A stretch of 64,000 bases of DNA, from assembly GCA_031265845.1 (NCBI GenBank), contig JAISCC010000061.1, positions 1 to 64,000 on the forward strand, read 5' to 3'. Of this stretch, positions 1 through 64,000 are shown in pieces. A program made the translations under genes and the position numbers. Within the stretch, counting starts at the first letter, position 1, and each line of letters opens with the position of its first letter. The notes beneath the pieces are model-generated. The model saw only the letters and a list, made by a program, of their open reading frames with translations, made no database searches and had not been told where the DNA came from. Source of the DNA: Treponema sp. (GTDB taxonomy: Bacteria; Spirochaetota; Spirochaetia; Treponematales; Breznakiellaceae).

Positions 1-74
1 AGCTGCTTGCTCGCCGCCAGCGTCAGCGGATACAGCCTCGTCCCGCTCCCTCCCGCCAATATTATCCCTTTCAT
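1..74 (-). CDS. rmlA: Glucose-1-phosphate thymidylyltransferase, N-terminal fragment
   Basis: Only the first 24 codons are inside the window. They read [18 protein letters not shown] and onward to ASKQ, the nucleotide-binding start of RmlA/RfbA-type sugar nucleotidyltransferases, which make dTDP-glucose, the first step to dTDP-rhamnose. The ATG at 74 is preceded by a GGAGG-rich ribosome site (about 77-88). It is the last visible gene of the minus-strand glycan operon and follows the exporter ATPase. Another hexose-1-phosphate nucleotidyltransferase of the same superfamily is possible because only the N-terminus is seen. Confidence 0.8.
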
Positions 75-158
75 CCTCCTCCCTCCTTCAAGTCGACAGA
101 ATCCCCATTATCATTAGTAAAATTTCCTTTTTCATCTCTAAAATCCGCGAGCCTTCAT

Positions 159-902
159 TTACGCATTGCTCATGGAAGCCTCGTAAGCGGAGCAAACTTC
201 TTCAACGCCGCCCGCCATAACCACGCCGCCTTTTTTCAACCAGAGCGCCTTTTCGCACAGATTTCGGACGCTCGTATCGTCATGGGAAACGTACAGCAAT
301 GTAGTGCCGCCCGCAAGCATCTCTTTCATGCGTTTTTCGCACTTTTTCTGAAAAGCTATGTCGCCTACAGCAAGCACCTCGTCAACTATCAAGATGTCAG
401 GCTTCACTAGCGTTGAAAGCGCGAACGCCAAACGCGCGTACATTCCTGACGAATAGTTTTTAAGCGGCATCTGCATAAACTCGTCTAGTTCGGCGAAAGC
501 GACAATTTCATCCCGGCGCTCCAGCATGAATTTTTTGCTGTGGCCCAACAGGGCTCCGCCCAACACAATGTTTTCTTCCGCAGTCAATTCGGCGTCCAAG
601 CCGGCGCCTAACTCAATAAGCGGCGCTATGCTTCCGTTTACTGTAATGGAACCGGTGTCGGGATCAAGTATTCTACAGATTAGTTTTAATAACGTCGATT
701 TGCCGGAACCGTTGGCTCCTATTATCGCCAGAGATTCGCCTTGATTCATCTCAAAACTGATGTCTTGCAACGCCCAAAATTCTTTGAAATAGAGTTCTCT
801 TTTTACAAATTTTATAATATATTCTTTCAGACTGTCCGTCTTTTCAGAGGCTATATTAAAACGAATCCCTACGTTTTCAACTTTAATGATCGGATTATTC
901 AA
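159..902 (-). CDS. wzt: Polysaccharide ABC exporter ATPase (Wzt/TagH type)
   Basis: 247 aa cytoplasmic ATPase that would power export of a lipid-linked polysaccharide with the permease encoded just upstream (912-1703). Visible motifs: Walker A GANGSGKST near residue 62, the signature YSSGMYARLAF near 150, and Walker B DILIVDEVLAVGD near 170. The YSSGM signature is typical of the O-antigen/teichoic acid export subfamily rather than importers. The protein ends soon after the nucleotide-binding domain, so it lacks the C-terminal carbohydrate-binding domain found in some Wzt proteins; chain-end recognition is probably absent or done elsewhere. The start is a TTG at 902 with a GAGG-like site upstream, 9 nt after the permease stop. 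Confidence 0.9.
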   Translation of the reverse strand: MNNPIIKVENVGIRFNIASEKTDSLKEYIIKFVKRELYFKEFWALQDISFEMNQGESLAIIGANGSGKSTLLKLICRILDPDTGSITVNGSIAPLIELGAGLDAELTAEENIVLGGALLGHSKKFMLERRDEIVAFAELDEFMQMPLKNYSSGMYARLAFALSTLVKPDILIVDEVLAVGDIAFQKKCEKRMKEMLAGGTTLLYVSHDDTSVRNLCEKALWLKKGGVVMAGGVEEVCSAYEASMSNA

Positions 903-911
903 AAAACAACC

Positions 912-1703
912 TCAAATATACAAAACAAACTTTCTTTTTGTGATCGAAAAAGACCATAGCCCAATGACAAGCGTTACAATCGCCATAAGGGCGCCTGACG
1001 CAATGCTGCTCATACTCACCGCCTTCGCCCACAACCCAAAACTGCGGAACATGTCAATGTAGATGAACATGGGATTAAACTGCTTGACTCCGGACTGGAG
1101 GGGTTCAGGCAACAGGGTCACCGGATAGAATATCGGGGTAAGATACAGCCAAATGGTGCTGATAATCCCCCACAAATACTGGGTGTCTCTAAAAAACACC
1201 GCAGATTGAGCCAGCAACAATCCAAGTCCAAGACAAAACACGTATAACTCAGCGACCGGTATGATTATCAACACAATGCGCCACGTTAAGGGGCTGTGTG
1301 TTATTATAACGACCAAAATGAGCGCGATTAACGAAAAAAACAGGTTCACCAGTTCGCTCGTAATAGACGAAACGGTGAATATATATTTTGGTACAAACGT
1401 CTTTTTTAAAAGGGCGGCGTTTCCAACAATCGAAAAAATGGACCGCGACACCGCGTTTGCCATAAACGAAAACATCATGTTGCCAATCAAAAGATACACC
1501 GCAAAATTGTCAATGTTCCATTTGAACATCTCGGAAAACACTATATACATCACCATCATCGTAAGAAGAGGGTTCAGCACGCTCCACAAATAACCCAGTA
1601 CACTGCGCCGGTATTTGAGCTTTACATCCCTGACAACAAGTTGAAAAAAAAGTTCTCTATAGCTAAAAAAGAAATTAAAACGCGCTATGATTGTCTTTAA
1701 CAA
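912..1703 (-). CDS. wzm: Polysaccharide ABC exporter permease (Wzm type)
   Basis: 263 aa inner-membrane ABC-2 permease, the partner of the ATPase at 159-902. About six hydrophobic segments are visible, and the N-terminal amphipathic stretch ends in RDVKLKYRRSVLGYLWSVLNP, the hallmark of the Wzm/TagG/RfbA permease family. Together the two proteins would flip or export an undecaprenyl-linked glycan across the inner membrane. Translation appears to begin at TTG 1703, preceded by AAGGA about 8 nt upstream; no in-frame ATG fits the family N-terminus. It lies 54 nt downstream of the LoaP-like gene, which fits processive antitermination of a long polysaccharide operon. Confidence 0.9.
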   Translation of the reverse strand: MLKTIIARFNFFFSYRELFFQLVVRDVKLKYRRSVLGYLWSVLNPLLTMMVMYIVFSEMFKWNIDNFAVYLLIGNMMFSFMANAVSRSIFSIVGNAALLKKTFVPKYIFTVSSITSELVNLFFSLIALILVVIITHSPLTWRIVLIIIPVAELYVFCLGLGLLLAQSAVFFRDTQYLWGIISTIWLYLTPIFYPVTLLPEPLQSGVKQFNPMFIYIDMFRSFGLWAKAVSMSSIASGALMAIVTLVIGLWSFSITKRKFVLYI

Positions 1704-1757
1704 ATCTGTATCCTTCGTGCCTGCAAACCAAATTCCATCGGCAAATTTCCACCTTCT

Positions 1758-2267
1758 TCACTTCGCTTCTTCAATAAAATCAAAAGACAGCCACACGGTA
1801 CACGGTATCTTTTCAGATACAATTTGAACTGCGGCGCATTTCTGCCGTTTGTTTACTTTTATGATTTTTCCTTCATATTCTCTCAAGGGGCCGCTAATTA
1901 TTTTGATTTTCGCCCCTTCCTGGACGACTTTTGACGTTTCAATGACGCCGTTATGCCGCTGAAGCCAGCGGGCAAATTCCAAATCCCCGCCGCGCAGACA
2001 CATATCGCCGTCTCCATATCGCAACGGACGGCTGATATACCGAAAACGGATTAACCCATCCCACGCGGGCGATTCATCGCTCACCATGAAGACATATCCT
2101 GGCACCAGGGAACGGAATTCTTTGCATCGCTTTCCATGCTTTACAACATGCCGTTCAGCAATAGCTGAAATCACCTTGTAACCGGATTGTTTAATGAAAT
2201 TCTCTACTGTACGCTCTTGTCCTGAAAAACAGGCGAGGCAGTACACAGATTCCCCGGTACTTTTCAT
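1758..2267 (-). CDS. loaP: LoaP/RfaH-like specialised NusG antiterminator
   Basis: 169 aa. The N-terminal NGN domain (SVYCLACFSGQERTVENFI, then RSLVPGYVFM) and a C-terminal KOW domain (EGAKIKIISGPLREYEGKII) match NusG paralogs. Its place in a polysaccharide operon points to LoaP or RfaH-type operon-specific antitermination rather than housekeeping NusG. I chose ATG 2267 because the NGN domain starts there and a GGGAG site lies about 9 nt upstream; the longer frame to 2372 has no homologous content. It has its own promoter (2419-2447) and a structured leader (2360-2400). It probably keeps RNA polymerase reading through wzm, wzt and rmlA. Confidence 0.82.
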   Translation of the reverse strand: MKSTGESVYCLACFSGQERTVENFIKQSGYKVISAIAERHVVKHGKRCKEFRSLVPGYVFMVSDESPAWDGLIRFRYISRPLRYGDGDMCLRGGDLEFARWLQRHNGVIETSKVVQEGAKIKIISGPLREYEGKIIKVNKRQKCAAVQIVSEKIPCTVWLSFDFIEEAK

Positions 2268-2359
2268 ACTAAACACTCCCTCAAGCTTACACATCGAAAA
2301 CATGAGATGGCATAGATGGGTTAGCCGTCCGCCGTTGCGGATCAAACGACCCGTTTTCA

Positions 2360-2400
2360 GGGAGTCGCGCATACGGCTGACCGTACACGCGCCGCTTCCC
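2360..2400 (-). promoter_or_regulatory. Structured leader hairpin ahead of the LoaP-like gene
   Basis: A long imperfect inverted repeat: outer arms GGGA/TCCC, inner arms TACGG and CCGTA around a TCAG loop, with GCGC pairs between. It falls in the roughly 145-nt untranslated leader of loaP, between the predicted start site (about 2412) and the ATG at 2267. LoaP proteins are known to need an RNA hairpin in the target leader, so this is a candidate recognition element; that link is inference. Confidence 0.5.
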
Positions 2401-2418
2401 TGTATAGTAATGGTAATT

Positions 2419-2447
2419 AATGTACCACATCATAAAAAAAAAATCAA
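2419..2447 (-). promoter_or_regulatory. Sigma70-type promoter for loaP
   Basis: On the minus strand: TTGATT (2442-2447), 17-nt spacer containing a T-run, TACATT (2419-2424). It overlaps the glf stop codon, so it would restart transcription inside the glycan operon, giving loaP-wzm-wzt-rmlA its own transcript. Confidence 0.5.
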
Positions 2448-3544
2448 TAGTACAACTCATTTTTTTTCACATCCAACGCTTTTGCGATTACCGTATCCAT
2501 ATCATAGTATTGATACCGCCCAAGGCGCCCGCCAAAAATGACATCACGGCGCTTGTCCGCCATCTCTTTGTATTTGAGATACAAAGCGTTGTTTTTCTCG
2601 TTGTTCACCGGATAGTACGGCTCAAGCCCTTTTTCCCACGCGACCGGATATTCACGGGTGACAACCGTATTCGCCTGCCTGCCAAATTCAAAATGCTTGT
2701 GTTCAATGACGCGGGTGTACGGAACCGACCGCTCCGTATAGTTCACGACGGCGACGCCCTGATAGTTCTCTTCGGCAAACTCCTCGGTCTCAAAACGCAA
2801 CGAGCGGTACTCAAGCGCTCCATAGCAATAGCCGAAAAACTCATCGATAGTCCCGGTATACACTATTTTTTCGGCGATGCGCCCGTTTTTTTTACTAAAA
2901 TCAGCATAGTCCGTATTGAGTCTAACCTCGCTGCCTGAAAGCAGTTTTTCAACTATCTGCGTGTAACCGCCCATCGGAACGCCCTGATACCGGTCGTTGA
3001 AGTAGTTGTTGTCATATATAAAACGCAAGGGAAGCCGTTTGATAACGAAGGCGGGAAGCTCCGTACAATCCACGCCCCACTGCTTTTCGGTGTACCCTTT
3101 TATCAGCTTCTCATAAATGTCGCGCCCTGCGAGAAACAGCGCCTGCTCCTCAAGGTTTTTTGGTTCTGTAACGCCGGCTTCGGCGCGTTGCTTTTCAATA
3201 ACGGTCATCGCTTCCGCAGGGGTCTTGACGCCCCACATTTTGCTGAACGTGTTCATATTAAACGGCAGATTGTACAGTTCATCTTTATAACGCGCAACAG
3301 GCGCGTTGATGTAGTTGTTAAATTCGGCGAATCTGTTGACATACTCCCACACGGTTTTGTCGTTAGTGTGAAAAATGTGCGCTCCGTACCTGTGTACATT
3401 GACGCCGTTGATGTTTTCGGTGTAAATGTTTCCGGCAATGTGCGGGCGTTTGTCAATGACAAGACAGGTCTTGCCCCACGCAACCGCTTCATGCGCGAAC
3501 ACCGCGCCAAACAGACCGGCGCCGACAATCAAATAATCGTACAC
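2444..3544 (-). CDS. glf: UDP-galactopyranose mutase
   Basis: 366 aa flavoenzyme that converts UDP-galactopyranose to UDP-galactofuranose, the donor for galactofuran chains. The N-terminus YDYLIVGAGLFGAVFAHE is the FAD-binding Rossmann motif, followed by GAHIFHT, KQWGVDCTELP and the C-terminal FGGRLGRYQYYDMD, all diagnostic. Length is normal for the family. It begins with GTG at 3544, directly abutting the TAG stop of the galactofuranosyltransferase, so the pair is translationally coupled: one gene makes the donor, the other uses it. Confidence 0.96.
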   Translation of the reverse strand: MYDYLIVGAGLFGAVFAHEAVAWGKTCLVIDKRPHIAGNIYTENINGVNVHRYGAHIFHTNDKTVWEYVNRFAEFNNYINAPVARYKDELYNLPFNMNTFSKMWGVKTPAEAMTVIEKQRAEAGVTEPKNLEEQALFLAGRDIYEKLIKGYTEKQWGVDCTELPAFVIKRLPLRFIYDNNYFNDRYQGVPMGGYTQIVEKLLSGSEVRLNTDYADFSKKNGRIAEKIVYTGTIDEFFGYCYGALEYRSLRFETEEFAEENYQGVAVVNYTERSVPYTRVIEHKHFEFGRQANTVVTREYPVAWEKGLEPYYPVNNEKNNALYLKYKEMADKRRDVIFGGRLGRYQYYDMDTVIAKALDVKKNELYY

Positions 3545-5140
3545 CTATTTCTCCGTCAAGCCAAGATGTCCCCGCCAAAAATCTTCGGTGATGAAGCGGC
3601 GGTAATTCTTGACATAATCTGCGGCTGTTCGCTTAAACTTCACACCGAAAACCCACAACAACTTCAAGAGCCGCGCCGTAAGCGTCACGCCGGCAAGCAG
3701 GCTTTCAAGCGGGTTTTTTCCCGCTTCTTTCGCAGCGTATTGCTGGACATCCCGAAGCAACGCGGCGGAATCCGTTGCGCCAAGCCATTCTATCCCCCGG
3801 CAGTAATCCTCCACCGCCATCATCATCAATTCGGCGTCGTTGAACCTGAAAAACGCTATTCTATAGAATATCTTGATAAAAACCATCGCCTGAAAATACA
3901 GTCTGCCACAGCCTCGAAAAGCGGAGTCTCTGTGCAGTGTCGCTACAATGAGTCGGTTGCGCATGGAATAGTAGTCTCTCCAGCCAGCGCGCCTTGCGGC
4001 GAAGGACTCATGGCGGACACAAACGCCGCTTACCACGACTTTCTCAAGCCGCTTGTTTCTCAATCCCCATTCCGTGTCATCGTATTGAAAAAAAAGCGGC
4101 AAAGCCAAGTTGCCGCTCAAAGCGTCATCAAGTTGGAAGCAGCAATACCACCACCCGCAATAATTCACCGGCATTTCAATCTCATTAAGGACTATTGACC
4201 TGATTTCAGCAAGATCATAGCCGCGCTTATGTTGTACAACGCCGGAGGGTTTTATAATTTCCCCAGACGCATGTTGAATATGCGGCTTGTCCATCAGGAG
4301 CATCGCGCCGCTTATCACGATGTCCGCATGTTCTTTTTTCAGCAGCCGGAGAAACAGGTAAGTGCGCGCCAGCGCGTCGTACGTAAAAAAGATGTCATCA
4401 TCCATAAGTACGATATGCGTCAGGTTGTACGTGTCCTTGTCGGCAAGCGCTTCAATCATACAACGCGAAAAACCGCCGGAACCGCCGCTGTTGATATTGG
4501 AAAAAAGTTTTATCGGTTCGCTCTCAATTTCTTCCTTCTTCAAGGTTCGTCCGTTGTCCGCAATGTACACCCGCACATGACCATTCAAAATTGAGCGGCT
4601 GTTGGAAAAGATCGTCTCATTAAGCAGAGCTATGTTCGTATTGATATAACGCTCCCGTTTATAGGTGCAAATGGCAAGCGCAAGGTTAATGTCCGGCAGG
4701 TCTTCGTCAACAACCGAGCGGTACGCGCCATCGTACACCTCCGAATCTTCAAACGCTCTGATCGTAAAGGCAAGCAAATCGCAGTCGCAATCGGGATAGA
4801 CAATCTCACATTCACCCGGTTCCCGCAAAGAAAACGTCTGTTTAGCCAATATTTTCTCAACAAACCCGCCTTCCAGCGCGCCTTTCAAGCCGCGGCGAAT
4901 CTGAAACCCGACAAGCGTCGTCTCAAAACATCCTTTTGCGGTCAACGCCAAAGAAATCTGTCCGACAACGGTATATTTCTTCCATTTTTTCAAAGCGAAG
5001 CTATTGTAATATGTTGTAAACGCCGCTTTTCCCCGGGCGTTAACGCTCATTTTTTTGTTTTGAAGTGTAATATCCGCGCCGTGCGCGCGAACATAAAGCT
5101 GATCTATTGTTTCAGGAAGCTGGAGGTTTTGTACTACCAT
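3545..5140 (-). CDS. GlfT2-like galactofuranosyltransferase
   Basis: About 531 aa, GT-A fold glycosyltransferase of family GT2. An N-terminal beta-sandwich-like region (NLQLPETIDQLYVRA) precedes the catalytic domain with LALAICTYKRERYI, NINSGGSGGFSRCM and the metal-binding HIVLMDDDIFF; WGLRNKR and an RHESFA motif follow. This layout matches the mycobacterial GlfT2 family, which polymerises galactofuranose. Placement beside glf supports that. Start: the frame opens at 5167, but family similarity begins near the ATG at 5140, which I prefer. The 5' end overlaps the preceding glycosyltransferase. Confidence 0.85.
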   Translation of the reverse strand: MVVQNLQLPETIDQLYVRAHGADITLQNKKMSVNARGKAAFTTYYNSFALKKWKKYTVVGQISLALTAKGCFETTLVGFQIRRGLKGALEGGFVEKILAKQTFSLREPGECEIVYPDCDCDLLAFTIRAFEDSEVYDGAYRSVVDEDLPDINLALAICTYKRERYINTNIALLNETIFSNSRSILNGHVRVYIADNGRTLKKEEIESEPIKLFSNINSGGSGGFSRCMIEALADKDTYNLTHIVLMDDDIFFTYDALARTYLFLRLLKKEHADIVISGAMLLMDKPHIQHASGEIIKPSGVVQHKRGYDLAEIRSIVLNEIEMPVNYCGWWYCCFQLDDALSGNLALPLFFQYDDTEWGLRNKRLEKVVVSGVCVRHESFAARRAGWRDYYSMRNRLIVATLHRDSAFRGCGRLYFQAMVFIKIFYRIAFFRFNDAELMMMAVEDYCRGIEWLGATDSAALLRDVQQYAAKEAGKNPLESLLAGVTLTARLLKLLWVFGVKFKRTAADYVKNYRRFITEDFWRGHLGLTEK

Positions 5141-6275
5141 GATTCGCCAATTCTTCACAAAGTTCATACACTTTGTCCATCATCCTGTCAAAGCTGTATT
5201 CTTCGTATACTCGTTGTCTGGCATTCGCCCCCAAACGGCTACGGAGTTCGCCGTCGTCAATCAAGCGCTGGATAGCGCGGGACAAGGCGTCCGCGTCGTT
5301 CACCGGCACGGTTAAGCCAGTCTTTCCGTCAACACTCACCAAAGGGACTCCGGTGGGCAAGTTGGTGTTGACGACAGGCTTGCCGTAGAACATGGCTTCC
5401 ATTTGCGCAAGCCCAAAAGCTTCGACATTGGCGTTGGACGGAAACACAAATACGTCGCAGTCCGCGTAAGCGGCTTTCAACTCCTCAAAGGGCAGGTAGC
5501 CGAGAAAATGGATTTTTTCTCCCAGTCCTTCCGCTTCAACGCGGGCTTTCAACTCGCATTCCAAAACACCCGATCCGGCGATGAACAGTTCCGCCCCCCG
5601 CACCGCCCGCATCGCCTGAATGAGGATGTCAATGCCCTTGTAATACACAAGCCTGCCTACAAAAAGCGCTTTTTTATTCTGTTTGTTGAACAACCTATCC
5701 ATGAGGTAATTAGCCATGGACACTTGTTCATAATCAGAAAATTTCAGGCCAAAAGGGATCACCCTGCACTTGTCTTTATACGGACCCAAGAAAGCCGAGT
5801 TGTCTATATGCGCCTGCGTCGCCGCCACAACAACATCCGCCCGGCGCAAAAACCATTTCAAAATGGGTGTTATGACTTTCAACAGTCTTCGCTGGCTGAT
5901 AATGTCGCTGTGCCACCACACAACAATTTTTCCCCTGTATCCCGAAAAGAGACAGGCCAGATCCGCCAATGGAAAGGGCGTGTGAAACAGCAAAATATCA
6001 TACTGTCTTGACAGCTTCCACAATTTGAATATGAAATCAAACGACACAGGCATTGAGTAAAGGACGCCAAGGCTTGAGGAGCGGATTACCTGAATGTTGT
6101 TCACAGTCGTCTCCTCGGCTTTACCTTGACTCTGGCATACCAGCACCTTCATATCACTTTTATCATTGAGCCCTTCCGCTATATTTTGAACGACTCTTTC
6201 AACTCCTCCCACCCACGGCGCGTAGAATTTGTTAATTTGAAGCACTTTTATCTTATCATTGCATTTTTTTTTCAT
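5112..6275 (-). CDS. GT4-family glycosyltransferase
   Basis: 387 aa, GT-B fold. N-terminal KVLQINKFYAPWVGGVERVV is the classical acceptor-side start of GT4 enzymes; the C-terminal half has KALFVGRLVYYKGIDILIQA, then VFVFPSNANVEAFGLAQMEAMFYGKPVV with the EX7E-type donor motif. It would transfer a nucleotide-activated hexose or mannose to the growing glycan at the cytoplasmic face. The start codon overlaps the stop of the beta-barrel gene (ATGA at 6272-6275) and its 3' end overlaps the GlfT2-like gene, so the three are one transcript. Confidence 0.9.
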   Translation of the reverse strand: MKKKCNDKIKVLQINKFYAPWVGGVERVVQNIAEGLNDKSDMKVLVCQSQGKAEETTVNNIQVIRSSSLGVLYSMPVSFDFIFKLWKLSRQYDILLFHTPFPLADLACLFSGYRGKIVVWWHSDIISQRRLLKVITPILKWFLRRADVVVAATQAHIDNSAFLGPYKDKCRVIPFGLKFSDYEQVSMANYLMDRLFNKQNKKALFVGRLVYYKGIDILIQAMRAVRGAELFIAGSGVLECELKARVEAEGLGEKIHFLGYLPFEELKAAYADCDVFVFPSNANVEAFGLAQMEAMFYGKPVVNTNLPTGVPLVSVDGKTGLTVPVNDADALSRAIQRLIDDGELRSRLGANARQRVYEEYSFDRMMDKVYELCEELANHGSTKPPAS

Positions 6276-7810
6276 TTATAATTATCCCATCTATGGCTTC
6301 CACTAAAAGTAACTGTCAGCGCAACGCTGAAGGGGCGATTTTTCTCATCTGTATTATGGTGGTAATAGTGACCGTCTCTGTCGCCAAGCGCCATTAGAAC
6401 GCCTAAAGACACCGCCATATTCGGAAACGGAACAACACGTATTCCCGGCACAAGCGTCATGGTGTTGTCATCAATGCCGTAGAGGAATTTGACGGCAAAC
6501 CGCAAATCACGCCACCCGGGTTTGAAAGAAAGGTTGAGCGCAAGATTGTTGCCTTTAATAAACTCGTTGGTTTTGCTCGTCAGTCCTTTCTCAATATCGG
6601 CTTCGGTCATCCACTGAAGGTCTGACTCTCCATTATAGAAATATTCAGCGCCCACCGTGAGTTTTTTTGAAAAAAAATCCCGCGCAACGCCGATGCTGCC
6701 GGAAAAAGCAACCGCACCCCATCTTCTTTCACGGATAGACGGCATCCATTGATCCTTTTCTGCCAATTCCTTACCTTTATCGCTCACCAAAATCTTTTCC
6801 CCCTCTACAAACTCGCTGCTTCCAATGGAGGCGAGTCCTTCAGCGTATACTTCGGTGTTCAGGATAGTTGTCTTGACTGAAAGCGCAAAGCGTAAAGGCA
6901 TAATCTCGCTATACATGACTCCGGCGTTGACATCCACTTTCTTGAAGGCGAGATTGTACTTGCCGCCCCAATAGATCAATTCCTGCTGAATGTTGGTCTC
7001 ACGAAAAAAATCATCACGCGCTATAGCGACGAATTCCAAACCGCCTATCCCAATGGGAATAGACAGCCGCGCTGTATAGGCGTCATTTTTTCCACTGTGT
7101 GTATAGCGAGCGACTTTCCTGGGGTACCACCCTTCCTCAATATCAGCATCCCCTTCATAATAAACATCCTCCCTATAAAATGCGCCTGCCCCGCGCTGGG
7201 AAGCTGACGGAACGAGCGCTAAAAGATTGGCGAAAACAAAATCTCTTGAAATTCCCCAGTTGTATGTAAATTTACCCGCCCGTAAAAAAACTTTGTTGTT
7301 TATTGAATAATCAAGGTAAAAAGCCTCCACCGCAATGGCAAATGAGGGAAAAGAAAACGAGAACGTCGACCTAACCCCAAACGTATCGGAAATCTGGTAA
7401 TTGAGACCCAGGGAGGATGTCATAATGACGGCCGGCAACCGGGTTTCTTTATAATGAGGGTATTCATCCCAATACCACGGCGCTTCATCCCATCCGGGGA
7501 AATAGCCTCCGGTAAAAGAGTAGTTCGCGCTTAAGCTGAAGCCTTTTTTCTTGAAGTTGGAAGACACGGAAGCCGACGCCGGAGGCTTGGGCTGCGGCGC
7601 CGCAACGGCAGGCTTTGCCGGCGCCTCCGTCTGGTTGGACGCATCGGCTGCCGGCGTTTTCTCTTCAAATAGAGAATCAATGTCGCTTAACGCGCCCACC
7701 GCGTCCATATCCAATAAGCCGTCAGATCCCTCATCTTCCACGGTCTGAGCCTTCAAAAAGAGCGCATTACATAAAAATAAAAAAATCGCGCCTATAATGA
7801 GTCGTCTCAT
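6272..7810 (-). CDS. Outer-membrane beta-barrel protein, function unknown
   Basis: 512 aa. A signal peptide (about residues 1-22, hydrophobic IGAIFLFLCNALFL, cleavage near KAQ) is followed by a Pro/Ala-rich linker (about 55-85) and then about 420 residues of alternating aromatic and polar strands with Gly/Tyr-rich turns, as in porin-like barrels. I do not recognise a named family. It overlaps the LolA-like gene upstream and the GT4 gene downstream by ATGA junctions, so it is made together with a lipoprotein-carrier homolog and glycan enzymes. A role in placing a glycan or lipid at the cell surface is inference from context. Confidence 0.75.
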   Translation of the reverse strand: MRRLIIGAIFLFLCNALFLKAQTVEDEGSDGLLDMDAVGALSDIDSLFEEKTPAADASNQTEAPAKPAVAAPQPKPPASASVSSNFKKKGFSLSANYSFTGGYFPGWDEAPWYWDEYPHYKETRLPAVIMTSSLGLNYQISDTFGVRSTFSFSFPSFAIAVEAFYLDYSINNKVFLRAGKFTYNWGISRDFVFANLLALVPSASQRGAGAFYREDVYYEGDADIEEGWYPRKVARYTHSGKNDAYTARLSIPIGIGGLEFVAIARDDFFRETNIQQELIYWGGKYNLAFKKVDVNAGVMYSEIMPLRFALSVKTTILNTEVYAEGLASIGSSEFVEGEKILVSDKGKELAEKDQWMPSIRERRWGAVAFSGSIGVARDFFSKKLTVGAEYFYNGESDLQWMTEADIEKGLTSKTNEFIKGNNLALNLSFKPGWRDLRFAVKFLYGIDDNTMTLVPGIRVVPFPNMAVSLGVLMALGDRDGHYYHHNTDEKNRPFSVALTVTFSGSHRWDNYK

Positions 7811-8586
7811 TGATCGTTTACCATCTCCAAATAGGTTTTTGAGAAGATATAATCGCCAACCCCGGTAAAAGAAGGTTTCGTGATAGTTATCAAGGTTCTT
7901 TCTTTAACAAACACGCCGTTTACATTGGCGCCTTTAAGCGCGTCTTCAAAAAGAATCTGTTTGGGAACATACCGGTCTCCCATTTTGTAGTAATCAAGAA
8001 TAGCCGAAGTACGCAAAAGCTGTCCTGAAAGGCTGCAATCTTCACTTTTACGCACCAATCCGTCTTCGCTTATCCACAATCTCATTCTGGGATACTGTAC
8101 GCCCCTGGATTTTGAAAGCAATGTGAGAAGCCTGCACTTGTACTTGCCAAGCGTCGCATCTTCTCCGGCAATCACTTGGTAATCTTGAGATAAAGTTGAG
8201 CGCGTGAAATCGGAATTACTGGCGTTGGTGTTTTGAAACCGGTCGCTGCTGCTCGTCGTGTTAAAGCGCTTGCTCTCAGGATCATAAAACCACAGCGTGC
8301 CGCCCTGTTTGAGGTAGCCCTGTCCGCGGCTTATACTCGGCTGGAGGATCACAATGACATACGCTTCTTGAGCGTCCCGTCTGAAAATCGCCGCCACAGT
8401 TGTGGTCCGCGCCTGTCCCGGCTTGTCTTCAACAATGGTATATTCCGCAGAAAAATCAGTGTCAAGGTAACTGACCAGATCATCCGCCCGTCTCAGCAAT
8501 TCCACGTCCGTAAGGGCGTTCAACGAACTGATCATCAAAACCGCAAAAAGTGAAGAAAAAACAACCCTCGCTACTATACCTTTCAT
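7807..8586 (-). CDS. LolA-like outer-membrane lipoprotein-sorting protein
   Basis: 259 aa. Signal peptide at the N-terminus (GIVARVVFSSLFAVLMISSL, cleavage after NA), then the LolA/LolB-like half-barrel fold with ELLRRADDLVSYLDTDFSAEY, QPSISRGQGYLKQGGTLWFY and RLWISEDGLVRKSE. It matches the 'outer membrane lipoprotein-sorting protein' family, which is often encoded with FtsX-type ABC exporters. ATG 8586 is chosen because the signal peptide begins there; the longer frame opens with TTG at 8622, inside the predicted -35 box. A promoter with its -10 only 8 nt before this ATG predicts a leaderless mRNA. Confidence 0.8.
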   Translation of the reverse strand: MKGIVARVVFSSLFAVLMISSLNALTDVELLRRADDLVSYLDTDFSAEYTIVEDKPGQARTTTVAAIFRRDAQEAYVIVILQPSISRGQGYLKQGGTLWFYDPESKRFNTTSSSDRFQNTNASNSDFTRSTLSQDYQVIAGEDATLGKYKCRLLTLLSKSRGVQYPRMRLWISEDGLVRKSEDCSLSGQLLRTSAILDYYKMGDRYVPKQILFEDALKGANVNGVFVKERTLITITKPSFTGVGDYIFSKTYLEMVNDQ

Positions 8587-8594
8587 GGTATTAT

Positions 8595-8622
8595 AATATA
8601 CCACATTATAATGCTTTTTCAA
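8595..8622 (-). promoter_or_regulatory. Leaderless-type promoter of the LolA-like gene
   Basis: Minus strand TTGAAA (8617-8622), 16-nt spacer, TATATT (8595-8600), then 8 nt to the ATG at 8586. There is no ribosome-binding site before that ATG. Transcription would start at or within a base or two of the start codon. Confidence 0.55.
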
Positions 8623-8693
8623 TTTTTCCCCCTTATTTTAGCAGAAATTTTCTCAAAACTTCAATTTGCGGCTCCGATCCTTGTAATTGCCCG

Positions 8694-8725
8694 TGGGAAA
8701 AACCGGATTTCAATCCGTTTTTTCC
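8694..8725 (-). terminator. Intrinsic terminator-like hairpin after the Lol-like ABC genes
   Basis: Near-perfect inverted repeat with arms GGGAAAAAACGGAT and ATCCGGTTTTTCCC around a TGAA loop (minus-strand reading). It lies 25 nt after the last FtsX-type permease gene and before the LolA-like promoter, so it probably separates the two transcription units. The T-run is inside the right arm rather than after it. Confidence 0.55.
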
Positions 8726-8749
8726 CAAGCGTCATTTTCAGAACGCGCC

Positions 8750-10069
8750 TTACTCGCCGTTTCCGCTGAGCATTTTGGGAAGAGAGCCGCGTGAAGCGAT
8801 AAAAGCGGGAATGCCAAGAGCGGGCAACAAAGCGGCGAAGACAGCCAGCGTATTGAGCAAAAAGGTTTCAAAGCGGTACAGCGCAAAAAGTTTCCCGTCT
8901 TTCATAAACATTTCAAAGCCCGCAATGTTCGAGAACGGCAATGCGGAAAGAATGTTCACCAAAACGATGGAGAACAAGAACCCTACGGCAACGGAAATCA
9001 GCGCCAAACACGCGGATTCTATGACCAGCATCCAAGTTATGTCTCCCTCCTGGAAACCAAGCGCGCGCATGGTGCCCAACTCCTGCGATCTCTCGTAAAG
9101 GATCAGCTTATAAGTCACCAACGCGCTGACAAACACAATAATGAGCATCATGGCAAACAGCAGATACGAAAGGATATCCATGGCTTTTAACAAATCGTCA
9201 ACCTCGGACAGGTAAATCTCAAGCGTTAATATAAAAACCTTGATCCCACTCCACTCCGCAAGTTGCTCCGCTTCAAAATCAGAACGGTTTTGCAGTATGC
9301 CGGCGGTATTCACCTCACTCTCCACAAGCCCCCATTGAAGCAATGTCTTGTTCCAGTCAATATCGCTTCTCTTGTCATCAAAGAAAAAGCCAATGCTTGA
9401 GCATTCTCCCGCGTTGAAACCCACCAGTTCATTCAACGCGGCTCGTGAGACATAGCTCTTAAAATAACCAAAAATGGTTTTATCCTCAATAATGCCGGCG
9501 ACAACGAAACTACCCGTGTTTCTCTGCCCCAGGTAGTTTCTCACCTCAAGAATAAGGCTGTCGCCCTGCCTAACGCCCAAATAGTGGGCGATAGGCGAAG
9601 AAATCAGAATCTCTTCATCGCCTTGCGGGCGTTTTTCAGGCTTCGCTTCATACTTGAAGCTGTTAAACAGTTCTGTTTCCCCATCCCAATCAACACCGTT
9701 TACGTATTTGAGCCGCGCCATGGTCCCATTGTAATAGAGCGACGCTTCGCTCATAAAGTTGGTGCGCATCACGATGCGATCCGGGTTGAAATTATTTTGT
9801 TCCGCGACGGCGAGGATCGCGTCTATTTCCTCTTGTCCAAGACGAAACGTGCTTCCGGCGCCGTCATGATCCCAACCCAACGCAATCAGATCGCCCGCGT
9901 AATGGGATTGAGCCGTCCGGTATAGCATCGCAGTCATGCCTTCTTTTATCGCCGTAATCGCGGTGATGACCGCAAAACCAACGCCGAGGGCAAGAAACAG
10001 AAAGAAATACCTGCGTTTGTACCGGGAAAGATAACGGACGGCAAGTGAAACTAGTTTTATCGCTTTCAT
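8750..10069 (-). CDS. FtsX-family permease of a Lol/MacB-type ABC exporter (second subunit)
   Basis: 439 aa inner-membrane protein. One N-terminal membrane segment (about 20-40), a periplasmic domain of about 240 residues, then three membrane segments, with the FtsX signature YERSQELGTMRALGFQEGDI near residue 330. This is the LolC/LolE topology. It starts 1 nt after the stop of the other permease (10071-11537) and the pair follow an ATPase of the LolD family, so they should form a complex that pulls a lipidated or membrane substrate out of the inner membrane. Substrate unknown. Confidence 0.85.
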   Translation of the reverse strand: MKAIKLVSLAVRYLSRYKRRYFFLFLALGVGFAVITAITAIKEGMTAMLYRTAQSHYAGDLIALGWDHDGAGSTFRLGQEEIDAILAVAEQNNFNPDRIVMRTNFMSEASLYYNGTMARLKYVNGVDWDGETELFNSFKYEAKPEKRPQGDEEILISSPIAHYLGVRQGDSLILEVRNYLGQRNTGSFVVAGIIEDKTIFGYFKSYVSRAALNELVGFNAGECSSIGFFFDDKRSDIDWNKTLLQWGLVESEVNTAGILQNRSDFEAEQLAEWSGIKVFILTLEIYLSEVDDLLKAMDILSYLLFAMMLIIVFVSALVTYKLILYERSQELGTMRALGFQEGDITWMLVIESACLALISVAVGFLFSIVLVNILSALPFSNIAGFEMFMKDGKLFALYRFETFLLNTLAVFAALLPALGIPAFIASRGSLPKMLSGNGE

Positions 10070-10070
10070 C

Positions 10071-11537
10071 TTACGCCCTCAAATCTCTGAGCGCGGCGGC
10101 AGGTTCCATGCGCGCCGCTTCTTCAACCGGATAGATTGAAGCCCCAAGCCCCAAAACCACAGCGAGCGTCAAAGACGCCGCCGCGCTCTGCGGGAAAAAT
10201 TCTATATTCAAGACGCCTCCTCCCAACAGGGACGCCAAGAGGTCGTTTGAAATCACTATGCGCATAGAATTGATATATTGGAAGAAAAGGATTCCGGCAA
10301 GCACGCCGACGATCCCCGACACGCAAGACAGCGCAAGGTTTTCCCCCAGAAAAAGACTCCGGATGAACCGGTCCGCGGCTCCTATTGATCTGAGCGTTCC
10401 TATTTCGCGCTTGCGCTTGAAAACAGAAATCAACAGGATGTTGATGACGGCGATAACGCCCACAATGCTGACCAGACTTATGCCGCTGTTAAAGAGGGTT
10501 TGCAAAATGATCAGCATGACAGCCGATTCGCCTGCGGCAATCTGCCAGTTTACCGCCACAACTCCGTAAGGGGAAAGTTTTTTGTTCAAATCGTTTATAA
10601 AGGAAGCGGTGGATGAAAAAATCCCCTTCTTTAACCGTACAATGATGAAATTCCAGTCTCCGCCCACAGTCTGCGCCGGCTCCTTTTCTCTGGACTCGCT
10701 TAAAAATGAAGAAACCGCATCCGGGGATATCTCTTCGTCCGCTTCCGGAAAACTAAAAGAACTCTCCCCAAAAAGGTCGTCAATGCCGTCCGCCATAAGC
10801 GGCGCGAATTCTTCACCGGTCCCGACGCCCAAAAGCGCGTCTGAAGTCGCAACCTGAATTGAGACAAGCGCCCGCGCGGTCTGAACGTCCGTTATAACAA
10901 TTTCATTCATAAATTGTCCGGCGTTTTTGTATTGGTAGACGCCGGCAATCGGCGCTTCCCGTATCTTAAAGCCTACAATTCCAGCTGACGTAAGCAAGAT
11001 TTTCTCCCCCACGCCCGGATATTTTCCGGTGTCCCGCTCAATGGCCAAGGCCTTTTCTTTCGATATCATGGCGCCCAACTCGCCGTTCCGCAGAAACCGC
11101 CCTTCAACAAGCTCTATGGACGGGAAAAGGGGGAAATAGGCGTCAGGCTCAACGCCGCACAGCAACGCGGGGCTGCGATAGTTTTCAAAATCAAGAAGCG
11201 CCTGCCCGGACACCTGTCCGGTCATGCCCGCGACATCGGTATCCGCAGCGATGATCTCGACAAGCGCGTCATAGGCGGGAAGTACAGGTATGGAAAAATA
11301 TTCGTTTACAACCGCCATATTCGCGCCGAAAAGGTTCATGGTGACATCGCCTGACTTTTCTATCACCACATCGCCTGTAACGCCATTTATGAACGTATCC
11401 CTCATGCTTTGAACCGTCCTTCCGATGATGCTGTGGCCGACAAAGAAAAGAAAGGTGATGCTGCCTATCAGAAGAATAATGACGCCGTTGCTTTTCCTGT
11501 TACGGAGAATGTTCCGCAGGATCAATTGCCATATCAA
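10071..11537 (-). CDS. FtsX-family permease of a Lol/MacB-type ABC exporter (first subunit)
   Basis: 488 aa. N-terminal membrane anchor (IILLIGSITFLFFVGHSIIG), a periplasmic core to about residue 340, then three membrane segments and the cytoplasmic signature FKRKREIGTLRSIGAADRFI. The C-terminus YPVEEAARMEPAAALRD is the usual 'A-x-x-x-P-x-x-A-L' ending of LolC/LolE/MacB permeases. Its start overlaps the ATPase stop by ATGA (11534-11537). Longer than the paralog downstream by an enlarged acidic periplasmic insert (about residues 220-290), which may determine substrate specificity. Confidence 0.87.
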   Translation of the reverse strand: MIWQLILRNILRNRKSNGVIILLIGSITFLFFVGHSIIGRTVQSMRDTFINGVTGDVVIEKSGDVTMNLFGANMAVVNEYFSIPVLPAYDALVEIIAADTDVAGMTGQVSGQALLDFENYRSPALLCGVEPDAYFPLFPSIELVEGRFLRNGELGAMISKEKALAIERDTGKYPGVGEKILLTSAGIVGFKIREAPIAGVYQYKNAGQFMNEIVITDVQTARALVSIQVATSDALLGVGTGEEFAPLMADGIDDLFGESSFSFPEADEEISPDAVSSFLSESREKEPAQTVGGDWNFIIVRLKKGIFSSTASFINDLNKKLSPYGVVAVNWQIAAGESAVMLIILQTLFNSGISLVSIVGVIAVINILLISVFKRKREIGTLRSIGAADRFIRSLFLGENLALSCVSGIVGVLAGILFFQYINSMRIVISNDLLASLLGGGVLNIEFFPQSAAASLTLAVVLGLGASIYPVEEAARMEPAAALRDLRA

Positions 11538-12220
11538 TGCCGCTCCTCCGATGCTATAACGCCGTCGCGGAGATGAACAATCGTCTGCGCTATCTTCCAG
11601 ATGTCCGGATCGTGCGTGGAAATGATGAGCGTCGTTCCCTCGTCTTTCTGAACTTTCCGCAAGAGTTCAAGCACACGCTGTCCATTCTCGGAGTCAAGGT
11701 TTGCCGTAGGTTCATCCGCGATGATGATGTGCGGGCGGTTGACCAGAGCGCGGGCTATAGCGACCCGTTGTTGCTCGCCGCCTGAAAGCTCGGCGGGCAT
11801 GTGGCGCATGCGGTCGGCAAGTCCAACTTCCTCCACCAGCGATTCAACCCACTCGCGCCGCTCAGCTTTCGAACCGGAATTTTTTCGGATGATCATGGGA
11901 AGCTCAACATTTTCAAAAACATCAAGCACCGGCAACAGGTTGAAGGATTGAAATATGAAGCCAATCGCCTCCTGCCTCATCCTGACTATTTCTTCCCTGC
12001 TCAGATCGCCGGTTTCCTTGTCGTTTATCAGCAACGCGCCGCTCGTAGGCTTGTCTATAAGCCCGATGATGTTCATAAGCGTTGTTTTTCCCGAGCCGGA
12101 CGCGCCGGCGACGGCGATAAACGCGCCTTTGCCTATGTCAAGGCTGATCCCCTTAAGCGCGTCTACCGTCACCGCCCCCATAGGATATGTTTTACAAATA
12201 TTCTTTAGCGCAATTAACAT
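11534..12220 (-). CDS. LolD/MacB-type ABC exporter ATPase
   Basis: 228 aa. Walker [18 protein letters not shown]-loop [23 protein letters not shown], signature [14 protein letters not shown], Walker [17 protein letters not shown] and a switch His in IISTHDP. This is the LolD/FtsE/MacB subfamily. It heads a three-gene unit with two FtsX-type permeases. A strong promoter lies so close to the ATG (12227-12254) that the mRNA is probably leaderless or has about one nucleotide of leader. Confidence 0.9.
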
Positions 12221-12226
12221 AGTCCT

Positions 12227-12254
12227 ATTTTAAAAAAAGAACTTCTCTTGTCAA
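12227..12254 (-). promoter_or_regulatory. Leaderless-type promoter of the LolD-like gene
   Basis: Minus strand TTGACA (12249-12254), 16-nt spacer, TAAAAT (12227-12232), then six bases (AGGACT) before the ATG at 12220. The perfect -35 and near-consensus -10 make this one of the better promoters in the window. Confidence 0.6.
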
Positions 12255-12275
12255 GCGCCCTAAAGGAAAATATGA

Positions 12276-12878
12276 TTATAACTCGCTCCTTTTTGTAATA
12301 ATTCTTGAAATAAGTCCATATTCAACCGCTTCTTCCGCGTTCATCCAAAAATCACGATCCGTATCTCTTTCCACTTTCTCAATGGCGGCGCCTGTTTCAC
12401 TCGCTATGAGCCTATTGATCTTCGAACGCAGTTTCTCCAGTTCCCGGGCATGTATCTCAATGTCGGTCGCAACGCCCTGGATGCCGGAAAGCGGCTGATG
12501 AATGAGATAATGGCTGTTCGGCAGGCCGATACGGCGTTCTTTCGGGCTTGCAATCTGAATAATCGCCGCCGCGCTTGCGACAAGCCCCATGCCAACAGTC
12601 CACACTTCCGGCTTTACAAACCGGATCATATCGAAAATCGCGTAGCCTGCGTCCGCGTCGCCGCCAGGCGAATCGATAAATATGCGGATAGGATCGCCGC
12701 CCATATTTTCCAACAGTAAAAGCTGCCTGATCGTCTTTTCAGCAAGGTCTTTGTTTATCTCACCGGACAGAAGTATTGTCCTTGTTTTGAGCAGTTTTGA
12801 CACAAGCGGATCAAATTCATGGGATTTCGCCTCACTCTTTTCCTGCTCATCGTCTTCCTCATCAAGCAAAATGTTCAT
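12276..12878 (-). CDS. clpP: ATP-dependent Clp protease proteolytic subunit
   Basis: 200 aa cytoplasmic serine peptidase that degrades unfolded and tagged proteins with a Clp ATPase encoded elsewhere. The triad is intact: Ser102 in GLVASAAA, His127 in LIHQPL, and Asp in TDRDFWM near residue 176; FIDSPGGDADAG is also family-typical. The serine context VASAAA differs from the usual AASMGA, as in divergent second ClpP paralogs. An acidic N-terminal extension (DEEDDEQEKSEAK) replaces the usual processed propeptide. ATG 12878 has an AGGAGG site 5 nt upstream. Confidence 0.9.
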   Translation of the reverse strand: MNILLDEEDDEQEKSEAKSHEFDPLVSKLLKTRTILLSGEINKDLAEKTIRQLLLLENMGGDPIRIFIDSPGGDADAGYAIFDMIRFVKPEVWTVGMGLVASAAAIIQIASPKERRIGLPNSHYLIHQPLSGIQGVATDIEIHARELEKLRSKINRLIASETGAAIEKVERDTDRDFWMNAEEAVEYGLISRIITKRSEL

Positions 12879-12945
12879 CGTGCCTCCTGCTTTATATAAT
12901 AAGGAAATTCCGGAGATAAGGCAAGGGGAGCGCCAATCAATCTTT

Positions 12946-13962
12946 CTATTCTTCTATTGGCTCGCTCAATTCGCTGAAGTCGTCCCACACTTCGGTAATG
13001 GAACGGGCGTCGTTTCTAAAGCGGAAGCTGTTTGCCTTCACCCACTGACGGGCGGATATAAATTCCTTCCACAGCGCAAAGAGACGCCCCTGGGAACGTT
13101 TAAAAAACCCGGGGAAACGGCGGAACGGGAGGTATGCGCTGTCCCCTCTAAAAACAGGGGCTATGTTTTTGAGATAAAATCTACGGTAGCATTGCTCCGC
13201 AGTGCTGTCTTCAGGCGGAATGTCGCCGTCATACGAAATCCTGATGAGTTGGGTTGAGATGATCTCTTCGCCCCACAGGTGGGCGCGGAATCCAAAATCC
13301 ATGAGTTGCCAATACGTACGGGTGAGCGTCGTGTCAAAGCCGCCGATCCGAAGAAAACGCTCCCTGTCATAGACGCCGACCCAGTCAAACGGATACAGCG
13401 AGGGCTTCCCTTCCATAACGGGCGTGAAGGACAGGGTTTTCACCGAATTGCCGTACAAAGCCGGCGCTATAAGGGTGGGAAGGGTCTCAAAACGGGAATT
13501 TTGGATAAGCGGCGCCGTGCAAAGTCGTTTGTATTGACTGGTCTGCTGACTTATGGCAAGCTCTTCCGCGCTCAGAAGCAGACGCTCAGCCATACGAAAC
13601 GCTCCGCCTGAGTGAAGGATGCGGAGATCGTTCCATAAAACGAAGAAGAGCGGGCTTGAAATTTCCAGAGCGGCAAGGTTTATCTGTTCCCCGATTGAAA
13701 TTTCGTCTTTCAGCAAAATAAATCGGATATGTGGAAAACATCCCGACAATTCTTCTATGTCATAGCGTTCACGGGGTCCTTCTATGGAAATGATAAAATC
13801 AAACCCGATCTTTTCAAGTTCCTGAAAAAGCGTACGGCGCGGATAATGTCCGCTCCGGTTGAGCAACACCGCGGAAAGCCCGGTAGACCCTCCGCGCTCC
13901 ATGCCTCCCACCACTGTGTAAGAACGTCCGGCGTCGTCATATATTGTAGGTGTAATATTCAT
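12946..13962 (-). CDS. GT-A-like protein paired with spiro-SPASM
   Basis: 338 aa, cytoplasmic. The first half resembles family 2 glycosyltransferases: FDFIISIEGPRERYDIEEL, then IGEQINLAALEISSPLFFVLWNDLRI, where the WND takes the position of the DxD-like metal motif. A later WVGVYDRERFLRIGGFD segment is also seen in GT2 enzymes. I chose ATG 13962, which overlaps the stop of the spiro-SPASM gene by 26 nt, so the two are translationally coupled. Probably a glycosyl- or related nucleotide-sugar-dependent transferase acting with the radical SAM protein; substrate unknown. Confidence 0.6.
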   Translation of the reverse strand: MNITPTIYDDAGRSYTVVGGMERGGSTGLSAVLLNRSGHYPRRTLFQELEKIGFDFIISIEGPRERYDIEELSGCFPHIRFILLKDEISIGEQINLAALEISSPLFFVLWNDLRILHSGGAFRMAERLLLSAEELAISQQTSQYKRLCTAPLIQNSRFETLPTLIAPALYGNSVKTLSFTPVMEGKPSLYPFDWVGVYDRERFLRIGGFDTTLTRTYWQLMDFGFRAHLWGEEIISTQLIRISYDGDIPPEDSTAEQCYRRFYLKNIAPVFRGDSAYLPFRRFPGFFKRSQGRLFALWKEFISARQWVKANSFRFRNDARSITEVWDDFSELSEPIEE

Positions 13963-15541
13963 CGCAACCTGTACATAAACCCGTATACTTGCAAGCGGCG
14001 TGTTCCATGTACACGCCATCCCCTCGCCGCCAAACAGCCTCCAGATCCTCGGAAAAGGCGTTTCCGAGCGTTAAACCAGCGGCGCAATCCGCGTCGGCGC
14101 AGATTGCCTCTCTACACAGCGGCACGGCGCCATCAAGCAAAATAGGCATATCCCGCATAAGGTGCCAGCACGGCCGCCTTTCCACAGGCGACAGATCGGA
14201 CACACGCAAAGAAGGCAACGCGCCGCAAAAATTATCGTATTTCTGAATGATCACCTGCAACCCTTCGGCTTTCCAGAAACGGTAAAACCGTTCAATGTCG
14301 TCCTCGGCACCGCTTGCGCGCACCGCCTGCGCGTACACATTGCCGGGAAAATATTTCGCAAGCGACTTGGTGGTTTCAACAGCTTCGGCGCAACCCGCGC
14401 CACGGACTTCCCTGTACCGCTCCGCGTCATAGGCATCAAGCGACACGATCCACGAAAGCGGCGGCAGACTGGTCGCCCGCGCCCCACTTTTTGCGGCGCA
14501 CGCGGCTTTTTCCGATGCGACCGCCGCCAGAGCTTCCAATTCAGCCTTATTCCACCCTACGCCTGATGTCTCAATGATGAGGGACAGCGCCGGTCTTTCA
14601 AGCGCCGCGTTAATCAAGTCCGCCTTTTGGGGATGAAGGCTCAACTCTCCCCATAATGAAAGATCAATGACCGCGTCGCCGGAAAAATCAATTATCTTGT
14701 CTAAGAGATTTTCAAAGACACCATGGGGCATAAAATCCTGTTTGTCCATGGATTCCGGCGCTCCGCGCATTCCATAGCGCGGATACGGACAGAATTTGCA
14801 CGATTGGGCGCAGGGAAGGGCGATCTGAACCGGAAAAAAGGCGGGAAGCGTCCTAAAAATCTCCGGTTTCTCAACAACAAATCGCTCCGAGTCCAAAGCG
14901 CCGGAAAAACCCGCGTCAAAGAGTCGTCGCAACAAAAGGAGGTTGCGTTTCGAGTCAGCGGCGAAAGTCAAACGCCGTGAACGCAGATCAAAAGGCGCTA
15001 TCTCCGTTTCAATGTCAAAAGCGTTGATGTCTTTCTGCAACACTGAAAAAATCGCATCCCGCTCAACCGCGCCGTCATCGCCAGCGATGTCCGCAAGCCT
15101 GCTTATACACTCCGGCGAGAGCAACTCAGGCGCAAGCCCCGCAGGATAGCCATCCGCAAAGGTGTAATCCGCGCGGTACCGCGTGTGTCGTCTTGCAAGG
15201 GCGCCGGCAAGCTCCACATCAAGAAAAGGAGTGTCCGCCCATACGAAGTATACCATTTCAAAACCCGCGCACACCCGGGCAAGCGCCTCCAAGAGCGCCT
15301 TTTTTGTCCACTGGTCTTTCGCAATCACCGTGATCTTTTTATTTTTTTCAAATCTTTCACTTTTCTCAATACCTGAACTGCCGTCCCATCTCTCGTCTGT
15401 CAAAAGGATCATATTGACAACACACGGGAAAGCGGCGCTTTTTTCTATCGTCAGATCAAAAGCGCTTTTCCCGGAGAAGAGGGGTTGAGAAGCCGTCTTT
15501 TGCAGATTTCCGCCAAAAAGCACGGCAAGGGCATTATCCAT
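13937..15541 (-). CDS. spiro-SPASM radical SAM protein with fused nucleotidyltransferase-like domain
   Basis: 534 aa. Residues 1-210 look like a cytidylyltransferase/MobA-type GT-A domain: AVLFGGNL at the start and VYFVWADTPFLDVELAGAL, then an F-A-D-G-Y-P-A-G-L-A-P-E substrate loop. Residues about 235-420 are radical SAM, with the cluster motif CAQSCKFC (C-x3-C-x2-C). The C-terminal SPASM region carries Cys-rich motifs (CREAICADADC, CKYTGLCTGCDEYY) for auxiliary iron-sulfur clusters. This architecture is the spirochaete-specific spiro-SPASM family; its reaction is not known to me. It overlaps the GT-like gene downstream. Confidence 0.85.
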   Translation of the reverse strand: MDNALAVLFGGNLQKTASQPLFSGKSAFDLTIEKSAAFPCVVNMILLTDERWDGSSGIEKSERFEKNKKITVIAKDQWTKKALLEALARVCAGFEMVYFVWADTPFLDVELAGALARRHTRYRADYTFADGYPAGLAPELLSPECISRLADIAGDDGAVERDAIFSVLQKDINAFDIETEIAPFDLRSRRLTFAADSKRNLLLLRRLFDAGFSGALDSERFVVEKPEIFRTLPAFFPVQIALPCAQSCKFCPYPRYGMRGAPESMDKQDFMPHGVFENLLDKIIDFSGDAVIDLSLWGELSLHPQKADLINAALERPALSLIIETSGVGWNKAELEALAAVASEKAACAAKSGARATSLPPLSWIVSLDAYDAERYREVRGAGCAEAVETTKSLAKYFPGNVYAQAVRASGAEDDIERFYRFWKAEGLQVIIQKYDNFCGALPSLRVSDLSPVERRPCWHLMRDMPILLDGAVPLCREAICADADCAAGLTLGNAFSEDLEAVWRRGDGVYMEHAACKYTGLCTGCDEYYTYNI

Positions 15542-15573
15542 ATTTTATAATTATCGGCAGGAATAAAAACGCG

Positions 15574-16515
15574 CTAAACTTTTGAGGCGAGGTATTCCAG
15601 ATAGATTTCTTCTATGGTCCTTTTAGGAGCTTCGCTGGCTTCTTCCATAAAAATGCGCTTGCGGAACAATGTCTTCTCATACCGTTCAATGAAAAAATCG
15701 TAAAACCTGCTCGGATCAACGCTTTTTATGCTGGTATATGCGAATTCTATCGCCCCAAAAACTTTTTTTAACTCAGACTCGTTTACAGACTGCATCTTGG
15801 CGCGGGACAAGCGATCCCGTTCTCTGACAATATCCTCATAAGAAAGCCCAAATACAAATTCCAGCAAAGCGTTTATCGTTTCTTTATCATCTCCTTGCTC
15901 TTTCAGGAAGTCGTCCCATTCTTCCGGCATTTCCATTGACAAGCGGATTATTTCGCTGTTGCCATCCATAGTGCCATAAGTGGGCGGCGTTTTGTCCCTT
16001 GCCACCCAAAGTTGTTCCAAATAGCCAAAAAAACAGGCTTTTTTTATATTCAACCCATTGTCCCATAAGGAAACAAGCTCGTCAGCCAAACGGTTTTTCA
16101 CCTCTTTGGATATAAAATTGTCCCGCAAACAGGAGGAATACACTTTTTCCATTGTAAAAAAAGAGGTAATGGTCAACATGCTAGCCCGAAGCGGGACGCC
16201 AAACGCGGAAATATCCTTTAGTATCGCAAAAAGAGTTGAAAAAATATGCAGTTTAGTGACTAAATAATTGCGGAGATTCATCACTCTCGGCGGGATGTGA
16301 AGCGTATTAGACGCAAGAATCCTAGTAAGCGTATCAAGCGATGTGTCTCTTTCCCAACCATCCCGTATTTCAGGGTGATGAAGCGTAACCTTTTCCAATG
16401 TCTCAAGCCACGCAAGCTCATTTTTTATATGTTCGCTTTCTTTCAAATGAGTTTCATCAAGATAGGCTAAAATTTGAGCGATCAATTCATTTTCATTCTC
16501 TTTGGAAACAGGCAT
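15574..16515 (-). CDS. Conserved hypothetical helical protein
   Basis: 313 aa, no signal peptide and no clear membrane segment; mostly charged helices, with a Trp/Glu-rich patch (EMPEEWDDFLKEQGDD). I do not recognise the family. It lies 32 nt upstream of the spiro-SPASM gene on the same strand and may share its transcript. ATG 16515 follows GGAGTT by about 5 nt, and a TATAAT box lies 11 nt before the start. Confidence 0.7.
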   Translation of the reverse strand: MPVSKENENELIAQILAYLDETHLKESEHIKNELAWLETLEKVTLHHPEIRDGWERDTSLDTLTRILASNTLHIPPRVMNLRNYLVTKLHIFSTLFAILKDISAFGVPLRASMLTITSFFTMEKVYSSCLRDNFISKEVKNRLADELVSLWDNGLNIKKACFFGYLEQLWVARDKTPPTYGTMDGNSEIIRLSMEMPEEWDDFLKEQGDDKETINALLEFVFGLSYEDIVRERDRLSRAKMQSVNESELKKVFGAIEFAYTSIKSVDPSRFYDFFIERYEKTLFRKRIFMEEASEAPKRTIEEIYLEYLASKV

Positions 16516-16723
16516 AACATAACTCCATTATATATTCTATCACAAAATTGAGATAAAGCAAGTGTTTTTCACTATTTTTTGCTGAAATTCAGAGAGCGGC
16601 AACTGTCGCAAGAACAACGCCGCTCCACTCTGTTCTCGCCGCTCTCCACCTTGATAAAATTCAGTCTTTTTTATAGTATTTGAGACTAAATCTGAAACAA
16701 AGGAATACCAAGGAAACAACTCC

Positions 16724-18493
16724 ATGCCAAAAATCGAAGTAAACGAAGAACTTTTCCACTCTCTGGCAGGACGCAGATGGGACAACCGCGCCGAATTCGA
16801 GGAAGCCCTTACATGCGCGAAAGCGGAATTGGATGAAGACAGCGACAAAAGCCTGATCGCGGATGAGCGTACGCTTAAAATAGAATTAAACGATACGAAC
16901 AGACCCGATCTCTGGGGAACAGCTGGCTGCGCCCGTCAGATCCGCATCTATTACGGGAAGGGGAAACGCCCCGAATACCCGTTCTTTTCAACGCCGGGCG
17001 ACGCCCAAGAGTCAAATGAGTTAAAAAAGCCAAAAAAGTCAAAATGGACGGTGAAAGTCGAAGAATCCGTCAAGAAGGCGCGCCCTTACCTTGCGGGGTT
17101 TGTCGCAACGGGCAAAGCCGTCACCAACGCTTCGCTCAAAGATATGATCCAGACCCAGGAGAAGCTGGCGTGGAATTTCGGGCGCAAGCGCCGCACCATC
17201 TCAATGGGATTGTACCGCATCGCCATTATCACGTGGCCCATCATTTATAAGGGCGTTGATCCCGATTCGGCGTCCTTTATCCCGCTTCAATGGGACTCGC
17301 CGCTTACTCTGAGAGAAATCCTCAAACAGCACCCCAAGGGCAAGGAATACGCCTTTATTCAGGAGCATGAGCCTATTCACCCGTTGCTCGTTGACGCGAA
17401 AGGCAAGATTCTCTCATATCCGCCCATCATCAATTCGGCTGATATAGGCGCGGTTCAGGTGGGCGATACGGATCTGTTTGTAGAACTTACCGGCACGGAT
17501 CAGCCGTCCGTAACTCTGGCGGCTTCCATCATGGCGTGCGATATGGCGGATCAGGGCTACACCATTGAGCCGGTGACTGTCGAATACGGCTATGACACGC
17601 CCTTTGGTCGTACGATGACCACGCCCTTCTACTTTCAATCGCCGGTCTTCTGCTCTCTTGAGCGTATAGAAAAATTTTTGGGCGAAACGTTGAGCGGGGA
17701 CGAGTGCGTTGCGGCGCTTGAGCGCATGGGTTGCAGGGCTGAAAAGGCTTTTGATGTTGAACGCGGCGGCGCAAGCGCGGCGGACGGCGTACGACTCTAT
17801 CCCCCCGAATACCGCAACGACTTCCTCCACGCCGCAGATGTCGTCGAAGACGTGATGATAGGACGGGGGCTCGCCTCGTTTAAGCCTGAACGCCCCAAGG
17901 AATTCACGGTTGGGCGGCTCTCTCCCATAACGATTTTCAGCAGAAAGGTCAAAGAAATACTTGTAGGTCTCGGGTATCAGGAGATGATCTACAATTACCT
18001 CGGCTCCAGAAAAGATTTGGTGGACAAGACGCTGGGCGACGGCAGCCGCGTCATTCAGATTGCCAACCCCATGACGGAAAACTACGAGTACGCGCGTGAT
18101 TCGGTTCTCGCGTCCCTTTTGATGAGCGAGTCCGTATCGGGCAACGCCGTGTACCCACATCACATCTTTGAAACCGGCAAAGTGGCGTTCAAAGACTCTT
18201 CGGAAAACTGCGGCGCCGCCACGCGGCAACACCTCGGCATGTTAAGCGCGAGCAAAGAGGCGAATTTCAACGCCATAGCCGCTCAAATTCAGACGCTTTT
18301 CTACTATCTTTCGCGTGAATACACGGTGGACGAATCAACGGACAGCCGTTTTATTCCGGGTCGCGCCGCGTCAATCGTGTACCACGGCAAAACCATCGGC
18401 GTGTTCGGAGAGATTCACCCGGCGGCGCTTGAAAACTTCGGCGTCACCGTTCCGTGTGTCGCCGCGGAAATTGATTTGGACGCGCTGATGTAA
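16724..18493 (+). CDS. pheT: Phenylalanyl-tRNA synthetase beta subunit, archaeal/eukaryotic type
   Basis: 589 aa, clearly shorter than the roughly 800-residue bacterial PheT. It opens with PKIEVNEELFHSLAGRRW and carries KIELNDTNRPDLWGTAG, a B3/4 editing region (PLLVDAKGKILSYPPIINS) and B5/B8 core motifs (YRNDFLHAADVVEDVMIGRG, GEIHPAALENFGV). This short form is the archaeal/eukaryotic lineage that spirochaetes are known to carry. No pheS is adjacent. AAGGA lies 9 nt before the ATG. Convergent with murJ, 27 nt away. Confidence 0.95.
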   Translation: MPKIEVNEELFHSLAGRRWDNRAEFEEALTCAKAELDEDSDKSLIADERTLKIELNDTNRPDLWGTAGCARQIRIYYGKGKRPEYPFFSTPGDAQESNELKKPKKSKWTVKVEESVKKARPYLAGFVATGKAVTNASLKDMIQTQEKLAWNFGRKRRTISMGLYRIAIITWPIIYKGVDPDSASFIPLQWDSPLTLREILKQHPKGKEYAFIQEHEPIHPLLVDAKGKILSYPPIINSADIGAVQVGDTDLFVELTGTDQPSVTLAASIMACDMADQGYTIEPVTVEYGYDTPFGRTMTTPFYFQSPVFCSLERIEKFLGETLSGDECVAALERMGCRAEKAFDVERGGASAADGVRLYPPEYRNDFLHAADVVEDVMIGRGLASFKPERPKEFTVGRLSPITIFSRKVKEILVGLGYQEMIYNYLGSRKDLVDKTLGDGSRVIQIANPMTENYEYARDSVLASLLMSESVSGNAVYPHHIFETGKVAFKDSSENCGAATRQHLGMLSASKEANFNAIAAQIQTLFYYLSREYTVDESTDSRFIPGRAASIVYHGKTIGVFGEIHPAALENFGVTVPCVAAEIDLDALM

Positions 18494-18520
18494 TCCCTTT
18501 TCCGCCCTGCCGCGTCTAGG

Positions 18521-20113
18521 TTACGGATTCGGCGCATCCGAACGCGCCGTTTTCCGTCTGATTATCCGCAACAGGGCGTACACCTGTTTGTCCTTCGTAA
18601 TGACAAGAAGCGCCAAGCCTGCGGAAAAATACAGCGTTGCGGCGATGACAAGGGGAACGCCGTAATGGATAAAGCGGTTGTACCGGGCGAATAGTTCAAG
18701 GAGCAGGGGATTGAGCGACAGAATCGGCGCCACAAGAGCGGCTGAGAAACAGCACATTTTGACAGCATAGAGAAAGGTCGCCCAAACAGTTTGCGTAATA
18801 TTGACAAGCGGATTTTTTTTTAGAAATACGAGAAGCAGAATGGTGTTGATCGCGCTCGCTATGGTGAGGGCGAGCGCGACGCCCGCCCCGCGCAAGGGAC
18901 TGACAAGCGCGGCCGCAACCGCCATGTTGACCACAAAAGAAATGACTCCCGCAATGGTCGGGGATTTTGAGTCGCTCTGGGCGTAAAACGCGGGCGCAAG
19001 AATACGGTTTAAGGCGACAAAGAGAAGCGCGGGTATATGAAACGCGAACGCCGTTTTGGTTAACGCCACCGATGTTTCAGTGAAGCGTCTGCCTTGAAAA
19101 AGAAGCCGTATGAGGCTCTCGCCTTGCGACAAGGCGAAAAACGTGATGGGAATGGTGATGAACGCGATGATATGCATGGCGGATTTCAGGCGGTCGTTGT
19201 AACAGTCCCAGTTTCCTGATTTCGCGTGTTCCGAGAGGTCGGGCAGCAACACCGTGCCGATGGACACGGCGAATACGCCGAGGATCAATTCCTGCAAGCG
19301 CAACGAGTATTGGAGGCTTGACACCACCCCTTCCCCCGCGTTGCCTGCAAGGGCTGTGGACACCAAATCGTTGAGTTGGTACGCCGCCATGCCTATAATA
19401 GTAGGTCCCACGAGTTTCAGGACAGTTTTTGTTCCCGGATGATTTATAGCCTTTTTCAGCCCTGTAAAAAAGAAGGTGAACCCATGCTTGACGACAAAAG
19501 GGACTTGCATCGCAGCCTCCAAAAAGCCGCCCAGGAGAATTCCGGCAGCCATTGCCCGCGCCGGGTTGCCAGCGGCGTCTTTGAGCGCATACGCGCATGC
19601 GATAGTGATGATGTTGAGCAGGATGGGCGCAAAACCAGACGGCGTGAAACAGTTGACGCTGTTCAAAATGCCCTGAAACAGGGCTGCTATGGAAATAAAC
19701 GCCAAAAAAGGAAACATGACGCGGGTAAGCAATACGGTTTCATTAAATTCTTCAAGTCCAAACAGTTGTATGATAAGGGGCGCAGCCAGAATTCCCAGCG
19801 CAACCGCCAGAGATACGAAAAAACTCAGAAACGTAAGGATACAACAGAGAAATTCCTGCACTTCCCGCCCGCTCTTTTGCAAGAGGTATTCCTTGAATGT
19901 GGGAATGAAGGCGACCGATATGGAGCCTTCCGCAAAAAGACGGCGGAAGAGATTCGGCACCATGAAAGCCACCGAAAAAGCGTCTGATAGGGCGGATGTT
20001 CCAAGCAGACTCGCCTTGGTCATCTCCCGCAACAACCCTAAAATCCTTGAGAAGAGTGTCAAGAGAGACAGCGTCGAACCGTGTTTCAACAAAGACCGTG
20101 ATGTCAAAGCCAT
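18521..20113 (-). CDS. murJ: Lipid II flippase MurJ
   Basis: 530 aa with about 14 membrane segments; moves lipid II to the periplasmic face for peptidoglycan synthesis. The N-terminus SLLKHGSTLSLLTLFSRILG followed by LREMTKASLLG is the MurJ/MviN signature, and FRRLFAEGSISVAFIPTF is the conserved loop that follows. I chose ATG 20113: the longer frame begins at a TTG within the predicted promoter spacer. No ribosome site precedes ATG 20113, and a -10 box lies 6 nt upstream, so the mRNA is probably leaderless. Confidence 0.95.
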   Translation of the reverse strand: MALTSRSLLKHGSTLSLLTLFSRILGLLREMTKASLLGTSALSDAFSVAFMVPNLFRRLFAEGSISVAFIPTFKEYLLQKSGREVQEFLCCILTFLSFFVSLAVALGILAAPLIIQLFGLEEFNETVLLTRVMFPFLAFISIAALFQGILNSVNCFTPSGFAPILLNIITIACAYALKDAAGNPARAMAAGILLGGFLEAAMQVPFVVKHGFTFFFTGLKKAINHPGTKTVLKLVGPTIIGMAAYQLNDLVSTALAGNAGEGVVSSLQYSLRLQELILGVFAVSIGTVLLPDLSEHAKSGNWDCYNDRLKSAMHIIAFITIPITFFALSQGESLIRLLFQGRRFTETSVALTKTAFAFHIPALLFVALNRILAPAFYAQSDSKSPTIAGVISFVVNMAVAAALVSPLRGAGVALALTIASAINTILLLVFLKKNPLVNITQTVWATFLYAVKMCCFSAALVAPILSLNPLLLELFARYNRFIHYGVPLVIAATLYFSAGLALLVITKDKQVYALLRIIRRKTARSDAPNP

Positions 20114-20119
20114 GTTATA

Positions 20120-20148
20120 ACCATAACGCAACGGAGTTTTTTTTTCAA
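20120..20148 (-). promoter_or_regulatory. Leaderless-type promoter of murJ
   Basis: Minus strand TTGAAA (20143-20148), 17-nt spacer, TATGGT (20120-20125), then TATAAC and the ATG at 20113. The spacing rather than the -10 match is the strong point. Confidence 0.5.
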
Positions 20149-20276
20149 TGGAAAACGGGAGATAATTGTCTCTGCGTCACTCACGCCAGCGGTGGCGCAA
20201 TACCGCAATGCCGTTGGCGAAACGTCCTCGCGCCTTACCAGAAACAAGCGCCGCGAATGGGAGTCCGTGCGCCAAG

Positions 20277-20393
20277 CGCGAACCTTTGGTTCGACTGTAA
20301 GAAAATTTATCATCTGTGGGGTCGCCGCCATTTTTTGCTGGCATCGCTGATTCGAACCATCGCAGAGCGCCCGAAGCGGCGGAGTATTAAACC
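20277..20393 (+). repeat. Dispersed repeat, copy A (diverged)
   Basis: Shares the blocks AACCTTTGGTTCGACTGTAA, CGCCGCCATTTTTTG and a following GGC..CGC..TAACC-like block with better copies at 29442-29642 and 46247-46460. It lies between the murJ promoter and the broken pglZ, so it marks the left edge of the defence island. The rest of the 20149-20429 interval shows no gene. Confidence 0.55.
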
Positions 20394-20429
20394 CATAAGC
20401 GTATAGTTAACAAAGCGTTAAAAACGTGA

Positions 20430-21359
20430 CACGCGCTTAACGGCACATTCTTGTTTTGGCTGGACGCTCTCGGCGTTGAGTACCTAGCGTATATTTCAAA
20501 ATTGGCGTACGAGCGCGAACTGTCTATCTCTGTAAATATCGCCCGCGCGGAATTGCCGACGACAACCGCAATGAACCGCAACTTTTTCGATGAATGGACG
20601 GGGGCAAAGAATGGCGATAATGGAGATAAAAGACTTGATGAAATAAAGCACAAAGATACAGGCGGGTATAACTTCACAAAGAACGAGTCGCCTATCTACC
20701 TCGCCGGGGAACTGGATATAATCGCTGATGTCATAGACAGGGCCGCCACTGAACTTGCTTCGCGTCATTATAAACGCTTCTTGATTGCAAGCGACCACGG
20801 GGCTTCGCGGCTTGCCGTCTTGCGTCGTAAAGAGGAGCGGTATCCGGCAGAGACGCAGGGGGAACATTCAGGGCGTTGTTGCAAGAAGTTCGATCCCCAT
20901 GATTTGCCTTTTGCCGTTGATGAGAACGGTTATCTAGCGCTTGCCGATTATGGCAGATTTAAAGGAGGCCGCGCCGCTAATGTAGAGGCGCATGGAGGGG
21001 CGTCGCTTGAGGAAGTCGTTATTCCGATTATTGAACTCACGCTGAAAAACAGCAATGTAACGGTTGATCTGGTGGAAGACAGCGTAACGGTTGACTCCCG
21101 AAACGGAACTGTGGCAACCCTTTTTGCGAATGCTCCTCTGAATAATGTGTCACTCGTGTTGAATGGGAAGCGGCATTCGGCTTCACCAATTGACAAAAAC
21201 CATTACAAAGTCACCTTGCCTGACATAAGACGGGCGGGCGAATACCCTGCGGATGTTTACGCGGGAGACGACTTAATTGGCGAAGTCCTGATTAAGACGC
21301 AAGGCAAGAGCGGTAAAATTGATGACGGTTTCGACAGCCATTTTAAGAAGAATCTTTAA
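20430..21359 (+). pseudogene. pglZ: BREX alkaline-phosphatase protein PglZ, 5'-truncated
   Basis: About 309 codons remain of a protein usually well over 700 aa. The frame opens after a stop at 20427-20429 and joins the family at FWLDALGVEYLAYI, whose Asp is the first metal ligand of the alkaline-phosphatase core. A second ligand motif (IASDHGASRLAV) and the PglZ-typical EAHGGASLEEVVIPIIEL are intact, then a C-terminal beta domain. The whole N-terminal half and the brxP and brxC genes expected upstream are missing. A TTG at 20451 could start a short protein, but I judge the gene broken. TAATG links it to brxL. Confidence 0.8.
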
Positions 21360-22858
21360 TGATAGATAAACTCAGGAATTGTTTTGATGAAATGGTCGTT
21401 TATAAAGACCTAAAAAAAAGCAACTTTTTCTCCGCGCTGAGTCTGCCATCCTTTATGCGCGACTGGCTTTTGAAAAAGTTTGAAGACGAAAACGGCCGCT
21501 TTGACTCCGATGAATTGTTGCGTTTTGTGCGTACGTATTTGCCGCGCAAAGACGATTGGACAGCGATAAAAAATCAAGTGATAATCGAACACGAACGGGT
21601 CAAATTTCTTGCCAAGGTCTCTGTAGACATTGATATCAAAACAGGCGGAGTGTCATTCGCCTTGCCTGATTTCGGGTTGACAAGCAAAGACACGATTATT
21701 GAGGATTCTGTTTGGCAGACCTGCAAAGATGATTTGGTGCGCGGACGGGAAACTTGGGGAATAATCGAAATTGGCTATCGTCCGTCAGATAACTTCAATA
21801 CAGAAAAATCCAAAGAAGCCAACAGAGGAAAAATAAAACTCACGGCTTTCAACACCTTCTGTCCCTATACAATTGATATCGAATACTACAAAAACGCCCG
21901 TAATGAATTCAGTGCGTCTGAATGGCTGGATGTCTTGTTGGGAGCGATAGACTACAATGCGAACGGATATTCGCTGACAACAAGCGCCCCTAACGATTAT
22001 ATTAACAAAGTGGATCCGGAAGAAAAAAAACTCACCATGCTGACCCGTTTGCTGTCCTTTGTAGAAAAACGTCTGAATCTCATAGAACTTGCGCCAAAAG
22101 GAACCGGCAAGTCTTACCTGTTTGGTCGTGTAAGCCGTTTCGGCTGGTTGTCAAGCGGTGGTAGTATGAGCAGGGCGAAAATGTTCTATGACCAAAATAA
22201 ACGCGCAGTAGGATTAGTGTCAGGGAATGATTTCATAACCCTTGATGAAGTGCAGACTATTTCCTTCACCGATATAGATGAAATGAGGGCCGCATTGAAG
22301 GGCTACCTGGAATCAGGCATATTCACCGTTGGAAACTACGAAGGAGCCGCCGACGCCGGTGTTGTTCTCTGCGGCAATATAAAAAAAGAAACAATGGACT
22401 CCGATGGTTATAGCAACATGTTCAAAGAGTTGCCTTCTGTGTTCCACGAATCGGCATTGATTGAACGTTTTCACGGTTTCATTAAAGGCTGGAATATACC
22501 CCGAATGAACGACGACCTTAAAATTGCTGGTTGGGCGTTGAATTCGGAGTATTTTTGTTCGATGCTCCATGAACTTCGTGAAGATATGAGTTACCGCGCT
22601 GTGGTTGACGAACTCATTGAAGTTCCGGAAGCGGCGGACACCCGGGATACCGAAGCGGTTAAACGCATCTCGACAGCCTATCTTAAGCTGTTGTTCCCCA
22701 ATGTGCGCAGTCCCGGTGACATTGCTTCCCGGGAGTTCAAACGGTATTGTCTTGACAGGGCCCGTAAGATGCGGGATACGATTAAATACCAGCTTGGTGA
22801 ACTTGACGAAGAATATAGAGGCAAAAATATGCCAGTATTTGGCGTCAGACCGGATTAA
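21359..22858 (+). CDS. brxL: BREX AAA+ protein BrxL (short form)
   Basis: 499 aa. Walker A LAPKGTGKSYLF near residue 246 and Walker B FITLDEVQTI mark an AAA+ ATPase, and ESALIERFHGFIKGWNIPRM is the BrxL-family arginine-finger region. The N-terminal domain would bind DNA. There is no C-terminal Lon-type peptidase domain with its Ser-Lys dyad, so this is the short BrxL class rather than the roughly 680-aa form. BrxL follows pglZ in BREX types 1 and 4. Frame intact, start overlapping the pglZ stop by one base. Confidence 0.88.
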   Translation: MIDKLRNCFDEMVVYKDLKKSNFFSALSLPSFMRDWLLKKFEDENGRFDSDELLRFVRTYLPRKDDWTAIKNQVIIEHERVKFLAKVSVDIDIKTGGVSFALPDFGLTSKDTIIEDSVWQTCKDDLVRGRETWGIIEIGYRPSDNFNTEKSKEANRGKIKLTAFNTFCPYTIDIEYYKNARNEFSASEWLDVLLGAIDYNANGYSLTTSAPNDYINKVDPEEKKLTMLTRLLSFVEKRLNLIELAPKGTGKSYLFGRVSRFGWLSSGGSMSRAKMFYDQNKRAVGLVSGNDFITLDEVQTISFTDIDEMRAALKGYLESGIFTVGNYEGAADAGVVLCGNIKKETMDSDGYSNMFKELPSVFHESALIERFHGFIKGWNIPRMNDDLKIAGWALNSEYFCSMLHELREDMSYRAVVDELIEVPEAADTRDTEAVKRISTAYLKLLFPNVRSPGDIASREFKRYCLDRARKMRDTIKYQLGELDEEYRGKNMPVFGVRPD

Positions 22859-22868
22859 GAGAGACAGG

Positions 22869-23078
22869 ATGACTAAAAGCGCAGAAAAGAAAAAATGTTA
22901 CGTTTGCGGAAAAGAACAATTGAGCAAAAATGAAATCGGCCTGACAAGAAAACTGTTTGATAGAGACGCCAAACGTTTCTATTGTCTTGATTGTCTCGCG
23001 GACTACCTGGAAGTGGACGGCGGATTCCTATTGGCAAAGATTGAAGAGTTCAAAGAAGAAGGTTGCATCCTGTTTTAA
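22869..23078 (+). CDS. Small Cys4 zinc-ribbon-like protein
   Basis: 69 aa: KKCYVCGKEQ and RFYCLDCL supply two CxxC pairs, with an acidic helical C-terminus (AKIEEFKEEG). The spacing would suit a zinc or iron-sulfur site. It begins at ATG 22869, 10 nt after brxL, with an AGACAGG-type site; a longer in-frame extension is just brxL read out of frame. It ends 18 nt before the cysteine desulfurase. Position suggests a sulfur-handling adaptor or carrier, but nothing in the sequence proves this. Confidence 0.75.
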   Translation: MTKSAEKKKCYVCGKEQLSKNEIGLTRKLFDRDAKRFYCLDCLADYLEVDGGFLLAKIEEFKEEGCILF

Positions 23079-23096
23079 GAGAAAGGAGAACGGAAC

Positions 23097-24242
23097 GTGA
23101 TATACGCCGACAATGCGGCTACAACAAGGCTATCCGAGGCGGCTTTTGAAAAGATGCTTCCCTTTTTGCGGGAGCAATATGGCAATGCCTCAAGCCGGTA
23201 TACTTTTGGGGTTAAAGCAAAGCGAGTCATTGAGGAAGCCCGCCGTCAAGTTGCTGTGGCTATCGGCGCGGAGCCTTCTGAAATTGCATTTACATCAGGC
23301 GGCTCTGAAGGAAACAGTTGGGTGATTCAGGGTATCGCCCGGTTGTTTAATGGCGAGAATATTCATGTAGTCGCCTCTTCCATAGAACATCACTCCGTTT
23401 TGAACGCTTGCCGCAAAATTGAAACATGTGGCGTTTCGGTAACGTACGTGCCTGTGGATAGTGTGGGGCGTATTTCTGTTCGGGATGTAGCGTCCTCAAT
23501 AAGGCCGAATACGAAACTCGTGTCGGTTATGTTTGCGAACAATGAAATAGGGACAATTCAGCCGATAGCAGAGATTGGAAAATACCTGCGGGAAAAGGAT
23601 GTCCTTTTTCACACAGACGCGGTACAGGCCGTCGGCCATATCCCCGTGAATGTAAAAGATTTGCAATTGGACTTTTTAACCGCTTCCGCGCATAAATTCA
23701 ACGGAGCGAAAGGGACGGGTTTTTTATATAAGCGTTCAGGCATAGACCTTCCCCAATTGATTTTTGGCGGCGAACAGGAACACGGGCAACGGGCTGGAAC
23801 GGAGAATGTGGCTGGGATAACCGCAATGGGATATGCGCTCGAAGAGAGCGTCGCTGATATGTCTTTGATTAGTGAAAAACTAACCGCTCTTGCTGAGACA
23901 AGCATTAATGGACTGAAAGCTGAAATCCCCGAAATCAGAATCAACGGACAAGGGGCGGAAAGGCTGCCCGGCATTGTCAATATCACTTTTCCTTACGCGT
24001 CAGGAGAGGCGGTTATGCGCCTGCTGGATTTGAAAGAGGTTTGTGTATCTACAAGTTCTGCATGCAATTCCGGTAAAGACGAAGCCTCGCATGTTCTACT
24101 GGCGTTGGGACTATCTGAGAAACAAGCAAAATCATCAATCCGCATCTCATACGGAAGATATAATGCTATGGAGGAAGCGGAGAGAATTGTTTCGACGGTT
24201 TCAGATGTATATGCAAAAATTATAGCGAATCACAACTACTAA
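23097..24242 (+). CDS. Cysteine desulfurase (NifS/IscS/DndA family)
   Basis: 381 aa PLP enzyme that takes sulfur from cysteine as an enzyme-bound persulfide. Seen: YADNAATTRLSE at the N-terminus, SSIEHHSVLNA, the PLP lysine in TASAHKFNGAKGTG, and the active-site Cys in STSSACNSGKDEASHVL. GTG 23097 follows AAGGAG by about 9 nt. In DNA phosphorothioation systems this enzyme is DndA, supplying a DndC/BrxP-type protein; co-linearity with brxL favours that here over iron-sulfur assembly, because no iscU follows. The IS relic begins at the very next base after the stop, so the native 3' end may be altered. Confidence 0.9.
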   Translation: MIYADNAATTRLSEAAFEKMLPFLREQYGNASSRYTFGVKAKRVIEEARRQVAVAIGAEPSEIAFTSGGSEGNSWVIQGIARLFNGENIHVVASSIEHHSVLNACRKIETCGVSVTYVPVDSVGRISVRDVASSIRPNTKLVSVMFANNEIGTIQPIAEIGKYLREKDVLFHTDAVQAVGHIPVNVKDLQLDFLTASAHKFNGAKGTGFLYKRSGIDLPQLIFGGEQEHGQRAGTENVAGITAMGYALEESVADMSLISEKLTALAETSINGLKAEIPEIRINGQGAERLPGIVNITFPYASGEAVMRLLDLKEVCVSTSSACNSGKDEASHVLLALGLSEKQAKSSIRISYGRYNAMEEAERIVSTVSDVYAKIIANHNY

Positions 24243-24707
24243 TGGCTTGTCCCTAAATACTAAACGCCTTACGGAAGGCGATGAAGGCGCGCGCGGGCAT
24301 AAGCAAGACAAGGCGCGAACTCTCCAATCTCTGAAAGCGAGCCGGTATTTTGCGAAAACGATTCATCCGCGAGCGAGCGGATTCCACTATCCGTCGGCGC
24401 GCCTTGCGCTCAGAGGCGCGCCGCTTTTCCATTTTTTCCTGCCCGCGGCTCTTGATATGAGGGATGAACCCGCATAAAACAACAAGCTCTAGGTCCGGCC
24501 CCCCGCTATAGTCTTTGTCAAGGCGCAAACGCCGAGGAGTTTCAACACTGTCAGTCCGTTCAATCTGAAAAGAATCCGGCGCCGCTTCAAGCTGGGATAC
24601 ATCGCGGCGGTTGGCCTCGGTTGCCACCGGCGCCGTCCATCAGAAGACGCCGTTTGCCCCCTGGTTTCATATCGGAACCCAGGGGAAATCTATTTAGGGA
24701 TAAACCC
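24243..24707. mobile_element. IS5-family relic with terminal inverted repeats
   Basis: 465 bp. Left end TGGCTTGTCCCTAAATA (24243-24259) and right end TATTTAGGGATAAACCC (24691-24707) are inverted repeats matching at 14 of 17 positions. The inside carries only the transposase C-terminus, so the element is internally deleted and cannot move by itself. I could not identify a clean target-site duplication. Confidence 0.7.
24253..24627 (-). pseudogene. IS5-family transposase, C-terminal remnant
   Basis: About 124 codons. LDKDYSGGPDLELVVLCGF, then a P-H-I-K-S-R-G stretch, and RRIVESARSRMNRFRKIP mirror the DDE-transposase C-terminus where the last catalytic Glu sits in a V-E-R/S context before a W/R-MNRFR stretch. 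It ends AFIAFRKAF as these proteins do. The N-terminal two catalytic residues are absent. Confidence 0.65.
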
Positions 24708-24711
24708 TTAA

Positions 24712-24867
24712 TTAGATCGCCGTCAAACGCAGTAAATCAGGAGCATGTACAATCTCCCCAGCCCACGCTATCGGCTTATTAACATCGTCATATTGATGAA
24801 AACTCCTACCCTCAATCAAAATCTCATAAGGACAAATCGGCGAATCATGAGAGCAAGAAAACGCGGC
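24712..24867 (-). pseudogene. Unidentified gene fragment, C-terminal 51 codons
   Basis: An open frame ending at TAA (24712-24714), five bases from the IS right end. It reads AAFSCSHDSPICPYEIL, a short Arg/Phe/His linker, then NKPIAWAGEIVHAPDLL, and is stopped upstream by TAG (24868-24870); no start codon fits. The composition looks coding, but I do not recognise the family. The rest of the gap to the tRNA promoter (24871-25060) shows nothing firm. Confidence 0.3.
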
Positions 24868-25065
24868 CTATAGAGCGAAAAGAGCGTTTCCGGCGGTTGG
24901 AAACGCTGGACAGGAGTGAGGCGGGTATTCCCGATGCGTTGATCTTTATGGAGACGGATCCATCTCCACGCTCTCAAGAGCGCCGTACGAGTCGCGCGCG
25001 GCAATCACATGCAGGATATAAGGCGCGAAATTTCCAGCCGCTATTCACATTCTTGAAAAAAAGGC

Positions 25066-25094
25066 TTGACAAAAAAGAGCGTTTTCGGTATACT
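25066..25094 (+). promoter_or_regulatory. Strong sigma70 promoter of tRNA-Leu
   Basis: TTGACA (25066-25071), 17-nt spacer, TATACT (25089-25094), with the tRNA 5' end 12 nt further. Consensus -35 and spacing. Confidence 0.85.
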
Positions 25095-25106
25095 TTTTTC
25101 ATTAAT

Positions 25107-25189
25107 GCGGCGATGGTGGAATTTGGTAGACACGCCAGCTTGAGGTGCTGGTGCCGAGAGGTATGGAAGTTCAAGTCTTCTTCGCCGCA
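25107..25189 (+). tRNA. tRNA-Leu (anticodon GAG)
   Basis: 83 nt with a 7-bp acceptor stem (GCGGCGA with TCGCCGC), D-arm GGTGGAATTTGGTAGACAC, anticodon stem-loop CCAGCTTGAGGTGCTGG with GAG in the loop, a class II long variable arm and T-loop TTCAAGT. Discriminator A at 25189; the 3' CCA is not encoded. It would read CUC and CUU leucine codons. Confidence 0.95.
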
Positions 25190-25266
25190 ATAGTATAAAA
25201 TAGCCAACATTGTCCTGCGGCGTATGATGGAATTTGGGGTCCGCGTGGGAAACATCACTTATTCTT

Positions 25267-26913
25267 ATGAATACGATTAAAGAAGCCACATACATTGAAA
25301 TCCTTGACACAACTTTGCGGGACGGCGCGCAAGGCGAGGGCATCAGTTTTTCCGTACAGGATAAACTCGCCATAGCGCAGACTCTGGATGAACTTGGCGT
25401 ACGCTGGATCGAAGCCGGAAATCCGGGCAGCAACCCCAAGGATATGGAATTCTTCCGGCTCGCTTCAAGTCTCAAGCTCGAACATGCGGAACTCGCCGCG
25501 TTTGGCTCAACCCGCAAGAAGGGCGTGTCAGTCGCCGAAGACATGCAAGTGCAGAGCCTTCTTGCCGCAAAGACGGGCGCCGTGGTGGTTTTCGGCAAGA
25601 GTTGGGATGTCCATGTTACCGAAGTCTTGCGCGTTAGTCTTGATGAAAACCTCGCCATGATAGGCGAGACCATCGAATTTCTCAAAAAAAACAACCGTAC
25701 CGTCATCTTTGACGCAGAGCATTTTTTCGACGGCTACGCCGTAAATCCACATTACGCGCTTTCCACTCTCAAAATCGCGCTTGAGTCCGGCGTCGACCGG
25801 CTTGTATTATGCGACACCAATGGGGGGGGCTTCCCCGACAGCATAGCCCATGTTGTGAAAGAGACTTTGGCTGCGTTGGGAGGGGGAACGCGGGAACCGG
25901 AGAATGAACATCCGCTTTGCGCAAAGCTCGGCGTCCACCTCCACAACGATGGCGGCATGGCGACCGCATCCACCCTCATGGCAATAAAAGCCGGCTGTTC
26001 CCACATACAGGGAACGTTGCTTGGTTTCGGCGAGCGGTGCGGCAACGCGGCTCTTGCGGAAATCATTCCCGGCATAGAACTGAAACTCAAGCGTTGTTGC
26101 ATTGCGGAAGGCTCTTTGGAGCGGCTTTTCTCCACAGTGCGCAAAGTGGCGGAAATTTCCAATGTCGCGGTTCCGGATTCCATGCCATACATAGGCGCAT
26201 CCGCTTTTTCGCATAAGGCGGGCATGCACGCGGACGGCATTCTCAAAGTCAGCCGCTCTTTTGAACATATTGAACCGCACACGGTTGGAAACAGCCGCCG
26301 TTTCCTTATAAGCGAAATCGGCGGACGCTCCGCCATAGCTGAGCGGGTCAAGAAAATCGACCCAAGCGTCACCAAGGATCATCCGGCAATCGCCGCGCTT
26401 GCCGCAAAACTCAAGGCGTTGGAGGCGGAAGGCTGGCAGTTTGAAGGCGCGGACGGCAGTTTTGAGATTATGGCGCGTCAGGAACTCGGCAAATACCAGC
26501 CTCTGTTCACCATTGCGGACTACCGTGTGGTGAGCGAACACTCCGCCTGTGGCGTCGCGGCGTACTGCCACGCATGGGTGAAGGCGCTAGTCGACGGGCA
26601 ACAGGAAATAGCGGCCGCTGAAGGCGACGGACCCGTCAACGCTCTTGACGAGGCGTTGCGGGGCGCGTTGAAACGATTTTACCCACAGCTCTCTCAGGCG
26701 CGCCTCACGGACTATAAAGTCCGTGTCATTGACGGAAAAGACGCGACCGCCGCAAAAGTCCGCGTGCTTATCGAATCTACGGACGGCATGCACACATGGA
26801 CAACTGTGGGCGTCTCAACGGACATCATTGACGCGAGCCATATAGCGTTGGTTGACGCCATTGAATACAAAATCATTTCCGACATTGAGCGGCGGTTCAA
26901 GGCGTATTTGTAA
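25267..26913 (+). CDS. cimA: (R)-citramalate synthase
   Basis: 548 aa. Condenses pyruvate with acetyl-CoA to citramalate, giving the threonine-independent route to 2-oxobutyrate and isoleucine. DTTLRDGAQGEGISFS at the N-terminus and GVHLHNDGGMATASTL are the catalytic HMG-like (DRE-TIM) motifs; the GEGIS reading and a long C-terminal LeuA-type regulatory domain (about 400-545, SDGMHTWTTVGVS-like end) separate CimA from 2-isopropylmalate synthase. ATG 25267 is preferred; the frame upstream to 25234 lacks a plausible start. It follows tRNA-Leu by 77 nt and may be partly read from that promoter. Confidence 0.9.
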   Translation: MNTIKEATYIEILDTTLRDGAQGEGISFSVQDKLAIAQTLDELGVRWIEAGNPGSNPKDMEFFRLASSLKLEHAELAAFGSTRKKGVSVAEDMQVQSLLAAKTGAVVVFGKSWDVHVTEVLRVSLDENLAMIGETIEFLKKNNRTVIFDAEHFFDGYAVNPHYALSTLKIALESGVDRLVLCDTNGGGFPDSIAHVVKETLAALGGGTREPENEHPLCAKLGVHLHNDGGMATASTLMAIKAGCSHIQGTLLGFGERCGNAALAEIIPGIELKLKRCCIAEGSLERLFSTVRKVAEISNVAVPDSMPYIGASAFSHKAGMHADGILKVSRSFEHIEPHTVGNSRRFLISEIGGRSAIAERVKKIDPSVTKDHPAIAALAAKLKALEAEGWQFEGADGSFEIMARQELGKYQPLFTIADYRVVSEHSACGVAAYCHAWVKALVDGQQEIAAAEGDGPVNALDEALRGALKRFYPQLSQARLTDYKVRVIDGKDATAAKVRVLIESTDGMHTWTTVGVSTDIIDASHIALVDAIEYKIISDIERRFKAYL

Positions 26914-27081
26914 CCATATACGACGCTTGCGGACGCTTGCGGAATGCGCCGCATCCCCCCTCATTTTTCACCCTTGCGCCGTCTGCCGTTCCGGCTGTAG
27001 CGAGCCTGCGGTCTGCGAATTGCGAGTTTGCGAACCAAAGGTTGCGAGTCGTAAATTCGACGATGTTTGGGCGGCGGCGCG

Positions 27082-27978
27082 TCAGGCTTTTCGCTCTTCC
27101 AAAAACGCCATGAGCGGCTCCGTCCAATCCGCAGACAGCGCCCCTTGGGCGAGGAAGCGCTGGTACAGCGAAAGAATATGCTCCCTGACGCAGGCCGCCG
27201 CGGCAGGCGGCAGGGTGTTGTCCGTGAAGAGGTCTGCGACAAAAGCTTCCGCATCCTTCCCGGTGAACAGCGGCGGATCAAAGCGGGTCATGGCGTACAT
27301 CGCGGCGGCGACGCAGTTGACGCTGTGTTGCTTTACGTACAGCACGGATTCCGTAATGGCGAGCGCGCGCCGCCTGAGTTCCGCAGCTTGTCGCGCGAAA
27401 GTCTCGCTATCGCCCAACGACCGTATAATGCCGGCGAATGCGGTATAGACATGTATCACCACCATGACGTGCAGGCTTGGTATGCACATGAGATGCGGAT
27501 CAAAGGCGTGGATCAGCGCGAAGCGGAATGTACCGAAGTACCGGGGACGTTTGGTCGTGGAAAAACACGCGGCGTACACTTCGGCGGCGGTCTTGTAGAG
27601 CCTTCCTATAGAGACGATAAAACCGGCGGCGACCCCTTTCCGATCCGGATAGACGCAATTGAGAAAACTGGCGGTACAAATCCAGAAAGCGAAAAAATCA
27701 AGATAGACGTTCACCTTCCGGGGCAGGAACGGAATTTCTTTGTCCAGCGGGTGTTCGACATTGACAACGGGAATGTTCCGCAACAACGCGCCTTTGTACT
27801 GGATAAAGAAAAAATTATAGAACACCATGCCGATGCAGGCGCAACCGGCTCTTCTGAGCGCACGGTTCAGCAAGCAGGTAAAAAAAAATTTCATCGCGGA
27901 TTGTTGCGACGGCATGGATCGCCGCCGACATGAATGCCGCGACATACGTTCATCAATGATACGTGCAGATGACGCCAT
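27082..27978 (-). CDS. PAP2/IPC-synthase-like membrane protein
   Basis: 298 aa, with hydrophobic segments near 50-70, 90-115 and 150-180. HLMCIPSLHVMVVIHVY resembles the PSxH motif of the PAP2 phosphatase/phosphotransferase superfamily, and VLYVKQHSVNCVAA resembles the third motif, although the usual Asp four residues after the His is replaced by Cys. The first motif is not clear. It could be a phosphatidyl-group transferase or a degenerate relative. ATG 27978 has AAGGAG 8-9 nt upstream, which fixes the start. Confidence 0.5.
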   Translation of the reverse strand: MASSARIIDERMSRHSCRRRSMPSQQSAMKFFFTCLLNRALRRAGCACIGMVFYNFFFIQYKGALLRNIPVVNVEHPLDKEIPFLPRKVNVYLDFFAFWICTASFLNCVYPDRKGVAAGFIVSIGRLYKTAAEVYAACFSTTKRPRYFGTFRFALIHAFDPHLMCIPSLHVMVVIHVYTAFAGIIRSLGDSETFARQAAELRRRALAITESVLYVKQHSVNCVAAAMYAMTRFDPPLFTGKDAEAFVADLFTDNTLPPAAAACVREHILSLYQRFLAQGALSADWTEPLMAFLEERKA

Positions 27979-28049
27979 AGAGCGCTCCTTATATTTGGAG
28001 TCGTATCACACCCAGCGATACGCTCGAATCACACCTTCTGATAAAGGGG

Positions 28050-28108
28050 AACCTCTGAAAACGCGAACCTGCGGTTGCGAACCTGCGGTTCGACAGTTTT
28101 CAGAGGTT
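28050..28108. repeat. Long hairpin with tandem AACCTGCGGTT core
   Basis: Perfect 13-bp arms AACCTCTGAAAAC (28050-28062) and GTTTTCAGAGGTT (28096-28108) enclose two GCGAACCTGCGGTT-type units. T-rich sequence follows on the plus side. It sits in a 630-nt intergenic stretch (27979-28610) with no gene. Confidence 0.7.
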
Positions 28109-28428
28109 TTCTTACCCTGACGCATCAAGGGAATCCAACAAGGTTTCCAGAAGCGCCCAAAAATGTTTTTGACTTTTCAGATGCCTTTAAAACGCAACAT
28201 CGCCGCGATCCTTCCCGGCTGCGCCCAATTTATGGTTCCTCCCATCCTTGACAAGAGCGAATAGCGCTCAATGGCGGGATGGGACAGGTATCAGCAGGCG
28301 CTCGGCGGCGGCTTTGTCCGCGCATGGAATAAATGCATGCAACGCCTGATTCGCCAGCCAGTTTCCGCAGAATAATTGAGGCTTAAAAGACGCTTTTCCA
28401 TACGCTTCCCATACAATTTTGTATGTTG

Positions 28429-28477
28429 AGCCTGTTCCAAAACGCGAACTACGTTCGGGTTAATTTTGGAACAGGCT
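28429..28477. repeat. Long hairpin, related to the one at 28050
   Basis: Perfect 14-bp arms AGCCTGTTCCAAAA (28429-28442) and TTTTGGAACAGGCT (28464-28477); the loop holds CGCGAACTACGTTCGGGTT. Same architecture (AAAAC-GCGAAC core) as 28050-28108. A decayed relative is at 29241-29288. The short palindrome ATACAATTTTGTAT lies just before it at 28411-28424. Confidence 0.7.
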
Positions 28478-28610
28478 TGAGGAAAAGCGGTCAAAAGCCC
28501 GCCGCAGCGAATTCCGCCCATCTCGCGGGCGTAAAAACGGCGCCTGTGATCAAACCGCCGGATGCGCCGGTTTTATGGCTGTCTTCGCCGCCATGCGCAA
28601 CGCAACCCTT

Positions 28611-29093
28611 TCATAACATTAATTCCCAATACCCCACATCAAGCCACCGGTTGAATTTAAAGCCGATTTCACGGAAGTGAGCTATCTTGGCAAAACCAAA
28701 TTTTTCGTGCAAGCCGACGCTTCGCTCATTGGGTATGGTGATGCAGGAAACGACGGCGTGGATGTCCATCTTTTTCACCTCGTCAAGAAGAGCGGCGAGC
28801 AGTTTTTTTCCGGCGCCGCGCCCTTCGCAACCACACTTCAGGTAAATCGTGTCTTCCACAGAAAAACGGTAGGCGAAACGTTCCTTGAACGTGTTGACAT
28901 AGGCGTAACCCAACACTTCGCCGTCTTCCTCCCACACCAGCCACGGATATGCGGCGGAAATCGCCTGAATCCGCTCTTCCATATCCCGCGTCTCAAGCGC
29001 GCACTCCTCAAATGAGGCAACCGTCCGCGTGATATAGTAATTGTAAATTTCGCCAAGCGTACGGGCGTCTTTGCGCTGAACAGGGCGTATCAT
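28611..29093 (-). CDS. GNAT-family N-acetyltransferase
   Basis: 160 aa. IRPVQRKDARTLGEIYNYY is the N-terminal strand-helix of the phosphinothricin/amino-acid N-acetyltransferase subgroup; the acetyl-CoA site is the RGAGKKLLAALLDEV loop with its GRGAGK pyrophosphate contact; NERSVGLHEKFGF is the conserved final motif. It would acetylate a small amine, perhaps an amino-acid analogue. ATG 29093 has GAGG about 9 nt upstream and matches the family start better than the open frame to 29162. Confidence 0.85.
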   Translation of the reverse strand: MIRPVQRKDARTLGEIYNYYITRTVASFEECALETRDMEERIQAISAAYPWLVWEEDGEVLGYAYVNTFKERFAYRFSVEDTIYLKCGCEGRGAGKKLLAALLDEVKKMDIHAVVSCITIPNERSVGLHEKFGFAKIAHFREIGFKFNRWLDVGYWELML

Positions 29094-29441
29094 ACGGCAG
29101 CCTCGCCTGTCAAGCCGCTTTTGGTTCCGTCTGTTGCCGTAGACGCGCATTCCACCAGGCATTCTGCCAAGCGTTCCGCTAGATAGTCGCCCGCCTGTTT
29201 TATAATGTCCACCTCTATGCTTCCATTAAAGATAGTGTTTGAGCTTGTTTCAAAACTCGCAAAACTCTGTTTGTTTTGAAAAAGGCTTAAGGGAAACGGG
29301 CTAAAACCCGCTTTTCCCCATGAAAAACTTGTTTTTTACACTATAGCATGATATAATTTTGAATGTCTAGAGTCCGTTTCAAAGATCGCGCAAAGCGGCG
29401 CGAAACGTTTGCGCTGGCAAGGATAGATTCATAATGAACTT

Positions 29442-29642
29442 CCCCGCCTTTCAGGGCGGGGCGTCTTGCAAGCTTCGCATTATTTACGAGGTTCGGCGAA
29501 CCTTCGGTTTGCGATCCTTTGGGTCGACTGTAAGGAAATTATGTAACTGTCCTGCCGCCATTTTTTGTTGGCGTCGCCAACTCTAACCGCCCTAAATGTC
29601 CGCTCTTTTGGGCGCGGTATGAGACCCCGCTGTGAATAACAG
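29442..29642 (+). repeat. Dispersed repeat, copy B, with IS605-like end hairpin
   Basis: Opens with CCCCGCC-TTTCAG-GGCGGGG (29442-29461), a hairpin of the kind seen at right ends of IS200/IS605 elements, then GCGTCTTGCAAGC, the AACCTTCGGTT unit, GTCGACTGTAAGGAAAT, GCCGCCATTTTTTGTTGGCG, CAACTCTAACCGC and GGGCGCGGTATGAGAC. Copy C (46247-46460) matches it closely. It ends a few bases before the ribosome site of the beta-barrel gene at 29657. The preceding 29163-29441 holds no gene. Confidence 0.75.
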
Positions 29643-29656
29643 AGAAAGGAGAGTTT

Positions 29657-30655
29657 GTGAGAAAAAACTCATCTGTTTTGATAGTAGCCGTGTTTTTGTT
29701 TTGCGGCTCATTTGGATTTGCGCAATCAATTTCGTTGAATGATTTACAAAATAGATTTGATGGATTTTCAGAGGCGCTTGCCAAGTCGTTGCCGTTCAAC
29801 GCAAGTGTAGGACTCAACTGGTCGGATGCGTATATAGGGCAGTTTTTTGACGTACCGCCTCATTTTGGCGCCGGCGTTTCAACCGGCGCCACCACTATAG
29901 ATGTTGGCGTTGCGGCGGATCTGCTGAAATCGTTTGACATTCCGTATTCGCTCGCTTTTTTTCCGCTTCCCGTCTATGTTGTGGAAGGGCGTCTTGGAGG
30001 TTTTGGCATTCCCTTTGACATCGGCGTGAAATTCGGAGCGTTGCCGGATGCGCCCCTTTTGACGGATGCCCGCGTCGATGTAAACTTCCTGCTTGCGGGC
30101 GCCGATTTCCGTTATGGACTCATAAAACAGGGAGTCGTACTTCCAAATGTTTCCATTGGATTCGGCGTAAATTATCTGAAAGGCGGAATTTCCGCCTCGA
30201 CTGGCGATGGCGCGTCTTTTAGTTTTAACGATGGTTCTGGGAACCATACGCTTGCGCTGGCTAAACCCACAGTGAGGCTTTCATGGGAAACGCTGACTCT
30301 GGAATTGAAGGCGCAGGTTTCAAAGACATTGCTGATCGTCACCCCCTATGGTGGAGCGGGCGTAAGCTACGCCGCTGTGTCAAAAGCCAGCTATGGCGTA
30401 GAAACGCGCGTAACCTACGATGGCGGCGCCATTGATGACGCAGGCATTGACAAAATAAAAGAAAAAGTTCCCGGTCTCAACAACATCAACGCCAATGGGT
30501 TTTCTTCATCTTATAACCGGCGCGACAGTTGGGGAATCAGGCTGTTTGGCGGACTGTCTTTCAACCTTGCCATTATCAAAATCGATCTTACCGGAATGTT
30601 CAACCTTATCGATCAAAATTACGGCGTAACTCTTGGCGTTAGGGCGCAGTTGTAG
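29657..30655 (+). CDS. Outer-membrane beta-barrel protein, treponemal type
   Basis: 332 aa. Signal peptide SSVLIVAVFLFCGSFGF with cleavage after FAQ; the mature part is Gly/aromatic-rich alternating strands throughout (GVGVNYLKGG-like hairpins; SFNLAIIKIDLTGMFNL near the end), finishing VTLGVRAQL. No named family recognised. Begins with GTG 29657, 7 nt after AAAGGAGA. Repeat copy B forms its upstream region, so its promoter is either inside that repeat or just before it. Confidence 0.8.
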   Translation: MRKNSSVLIVAVFLFCGSFGFAQSISLNDLQNRFDGFSEALAKSLPFNASVGLNWSDAYIGQFFDVPPHFGAGVSTGATTIDVGVAADLLKSFDIPYSLAFFPLPVYVVEGRLGGFGIPFDIGVKFGALPDAPLLTDARVDVNFLLAGADFRYGLIKQGVVLPNVSIGFGVNYLKGGISASTGDGASFSFNDGSGNHTLALAKPTVRLSWETLTLELKAQVSKTLLIVTPYGGAGVSYAAVSKASYGVETRVTYDGGAIDDAGIDKIKEKVPGLNNINANGFSSSYNRRDSWGIRLFGGLSFNLAIIKIDLTGMFNLIDQNYGVTLGVRAQL

Positions 30656-30691
30656 CGAAACCGCGCGCGTCATAAATTCTGAATTCCCCTC

Positions 30692-30720
30692 TTGACAACC
30701 GGTTTATGGAATTGTATGAT
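30692..30720 (+). promoter_or_regulatory. Sigma70 promoter of the M23 peptidase operon
   Basis: TTGACA (30692-30697), 17-nt spacer, TATGAT (30715-30720). An ATG at 30706 in the same frame as the gene lies inside this promoter and cannot be the start. Likely drives the peptidase, bactofilin, yaaR and ricT together. Confidence 0.8.
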
Positions 30721-30753
30721 AAATACGGTGACATTTGTAAAAAGAGGTGTAGT

Positions 30754-31800
30754 GTGTCGACTATATTAACCTATAAACGTTTGGAAAATAACGCTGTCCA
30801 AAAGGCAAGACGTGTCTTTATATTGATTGGGAGAGGTTTAGGCGCCTTTTTTAAGGCTGTATTCACAGGCTTGCGCAAACAATATACGATAGTACTGGTT
30901 CCTCATTCTGAGAAGAAAGTCTATAATTTTCATATTTCGATTTTTGCGGCGATCTGCCTCGCGCTGTTGTTTGCGGGCGGAGCCGCCGCGCTGTTCCGGT
31001 ACGGAGCGTCGTCGAATGCGGGGAGCATGGTTGCGGTTACAGACAAGGACGGCAGGCTCAAGGAGACGCAGGCGAGCCTCGATCAGCTTCGTGAGGAAAC
31101 CGCTCTGCTCATACGGGAAGCGCGTGGATTTGAAGCCGCGCTCTCCGGCACACTTTCCGCGCTTGGGGCGGATATGCCCGCCTTTAAGGAAGACAATTCA
31201 GGCGCAGGCGGGGATCTGTCGTCATTTTTCGATATACAGGAAACGCCCGAAGGCGTCCTTCAGGAAGTGAACGACATGCGCGGGCTGAGAGGTTATATTG
31301 CTTCCACCATTGAACCGATTAAGGAAATCGGCGCGCTTCTCAACTCGCACAACGCCTTGTTTACAGAAATCCCCAGCATTTGGCCCATAAAAGGCGGCAT
31401 CGGGCATATTTCCATGAGCTTTGGTCAGAACGAAAACCCCTTCACCGGGCAATTCTACATCCATAAAGGCATTGATCTTTCCACGTACCGGCAGGGCGAT
31501 CCGATTGTTACGACTGCCGATGGGCAGGTCGTTACGGTGGATTTTGATCCGGGCGGATTTGGAAACTACGTCATCATCAAGCACAAGCACGGGTTTTACA
31601 CCCGTTACGCGCACATGCTCAGTGTGCGTGTGAAGACGGGGCAACGCGTTCAGCAGGGCGATGTTATAGGTTACATAGGAAATACTGGTCTTTCAACGGG
31701 TCCTCATGTTCATTACGAGGTGCATATAGGCTCCGATGTAGTCGATCCCTATAAATACCTTAACATACGCGACACCCTCATCAAACCGGTTGAGAAGTAG
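30754..31800 (+). CDS. M23-family (LytM) murein endopeptidase, membrane-anchored
   Basis: 348 aa from GTG 30754 (AAGAGG about 8 nt upstream). Cytoplasmic tail, one membrane helix (IFAAICLALLFAGGAAALF), a coiled-coil region with KETQASLDQLREETALLIRE, then the LytM domain with zinc motif HKGIDLSTY and catalytic HVHYEVH near the C-terminus. It would cut peptidoglycan cross-bridges in the periplasm. In other bacteria bactofilins recruit such M23 enzymes, and a bactofilin gene follows 6 nt downstream, so the pair probably controls cell shape. Confidence 0.93.
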   Translation: MSTILTYKRLENNAVQKARRVFILIGRGLGAFFKAVFTGLRKQYTIVLVPHSEKKVYNFHISIFAAICLALLFAGGAAALFRYGASSNAGSMVAVTDKDGRLKETQASLDQLREETALLIREARGFEAALSGTLSALGADMPAFKEDNSGAGGDLSSFFDIQETPEGVLQEVNDMRGLRGYIASTIEPIKEIGALLNSHNALFTEIPSIWPIKGGIGHISMSFGQNENPFTGQFYIHKGIDLSTYRQGDPIVTTADGQVVTVDFDPGGFGNYVIIKHKHGFYTRYAHMLSVRVKTGQRVQQGDVIGYIGNTGLSTGPHVHYEVHIGSDVVDPYKYLNIRDTLIKPVEK

Positions 31801-31806
31801 GCGTCC

Positions 31807-32235
31807 ATGGCAAATGAATTTTCAGTGAACACTATTATAGGCCCAAATTCCATCGTCGTAGGCGATGTTGATTCTGCGGGTTTCACCCGTGTGGACGGCA
31901 GTTTGCGTGGCAATCTGAGAGCGAAGGGCAAGGTGATTATCGGTGAGAAAGCTCGCATGAAGAGCGATGTGGCGGGAACCTCCATTACTATAGGCGGCGT
32001 GGTGTACGGCAACGTCATTGCCAGCGAGCGGCTTATTATCCTTTCAAGCGCCCTTGTGTTGGGCGACATCATTACGCGGCGTATTCAAGCTGATGAAGGC
32101 TGTCTGATTCATGGCAAGGTTTCGGTTTGCACGAGCGACGAGCAATGGGAAAAAACCCTCGCCGAGTACCGCGACATGCGGGGCATGCTTTCCGCGCTTT
32201 CAGCGGCGTCAAAAACAGCAAGAATACGGCGTTGA
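31807..32235 (+). CDS. Bactofilin
   Basis: 142 aa. Central beta-helix domain with repeating G-hydrophobic rungs (TIIGPNSIVVGDVDSAGFTR, GKVIIGEKARMKSDVAG, GVVYGNVIASERLIIL) and a charged, disordered C-terminal tail ending in KTARIRR. Bactofilins polymerise into membrane-associated filaments without nucleotide. Its gene is 6 nt after the LytM peptidase gene; that pairing is common for cell-curvature systems. Confidence 0.93.
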   Translation: MANEFSVNTIIGPNSIVVGDVDSAGFTRVDGSLRGNLRAKGKVIIGEKARMKSDVAGTSITIGGVVYGNVIASERLIILSSALVLGDIITRRIQADEGCLIHGKVSVCTSDEQWEKTLAEYRDMRGMLSALSAASKTARIRR

Positions 32236-32256
32236 AGAGCGAAGCGGGACGCGCTT

Positions 32257-32757
32257 GTGGACAAGATAGAAAGTGCCGCTCCATTTTTTAACCCTGTTTC
32301 ATATACGGGGCTTAAAAATGAAATGAGAAAGACCCAAAAAAAGTCTGAAGTCAAGTCGAAATCTGTATTCCGTACCCTTTTGGAACGGGCGAATGAGGAA
32401 ACTGAAATATCGGATGTGGGGCGACTGCCGGTTACTGAAGAGACCGTCAACCAACTGCTTGAAGATGTCCACAGCGCGGGCGATGCTCTGAGAAAACGTC
32501 CTTTGCCCGCAGAAATCCTGAAGTATAAACAGGTGGTGCGGAATTTTCTTGCTTTTATTGTACAAAACACCTATGATATTGAAAAACAATATACGGGCGT
32601 AAGCCTTCGCAAGCGCAAGGAAAAGACGCTTGTTCAGATTGTAGACAAGAAGCTTGATCAGTTGGCGACGGATATTCTTGCGGGTCAGCGCGATCAGCTT
32701 GCAATTCTAGAGCGTCTTGAAGAAATCACCGGTATTCTGGTAGACTTGCTTCAATGA
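32257..32757 (+). CDS. YaaR-family protein (DUF327)
   Basis: 166 aa, helical and cytoplasmic. EETVNQLLEDVHSAGDALRK, LPAEILKYKQVVRNFLAFIV and RKEKTLVQIVDKKLDQLATDIL match the YaaR family, whose gene lies near the RicT (yaaT) gene in Firmicutes as it does here. Function is not well defined. Start is probably GTG 32257; only a weak upstream purine stretch is seen. Confidence 0.85.
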   Translation: MDKIESAAPFFNPVSYTGLKNEMRKTQKKSEVKSKSVFRTLLERANEETEISDVGRLPVTEETVNQLLEDVHSAGDALRKRPLPAEILKYKQVVRNFLAFIVQNTYDIEKQYTGVSLRKRKEKTLVQIVDKKLDQLATDILAGQRDQLAILERLEEITGILVDLLQ

Positions 32758-32772
32758 AGGCGAGGTGACATC

Positions 32773-33690
32773 ATGAGCGATTATTTAGATGAAGATATTA
32801 TTGATTTTGATGATTCCGAAGAATTAGTAGAGCAGATCGCCACCGTTATTGTTGAGAGCCGCGAGATTATGCCCGATACGCCCGTGTACCGGTTGCGTCT
32901 TTTCTACTCCAACGAGACGTTTCTTGCGGCGTATAGCGGGGAAGTCCTTGAAAATGGACGCATGGTGATCGTGCCGACCCGCTATGGCAGGGACTTGGCC
33001 AAGGTTATGGGGCAGATAAGGAAAAGCTCTTACTTTTCGGAAATGGCCGTCATAGAACGGCTTGCGACAGAAGAAGACTTGAACAAAGCCGCCAACAATA
33101 AAGCTCTGGAATGTGAAGCTTTTGCTATATGCAAAGAAAAGATAGCGGCGCATCGCCTTGATATGAAGCTGGTGTCTGTACATTACCTTTTGGAAGACTC
33201 CAAGATACTGTTTTTCTTTACCGCTGACAACCGCGTTGATTTTCGGGATCTGGTCAAGGATATGGTGAGCGTGTTCAGGGCGCGCATTGAATTGCGTCAA
33301 ATCGGCATACGTGATGAGGCGCGGGTTCTGGGCGGGCTTGGCATCTGCGGCAGGGACTATTGTTGCCACGCCGTCTCCGATAAATTGAAACCCGTGTCGA
33401 TCAAGATGGCGAAAGATCAGAACCTGTCTCTCAATTCCATGAAGATATCGGGTCCCTGCGGACGCCTTTTGTGTTGCCTCTCTTATGAACACGCCTTCTA
33501 CTGCGAACAGCGCCGTTCATGCCCCCAAGAAGGAGTGAGGGTGTCTTATAATGGCACACTATGGCGGATACTGGAAGTGAATGTGATCTTGGGGAAGATA
33601 AAGCTCGTTGCGGAAGATGGCAGCCAACTGGATGCGCCTATCGCATCATGTGAAAAAATAGATGGGCACTGGCGAATACGTCCGGAATGA
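32773..33690 (+). CDS. ricT: RicT/YaaT-like PSP1-domain protein
   Basis: 305 aa. PSP1 core: MVIVPTRYGRDLAKVMGQI, FFFTADNRVDFRDLVKDMV, RIELRQIGIRDEARVLGG, then the Cys-rich segments GICGRDYCCHA and GPCGRLLCCLSYE, which in RicT ligate an iron-sulfur cluster in the RicAFT complex. In B. subtilis that complex stimulates RNase Y mRNA maturation. RicA and RicF partners are not in the window. ATG 32773 follows a GGCGAGGTGA site. Confidence 0.88.
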   Translation: MSDYLDEDIIDFDDSEELVEQIATVIVESREIMPDTPVYRLRLFYSNETFLAAYSGEVLENGRMVIVPTRYGRDLAKVMGQIRKSSYFSEMAVIERLATEEDLNKAANNKALECEAFAICKEKIAAHRLDMKLVSVHYLLEDSKILFFFTADNRVDFRDLVKDMVSVFRARIELRQIGIRDEARVLGGLGICGRDYCCHAVSDKLKPVSIKMAKDQNLSLNSMKISGPCGRLLCCLSYEHAFYCEQRRSCPQEGVRVSYNGTLWRILEVNVILGKIKLVAEDGSQLDAPIASCEKIDGHWRIRPE

Positions 33691-33764
33691 GAGGACCCGC
33701 CTCCAGAATGGGGGCGCCCGCGCATTCCAATACATCCTCGGCGAGGACGAAGGATGTCCGTCAA

Positions 33765-33782
33765 CCGTCGAGACGGCTTTTT
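33765..33782 (+). terminator. Terminator between ricT and cheB (convergent)
   Basis: CCGT-CGAG-ACGG stem-loop followed by CTTTTT, 75 nt past ricT. The T-run overlaps the cheB stop codon. The stem is short, so it may be weak. Confidence 0.5.
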
Positions 33783-34947
33783 AGCGCGGCGTTTTCGCTA
33801 AATCACAAATTTTACGCGCCATGTTTTGAAGGGATACTTGCTCTTGTACGTGACCCAGTTCAAACGCAACGCGAGGCATGCCGTACACGACGGAAGAGGC
33901 TTCATCCTGACCCAAGGTAAGCCCGCCTTCTTTGTAGATTTCGCCGATTTGTTCGGCGCCATCCCGTCCCATGCCGGTCATAATGACACCGAGCGCATGG
34001 TTGCCGTACCATTTGGCGACTGATGCGAAAAGCACATCGACCGAAGGTCGATGCCCGCTGACAAGGGGAGCGTCGGTAAGGTGAACGATGGCGCCGTAGG
34101 GTTGCCTCTCCACTTCAAGATGTTTGTTGCCCTGGGCGATAAGGGCGCGTCCGGATTGAACGGCATCGCCTTCTTCGGCTTCTTTGACTTCGAGGGGGCA
34201 AACGCGGTCAAGGCTTCGGGCGAACTCAAGAGTGAAGCCGGGAGGCATGTGCTGAACAACCACAATCGGCGCCTTGAGGTCCGCGTCGAGTTTTGAGAAC
34301 ACGAAGCGGAGCGCATCTGGACCGCCGGTTGAAATGCCGATGGCAATGATGTCGGTTCTGCCTGGTCTGCGCAAGGGAGGACGTATCTTTACCGTACCAT
34401 GCGGCGGAATAACAAGACCGTCCGCAGATTTAACGAAAGATTGCGATTGGGTGGTTCCTATCAGCGATGATCCGCCGATCTTTGCGGACGGTTTTCCCGT
34501 AGAATCAACAAGCGCGGCTTTTTTACCCTGTTTTCTGCGGTACTGTCCGCCGTAGCCTAGAAGCATGCTGGTGAGGAGATCTTTCACCGTGTGAATGTCA
34601 TCCGAAATGGAACCCGATGGTTTTTGAACAAAGTCGCTTGCGCCGAGCGCCAGCGCTTCCATGGTGATTTCCGCGCCGCGAGCGGCAATAGACGAAAGAA
34701 TAACAACCGGTATCTTTATGCCTTGCTTTCTGCGCTCTTTCAAGAATTCAATGCCGTTCATTTCCGGCATTTCAAGGTCAAGCACGATGACATCAGGATT
34801 GACGCGAGGAATTTTTTGAAGCGCAAATCTGCCATTCATCGCCTTGTCGGCCATTACAAGCCCCGGCGTGTTTTCTATCATGCGGCCTATCAGATTTCGC
34901 ATCAACGCGGAATCATCAACAACTAAAACGCTAATGTCATCAGCCAT
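33781..34947 (-). CDS. cheB: Chemotaxis protein-glutamate methylesterase CheB
   Basis: 388 aa. N-terminal receiver domain with phosphoacceptor Asp in VIVLDLEMPEMNGIEFL, a linker (about 140-190), and a C-terminal methylesterase domain with the catalytic triad Ser in IGISTGGPDAL, His in VVQHMPPGF and Asp in TGMGRDGAE. It demethylates or deamidates chemoreceptors when phosphorylated by CheA. AGGAG lies about 10 nt before ATG 34947. It lies downstream of cheR on the same strand, giving the adaptation pair. Confidence 0.96.
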   Translation of the reverse strand: MADDISVLVVDDSALMRNLIGRMIENTPGLVMADKAMNGRFALQKIPRVNPDVIVLDLEMPEMNGIEFLKERRKQGIKIPVVILSSIAARGAEITMEALALGASDFVQKPSGSISDDIHTVKDLLTSMLLGYGGQYRRKQGKKAALVDSTGKPSAKIGGSSLIGTTQSQSFVKSADGLVIPPHGTVKIRPPLRRPGRTDIIAIGISTGGPDALRFVFSKLDADLKAPIVVVQHMPPGFTLEFARSLDRVCPLEVKEAEEGDAVQSGRALIAQGNKHLEVERQPYGAIVHLTDAPLVSGHRPSVDVLFASVAKWYGNHALGVIMTGMGRDGAEQIGEIYKEGGLTLGQDEASSVVYGMPRVAFELGHVQEQVSLQNMARKICDLAKTPR

Positions 34948-35013
34948 ACATCATAACTCCTGCTTACGCGCCTTTTCGCGCACACGATAATCAAACGTGA
35001 ACTAAAAACCACG

Positions 35014-35832
35014 CTATATCCATTTTTTGTAAAATGTTGACCATTGAGTTTTTACAAATTCAAATTTTGTATCCATACCGAACAGCGATTCCGAGTGTCC
35101 GATAAGCAGGAATGATTTTGACGCCATCGCGTCCCAGAAACGCTTCATCACTGCGGTTTGCGCGGCTTCATCGAAGTAAATAATAACATTACGGCAGAAT
35201 ACAATGTCCAAGTTGTGCAATCCTGAATCATTTTTAAGATTATGGTAATCAAAACGCACTTTGGACATCAGATCGTGCTTGATTTTGTAGCCTCCGCTCA
35301 CCTTGTCAAAAAATTTGTGCAGATAGTTGTCGGGTACGCCTGCGATGCGGCTGTCCGCGTAAAAGCCCTCTTTCGCGGTCATAAGGCATTTAAGGCTTAT
35401 ATCACTGGCGATTATCTCAAACTTCCAGGGGGCGGGCGTTATCTGACTCATCAACATCGCCAAAGTGTATGGCTCTTCTCCAGTTGAACAACCCGCGCTC
35501 CATATCTTGATGGTGGTGTTGCCGAGCGATTTTTTCAATTTCATCAATTCGGGCACTATATGATGCTCCAGCACATCAAAATGAGCTTGGTTGCGAAAGA
35601 AGCGCGTCAAATTTGTTGTGATTGAGTCAAGAAAGCTTTTCATCTCCTCCTTGTCTCTGGAAATAGTATTGTAATACGTTCGTACGTCAATACTTTTTTC
35701 CCGCAACCGGTCTTTAAGCCGGCTTTCCAAGATGGAGCGGTTCGTCGGCGTAAAATGAATGCCGCTCTCATTATAAATGAGCATGCGGTATTGTTCAAAG
35801 TCAGCATTGCTTAAAAACACTGTATCTGCCAT
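35014..35832 (-). CDS. cheR: Chemoreceptor methyltransferase CheR
   Basis: 272 aa. Helical N-terminal domain (DFEQYRMLIYNESGIHF) and SAM-dependent methyltransferase domain with KIWSAGCSTGEEPYTLAM (motif I), IIASDISLKCL, and NLDIVFCRNVIIYFD. It methylates receptor glutamates using SAM, opposing CheB. No ribosome site precedes ATG 35832; the -10 of a strong promoter ends 8 nt before it, so the mRNA is likely leaderless. Confidence 0.96.
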   Translation of the reverse strand: MADTVFLSNADFEQYRMLIYNESGIHFTPTNRSILESRLKDRLREKSIDVRTYYNTISRDKEEMKSFLDSITTNLTRFFRNQAHFDVLEHHIVPELMKLKKSLGNTTIKIWSAGCSTGEEPYTLAMLMSQITPAPWKFEIIASDISLKCLMTAKEGFYADSRIAGVPDNYLHKFFDKVSGGYKIKHDLMSKVRFDYHNLKNDSGLHNLDIVFCRNVIIYFDEAAQTAVMKRFWDAMASKSFLLIGHSESLFGMDTKFEFVKTQWSTFYKKWI

Positions 35833-35840
35833 GATATTTA

Positions 35841-35869
35841 ATCATAAGCTACTATCTAAAAATTGTCAA
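35841..35869 (-). promoter_or_regulatory. Leaderless-type promoter of cheR
   Basis: Minus strand TTGACA (35864-35869), 17-nt spacer, TATGAT (35841-35846), then 8 nt to ATG 35832. Near-consensus. Confidence 0.75.
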
Positions 35870-35926
35870 TGTCAGAAAAAACACTTAATGGCAATTAATA
35901 GCTGGAAAATATCCGGCGCGGAGGAC

Positions 35927-35955
35927 TTGTCAATCCGGTTCTCTCTTGGCATAAT
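35927..35955 (+). promoter_or_regulatory. Leaderless-type promoter of pyrG
   Basis: TTGTCA (35927-35932), 17-nt spacer, CATAAT (35950-35955), then 8 nt to ATG 35964. Divergent from the cheR promoter, with 57 nt between the two -35 boxes. Confidence 0.65.
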
Positions 35956-35963
35956 ACTAGGGC

Positions 35964-37589
35964 ATGAATAAGTTTATTTTTGTCTCTGGCGGTGTATGTT
36001 CCAGCCTCGGAAAAGGCGTTGCCGCGTCCTCTCTGGGCGCTTTGCTTGAGTGCCGGGGGCTTAATGTCTGCATGGTAAAATGCGATCCGTATATCAATGT
36101 GGACGCCGGCACCATGAACCCCTATCAGCATGGAGAAGTCTACGTTACTGATGACGGGGCGGAGACTGATCTTGATTTGGGGAATTACGCGCGTTTTACG
36201 AACAGTCCGCTATACCGGGCGAATTCCATTACAACCGGACAGATTTACGACTCCGTATTGAGGAAGGAGCGGGAAGGGCGGTACCTCGGACGTTGCGTGC
36301 AGGTTATTCCGCATATAACCGATGAGATCAAATGCCGGATACTCGCGGCGCCGGATCCGGATACTGATGTGGTGATTGTGGAGATTGGCGGAACCGTCGG
36401 CGACATTGAGTCGATCCCGTTTCTGGAGGCCGCCCGGCAGCTTATTCACGAATACGGCAAGGAGAACGCCCTGTCCGTACATCTGACGCTTATCCCGGAG
36501 GTGGGCGAAGGCGAGCTTAAAACAAAACCCACGCAACATTCGGTGAAGGCTATGCAGGAAATGGGCATACAGCCGGACATTCTGATCTGCCGCGCTCCGG
36601 TGACGCTTGACGAGTCTATGCGGAAAAAAATAGCGCTTTTTACCAATGTGGAAACCGAAGCGGTTTTCACTTCTTATAATATTAGCACTACAATATACGC
36701 CATCCCCCTCGTGTTCTACGAGCAGAAGATGGATCAGGTGGCGCTGAAAAAACTGGGAGTGGCGAGCCGTCATTCCGATTTGAAGCCGTGGCGCAAGGTG
36801 ATGGAAGAATTCGAGGCTCGCACAGGCAAAGTGCGCGTCGGCGTGGTTGGAAAGTACATGGAACTGCATGACGCATATAAGTCCGTGTACGAGGCGCTCT
36901 TCCATGCGGGGCTTGAAGCTCATGTGGAGGTTGAGTTGGTGAAAGTGGACTCATCCCGTTTGGAGGATCCCGCCGCAGTTGACGGCATTTTGGGCGATGC
37001 CGCTGTCGGCGGCGGGGTTGACGGCATTTTGGTTCCCGGCGGCTTTGGACAGCGGGGCGTCAACGGCATGATAAACGCCGCGCAATGGGCGCGTGTACAT
37101 AAGGCGCCGTATCTGGGCATCTGCCTGGGTATGCAGATAATGGTGATAGAGTGGGGGCGCAACGCGCTTGGCTTCAAGGACGCGGACTCCACGGAGTTCG
37201 ATCAAAACGCCAAACATCCGGTGGTGGATTTGCTGGAAGAACAGGTTGATGTGAAGAACTATGGCGGCACCATGCGGCTTGGAAAGAGCGAATCCGTTGC
37301 AGTTGAAGGGAGTCTGATTTTCGCGGCTTACAAAGGAAAGCGCATTTGGGAGCGGCACCGGCACCGCTACGAGTTTTCAAACCGGTACCGTGAGGACATG
37401 TCCGCTTCCGGTCTTAAACTGACGGCGTTTACGCCGGACGGAAGTCTGGTCGAGTGCGTCGAGTGGACCGATCATCCGTGGGGCTTGGGCGTCCAGTTCC
37501 ATCCCGAATTTAAGTCCAAGCCTACGTCGGCAAATCCGCTGTTCAGAGATTTTATAGCCGCGATACGAGACAGAAAAGCTGGAGGATGA
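35964..37589 (+). CDS. pyrG: CTP synthase
   Basis: 541 aa. Makes CTP from UTP with glutamine nitrogen. N-terminal synthetase domain starts KFIFVSGGVCSSLGKGVAAS (P-loop-like ATP site) and has DPYINVDAGTMNPYQHGEVY; the C-terminal glutaminase has the nucleophile Cys in YLGICLGMQIM and the His/Glu of LGVQFHPEFKSKP. The N-terminus matches the family exactly, which fixes the start even though no ribosome site is present. lptC begins 4 nt after the stop, so pyrG and the lpt genes probably share a transcript. Confidence 0.98.
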   Translation: MNKFIFVSGGVCSSLGKGVAASSLGALLECRGLNVCMVKCDPYINVDAGTMNPYQHGEVYVTDDGAETDLDLGNYARFTNSPLYRANSITTGQIYDSVLRKEREGRYLGRCVQVIPHITDEIKCRILAAPDPDTDVVIVEIGGTVGDIESIPFLEAARQLIHEYGKENALSVHLTLIPEVGEGELKTKPTQHSVKAMQEMGIQPDILICRAPVTLDESMRKKIALFTNVETEAVFTSYNISTTIYAIPLVFYEQKMDQVALKKLGVASRHSDLKPWRKVMEEFEARTGKVRVGVVGKYMELHDAYKSVYEALFHAGLEAHVEVELVKVDSSRLEDPAAVDGILGDAAVGGGVDGILVPGGFGQRGVNGMINAAQWARVHKAPYLGICLGMQIMVIEWGRNALGFKDADSTEFDQNAKHPVVDLLEEQVDVKNYGGTMRLGKSESVAVEGSLIFAAYKGKRIWERHRHRYEFSNRYREDMSASGLKLTAFTPDGSLVECVEWTDHPWGLGVQFHPEFKSKPTSANPLFRDFIAAIRDRKAGG

Positions 37590-37593
37590 AGAG

Positions 37594-38265
37594 ATGGCGT
37601 ATACACACAAGTTGCGCGAACATGCCTTTGCGAGCGGCTCTGCCGCATCGCCTTCTGATGACTTCCATACAAAGGCGTTTGTCGCGCCTTCTCGCGTCGT
37701 TTCCACCGCTCTCTACTTTAGACGCGGCGCGTTTCACTGTCTGCTCCCTCTGATTCTGCTCGCCTCCTGCTCCTTTGATTATGGCGCGACGACAGCGGAA
37801 ACGAGTGATCAGCCGGATATTATTATGAATGAGGTTGAGTATGTGCGGGTGAGAAACGGAGACCCGATTGTGCGGTTCAAGGCGGATACAGCGGAACGCT
37901 ATGAGAAAAAACAGGTTATGAGCGTGTGGGAATTTGAGTTTGAGCAGTTCCAAAACCACGGGGAAGAGGTGAATGTACAAGGCAGCGTGGGCGCGGCCCA
38001 GATTGAGATCGACACCGGAAACGTTCAAATGCAGGACGGCATCCGTATTGATGTCATCTCCGATGATATTTCCATTAGAACCAATATGCTGTTTTGGGAG
38101 GATAAGACCCGAGCCATTTCCGCAGGAAAGGAGGATGAGGTGCGGATCGAGCGATCCGACGGGACGTCTTTTTCGGGAAAGGGGTTTTCCGCCAATGCCA
38201 GAGAGCAGATTTTTACGTTTGACGACGGGATACAGGGCGTGTACTTTGAAGAGGATGAAGAATGA
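37594..38265 (+). CDS. lptC: LptC-like lipid-export bridge protein (lipoprotein form)
   Basis: 223 aa. A hydrophobic stretch CLLPLILLASCSFDYG at residues 49-64 has a lipobox (LASC), so the mature protein would be a lipoprotein after a long basic N-terminal extension. The beta-jellyroll follows: NEVEYVRVRNGDPIVRFKAD, GNVQMQDGIRIDVISDDISI, GTSFSGKGFSANA. Classical LptC keeps an uncleaved membrane helix, so the lipobox is a variation. The stop overlaps the lptA start (ATGA). Confidence 0.82.
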   Translation: MAYTHKLREHAFASGSAASPSDDFHTKAFVAPSRVVSTALYFRRGAFHCLLPLILLASCSFDYGATTAETSDQPDIIMNEVEYVRVRNGDPIVRFKADTAERYEKKQVMSVWEFEFEQFQNHGEEVNVQGSVGAAQIEIDTGNVQMQDGIRIDVISDDISIRTNMLFWEDKTRAISAGKEDEVRIERSDGTSFSGKGFSANAREQIFTFDDGIQGVYFEEDEE

Positions 38266-38945
38266 GCGAAGAAAGCGCATGTAAAATATCTGCGGCGCGG
38301 TCTGCGGCGCGAGGGGAAAGTGGACGGAACGGATGGAATGTTTATATATTATTTCTCGCCGCTTTTGCCGTTTCTATCGCGCCGCTGGACGCGGATACGT
38401 TCACGTTCAGGGCGGATCAAATGAGCGGGGGACGAGCCGCAGGAAAGGAAACGATCATTTTAACCGGAAACGCCGAGGTGCATTCGGATAATTTGGTGTT
38501 GCGGGCGTCCAGAATTGAGATTTTAGGAGAGAACAACCAGTTTATTGATTGTACGGGCAACGTATGGGGGCAGGAGCAGGAAAAGGAGATTTTTTTCCAG
38601 ACCGACAGGCTGCGTTACGACCGGAAGTTGAAAATTGCGCGGCTTGAGGGCAACGCCTCGCTTGAGGATAGAAAAAATTCGATTGTCGCCAAGGGCAGGT
38701 TCATTGAATATGATGATGAAAAAGAGGTTACGATTTTTCAGGTGGGGGTCAGATTGTTTAAGGACGATCTAGTGTGCCGCTCCCAATACGCAGTGTACCG
38801 GCGCAAGGAGAAGCAACTCGATCTTTCCGGCTTTCCTGTTGTTTTTAAGAAACAGGACGAGTTCCACGCGGATCGTATCCGCGTGGATCTTGACACCGAT
38901 GATGTTACGATGGACGGTTCGGTGGCCGGTTCCATAAAAGAGTGA
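38262..38945 (+). CDS. lptA: LptA-like periplasmic bridge protein
   Basis: 227 aa. Signal-like hydrophobic segment (VYILFLAAFAVSIAPLDA, about 28-45) then an OstA/LptA beta-jellyroll with FTFRADQMSGGRAAGKETII, LTGNAEVHSDNLVLRASRIE and FIDCTGNVWG repeats. In LPS-type export this protein forms the bridge between LptC and the outer membrane. Treponemes often lack typical LPS; the cargo here may be another glycolipid. Confidence 0.85.
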   Translation: MSEESACKISAARSAARGESGRNGWNVYILFLAAFAVSIAPLDADTFTFRADQMSGGRAAGKETIILTGNAEVHSDNLVLRASRIEILGENNQFIDCTGNVWGQEQEKEIFFQTDRLRYDRKLKIARLEGNASLEDRKNSIVAKGRFIEYDDEKEVTIFQVGVRLFKDDLVCRSQYAVYRRKEKQLDLSGFPVVFKKQDEFHADRIRVDLDTDDVTMDGSVAGSIKE

Positions 38946-38968
38946 GCGTTTCGGCGTAAGACGACGAT

Positions 38969-39910
38969 ATGGAAATGAAAGAGCCTCTTGGCGGCGTCAC
39001 CTACATATATGCAACGACTCTCGACGGAGGCGATCCAAGTGCGCCGCTATTGGCGGACAGCCAACCAGTCAAACTGCCTCCGGCTGTCCGCCGTTTTACG
39101 CCAGACGCGGAGACGACGTATATATGGATTACCGGCGGCGAACCGGAACCTGAACCTGAAGAAGAGGATTTTGCGCCGGCCCGCTCCCACATGCTTGCGG
39201 TGAACAACCTTCACAAGCGTTTTGGAAAAAAAGAAGTGGTGCATGGGATAGATTTTTCCATGTATAACGGGGAGGTGGTGGGGCTTTTGGGGCCGAACGG
39301 CGCGGGCAAAACCACGACATTCTATATGATAGTGGGATTTTACCGCCCTACGCAAGGCAATGTTACAATGGACGGCGTTGACATCACCCGCAAGCCGATG
39401 TACAAACGGGCGCGTCAAGGCATCGCGTACCTGCCGCAAGAAGCGTCTATTTTCCGCAAACTTACGGTTGAGCAAAACATTTGGGCGATTCTGGAGAGCA
39501 GACGGGACATCAACTACCGGCAAAAACGGGTGCGGCTTGAAGAGCTTCTTGAAGAGTTCGGCATCACGCATCTGCGGAAGCAACCCGGGCATACGCTTTC
39601 CGGCGGGGAGCGCCGCCGCACTGAAATAGCCCGCGCTCTGGCGACGGAACCAAAATTCCTGCTCCTTGACGAGCCGTTTGCTGGCATAGATCCCATCGCC
39701 GTTTATGAAATCAAGCGGATAATCAGGCAGCTTGCGAAAAAGGGAATCGGCGTGCTTATCACGGATCACAATGTGCGGGACACGCTTGAAATTACCACCG
39801 AAGCCTTCATCATCAACACCGGTACCATTGTCGCCCGCGGAGACAAAGACGCCATCCTTGCCAACGAAATGGTGAGGGAAGTGTATCTGGGGTCTGAGTT
39901 CAGGATGTGA
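38969..39910 (+). CDS. lptB: LptB-like ABC transporter ATPase with N-terminal extension
   Basis: 313 aa, about 75 residues longer than normal LptB. The ABC domain begins at [20 protein letters not shown]; Walker [21 protein letters not shown]-loop [20 protein letters not shown], signature [14 protein letters not shown], and Walker [17 protein letters not shown] are all the LptB forms. The extension (residues 1-74, with [13 protein letters not shown]) has no known match; an internal ATG at 39191 would give normal length but has no ribosome site. The ATP hydrolysis drives extraction of lipid from the inner membrane. Confidence 0.92.
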
Positions 39911-39954
39911 GCGCCCGCGCCTGCCAATGTAAAAAGCGAGGCGCTCTTTACGCG

Positions 39955-39991
39955 GCCGACTTGTGGGATGCATAGCTTCTCACAAGCCGGC
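39955..39991. terminator. Hairpin between convergent lptB and lipoprotein genes
   Basis: Arms GCCGACTTGTG and CACAAGCCGGC with one mismatch, loop of about 15 nt. No clear U-tract on either side, so a terminator role rests on the convergent position. Confidence 0.35.
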
Positions 39992-40003
39992 GTTCAATAA
40001 GGG

Positions 40004-41230
40004 TTAATTATTCAAATCAATGTACGCCCACTCACTGTTTAGCGCGGCAAGTTTTTTCTGCGCGGCGTTGTAGTCAAACGTAAATTCTGTGCCGTCATTT
40101 CTGGCAGCCGTCCCTGTCGCGCCGTTGGCGAATGTAAAGGTTCCTTGAAGGAGACGAATCTCCGTCGCTTTATCATATATCCACCAGTTTTTACCTTGTA
40201 TACGTAATCTCCATTGCGTAGCCGCATCGCCTTCGCCTTCCAATACGCCTGTGTAGCCATAGAGACCTTCAAATGGGCTGACGATAGACCAATCGCCGTC
40301 TATACCGGTGTAATAAGACGAATAGGTTCCCGCGCGTTTATTGCCGCCGTCCGGATCGAGATAGTATTTGACAAATGCATAACTAAGTGGAAAACCATAA
40401 CTGTAGTGAAGATCATCAATATTATCAAGTGTGATGATCGTACCATTCACTTTAAAGACGACATCTGTCCCTAATGTAATTGACTGTAAAGAGAGGCAAC
40501 TATGCAAAGAAGAGTCAATCTCTTTAACATAGGTCATCTCCAGAGTATCAAGTTGTTGTAAGTTGGGAAAGGTGTGAGCATCCAATTTGGTAAACTGAGA
40601 GCTTTCGATGACGAGGTTTTTTGCAAGATAAAGACCGTTAAGCAGCCAGCCGCCCGATCCTACAATAGGAAGCGTGTTGATGCGATCTGGAATCGTGATC
40701 GTTTCTCTTGACAAAACCCTGTCCGTATGCCATGGCAGAAAAACGGCCTGGGCGTCTTCTCTTAAAACAATAGAGAATTCTGACCATTGCGCGTACAGGG
40801 TAATATCGCCATCGCCGAAGGTTACGTCGCCTTTTCCGCTTAACGGCGCGCCTGGCGTCCGAATTCTTTCGCCAAGTTCGTTTATAGCATATCCCGTGGC
40901 GGTTTCCCAGCCGTCAGGGAAATACGCGGCGCCGGTTCCGTCCCGCTTGGTGTTCCAGCCCGCAAAAGCGTAGCCGTCTCTGTCGAACAGCAGGGCGCCC
41001 TGCTCATCGCTTTGACTGGTGACACGCACGGTATCGCCAGCCTGTTTTCCTGTAATCTTCGCGGGCGGCTCGCCGATGTCGGCGTAATTGAGATCGTACG
41101 TGAGCGTGAGTCCTTCGGCAACGTCTTTGCCGCCGGGTGTTTCGTCCGGCGGTCCAAATGCGTCGCAACTTGCAAACAACAGCGCTCCGCTTACGGAGCA
41201 TACTGCCAACTTAAATAACAATTTCTTCAT
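40004..41230 (-). CDS. Surface lipoprotein with InlB-type and BspA-like regions
   Basis: 408 aa. Signal peptide with lipobox LLFASC (Cys22). Residues 45-150 contain a Listeria-Bacteroides (InlB B-type) repeat: LTYDLNY, RDGYAFAGWNTKRDGTG and ITLYAQWSE. Residues 160-270 have BspA-like leucine-rich elements (ITIPDRINTLPIVGSGGW, CLSLQSITLG). The C-terminal part (GIDGDWSIVSPFEGLYGY, RNDGTEFTFDYN) is a separate beta domain. Such proteins are surface exposed and often adhesive. AGGAG lies 7 nt before ATG 41230. Confidence 0.8.
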   Translation of the reverse strand: MKKLLFKLAVCSVSGALLFASCDAFGPPDETPGGKDVAEGLTLTYDLNYADIGEPPAKITGKQAGDTVRVTSQSDEQGALLFDRDGYAFAGWNTKRDGTGAAYFPDGWETATGYAINELGERIRTPGAPLSGKGDVTFGDGDITLYAQWSEFSIVLREDAQAVFLPWHTDRVLSRETITIPDRINTLPIVGSGGWLLNGLYLAKNLVIESSQFTKLDAHTFPNLQQLDTLEMTYVKEIDSSLHSCLSLQSITLGTDVVFKVNGTIITLDNIDDLHYSYGFPLSYAFVKYYLDPDGGNKRAGTYSSYYTGIDGDWSIVSPFEGLYGYTGVLEGEGDAATQWRLRIQGKNWWIYDKATEIRLLQGTFTFANGATGTAARNDGTEFTFDYNAAQKKLAALNSEWAYIDLNN

Positions 41231-41252
41231 ATTGTTACTCCTATAAAAAATA

Positions 41253-41272
41253 AAGCCCTCGTACGAGGGCTT
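41253..41272 (-). terminator. Terminator hairpin in the lipoprotein gene leader
   Basis: A perfect 20-bp palindrome AAGCCCTCGTACGAGGGCTT, followed on the minus strand by TATTTTTTATAGGAG. That is a hairpin plus U-tract placed directly ahead of the ribosome site of the lipoprotein gene. It is either an attenuator or the end of a lost upstream gene. Confidence 0.6.
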
Positions 41273-41356
41273 ATATAACGCATAGATAAAGAATTGATTG
41301 CAAATGTATGTTGAGAAAAAATAAATCCGTCAGCGAGTGAGTCTGTCAGTCCACCT

Positions 41357-41370
41357 GGGGGGGGGGGGGG
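41357..41370. repeat. Homopolymeric G14 tract upstream of the lipoprotein gene
   Basis: Fourteen consecutive G (C on the lipoprotein strand), 127-140 nt upstream of ATG 41230. Such tracts are slippage-prone. The rest of 41273-41583 has no gene. Confidence 0.6.
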
Positions 41371-41583
41371 CAGGGACAGTGTTACGGCGCGTGGGTTTGA
41401 CATATTTTTGAGATTTATTATGTTCGTTAATTTTTCTATGTTCATACGTTTATGATACTCTGATTTTCTTTTTAAGTCAATAGCGCATATAGAAAAAATA
41501 GAAAAAAGTATGCGCCATCCAACGGAAGGGCGGGAGGATCCGTCCTCCTTTTCTTCTTCATTCTTTTCTGGTATACTCTCCGT

Positions 41584-41835
41584 ATGTATGTTCACCCTAC
41601 ATTGAGGGCTTTCACCACCGCGTTTGAGAACCTTTTGAGCGAGGTGGATGAAGAGATGGAAGACAAGTACGTCGGCATGTTCCCTTTGCGCCCGAACAGA
41701 CCCGCGCGAGGGACGCCCTCATGTCCTAGCATGGATGGTCCTTTTGAGATCGCGCCGGATTTTACGCCCGGCATACGCTCGAAGCATGGGAGGGTATATC
41801 GCATTTCCTGTTTGAGCGGCCCGCGCTGGTGGTGA
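41584..41835 (+). CDS. Small conserved-looking hypothetical protein
   Basis: 83 aa. Coding-like segment LSEVDEEMEDKYVGMFPLRP, then GTPSCPSMDGPFEIAPDFTP and a GIRSKHGRVY stretch; after that the composition changes (CLSGPRWW), hinting at a frameshift near the 3' end. A TATACT box ends 6 nt before ATG 41584, the leaderless spacing seen elsewhere here, though the -35 is poor. Ends 1 nt before the EamA transporter start, so probably co-transcribed. Function unknown. Confidence 0.5.
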   Translation: MYVHPTLRAFTTAFENLLSEVDEEMEDKYVGMFPLRPNRPARGTPSCPSMDGPFEIAPDFTPGIRSKHGRVYRISCLSGPRWW

Positions 41836-41836
41836 A

Positions 41837-42787
41837 ATGACGAAAAAACAAAAGGCATTGATTGCGATGCTCTGTTGCGTCCTGTTTTGGGGTTTTTCTT
41901 TTATATCAATAAAAGTTGCGATAGCGGTGTATCCGCCAATGACGCTGGGATTTCTCCGTTTTGCGCTTGCGGCTTTTTTCTTTGTTTTATTGCTGTTCAT
42001 TCTGCGCCTCCAGCGAAGGTTCAAGCGGATCCCTAATTTTACGATTCGAGAAAAAGAAAGAATCGAAAGCCGCGATCTTCCCTGGCTGGTAGGCGGAGGA
42101 CTTGCCGGCGACACGCTGTACTTCTTTTTCGAGAATAACGGCGTGGCTCTGATATCCGCATCCGAAGCCTCTCTGATCGTAGGGGCGATTCCGGCGCTTG
42201 CCCTGATCGTTGAATGGATTGAGCGGAAAGCGCGAGTTTTGCGTGAAGCGAGCGCCTCAACGGATGAGAAGGATGCTTTTGCGTTGTGGCGATGGATCGG
42301 CGTGTTGTTGTCCATTGCCGGCGTATGGTGTGTTGTCGGCGCTTCTTTGGCGATCTCCGGCGATGTGCGCGGCTATGTCTTCATGGCGGGCGCGGCTACG
42401 GCATGGGTTGCGTACTGTTTTCTCACTCGTCCACTTTTCAAGCGGCACAGCCAGTTTTTCATTGTTTTTTGGCAGACGATCTTCGGCTTCATCGGGTTCA
42501 TTCCTTTTGCCATATTTGAAATCCCCCGATGGGGAACGCCGAATGCCGGAGAGATCGGACATATTGTATTTTTAGGGATATGCTGTTCCGCCCTCGGCTA
42601 TTGGCTGTACAACTATGCGCTGGAAATTCTTGGCGTCGCCGTTTCGTCAGTGTTCATCAATCTTGTCCCGGTTGTCACCGTGGCGGCCGGTTACTGTATT
42701 CTCGAAGACCGCCTCACCCCGATCCAGTGGGCGGGTGCGCTTCTGGTGGTCGCGGGCGTTTCCCTCGCTGTTCGAAGCAAAGAATAA
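41837..42787 (+). CDS. EamA/DMT-family transporter
   Basis: 316 aa with ten predicted membrane helices in two EamA repeats: LIAMLCCVLFWGFSFISIKV at the start of the first and GYVFMAGAATAWVAYCFLTR at the start of the second. LPWLVGGGLAGDTLYFFFEN and LGYWLYNYALEILGVAVSSV are typical of drug/metabolite exporters. It would move a small metabolite or amino acid across the inner membrane; substrate unknown. Immediately downstream of a small hypothetical gene. Confidence 0.88.
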   Translation: MTKKQKALIAMLCCVLFWGFSFISIKVAIAVYPPMTLGFLRFALAAFFFVLLLFILRLQRRFKRIPNFTIREKERIESRDLPWLVGGGLAGDTLYFFFENNGVALISASEASLIVGAIPALALIVEWIERKARVLREASASTDEKDAFALWRWIGVLLSIAGVWCVVGASLAISGDVRGYVFMAGAATAWVAYCFLTRPLFKRHSQFFIVFWQTIFGFIGFIPFAIFEIPRWGTPNAGEIGHIVFLGICCSALGYWLYNYALEILGVAVSSVFINLVPVVTVAAGYCILEDRLTPIQWAGALLVVAGVSLAVRSKE

Positions 42788-42799
42788 TGTACGAATATA

Positions 42800-43120
42800 T
42801 GTCTTGAGCGGCGCTAATCCGTTGAAACTCACAGACGCATAGCTTGCCGTGTATGCGTCAGTTGAAAGAAAATGTGCGCGGCCGCCGATTGCGAGATCAA
42901 CAGGCAACTTATACTTGTAGTCCTCGTAGAGAAGCGTTGTCGCATGTTTGACCCGCGAAGATCGCCTCGACTTCCTTGCAAAAGAGCGAGTTCTTGCCGA
43001 TGACAATCGGGCATTAATAGTTTCATTCGGCGTTTTTATAAACCCGTTGAACTTGTCGGCGTTGAGATAGACCCGGCGGTTCAGCGCGGCGCTGTTTTTC
43101 GGGAAATGAGCGGCGCTTGT
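42800..43120 (-). pseudogene. Decayed gene fragment, unknown
   Basis: One minus-strand frame stays open and reads like protein: RRVYLNADKFNGFIKTPNE, then EDYKYKLPVDLAIGGRAHFL and STDAYTASYASVSFNG, with alternating residues reminiscent of a beta-barrel. It has no start or stop of its own and runs into the antisense of the EamA gene. I do not recognise the family. Confidence 0.25.
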
Positions 43121-43273
43121 GAAAAAAGGCGCCTCTGTTTCCGGTTATGGCGCGGACGGGTATGCAAAAAACATAGTTATCTTTGGTTTTAGAGGGTACA
43201 AGAAAAAAAACATAGGAGTATACACTTTGCCATGACCAGCATAAGCCGTTGTTCACACCATAAAGACCACGCT

Positions 43274-44300
43274 TTATTGGGTACTCCTTCCCGCAGAGGG
43301 GGAAAAACGTCCCCGGTTAACCCAGGTTTCACACAGGGCCGCCAATAACAATTTCCCGTAGAACCATGCCCGGGCGCTCGGTTCACCATGAACCGGCGTC
43401 TCATGATATTTGAATAATGACTTTAATCTCTTGAATACCATATCTATCCGCCATCGCTGGCGGTACAAATCCAGTATCAATTCAAGAGTTGCATCGGTTA
43501 TTGACGTAACCAGCGCCACATGCCGGTTATGGGACTCTGCGCCTCGCTTAACTTGTTGTTCCCGTATTTCCTCATATGAGTCTTCCCAAGCTTTCAAGGA
43601 TTTTTTCCTCGGCTTCTATAGTTTTCCGCAACACACAAAAACGAGCGGTTTGTACTCCCCCTCATATTCATAATAGAGCGTCTTCTCTCCGCTTCCTCCG
43701 GGCTTTAATCCCCTTAAAATACCCAAGTACGTCCGCCCTCCCGGTTATACACATGAAACCGTTTGTTCCAAAACCGGAACAGAAAATCGCTCTTCTTTCC
43801 TAATAGACATGCTATCCCCTGTTTGCCACGATACGCTCAGACCCCCTATCACGACATTCCGCTCCCCAAAGGTCTTGAAATTGCTTGCCTTCTCTCTCTG
43901 TTTCATTGCGGTCAGCGCCATTCTTTTCATTCCCAGGTCAAACAGCCCTCGCATAATGCAACCAGCAGTCCGCTTTGTCGCTCTCACGCACCGGCTCATC
44001 GCCGATGTATGCCAGATACACCTTCCGGTTTCCCAGTCATAACGGCGCTTCCCGGATCGCCCGGTTGTTCCGGCAGAGGCGTTTGCACAGCCACCGCAAG
44101 CATTCCTCGCATCTTTGAAACCTCATGAACACCGCTTTCTCGCTTATCGAACAAACACCGCCATATAGTCCGCCGTTCCGCTAAAAGATTTTCCTTCGGT
44201 CAGGTAGAGGAATACCAGCCGCAACAACTCAAGATCACTCTTTATCTCCCGTCCGCTACACCCCAAGCTCTTTCGCCTTGTCTTCCCACCCTTCGGGCAT
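43274..44300 (-). pseudogene. IS4-family transposase, frameshifted
   Basis: Pieces in different minus frames line up with one IS4-type transposase. N-terminal: MPEGWEDKAKELG, then LELLRLVFLYLTEGKSFSGT after a frameshift (about 44200-44300). C-terminal: LYRQRWRIDMVFKRLKSLF, the Y-x2-R-W-x-I-E/D-x2-F-K-R-L-K signature, then SARAWFYGKLLLAALCETW (43300-43480). Several stops and frameshifts make it inactive. Clear inverted repeats were not found. Confidence 0.7.
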
Positions 44301-44849
44301 TTCCGACAGCAATCACTCAAAACCTATTTTTTCCCCTCTCATTTATTGAATGCATCATGTTTTTATGACCTTGTTAAGTAAACGCATATGCCCCATCACC
44401 ACCACCCCCCTCACCCCCAACCCAAAAAGAGATTAAAAAAATATTGAAGAAAACTTAAGAGGTATTGACAAATTGGGAAATTTATAAATAATGGATTTAA
44501 GGAGAATAAAATGCGGAAGTCGTTTTATGGTATAGCGAAACCTCTTTTAATGAAAAAATATATTAAAGAGATAATGCAACTCAGAAAGGGAGAAATATTT
44601 ATACAAAATGATTTTATTAATGGTTTTAGTAAAGTGTATCCTCTATTCAAACAATCAAGTATAAAGATGACGTTAAATAGGTTAACCATAAATAGAAAAA
44701 GGACAAGAGTTACAGGTGAACTTGATGAGAGTGATGATGTTTTATGGAAAATAGATGGACATACATATAGATTGTATGATAAAACCACAGATATTATTAG
44801 CTAATCTTCCATGGTTAATACTAGACTTGTTTAATAACCGCCTAAACGT

Positions 44850-45150
44850 TTCTGTCATAATTTATAAGTCCACAAATCAAGGTCATTCCCAGAGAATGCC
44901 GGTTGCGGCGACATTCTTTTATCCCGCCGTATGCAAGATCAGCGTCAGCCGGCGCCGCCCTTATACGCCTTGAAATCATGATCACCGCCTTTGGCCTCGT
45001 AAACATCCGGCATTTCCCGGGTGTTCCGCTCAATTATGACCCGCGCCTTTGCAGGCGCCATATTCAGCCGCGTCGCCGCCCGTCGTCCGGCATTCCCGCA
45101 AATATGTTAGGTGATGTACAGCTTGTCTTCGGGCGTCAGTTTGGAGTGGG
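44850..45150 (-). pseudogene. IS5-type (DDE_Tnp_4) transposase remnant
   Basis: Minus-strand fragments: SKLTPEDKLYIT (about 45110-45145), then ERNTREMPDVYEAKGGDHDFK (split in this text at MPDV/YEA for readability of frame) and DLAYGGIK followed by RMSPQPAFSGNDL. The HDF-K block and D-x-x-Y-x-GIK block are conserved around the last two catalytic acids. Internal deletions and frameshifts are evident. Confidence 0.45.
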
Positions 45151-45245
45151 GGGGCCCCCCCCGGGGCCGTGGGTTGGGGTGGGGTGTGTGGGTGGGTTTA
45201 TTTGTTTTTTTTGGGGGTTATTTTGGAATTACCCCCCCCCCCCCC
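45148..45245. repeat. Low-complexity G/C homopolymer block
   Basis: G7 followed directly by C8 (45148-45162), several GGGG/GGGTGGG runs, T8, and a C14 tract (45232-45245). No coding potential. May be genuine slippage-prone DNA or poorly resolved consensus. Confidence 0.6.
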
Positions 45246-45613
45246 TGTCCATTTGAGTATTGTACTGTTTTTTGAGTTATTAAATAAGTCTATTGTGAAA
45301 AATAAGCCTAAAACTAAATTGATAAAAAAAAGCAAATATCAAAATTCAGATTCTATATATAAAAAATATTACGATATTTTTTATATATAGAAACAATCTA
45401 TCAAAAATTGAGCAAAGGATTAAAACTATATATTGATGATCAATGAAAAAAGGAATAGAATATTCTGCTGGTGGTAGGTTTATAGATATTTTAGCAAAAG
45501 ATAAAGATAATAATTTTGTTGCAATTGAATTAAAGGCGTCAATGGGGGCATGAGAAAATTGTTGGACAATTTTTATATTATAAAAATTGGGTAAAATAAA
45601 ATTTATAAAAATG

Positions 45614-45628
45614 CCCCCCCCCCCCCCC
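45614..45628. repeat. Homopolymeric C15 tract
   Basis: Fifteen C in a row at the 3' edge of the A+T-rich nuclease remnant, 29 nt before the left RAYT palindrome. Confidence 0.6.
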
Positions 45629-45656
45629 TGAAGTCTAAACTTGACTCACCAAGTCG

Positions 45657-45667
45657 GTGTCTGACAC
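45657..45667. repeat. Left REP-like palindrome of the RAYT gene
   Basis: GTGTCTGACAC, a palindrome around one central base, 43 nt before the transposase start. Its reverse complement occurs at the other side of the gene (46184-46194). Confidence 0.6.
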
Positions 45668-45709
45668 TGTGTCTAAAGCAATTTGCATGACAATCCCGTT
45701 ATTATAAGT

Positions 45710-46219
45710 ATGAGAAGCTTGAGAACGCTCCACGACGGAGCCACCTATCACGTCACGTCCAAAATTGACCATGACGACATGAGCCTGCTTGAGCCGCAGT
45801 TCAAGGCGCTCTTCCTCTCTTTCGTCGCAAAGGCGAAGCGGAAGTTCCATTTCCGCCTGTGGGATTTCTGTATTATGGGGAATCACATTCATTTCTTGAT
45901 AAAACCGGGTAATGCGGGTAATTTATCGAAAATAATGCAATGGATAAAGTGCAATTTCGCCAAGTCGTGGAACAAGGCGCAGGGCAGGAAGGGTCATGTA
46001 TGGGGTGAGCGATTCTATTCGCGGATAATCAATGGGATGAGGGACTTTTTGCGGGCGCGGGAGTACATCGCAGAGAATCCTGTGAAGGCTGGACTTGCGG
46101 AGCGAGCGGCGGAGTGGGTGTTTGGGAGCTTGTATCACCGCCTGCACCGGATAACTAGTTTATTAGACGATGTAGACGATGAGGTGTCAGACACTTTTGA
46201 CTGCGGAGCTATGAGTTAA
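45710..46219 (+). CDS. REP-associated tyrosine transposase (RAYT, TnpA_REP)
   Basis: 169 aa single-strand HUH nuclease. The start RSLRTLHDGATYHVTSKID, the HUH motif in CIMGNHIHFLIKP (His-hydrophobic-His), GHVWGERFYSRII, and the catalytic-Tyr helix REYIAENPVKAGL are the Y1 transposase/RAYT signature. ATG 45710 is chosen by alignment with the family start. The right palindrome lies within its last codons. RAYTs process nearby REP palindromes, and this one could still be active since the frame is intact. Confidence 0.9.
   Translation: MRSLRTLHDGATYHVTSKIDHDDMSLLEPQFKALFLSFVAKAKRKFHFRLWDFCIMGNHIHFLIKPGNAGNLSKIMQWIKCNFAKSWNKAQGRKGHVWGERFYSRIINGMRDFLRAREYIAENPVKAGLAERAAEWVFGSLYHRLHRITSLLDDVDDEVSDTFDCGAMS
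46184..46194. repeat. Right REP-like palindrome of the RAYT gene
   Basis: GTGTCAGACAC, reverse complement of the left palindrome. It encodes part of the C-terminal EVSDTFD of the transposase. Confidence 0.6.
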
Positions 46220-46246
46220 ATCCGCCGCCGTTTGTAGGTCAAGTTT

Positions 46247-46460
46247 ATCCTTCAGGACGGAGCGTCTTGCAAGCGTTGCATTATGGACGAGGTTCGGCGA
46301 ACCTTCGGTTTGCGAACCTTCGGTTCGACTGTAAGGAAATCAGTTAACTGTGAAGGTTTGCTATGCAAACCAGCCTGCCGCCATTTTTTGTTGGCGACGT
46401 CAACTCTAACCGCTCTAAAGGGTCGTCCTTTAGGGCGCGGTATGAGACTCCACTGCGAAT
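46247..46460 (+). repeat. Dispersed repeat, copy C
   Basis: Begins 28 nt after the RAYT stop. It shares GCGTCTTGCAAGC, GACGAGGTTCGGCGAACC, TTCGACTGTAAGGAAAT, GCCGCCATTTTTTGTTGGCG, CAACTCTAACCGC and GGGCGCGGTATGAGAC with copy B. The initial hairpin is decayed. Compared with B it carries a 23-nt insert containing GGTTTGC-TAT-GCAAACC. A ribosome-site-like GGAGG follows at 46470-46474. Confidence 0.75.
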
Positions 46461-46484
46461 AAAAAGGTTGGAGGAATAATTATA

Positions 46485-46640
46485 TGCAAAGAGATAGTTA
46501 AAGATTTACAATATGCGTGTAAAAACTCGCAAGATATTAAACTTATTGCATATACAGTCTCGTCAGAATTTAAAGAAAAACCTATAAAGATAAAGCAACC
46601 GCACTTTCGCCTAACAGGTCAGCTTGCGCTTCGGGACTAA
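46485..46640 (+). pseudogene. Short gene fragment behind repeat copy C
   Basis: GGAGG (46470-46474) and an ATG (46484) are well placed, but the ATG frame stops after five codons. The +1 frame is open for 51 codons (CKEIVKDLQYACKNSQDIKL and, later, SEFKEKPIKIKQPHF) and looks coding. Probably a gene start with an early frameshift, truncated soon after. Family not recognised. 46641-46994 shows nothing firm. Confidence 0.3.
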
Positions 46641-46994
46641 ATGCCCCCGCCCCTTTGCGCAAGAGAACGCTCCATTCCCGCACCGCCGCTCCGCTCCATT
46701 TTGCCAGCCCTGGCGACGCTTCTCGCGGAAGCGAAGCCCTTATTCTCAAATGTCGCCGACACGAAAGGGCGCAACCTGCGGTTCGCAAATCGCAATGTCC
46801 GCAATAATCGAAATATCATACAAAATGATTCCAAAACCAGTTGGCGTGGAAACTAACGTTTCCGAACTCCGCCGTTTAAAAACCAAGTTTTGCAACAACC
46901 GTCATTGTTTTCAATGACTTCAAAAGCGTTGGCTGTCAAATGAATGCTACGGCTGAAAAGGGCTGAAAGCATCGCCAAAAACCGGCGCTTCGTC

Positions 46995-47534
46995 CTAATG
47001 TACGGCTTCTATTTTTCCCACCTTCACCGCTTCCATATTTTCTTCAACGCCTTCGCTTCTGTCTTCATACCCCTGTATGCGTTCCTTCATTTCGTTCATT
47101 TTGAGTTTGAGTGCGCCGATCTTTTCGTCAATGAATTCGTACGCTTCATCAAGCGCCTCGCACACAAGGTCTTTGTCGTTCAACCAGCGGAGCAGTTCGG
47201 ACTCCTCAAGGTTGCCGCTTCGTTTCACCAGACTTTTTTTCAGGAGGCTGCCGCCGTTCCGTACGCACACGTAGCTTGCCCCCCGGCCGTCACGATCAAA
47301 ACTCCATTTGTATTTGGAAAATTTGTTGAAATCCCGCAACCCTATTCTTTCAAGATGCTCGTATGTTTTTCTGATAATTCGATAACACCTATTGTAATCC
47401 TCTTCCAACTCGTTTAAAGCGACATCAATATTGTTCTTCTTTTTTCTGTTTCTTTTTTCTTCTGTCGCATCATGATCGGCGTCACGCTTCAAGGAATCAG
47501 GGGGCCGCGCGTCTTCCCTATAATCGTATTTCAC
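46995..47534 (-). CDS. Hypothetical charged helical protein
   Basis: 179 aa, very rich in Lys, Arg, Glu and Asp; predicted coiled coil (VALNELEEDYNRCYRIIRKT and LKLKMNEMKERIQGYEDRSE), no signal or membrane segment. The middle resembles a small compact domain (KWSFDRDGRGASYVCVRNGG). Family not recognised. Its start overlaps the stop of the hybrid kinase (ATGA at 47531-47534), so it may be a kinase-associated protein. Confidence 0.6.
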   Translation of the reverse strand: MKYDYREDARPPDSLKRDADHDATEEKRNRKKKNNIDVALNELEEDYNRCYRIIRKTYEHLERIGLRDFNKFSKYKWSFDRDGRGASYVCVRNGGSLLKKSLVKRSGNLEESELLRWLNDKDLVCEALDEAYEFIDEKIGALKLKMNEMKERIQGYEDRSEGVEENMEAVKVGKIEAVH

Positions 47535-50500
47535 GGCAATAGTTCCTCCAGCATTTTAAGAGCGTCTTTAAAATCCGACACCAGAATAAGATCGCCTATC
47601 TCGCTGATTTTTTCTTTTACCTTCACATTGAAGTCCTTTTCGCTGAGCGCCTCAAAACATGCGTCAATATTGTATATATCTTCGTTTTCGAGCGCCATTT
47701 TCAGATTGAGAAAATCGCGCCTGTCTTCGGCGTCAATCTCCCGATTTTGCGAATCATCTCCCGAATCCTCCTGCTTGGGCAAAACCCGTTCGATGCGTTC
47801 AATAATAACCGCGAGATTGCTGCAAAACAAACCAAGGTTCTGTTTGATGAATTCAATAGCCGCAGCTCTTCCGGCCATTTCGAGTTTCAGCGCTTCTTCG
47901 GAAAGTTTTCTTGCGCCTATGCTTGCGGACGCGCCCTTTAAGGCGTGTACCTGCGTGGTGAAAATGGAAAGAATGTGCGGATCAGGGACGCTTATCTCAA
48001 TAGTTTGCAGAAAGGAACAGAGCGTACCGTACCGTTCTTTGCTGTCTTTCATGTACACCGAGAGGATATCAAGATAGCTTTCCACAGAACCATTCGCCAT
48101 CTTGATCCCTTCATTAACATCAATGCCTTCGATTGCGAGGTTCGCAACATTTTTCATTCTTTTATATATATGGAAGGCTTGCGATTTTTGATGTTTGTCT
48201 TTGGGTATCCATTTGAGCAAGATGGCGTCTAGTTTTGACGTGTCAATGGGCTTTGAAAGGTAATCGTCAAACCCTTCGTTCATAAACATCTCTTTCATGC
48301 CGACAACGGCGTTTGCCGTGAGTACGATAACCGGCAGGTTCTGGTACTTTTCGCCTTTTTCTCTGATCTTGTGCAGGGTCTCTATGCCGTCCATGATGGG
48401 CATCATATGATCCATAAAAACGATGTCATATTCGTTTTCATTGATCAGCTTGAGCGCTTCCATTCCTGATGTCACCGTATCAATTTTCAATTTATAAGGC
48501 AACATCAAGCCCGTGGCGACTTTAAGATTGGTCGGTACATCGTCAACTATCAGTGCCCGCGCGGACGGCGCGCTGAAATGTATTTTTGGCAATGTATTTT
48601 CAGTGAAATCAAGGTTTTCAGTGTTCCCGTTGAGCACATTTGCCACTGAGATGGCGTATGCGGGCGTTGTAATGGTTACGCAGTCCGGCGGTATCGCCAC
48701 TTCATGCTGTTCGGTCAGGATGCCGATGGTCGCGTTTTGAGAGAACTGGACCAATACCGCGCGGGCGACAGAGTAGAAATTGACGTTGATAAACACGAAT
48801 TTGTAGCGCTTCTTTTGCACGGCCAATATAAATTCTTCTTCATTCAGGGCAATATCACATTTTACGCCCAGATCGTGTACGGTGCGGCTGATAGATTCCG
48901 CGTACACGTTGCGGTTGTCGTATACCAGTACGCTTTTATGGGTTGGATCGTCGACAACGGCGAACTCCGTGTGGTCAGTTATTTCCTGAGTGACGCTGGC
49001 TATAAAAGCGCTGCCTACCCCGTACTCAGAATCAACGGCAATATCGCCGCCCATAAGCCTGCACAAACTGCGGGAAATGGCGAGACCAAGTCCGGTGCCT
49101 TCGATATTAGTCGGTCTGGCGTTGAGTTGGACAAAATTTCCAAACAGTTTCGGCATATCTTCTTTTTTTATGCCGACGCCCGTATCTGAAATCTGAAAAT
49201 ACAACATGATGCGGTCGCTGTTTTGCACCCGTTCTCCGCTTACAAACAGGGAAATATACCCTTCCACGGTGAATTTTATGGCGTTTGAAAGCAAGTTCAG
49301 CAACACCTGGCGCACCCTTGAAATGTCGCCGAAGAGGGCTTTCGGCAGCCTGTTGTCAATATTGACGATAAACAGAATCGGTTTATCCGCCAGTTTCACC
49401 CTGATTATATTGATTACATCGTGGATAAGAGACGCAAACGGATACTCCGTAGGGGTAATTTCAAACTTGCCGGATTCCATCTTGGAGAAATCAAGTATAT
49501 CGTTGATAATGGCAAGCAAATTTTCACCGGATTGTTTTATGGCGACGGCGTCTTCATACACATCGGGGGCGATATTTTTGCGGAGAATCAACTCCACCAT
49601 GCCCAGAATGGCGTTCATAGGCGTACGGATTTCATGGCTGGTGTTCGCAAGGAAAACACTTTTTGTCTTCGCATTCTGCTCGGCTTCAAGTTTCGCCATC
49701 ATAATGCCGGTAACGTCATTCAAGTACAAAAAATCGCCTTGCATCTTCTTGTACGGTTTCTGATACAGTATCTGATAATACCGTTTTTGCTGATTTACAA
49801 GAATTTCCCATGTGCCTTCGTACGGTTTGTCCTCATGCATGACAACGATGAGCATGGAACGCAATTCAGCATTATTAAGCGTATCCGTTATGGGACACCC
49901 TTTCATCAGTTGCGGACAGGTGATATGGAAAGTCTGCGCCATCGCTTTGCTGATGTACAGCGCCCTGTGCATCTCGTCAATTAACGCGAAGCAGTTAGGC
50001 GCCCTCTCCAGAATAGTTTGGGAATAATAATGGGATATTTCCGCAGCTTGCTTGTTATGGGCGACGCGGTAGGTCATGTATAACAAAAAACAGGAAATGA
50101 CGAATGAAATGCCCCAGTTTACGAGAATAACGGAGAGCGACTCTTCCATAATCGGACTGCCCGAAAAAACAAGCGACCCGATGATCACATTTGAAATAAC
50201 GATGTAGAGCGATGTCGCGCCGACTTCATGGCAGATGTAACCAACCCAGATGATGCATACGCAGACAATAAAAAAATAATCGGCGCCGTTTGTCATCAGC
50301 ACAACCAGAATATAAAAGAAAAACAAAAGCAGGGACGTTGCAAGTGAATAAAACCACAGTGACGAAAGCGCATAGATCAATACGAGAAAAAGCATAACCA
50401 TCACCGCAAAAAACAGCAATGTAAATTTTCCCATATACGCCGCGTCGCTCTTTAAATATTCAAACGTTTGAATCAAGCAAAAAAAGTAGACGGTAATCGT

Positions 50501-50554
50501 AACCAGCAAAGAATCTTTCTTTAAGATGTCGGCGTTAAAATATGCGTCTTTCAT
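47531..50554 (-). CDS. Hybrid sensor histidine kinase / response regulator
   Basis: 1007 aa. Residues 15-165 hold six or seven membrane helices with no large periplasmic loop. A PAS-like domain (about 180-285) precedes HisKA with phosphoacceptor His307 in TSHEIRTPMNAIL. HATPase motifs: NLLSNAIKF, DTGVGIKKEDMP, GTGLGLAISR. A first receiver-like domain (about 545-655) lacks the acceptor Asp (FVFINVNF). A second receiver has it in IVFMDHMMPIMDGIETL. The C-terminal HPt domain has HALKGASASIGARKL. It follows efp by 14 nt. The signal is probably sensed in the membrane. Confidence 0.93.
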   Translation of the reverse strand: MKDAYFNADILKKDSLLVTITVYFFCLIQTFEYLKSDAAYMGKFTLLFFAVMVMLFLVLIYALSSLWFYSLATSLLLFFFYILVVLMTNGADYFFIVCVCIIWVGYICHEVGATSLYIVISNVIIGSLVFSGSPIMEESLSVILVNWGISFVISCFLLYMTYRVAHNKQAAEISHYYSQTILERAPNCFALIDEMHRALYISKAMAQTFHITCPQLMKGCPITDTLNNAELRSMLIVVMHEDKPYEGTWEILVNQQKRYYQILYQKPYKKMQGDFLYLNDVTGIMMAKLEAEQNAKTKSVFLANTSHEIRTPMNAILGMVELILRKNIAPDVYEDAVAIKQSGENLLAIINDILDFSKMESGKFEITPTEYPFASLIHDVINIIRVKLADKPILFIVNIDNRLPKALFGDISRVRQVLLNLLSNAIKFTVEGYISLFVSGERVQNSDRIMLYFQISDTGVGIKKEDMPKLFGNFVQLNARPTNIEGTGLGLAISRSLCRLMGGDIAVDSEYGVGSAFIASVTQEITDHTEFAVVDDPTHKSVLVYDNRNVYAESISRTVHDLGVKCDIALNEEEFILAVQKKRYKFVFINVNFYSVARAVLVQFSQNATIGILTEQHEVAIPPDCVTITTPAYAISVANVLNGNTENLDFTENTLPKIHFSAPSARALIVDDVPTNLKVATGLMLPYKLKIDTVTSGMEALKLINENEYDIVFMDHMMPIMDGIETLHKIREKGEKYQNLPVIVLTANAVVGMKEMFMNEGFDDYLSKPIDTSKLDAILLKWIPKDKHQKSQAFHIYKRMKNVANLAIEGIDVNEGIKMANGSVESYLDILSVYMKDSKERYGTLCSFLQTIEISVPDPHILSIFTTQVHALKGASASIGARKLSEEALKLEMAGRAAAIEFIKQNLGLFCSNLAVIIERIERVLPKQEDSGDDSQNREIDAEDRRDFLNLKMALENEDIYNIDACFEALSEKDFNVKVKEKISEIGDLILVSDFKDALKMLEELLP

Positions 50555-50568
50555 GTATTGCAGTCCGT

Positions 50569-51129
50569 CTAATTCACCCGCTCGACGTACTCATTTGTTT
50601 CGGTGTTTACCAATATCTTTTCACCCTGTTTGATAAAGAGCGGCACCCTCACCGTAAGCCCGGTCTCGGTGGTGACGGGCTTGGTCGCGCCGGAAACGGT
50701 GTCGCCTTTTACGTAGTTTTCGCTTTCAGCCACCGTGAACACGACTTTATACGGTATCTTTATGTCAATGACCTTGCCTTCCCAGATCGTCAATTCGTAC
50801 GCTTCGTTTTCCTGAAGGTACAACTTTTTGTCTTGCATATCGGCTGCGGGAACTTCGTATTGCTCGTAGGATTCGTTGTCCATGAAGTGATAAAAGTCCG
50901 CGTCGGAATACTGATACTGGCAGTTCCGCGCGTCAACAACGGCGTCTTCAACTTCCTGCTGGGTTGGAATGGTCATGGCAAGTACGGAACCGTCTTTAAT
51001 GGACTTCATTTTTATGCGCGCGATGGCAGTTCCTTTTCCCGGATTGTGAAATTCCCGCTCGACAACCAGAAAAGGCTGCCCTTTCTGAAGCAGGCAACTT
51101 CCTTTAACAATATCTCCGCCTCTAATCAA
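50569..51129 (-). CDS. efp: Translation elongation factor P
   Basis: 186 aa. Three beta domains; relieves ribosome stalling at polyproline. The tip Lys32 lies in HNPGKGTAIARIK, the site that is beta-lysylated in EF-P of many bacteria. YQYSDADFYHFMDNESYEQY and the final domain SENYVKGDTVSGATKPVTTE and TGLTVRVPLFI are conserved. Translation begins with TTG at 51129, preceded by AAGGAG at suitable spacing; no other start fits. Confidence 0.96.
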   Translation of the reverse strand: MIRGGDIVKGSCLLQKGQPFLVVEREFHNPGKGTAIARIKMKSIKDGSVLAMTIPTQQEVEDAVVDARNCQYQYSDADFYHFMDNESYEQYEVPAADMQDKKLYLQENEAYELTIWEGKVIDIKIPYKVVFTVAESENYVKGDTVSGATKPVTTETGLTVRVPLFIKQGEKILVNTETNEYVERVN

Positions 51130-51324
51130 TTTTTTCTCCTTTTCCTATGGCAGACGCTTCTCACTCACCGAACCCTGGGAGCATAAATATTCGGACGAAG
51201 CTTTACGTCTCTAAAAATATCTTAAAAAACTTCTACCACTATACAGCATTTCCCAATAAAAAGCAATGAATATTTTAGGGAAAAGCGCGGCGTGATCTGG
51301 CTTGCGCCGCCCTGCGCCGCCGCT

Positions 51325-52350
51325 TCATTCAAGGGTATAGTCCGCGTTGGCGAGTGTAAAACGCGCAAAGCGCGCGAGGCGCCCAAAAACGCCCGCTGTA
51401 GCCCGCACCGTTTTGTCCTCAAACACAAAGATCGCCTCGACGCCCCGCGAAATCGCAAGCGCCTCGCCTTTTTCATACCCCAACGCGAACACCGCAGTGG
51501 AAAGCGCGTCCGCGTCCATAGAGGTTTTTGCGATGATGGTCGTTGAAAGCAACCCATTGTTGACCGGGCGGCCATCCCGTGTTGACAGTATGTGATGGTA
51601 GCGCTTGCCGTCGATTTCGAGAAACCGCTCGTACACGCCCGATGTTACGAGGGTGGCGTCGCCTTCAATCTCTACAACGCCCAGCCCCTTGTTCCGTTCT
51701 CCAAGCGGGTCTTGCACGCCAATCCGCCACGTTTTTTTCCCGTTCCGCTTCCCATAGACAAAAATATTGCCGCCCAGATCGATAAGCGCGGACTGAATTC
51801 CATGCTTTTTGATGATCTTCACCGCCTCGTCCGCCGCATACCCCTTGGCGATGCCGCCCAAATCGAGGGTCATGCCCGGCTGCGAAAGGAAGATAGTCCG
51901 CTTGTCCTTGTCGAGCGCCACATTCCGGTAATTGACCAGCGGCAACACGGCGTCAATTTCCTCCTGCGCCGGCGCCCTCGCATCATCTGATCCGATTCCC
52001 CAGAGCTTCACCAGAGCGCCTACGGACGGATCAAACGCCCCGTCCGAGAGTTCAGCGTAACGCAGGCTCGCTTCCACAACCTCAAACACGTCTTCGCTCA
52101 CCCGCACCGGAGCGACGCCCGCAGCCGCGTTTACGGCGTCCACCTCGGACCCGTCTTTGTTTATGCTCATGCGATCCTCAATCTCTCGAAACCGGCTGAA
52201 AATCTCGTTGTATACGGAACGGCTTCCCGCCTCGTACAGGTTTACGGTACACACGGTTCCGAGCGCCTCTTCGCTTTGAGGCCGAAGTCGCGCGCATGAA
52301 AAAAGCAGAATCAAAACAGCGCCTGAAACAACGCCTTTCGTCATGTTCAT
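51325..52350 (-). CDS. apbE: FAD:protein FMN transferase ApbE (lipoprotein)
   Basis: 341 aa. Signal peptide with lipobox LLFSC (Cys19). ApbE motifs: ALGTVCTVNLYEAG, EDRMSINKDGSEVDAVNAAA, DLGGIAKGYAADEAV, LIDLGGNIFVYGKR and TSMDADALSTAVFALG. It flavinylates Thr residues of periplasmic proteins, typically Rnf or Nqr subunits, using FAD and Mg. Its start overlaps mgtE by four bases. No target flavoprotein gene is in the window. The gap 51130-51324 to efp shows no gene. Confidence 0.95.
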   Translation of the reverse strand: MNMTKGVVSGAVLILLFSCARLRPQSEEALGTVCTVNLYEAGSRSVYNEIFSRFREIEDRMSINKDGSEVDAVNAAAGVAPVRVSEDVFEVVEASLRYAELSDGAFDPSVGALVKLWGIGSDDARAPAQEEIDAVLPLVNYRNVALDKDKRTIFLSQPGMTLDLGGIAKGYAADEAVKIIKKHGIQSALIDLGGNIFVYGKRNGKKTWRIGVQDPLGERNKGLGVVEIEGDATLVTSGVYERFLEIDGKRYHHILSTRDGRPVNNGLLSTTIIAKTSMDADALSTAVFALGYEKGEALAISRGVEAIFVFEDKTVRATAGVFGRLARFARFTLANADYTLE

Positions 52351-53681
52351 ATCTGAAAAATCATCCTTGCAATACTAAAATATATGATCAGAGACGCCGC
52401 GTCAACAATGGTTGTGATAAGCGGCGCCGCCATAATCGCCGGATCGACTCGCGCAATTTTGGCGAGCATGGGAAGTACGCAACCCACGCTTTTCGCGATG
52501 ATGACCGTTACAAACAAACTGGCCGTAACGGTTAGGGCGAGCGCCGCGTTTCTCCCGTTAGTCAGATAAATACGGAAAAAGTTGATGAATCCAAGCGCCG
52601 CGCCACAAATAAGCCCGATGCGTATCTCTTTCCACACTACACGGAGCATGTCTCCGGCTTCGATTTCGCCCAGCGCCATGCCGCGAATGATGAGCGTTGA
52701 CGATTGAGAACCCGCGTTGCCGCCTGTATCCATGAGCATGGGGATAAAAGCGACCAACACCGGCAAGATGGCGAGCGCGTTCTCAAAGCCGGAGATGATG
52801 CCGCCCGTCACCGTAGCGGATAACATCAGGACAAGGAGCCACACGATGCGGTTTTTCGCAAGCCTGAAAATGTTGGTCTTCAAATATGGCTCTTCCGAGG
52901 GACTCAACGCGCCCATGATTTCAAAGTCCTCGGTATTTTCCTCTTCAATGATGTCCACCACGTCGTCAACGGTGATGATGCCTACGAGCCGTTCTTCCTT
53001 GTCGACGACCGGCATGGAGAGAAGGTCGTATTTTTTGAATATGGCGGCCACCATTTCCTGATCGTCTGTGGTGTGGACGCGGATGAAGTTGGAATCCATG
53101 ATGTCCTCTATTTTTTGATCGGGTTGCGCAAGCATAAGGTCTTTCGCTGACACGATGCCCACAAGCAGCCTGTCCCGTTTGATGACGTAACTCGTGTAAA
53201 TGGTTTCCTTGTGTACGCCCGTTTCCCTGATGTACGCAAACGCCTCGCTGACGGCAAGCCCTTCCATTAAATCCACATATTCCGTGGTCATAACGCTGCC
53301 CGCAGAGTCTTCCGGGTATTGCAGCATTTGATTGATGATTTTGCGCTTTTCATCCGAGACGCTCATCAAAACCCGCTTCACCACATTGGCGGGCATTTCT
53401 TCGATAAAGTCCACCGCGTCGTCGACAAAAAGCTGGTTGATGATTTCGCCCACTTCACTGTCCGTAAGCGCTTCGACGATGAGTTGCTGCTCGTCGCTTT
53501 CGATATTGGCGAACACTTCGGCGGCTATGCCTTTCGGCAGAAGCCTGAACACCTGTACGACTTTTTCTCTGCTGAGATTGTCGAGCATTTCCGCAATATC
53601 GACTTCGTTCATTTTTTTAACTGCCGCTTGAAATGTACACACATCAAATGGCGCTGTATTAATTAGTTTGAGAATTTCCAC
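52347..53681 (-). CDS. mgtE: Magnesium transporter MgtE
   Basis: 444 aa. Cytoplasmic N-domain of acidic helices (AEMLDNLSREKVVQVFRLLP, DDAVDFIEEMPANVVKRVLM), two CBS domains (about 125-250, ending VGIITVDDVVDIIEEENTED), and a five-helix pore domain with GGNAGSQSSTLIIRGMALGE, the selectivity region. N- and CBS domains close the channel when Mg is high. GTG 53681 has AAGGGG upstream. Leader 53682-53837 is described separately. Confidence 0.96.
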   Translation of the reverse strand: MEILKLINTAPFDVCTFQAAVKKMNEVDIAEMLDNLSREKVVQVFRLLPKGIAAEVFANIESDEQQLIVEALTDSEVGEIINQLFVDDAVDFIEEMPANVVKRVLMSVSDEKRKIINQMLQYPEDSAGSVMTTEYVDLMEGLAVSEAFAYIRETGVHKETIYTSYVIKRDRLLVGIVSAKDLMLAQPDQKIEDIMDSNFIRVHTTDDQEMVAAIFKKYDLLSMPVVDKEERLVGIITVDDVVDIIEEENTEDFEIMGALSPSEEPYLKTNIFRLAKNRIVWLLVLMLSATVTGGIISGFENALAILPVLVAFIPMLMDTGGNAGSQSSTLIIRGMALGEIEAGDMLRVVWKEIRIGLICGAALGFINFFRIYLTNGRNAALALTVTASLFVTVIIAKSVGCVLPMLAKIARVDPAIMAAPLITTIVDAASLIIYFSIARMIFQI

Positions 53682-53837
53682 AATAACGCCCCTTTTTAAG
53701 AAAAAACAAGAAAAAATGGATATGTTCCATATCGGGGTGAGTGATCGCTAAAAATGATTTTTAGGATACCGCATGAGGCTCCGCCGCTTTCAGACGGAGC
53801 GTCTTATTTTGCGGACGGGCAAGATCGTTTCAAATTT
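53682..53837 (-). promoter_or_regulatory. mgtE upstream region with hairpins and repeat copy D
   Basis: Contains CTAAAAATCATTTTTAG (arms of 7, at 53748-53764), and GCTCCGTC/GGCGGAGC arms around TGAAAGC (53771-53797), whose plus-strand form CCGCTTTCAGACGGAGCGTCTT matches the opening hairpin of the dispersed repeats. I looked for the M-box magnesium riboswitch core and did not find it. Confidence 0.35.
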
Positions 53838-53918
53838 TTAATTAAGAAACAAAACATCCGCAGGGAAGCATATATACTGTCGTATATGATAGTCGGTACT
53901 ACCGTCGGGATCGTCCAT
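53838..53918 (-). CDS. Possible 26-residue small protein
   Basis: ATG 53918 follows a full AAGGAGG about 6 nt upstream, one of the strongest ribosome sites in the window, located just after the TPR protein stop at 53929. The peptide MDDPDGSTDYHIRQYICF and onward ends PADVLFLN. No family recognised. The excellent ribosome site is the only evidence. Confidence 0.35.
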   Translation of the reverse strand: MDDPDGSTDYHIRQYICFPADVLFLN

Positions 53919-53928
53919 ATATACCTCC

Positions 53929-55029
53929 TTACTGAATATTTATATAATACCGGTCAATGTAACTGATGCGCTTTTGCGCGTTGCTGTGGTGATTGCTGAA
54001 CGGGTATTCTTTGACAATGCGCTGATAAAAGTACCGCGCCATTTTTATGTCTTTGGTGGGACCGTTGGCTTCGCAGGCTTGGGCGTAAAGCCACCACGCC
54101 TCGTCGTCGCCGTCCGCGCCGTTTGGATACTGGGTGCGGAACTGTTCCACTATGGACAAGACAGCCGCGTAGTTTTTCGCGTCAAATTCGGCTTGAGCGT
54201 TTTTGAAGAACTGATCAGGCGTTGCGGGCGTTGCGTTGACAGAAGCCTCAACAGCGGCGGCCGACGCGGCGTCTGCGGCATCCGTCACAGGCTGCGCCGG
54301 TTCGGGCTGTACGGCGGCGGCCGACGCGCCCGATGCGACGCCGTTTGCCGACGCGACGGCCGGTTGCACGGCTGCGCCTCCTCCTTCGGCAATGGCCGCC
54401 TCCTGCTCCGCCGATGGCCAGCGCGGCTCGGCGACAACGGCGCCGCGGTTGATCGCGGCGTATCCGCCCGCCGCTGTCGCAACCGGCGCGGGCGTAACGA
54501 TCACCTGCACGTAGTCGCGCAAGGTGTAATCCCGTATAAAATCTTGTTTGTAGAATTTGAGCGCATAGGCGCCGACTTTTTCGGCGATGAATGTGAAGCT
54601 CTGCCCTTCTTTTTCAAGGCGGTGCGAGGAGTACGCGACGCCTTTCTGTTCGCTCATTTCACCTAAATACACCCACCCGTTTCCATTGAAAGGGATTTCC
54701 ACCTGTTGTCCTACAGCAACCTTCACGCTCCGTGAAAAAACAGGCGATGCGTCAAATCTCGCGGGCGCAGGCGGCGGCGTTCTGGCGATTGGTTCAGGCG
54801 GCGGTGTGAGCGGCAACTGGAGCGACTCCCGCTCCGGAAGATTTTCTGGAATAAGAACCGAATCCAAGGATTGCGGGGCTTGATTGATCGGATAGCCTGG
54901 GGGAAACGATTCGCCTTCGCGCATGGGTTCGGCGACCGCATTTAGAGTGGCCATAGAAAAAAGAATAAAAAAAACAGAGAAAACAACGGCGCTCCGCGCC
55001 GGGACATTCGTTTTTTTTGTATTTTTCAT
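53929..55029 (-). CDS. Exported TPR protein with proline/alanine-rich linker
   Basis: 366 aa. Signal peptide (FSVFFILFSMATLNAVA), Pro-rich stretch (about 45-95), a beta domain (VKVAVGQQVEIPFNGNGWVY, 98-180), an Ala-rich linker (195-275) and a C-terminal TPR pair (FFKNAQAEFDAKNYAAVLSI, GDDEAWWLYAQACEANGPTK). The C-terminal part is like YbgF/BamD-type periplasmic TPRs. Probably a periplasmic scaffold; exact role unknown. AGGAGG precedes the ATG at 55029. It follows a small membrane protein gene by 32 nt. Confidence 0.75.
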   Translation of the reverse strand: MKNTKKTNVPARSAVVFSVFFILFSMATLNAVAEPMREGESFPPGYPINQAPQSLDSVLIPENLPERESLQLPLTPPPEPIARTPPPAPARFDASPVFSRSVKVAVGQQVEIPFNGNGWVYLGEMSEQKGVAYSSHRLEKEGQSFTFIAEKVGAYALKFYKQDFIRDYTLRDYVQVIVTPAPVATAAGGYAAINRGAVVAEPRWPSAEQEAAIAEGGGAAVQPAVASANGVASGASAAAVQPEPAQPVTDAADAASAAAVEASVNATPATPDQFFKNAQAEFDAKNYAAVLSIVEQFRTQYPNGADGDDEAWWLYAQACEANGPTKDIKMARYFYQRIVKEYPFSNHHSNAQKRISYIDRYYINIQ

Positions 55030-55061
55030 AAGCGCCTCCTATTGGATAAACGGATTTTTCC

Positions 55062-55499
55062 TCACGGAACCTTATCCATTATATCGTCAACTACATTCGT
55101 TATAGTCTCCCGCCAATTGATGTGTTCGTTTTCCAGCGGATTCGTCCAGTATTCGCGCGCGTCTTCCGCGCTCCATATATGAGGATCCCACTCAAGGATC
55201 ACTTTCGGCAGATAGTCAGGCTCATCGGGCAGAAAAATGTCTTCCACCGGAATAGACGGCGCATCGCTCGCCACCCGCAAAGACGCCTGAACCGTTTTCG
55301 AGCGCTTTGTATCAGCGTCTCTTTTTATGATATCACGCTGTAAAAATAAAATCCCTGTCAGCAGGCACAAAATAAGGGCAAGCGCGCCGAATGTCGCTTT
55401 TACTATTTTCTTATGTTTTTCAAATACATTGTTTAAGGCGGTCAACGCCAGAGCAAGCGCGGTCAGCAGTTTGTCCAAGATCGCCGAAATTTGAGCCAT
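55062..55499 (-). CDS. Small single-pass membrane protein, hypothetical
   Basis: 145 aa. An N-terminal amphipathic helix (ISAILDKLLTALALALTAL), then a membrane helix (TFGALALILCLLTGILFL), then a soluble domain of about 85 residues with SIPVEDIFLPDEPDYLPKVI, then WDPHIWSAEDAREYWTNP. The C-terminal domain should face the periplasm. Family unknown to me. ATG 55499 lacks a ribosome site; a good promoter ends 6 nt upstream, predicting a leaderless mRNA. Confidence 0.7.
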   Translation of the reverse strand: MAQISAILDKLLTALALALTALNNVFEKHKKIVKATFGALALILCLLTGILFLQRDIIKRDADTKRSKTVQASLRVASDAPSIPVEDIFLPDEPDYLPKVILEWDPHIWSAEDAREYWTNPLENEHINWRETITNVVDDIMDKVP

Positions 55500-55505
55500 A
55501 TCCGC

Positions 55506-55534
55506 AGTATACTACACATGCAAAAAAAACTCAA
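55506..55534 (-). promoter_or_regulatory. Leaderless-type promoter of the 55062-55499 gene
   Basis: Minus strand TTGAGT (55529-55534), 17-nt spacer with a T-run, TATACT (55506-55511), then GCGGAT and ATG 55499. The -35 overlaps the thrH stop codon. Confidence 0.6.
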
Positions 55535-56142
55535 GCGTTTTTTGCAAGAAAGAAGTCAATGCAGGCAAGCAACTCCGCATAGGAATCCACACACGGAAGC
55601 CGTGTGTTGGACTCTCTGATGGACTGCGGCGCTCTGAAAAGGCATCCATTTCCAGCTTCGGCTATCATAGCAAGATCGTTGAAGGAATCTCCGGCTGCGA
55701 ACACTTCGACGTTAAGCGACTTAAAAGCCACGACCGCGTGTTTTTTGCCGTTTTCCTGTCTGAGTTTGTAACCGGTTATGCGGCCGTCGGGCGCTGTCGT
55801 CAAGCTGTTGCAAAAAAGGGTGGGATAGCCCAGTTTTGCCATGAGAGGCCCGGCGAATTCCTGATACGTGTCCGAAAGTATGATGAGTTGCGTTCTTTCC
55901 CGTAACGCTCTGGTAAATTCGCCGGCTCCCTCAAGCGGCTCCATGCCGCCTATTACACGGGTGATATCCGGTAGCTTCAGATTGCATCGGTTAAGGAGAT
56001 CAAGCCGGAAGCGCATGAGTTTATCGTAATCAGGTTCGTCACGGGTGGTTCTGCGGAATTCGCTTATACCCGTAGCTTCCGCAAAGGCTATCCAGATTTC
56101 CGGAACGAGAACCCCTTCAAGATCAAGGCATACCAATTTCAT
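55531..56142 (-). CDS. thrH: ThrH-type phosphoserine phosphatase / homoserine phosphotransferase
   Basis: 203 aa HAD-superfamily enzyme. Motif I LVCLDLEGVLVPEIW uses DLE rather than DxD as in ThrH; motif II in LIILSDTYQEFAGPL; motif III/IV in AAGDSFNDLAMI. ThrH can dephosphorylate phosphoserine and transfer phosphate to homoserine, bypassing ThrB. Start set at ATG 56142, where similarity begins; the longer open frame to 56373 carries no homology. A promoter lies 6 nt before this ATG. Confidence 0.92.
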   Translation of the reverse strand: MKLVCLDLEGVLVPEIWIAFAEATGISEFRRTTRDEPDYDKLMRFRLDLLNRCNLKLPDITRVIGGMEPLEGAGEFTRALRERTQLIILSDTYQEFAGPLMAKLGYPTLFCNSLTTAPDGRITGYKLRQENGKKHAVVAFKSLNVEVFAAGDSFNDLAMIAEAGNGCLFRAPQSIRESNTRLPCVDSYAELLACIDFFLAKNA

Positions 56143-56148
56143 GGTGTA

Positions 56149-56177
56149 ATTGTAGTGAAGCGCGCGTTGACAGTCAA
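56149..56177 (-). promoter_or_regulatory. Leaderless-type promoter of thrH
   Basis: Minus strand TTGACT (56172-56177), 17-nt spacer, TACAAT (56149-56154), then TACACC and ATG 56142. Confidence 0.65.
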
Positions 56178-56645
56178 GGGCGTTTTCATTCGCAGTGGTT
56201 TGACGCCCCGCGCCTTGCGCACGCCTTGCGCACACTGTGGCAGGGAGGTTCATTTGAGGGCTGTCATACTTTTCATACTTTGTGGAGCATATTCGAAATA
56301 AACCGATGTTAGGGCACCGCCTGCGGTATCTGTCGAATCGCCGAAGACGGCTAAACGCATGCCATTGCGGCAAACGCCGCTCTCACAATTTTATATTCTG
56401 ACTATTAAGATTACCCCTATTGCCAAAAATAAGGATAAGGAGAGGAGAAACATGGCAAACCATGAAAAATAACACTCTTACAAATCCAGCGAGTGTTTGA
56501 CAATGAAGAAATCAGCCGGGAACATGTTTAAGATGCGATGGGCCGAAGGGGTTAAAACGCCCTCATTGCGGGTACGCCGATTATGCCAACGGCTATGAGG
56601 GCGTCTATATCAAAAGATGATGGGGCGATATGGTAAAGAAATGTG

Positions 56646-56777
56646 GAGGTGAAGACGCAAGCTTCTGCCGACGACGTTCGGGAGCATGTCGAGCGGATGG
56701 AAAAATTGCGCCGGTACTTTGATGCGCATAACGACCGGAGGAAGCTCTATGGAGCCGTATCTGCAACGATATTCTAG
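56646..56777 (+). pseudogene. Fragment of a conserved hypothetical gene
   Basis: 43 codons: EVKTQASADDVREHVERMEK, a RRYFDAHNDRRKLYGAV block and SATIF before TAG. It resembles small conserved proteins with a V-E-V-K...R-x-E-x-L-R-x-Y..D-K-R...GA-V-A-x-A-I pattern that I have seen in cyanobacteria and treponemes. A MVKK start just before is in another frame. The surrounding 56178-57009 otherwise has no gene. Confidence 0.4.
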
Positions 56778-56850
56778 GATAATGTGTCAAATTCGCACTG
56801 GAAAAAGGAAGGGGCGCGAGTCCTAGCGCCTCCCTCTGTTTGAGACGCAT

Positions 56851-56891
56851 GGAGAAAGCCCGGCTGGTTCGACTCCAGTCCGGCTTTCTCC
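56851..56891. other. Long T-arm-like hairpin
   Basis: A 41-nt near-perfect stem: outer arms GGAGAAAGCC and GGCTTTCTCC, inner arms CTGG and CCAG, with one C-C mismatch and one G-T pair, around the loop TTCGACT. The loop is the sequence of a tRNA T-loop. No D- or anticodon arm is present, so it is not a tRNA. It is 118 nt downstream of the GH51 operon end. Confidence 0.5.
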
Positions 56892-57009
56892 ATTACGCCT
56901 GCCCGCTGTCAACAAGTCAAGAAATATGCGGATTACACGGATTTTCACAGAGTTACGGAGAATCGGCGCTATCCTTCCAGCCTTTTTGGTTTATAAGAAT
57001 TCACAATAG

Positions 57010-60044
<3,035 letters not shown>

Positions 60045-60066
60045 AATATACTCCTCGTGTATTGAA

Positions 60067-60912
60067 TCAGCCCTTGAGGCCGGTAGTAACCTGCCCTTCC
60101 ACAAAATATTTCTGCCCGAATATATAAAGCGCCAGCATGGGAATAAGCGAAAGGAAAGATCCTGCAAAGGCCGCTCCATATTCGGAAGTACGGGATCCCA
60201 CAAAGATCGCCAGCCCATTTGCCAGCATAGTCATCCTGACGCTTGAAGTCATAAGGAGCGGCCAAAGAAGATCATTCCAATTGCCATTGACGCCAAGGAT
60301 CAACATAGTGATGATGGCCGGTACAATCTGGGGCATCATAATTCTGTGGTAAATGCCAAACTCCGTAAGTCCGTCTATGCGGGCAGCCTCTTCCAGTTCC
60401 TTCGGCAATCCCGCGAAGGCGGCCCTGAGCATAAAGATCCAATATGCGGAAGCCACTCGCGGTATGATAAGGCCGTGATAGGTGTTATACATACCAAAAG
60501 CATGAACCTCAAGAAACAGGGGAACCATGATTACCTGAAAGGGTACCATCATGGTGGCAAGAAATATCATGAATAGTATGTCTTTGCCCTTAAATTTGTA
60601 GCGGGCGAATGCGTATGCCGCTAGAGAATTAATAAAAATCGCCGGAATGGTGGCGCCAAAAGCGTAGATAAGCGAATTTTTTATATAACCCATAATATCA
60701 ATACGCTGCTGTACTTTGATGAAATTATTTATAGTAAAAGATTCCGGCGTCAGTGTGGGCGGGTATGCGATGATTTTGGGTTCCGGCTTAAAAGAACTCA
60801 TTAACACCCAAAATATGGGCAGCAAAATGATGATGGCAAGTATAACATGCATGATCATAATCGGCGTCATGATGAGCCGGTCTTTCCATATACGAAGCTT
60901 TTTATTCATCAT
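60067..60912 (-). CDS. Sugar ABC transporter permease, MalG/AraQ type
   Basis: 281 aa, six membrane helices. ILLPIFWVLMSSFKPEPKII at the start, and the EAA loop ELEEAARIDGLTEFGIYHRI that docks to the ATPase. Partners are the permease at 60924-61820 and the binding protein at 61900-63195. No ATPase gene is in the operon, so a shared MsmX/MalK-type ATPase from elsewhere is needed. Co-transcription with two arabinofuranosidases points to an arabino-oligosaccharide substrate. Confidence 0.93.
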   Translation of the reverse strand: MMNKKLRIWKDRLIMTPIMIMHVILAIIILLPIFWVLMSSFKPEPKIIAYPPTLTPESFTINNFIKVQQRIDIMGYIKNSLIYAFGATIPAIFINSLAAYAFARYKFKGKDILFMIFLATMMVPFQVIMVPLFLEVHAFGMYNTYHGLIIPRVASAYWIFMLRAAFAGLPKELEEAARIDGLTEFGIYHRIMMPQIVPAIITMLILGVNGNWNDLLWPLLMTSSVRMTMLANGLAIFVGSRTSEYGAAFAGSFLSLIPMLALYIFGQKYFVEGQVTTGLKG

Positions 60913-60923
60913 TTTTCTTCCTC

Positions 60924-61820
60924 CTATTGCTCAGTCTTTGTCATGATCCGATATTGGATAAAGGTGATAAACATGATAAACACAAACAAGAATTCTGAAA
61001 TTGCTGTCGCGTAACCCATATTGCCGCCCATGGCAACCGCTTTCCGGTAAACATACGTAACCAGGGTTTCGGTCGTAAAGTTGGGGCCGCCGCCGGTCAA
61101 TGTATAAACGATATCAAATATCTGCAACGATCCTATGGCTCTGGTCATCAGTAGAAACCAGAAAGCAGGCATGACGCTTGGCAGGGTAATGAAAAAGAAC
61201 TGCCGTATTTTTCCTGCGCCGTCAATATCCGCAGCCTGGTAATAATCACCCGGAACATTCTGCATGGAGGCTACTAGGATGATGATTGAAATGCCAAATG
61301 TCCGCCATACCGTAACAAAGAGTACCACATAAAGAGCGAGAGTGGGAGTATTCAAAAAATTCACCCTGCCAAAACCCGCAGACCTTATCCAATAGGTAAT
61401 AAGTCCGATGTTCGAATGGAGTATCATATTCCACATGATGCCAATGGCGGTGGCCGAACAGATGATAGGCAGGAAATAAACGCTTCTGAGTATTTTGTTT
61501 GATGTGGTGTTTTTGGCAAGCAACGCGGAAAGAAACAGACCCAGTATCGTCTGAACCGGTAATTCCAAAAGTGTAAACTTGAGCGTTACCCCGATGCTGT
61601 TAATAAACCGCCTATCCGCAAGGGCGTCAATATAATTTTTTAGTCCAATGAATTTAGCGGAGCTAAAAGATATTTGCATATCAAGAGTACTTATCACAAA
61701 AGACATAAGCAGGGGAAATATATTGAACATAAGGATCAGCGCCGCCGCAGGGAGCAGAAAAAAATATGGCGCTAAAGACCTGTGGCGATTAAATGAACGG
61801 ACCTTTACAGTGGCATCCAT
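60924..61820 (-). CDS. Sugar ABC transporter permease, MalF/AraP type
   Basis: 298 aa, six membrane helices (APYFFLLPAAALILMFNIFP first), with the EAA loop YYQAADIDGAGKIRQFFFIT, then FEITGGGPNF-like TLTGGGPNFTTETLV typical of MalF-type subunits. ATG 61820 has GGAGGAAACC directly upstream; the longer frame to 61883 is upstream noise. 11 nt before the second permease gene. Confidence 0.93.
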   Translation of the reverse strand: MDATVKVRSFNRHRSLAPYFFLLPAAALILMFNIFPLLMSFVISTLDMQISFSSAKFIGLKNYIDALADRRFINSIGVTLKFTLLELPVQTILGLFLSALLAKNTTSNKILRSVYFLPIICSATAIGIMWNMILHSNIGLITYWIRSAGFGRVNFLNTPTLALYVVLFVTVWRTFGISIIILVASMQNVPGDYYQAADIDGAGKIRQFFFITLPSVMPAFWFLLMTRAIGSLQIFDIVYTLTGGGPNFTTETLVTYVYRKAVAMGGNMGYATAISEFLFVFIMFITFIQYRIMTKTEQ

Positions 61821-61899
61821 GGTTTCCTCCTGTTTTTCGACGCCGCATGGGAAGTGGCAAGCCTTCCATGCGGCGAGTTGCACTTGTTTATAGCTGATT

Positions 61900-63195
61900 C
61901 TACCTTACCAGCGCGCTTTGCCCATGGTATTGTACGACAATGGCCTCGATATCCTTCTGGGCCGTCGCTAGCGCTTCGTCAATAGGCTTGCCATAAATCA
62001 CTTCTTGTGAGGTGTTGCCGATGACTTCCAACACTTGGGTATTCGCCCTAAAGGACGCGGGTGCTCCCATCAAAGTTCCCACATCAGCGTTCTTTACTGT
62101 TAACGCCTGCAAGCGTTTCGACGCCTTGTACTCCGGCGCATTGATCAGCGGGATATACCCGGTCGGAAAGCCAATCTCAAAAGCCCACCTGCCGCCACCT
62201 GTTTTGGCGAGATCCTTGCCGTCATTTCCTTGGTACCACCACTGGATAAACCGCTCCGCCGCCAAGATCTGATCCGGCGTGGAATTCTTGGAGATAAAGA
62301 ACCCTTCGACCCTGCCAACTGGTTCAATGCCAAAGATTTTAGCCATCTCGAAATTCACGCTGGAAGCATCAGCCCCAGCGGCAAGCCATGCGCCGTTAAC
62401 CATAATGCCAATCTGGTTCGCCCGGAACATAGAATCAATGTCATCCTCCAGAGGATTGATGCCGTTGTCAAATAGATGCTTTTCCCATTCAAGACACTTT
62501 TTGTACCCCGCATTTCCCGCCAGATTCACCTTATACTTGCCGGGAGAAACTTCGGTTATGATTTTTCCACCCGCAAATTCCCAAAGGGGCATCTGTTGTC
62601 CATAGTAGGATTTAAAAATGCCGGAACCATACACGTTGCTCTTATGATCGGTTATCTTTTTTGCCATGTCAGTCCATTCGTCAAAATTCATAGGCGGCTT
62701 ATTGGGATCAAGTCCGGCTTTGGCAAAAAGATCTTTGTTATAATACATAAACATCGAAGAATTCTGGAAGGGCAGACCGTATAGTTTTCCATCCACCCGG
62801 CATTCCTCCAAGTATCCCCTCAAAAAATTGGATTCTTGAAGGGTGGTATTGGTCCAGATATCGTCCATTTGATGTAGAAATTCCTGGTACATGAACCGCT
62901 CGCCAGTATTGAGCAACAAGAGGGTGGACGCCTCTCCCGCAGGAAACGAAGTGGCCAGTTTTTCCGCGATCCCGTTCATGATGGTCATTTCGACCTTGAT
63001 GTTCCAGGGATTGGTCCTGTTGAAAGTGTTTACGATATCCACCAGAGCGTCTCCATCCGGACCAACCCACTGATTCCAGAACTGGATGGTGACTCCTTTG
63101 CCTGTGGCATCATCGCTTTTACCGTTCCCAAAAACAACCGCCGCTACGAGAAAAAGCGTCATGCAAAGCAAAAACGTTTTTTTGTAAAGCTTCAT
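61900..63195 (-). CDS. Extracellular sugar-binding protein (SBP family 1)
   Basis: 431 aa. Signal peptide FLLCMTLFLVAAVVFGNGKS without a lipobox Cys, so it is predicted to be a soluble periplasmic protein. TIQFWNQWVGPDGDALVDIV is the family 1 start; SSMFMYYNKDLFAKAGLDPN and VNGAWLAAGADASS are hinge and ligand-region motifs. It would deliver oligosaccharide to the two permeases. First gene of the operon, with GAGGAAG before the ATG at 63195, and two promoter modules upstream. Confidence 0.93.
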   Translation of the reverse strand: MKLYKKTFLLCMTLFLVAAVVFGNGKSDDATGKGVTIQFWNQWVGPDGDALVDIVNTFNRTNPWNIKVEMTIMNGIAEKLATSFPAGEASTLLLLNTGERFMYQEFLHQMDDIWTNTTLQESNFLRGYLEECRVDGKLYGLPFQNSSMFMYYNKDLFAKAGLDPNKPPMNFDEWTDMAKKITDHKSNVYGSGIFKSYYGQQMPLWEFAGGKIITEVSPGKYKVNLAGNAGYKKCLEWEKHLFDNGINPLEDDIDSMFRANQIGIMVNGAWLAAGADASSVNFEMAKIFGIEPVGRVEGFFISKNSTPDQILAAERFIQWWYQGNDGKDLAKTGGGRWAFEIGFPTGYIPLINAPEYKASKRLQALTVKNADVGTLMGAPASFRANTQVLEVIGNTSQEVIYGKPIDEALATAQKDIEAIVVQYHGQSALVR

Positions 63196-63250
63196 TTTTT
63201 CTTCCTCCGCAATATAAAGATTTGAGTGTTCTCCGACACTCTGAGAATAG

Positions 63251-63313
63251 AGTGTATATTATAATTTTGTTATTGTCAATAAAAATAATATATATCATTA
63301 TTTATGATATATA
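63251..63313 (-). promoter_or_regulatory. Proximal palindrome-plus-promoter module of the arabinoside operon
   Basis: Reading leftward: palindrome TATATATCAT-N5-ATGATATATA (63289-63313), 9 nt, TTGACA (63274-63279), 17-nt spacer, TACACT (63251-63256). Transcription would start near 63244. The palindrome centre is about 57 nt upstream of that, an activator-type position. Confidence 0.6.
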
Positions 63314-63404
63314 AATTCCCTGTGGCTCTGCCAACCTCCGGCAGGCTGAGGATTCCGGGCTGGCTGCCCCAAGGGGGCAGGATATACCTCATGAGGTTTT
63401 AAGC

Positions 63405-63467
63405 ATGATAAACCGGTTTTTGGTATTTGTCAATGAAAATAATATGAATCATCTATGATGATTCATA
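63405..63467 (-). promoter_or_regulatory. Distal palindrome-plus-promoter module of the arabinoside operon
   Basis: Same design: palindrome TATGAATCAT-N5-ATGATTCATA (63443-63467), 9 nt, TTGACA (63428-63433), 17-nt spacer, TATCAT (63405-63410). It starts 5 nt past the regulator stop. The roughly 150 nt between the modules hold hairpins CTGCCCC/GGGGCAG (63364-63380) and CTGCC/GGCAG (about 63328-63344). Confidence 0.6.
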
Positions 63468-63472
63468 AATTG

Positions 63473-64000
63473 TCACGACCCCGGGTAAAGCCTCATGATA
63501 ATGTCCTGATCATGATCCCCAAAGCCTTTGCCAAAGATATTGAGTCCTCCCATATGCTGAGCCGATTCATCGACCCCGATGCGGACCTTGATGGAATGGT
63601 GATCCTGGATACGGAGTTTCTCAAGATTTACGGTGGAAACTTTTCTGCGATCCATAAAGGTTCCCTCGACGCTCACTTCCCATGTGGTCAGGATGCCGTA
63701 CTGGGACCCCTCCAGTTTCCAGAAAGGAGGAGTATATTTCCCCCGACGGTCGCCGAAGTCCCCGGGACTGGTCCAGACGCCGATTTTCACCTCGTTAATC
63801 CAGACAGAAATATCGGAAAGCCACTTCTTGTTGGTTCCGGGAATTTCGGAACTCATCTCCATGGAGAGCTCCAACCGTTTAAGGGCGCCCTTTTCCGAAT
63901 ACAGGGCGTTGTTGGGAAATTTGTACTCCACATAGCCCTTTTCAAACCATATCAGCGCGGCTTTGATCCGGTCGGGGGAGAAAAAGGTGCTGGGCACGTC
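63473..64000 (-). CDS. Regulator-like protein, C-terminal part (cut by window edge)
   Basis: At least 175 C-terminal residues; the frame is open to the window end, so the start lies outside. LELSMEMSSEIPGTNKKW, DISVWINEVKIGVWTSPGDF, GDRRGKYTPPFW and IKVRIGVDESAQHMGGLNIF match the C-terminal sensor part of ArsR-like winged-helix regulators found beside glycoside hydrolase genes in Paenibacillus and relatives. The DNA-binding domain is not visible. Being directly upstream of two identical promoter modules, it is the likely regulator of the arabinoside operon. Confidence 0.6.
   Translation of the reverse strand, partial: DVPSTFFSPDRIKAALIWFEKGYVEYKFPNNALYSEKGALKRLELSMEMSSEIPGTNKKWLSDISVWINEVKIGVWTSPGDFGDRRGKYTPPFWKLEGSQYGILTTWEVSVEGTFMDRRKVSTVNLEKLRIQDHHSIKVRIGVDESAQHMGGLNIFGKGFGDHDQDIIMRLYPGS

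What the first reader, a model, noticed from the sequence alone, without database searches (positions are those of the whole stretch)
20430..24242. Remnant of a sulfur-linked BREX system: truncated pglZ, brxL, Cys4 protein and cysteine desulfurase in one transcript
The four genes are tightly packed (one-base overlap, 10-nt and 18-nt gaps). BREX type 4 is known as brxP-brxC-pglZ-brxL, with BrxP a PAPS-reductase relative of DndC. A cysteine desulfurase and a small Cys4 protein immediately after brxL suggest a module in which sulfur modification and BREX are physically joined, rather than merely co-occurring. The left half is lost, but the right half has intact frames.
Basis: partly seen in the sequence, partly recalled or inferred. 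Interest (0 to 1): 0.72.

Follow-up and report, generated by a model that had tools for sequence, protein, structure and literature searches.

The report
Broken remnant of type-4 BREX operon
This is the right-hand half of a known phage-defence operon (type-4 BREX, which puts sulfur into the DNA backbone), cut off in the middle of its pglZ gene; the sulfur-enzyme gene at its end is a normal part of such operons and was already reported in 2026, so the find is ordinary apart from one small helper protein that also turns up beside sugar-enzyme genes.

Summary
Window 20443-24242 encodes the last ~300 residues of a type-4 BREX PglZ, an intact BrxL, a 69-residue cysteine protein and a cysteine desulfurase, spaced exactly as reported. 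The first ~450 residues of pglZ and everything left of it are missing, and no BrxP or BrxC was found elsewhere in the bin. Among 37 brxL relatives, 36 have Cys4 (the other is cut by its contig end), 22 of 35 have an intact adjacent desulfurase, and 17 carry all seven genes. The desulfurases form one clade apart from IscS, NifS, SspA and the host's own NifS-like enzyme. [quoted passage not shown] Two additions: Cys4 follows brxL with or without a desulfurase, and in Clostridia its distant relatives sit beside GH27 alpha-galactosidase genes, so Cys4 is not sulfur-specific. The break abuts a dispersed repeat in a metagenome bin, so deletion and misassembly cannot be fully separated; the surviving frames show no decay.

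The parts
20278..20434 (+). dispersed intergenic repeat that abuts the break in pglZ
   Evidence: 18 further matches in the same genome; copies align to 20278-20358, 20324-20395 and 20368-20434
20443..21359 (+). C-terminal ~300 residues of type-4 BREX pglZ (phosphatase-like core plus DUF7862); N-terminal ~450 residues missing; only an internal TTG as possible start
   Evidence: NF033445 positions 488-740; alignment with intact PglZ
21359..22858 (+). brxL, 499 aa, intact, Walker A motif present
   Evidence: TIGR02688 above cut-off; PADLOC BrxL 733.7 bits; up to 89% identity to L062
22869..23078 (+). Cys4: 69-aa protein, CxxC...CxxC...G-C-x-L-F, HTH-like C-terminal half
   Evidence: alignment A1 of 36, AlphaFold2 mean pLDDT 85.8
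23097..24242 (+). cysteine desulfurase, BREX-type clade, intact
   Evidence: Aminotran_5; tree

Best explanation
The locus is the 3' half of a type-4 (phosphorothioate) BREX operon whose 5' half, comprising the first gene, brxP, brxC and the first ~450 codons of pglZ, has been removed at a dispersed repeat between murJ and tRNA-Leu. In intact relatives the seven genes form one operon. There the desulfurase would take sulfur from cysteine and pass it to BrxP (a PAPS-reductase relative), which with BrxC and a DNA-binding partner puts it into the DNA backbone; PglZ and BrxL act against unmodified phage DNA. The small zinc/HTH-like protein behind brxL most likely binds DNA or regulates the operon. 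Shown here: gene order, truncation, relatives and the desulfurase clade. Inferred from families and papers: sulfur transfer, modification, restriction and the role of the small protein. The window copy cannot modify DNA by itself and is most likely a recently broken, non-functional remnant.
For: Intact seven-gene operons in L010, L011, L014, L016, L019, L021, L026, L030, L044 and others. BrxP and BrxC in L012 identified by PADLOC at 904 and 2384 bits and BrxP by Pfam PAPS_reduct. Only the C-terminal part of PglZ is found in the bin; BrxC and BrxP queries find nothing in it. The break abuts a dispersed repeat. In same-genus genomes the matches run through pheT and murJ to about 20165-20176 (20293 in one), and separately resume at about 25049 just before tRNA-Leu; the stretch between is not shared. 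BREX desulfurases form one clade, support 100/98. [quoted passage not shown]
Against: All four frames are open and keep nearly all residues that are invariant elsewhere: 0 of 37 (PglZ), 1 of 148 (BrxL), 0 of 8 (Cys4) and 0 of 51 (desulfurase) are changed, which is unusual for an old remnant. BrxL has changed about 2-3 times faster than its nearest relatives, but an intact control did so too, so this is inconclusive. The genome is a 171-contig assembly of 94% completeness, so a join made by the assembler at the repeat is possible. The empty BrxC/BrxP searches had no positive control in the same run.
Confidence: 0.77

Rival explanations
1. Assembly artefact: the species carries a complete type-4 BREX operon, and the assembler or binner joined its right half to the murJ region at a dispersed repeat, leaving the left half outside the bin.
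For: The break lies exactly at the end of a repeat with many copies; the frames show no decay; the assembly has 171 contigs.
Against: No BrxC, BrxP or PglZ N-terminal sequence anywhere in the 94%-complete assembly. The DNA upstream of murJ differs among the relatives, so real rearrangement here is common.
Confidence: 0.17
2. The truncated module (phosphatase half of PglZ, BrxL, Cys4, desulfurase) is kept by selection with a reduced function of its own.
For: All residues invariant in relatives but one are kept across about 1,250 codons; the surviving piece of PglZ starts right at the phosphatase core.
Against: No ATG or convincing ribosome site for the start of the pglZ piece, only a TTG inside its first strand; no promoter-like site near 20443, and the promoter count overall is at chance; no other locus with this truncated set was met in the relatives examined.
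Confidence: 0.05
3. Chance neighbours: the desulfurase and Cys4 belong to iron-sulfur assembly and merely lie next to brxL.
For: PADLOC DndA/SspA scores cannot tell them apart: E. coli IscS scores 617 bits against 442 for the window protein. The BREX clade is nearest to a clostridial NifS in the tree.
Against: Cys4 directly behind brxL in 36 of 37 relatives and a desulfurase behind that in 22 of 35, across many phyla; BREX desulfurases form one clade; the genome has its own NifS-like enzyme elsewhere, on contig C41.
Confidence: 0.01

Closest known systems
Type-4 BREX with cysteine desulfurase and small zinc-finger protein (PMC12839542, Nucleic Acids Res. 2026)
   Same: PglZ-4, BrxL, small cysteine protein and desulfurase in one operon; intact relatives have BrxP and BrxC as described
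   Different: The window copy has lost the 5' half. In the relatives collected here the small protein accompanies brxL even without a desulfurase.
Ssp system (sspABCD)
   Same: A desulfurase gene in an operon with a DUF4007 gene, an ATPase gene and a PAPS-reductase-type gene (e.g. L159)
   Different: The SspA-like protein is a distant branch in the tree; gene order and partners differ; no PglZ or BrxL.
Dnd system (dndABCDE)
   Same: Desulfurase feeding a PAPS-reductase-like enzyme for DNA sulfur modification (from papers)
   Different: Window desulfurase scores 331 bits against the NCBIfam DndA cut-off of 480 and is less similar to the solved dndA protein 3vax (195 bits) than to solved E. coli-type IscS 1p3w (260 bits).

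Membership tests
Type-4 BREX | PglZ of the BREX-4 family | tested here: met
   NF033445 over cut-off, but only positions 488-740 of 741
Type-4 BREX | BrxL downstream of pglZ | tested here: met
   TIGR02688 over cut-off, one-base overlap
Type-4 BREX | BrxP (PAPS-reductase) and BrxC upstream of pglZ | tested here: not met
   Absent at the locus and not found in the assembly; present in intact relatives. The window is a remnant, not a working member.
Type-4 BREX | DUF4007/SspB-like component | tested here: inconclusive
   PF13182 finds nothing in the assembly, but it matched none of the controls either and did not match the first gene of intact L012
Type-4 BREX | Phosphorothioate in host DNA and phage exclusion | not testable with these tools
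   needs mass spectrometry and phage assays
BREX-associated cysteine desulfurase | groups with desulfurases of intact type-4 BREX, apart from IscS, NifS and SspA | tested here: met
   one clade, 100/98, after leaving out six long-branched or distant rows; with them included the group was not cleanly single
DndA | NCBIfam equivalog cut-off | tested here: not met
   331 bits against 480
IscS/NifS housekeeping desulfurase | equivalog cut-off or grouping with IscS/NifS | tested here: not met
   NifS 439 against 531 and IscS 336 against 643; separate clade

The most novel reading that the evidence does not exclude
The small five-cysteine protein is a near-universal component of this type-4 BREX clade that works with BrxL rather than with sulfur supply, and belongs to a family of zinc/HTH-like partner proteins that also serve GH27 alpha-galactosidase genes in Clostridia, possibly as co-encoded regulators sensing metal or thiol state through the C-terminal G-C-x-L-F tail.
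Probability: 0.25. Interest if true: 0.45.

Novelty: already known. Interest (0 to 1): 0.22.

Why it matters
It confirms independently, from a separately drawn set of genomes, that type-4 BREX operons often carry their own dedicated desulfurase, and shows that in this clade the desulfurase, not the small Cys protein, is the optional part. That bears on how these systems obtain sulfur when the gene is lost (housekeeping IscS/NifS). The window copy itself matters little, because it is broken.

Tried and rejected
Frameshifted or scattered left half: no further PglZ sequence upstream in the three forward frames, and the assembly holds no BrxC, BrxP or PglZ N-terminus. Calling the desulfurase DndA from PADLOC: rejected, because E. 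coli IscS scores higher on the same models. A first desulfurase tree with long-branched outliers was unclear and was rebuilt without them. Decay test by residues invariant in relatives: no decay; relative-rate test: inconclusive because a control varies as much. DNA and protein searches of plasmids for the locus and for Cys4 found nothing. Fold search with the Cys4 model gave only weak HTH-like matches, E above 1, and no related solved sequence. No Fe-S assembly partner was recognised in the short stretch around the host's own NifS-like gene on C41, read by eye only.

Full report
The observation. pglZ ends at 21359 with a one-base overlap to brxL (21359-22858), then 10 nt to a 69-codon frame (22869-23078), then 18 nt to a desulfurase (23097-24242). 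Family searches name them type-4 BREX PglZ (C-terminal part only), BrxL, no family, and a class-V aminotransferase of the cysteine desulfurase kind. Alignment with seven intact PglZ proteins shows homology starting at the motif TFLFWLDALGVEYL, about base 20443; the first ~450 residues are absent. What remains is the phosphatase-like core and the DUF7862 tail. The only start codon near the beginning is a TTG inside the first conserved strand, with no convincing ribosome site, so the piece is probably not made as a proper protein (inference from the sequence).

The break. Bases 20278-20434, immediately left of the pglZ homology, are a dispersed repeat with 18 other matches in the same genome. 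Compared with same-genus genomes, the window matches through pheT and murJ up to about 20165-20176 (20293 in one), and again from about 25049 (tRNA-Leu and the citramalate-synthase-like gene); the stretch between is not shared. What lies upstream of murJ differs among the relatives (chemotaxis-type genes in two, other genes in the rest), and tRNA-Leu is preceded by a response-regulator gene in three of them. The site is therefore rearrangement-prone. BrxC and BrxP queries from an intact relative find nothing in the assembly, and the PglZ model finds only this piece. The assembly has 171 contigs and 94% completeness, so an assembly join at the repeat stays possible.

Intact relatives. A scan of the species-genome collection with BrxL gave 37 loci at 64-86% identity in Bacillota, Spirochaetota, Synergistota, Chloroflexota, Planctomycetota, Myxococcota, an archaeon (Methanoregula) and others. 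Eight more have the first six genes and no desulfurase; many of the other loci are cut by contig ends. Cys4 is present in 36 of 37 (the other, L046, is cut by the contig end). An intact adjacent desulfurase is present in 22 of the 35 that could be judged. A scan of 393 genomes of the host phylum with the Cys4 alignment, not selected for BREX, found 6 carriers, all with brxL and a desulfurase beside Cys4. In L012 the BrxP and BrxC genes were checked against PADLOC and Pfam; the first gene got no family name here, and its SspB/DUF4007 identity rests on PMC12839542. The BrxL-based set covers one clade of type-4 BREX, so the figures need not hold for all type-4 systems.

The desulfurase. PADLOC's DndA and SspA models do not discriminate: E. 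coli IscS scores 617 bits and the host's own NifS-like protein about 447, against 442 for the window protein. NCBIfam puts it below the cut-offs of DndA, NifS and IscS alike. In a maximum-likelihood tree without long-branched outliers, all 27 BREX desulfurases form one clade (100/98) apart from IscS, two NifS, an SspA-like protein from an ssp-like operon (L159) and the host's own enzyme; with the outliers included the picture was less clean.

The Cys4 protein. Thirty-six sequences share five invariant cysteines: C-x2-C, C-x2-C and a C-terminal G-C-x-x-F. AlphaFold2 gives three helices with the two CxxC loops close to them (mean pLDDT 85.8); fold matches are weak and HTH-like, which fits the published remark that the small zinc-finger protein resembles HTH regulators. 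In 22 BREX genomes 26 of 27 copies lie behind brxL, the other being a copy that lacks the first CxxC. In 391 genomes of the Clostridia class, 6 copies lie behind brxL with a desulfurase; of the remaining 17, 15 lie directly behind or within two genes of a GH27 alpha-galactosidase gene and 2 lie at contig ends (GH27 checked by Pfam for three, the rest read by their MGWNSWNTF start). Two human-gut contigs deposited as phage show the same pairing. The protein is therefore tied to brxL in BREX but is not a sulfur-specific part.

State of the remnant. All residues invariant in the relatives but one are kept in the four reading frames. Rates of change are somewhat raised in BrxL, but an intact control behaves likewise. 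The loss is therefore recent, or not real. Because BrxP is gone, the window genes cannot install phosphorothioates by themselves; this step is inference from the families.

What is known. The joining of a desulfurase to type-4 BREX, and its frequent company of a small zinc-finger protein, were reported in January 2026 (PMC12839542: 255 of 457 taxa). Type-4 BREX as a phosphorothioation system is cited from Yuan et al. 2024 through PMC11931770 and PMC12707154; that paper itself was not held. The present results agree and add the Cys4 distribution.

Noticed in passing
L110-L115, L117-L119, L121-L124, L126, L127; L054:9047-9247; L055:4788-4991: In Clostridia, relatives of the BREX Cys4 protein (same CxxC, CxxC and C-terminal G-C-x-x-F pattern) lie next to a GH27 alpha-galactosidase gene in all 15 non-BREX copies that could be judged; no reason for this pairing is known to me.
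   Followed up: partly
window 20278-20434, 29511-29588, 46312-46340: A dispersed intergenic repeat (about GCGAACCTTTGGTTCGACTGTAAGGAAATT, then CGCCCCAAGGGGCGGGGTATTAAACCCA) with many copies in this genome.
   Followed up: partly
L012:11713-12020: In Desulfotruncus arcticus the desulfurase behind an intact type-4 BREX is itself a frameshifted fragment, showing that this gene can be lost while the rest stays intact.
   Followed up: no
L067 (G006, same genus as the window): A same-genus genome holds a much more divergent type-4-like operon (BrxP part, BrxC, PglZ, BrxL, Cys4); no desulfurase was found before the contig end.
   Followed up: no
L158:3001-4940: Treponema saccharophilum plasmid pTS2 carries a desulfurase-family gene directly before a viperin-family antiviral gene.
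   Followed up: no
window 24240-24259 and 24691-24710: A 20-nt inverted repeat (85% complementary) 431 nt apart, directly after the desulfurase stop codon; possibly an insertion remnant.
   Followed up: no
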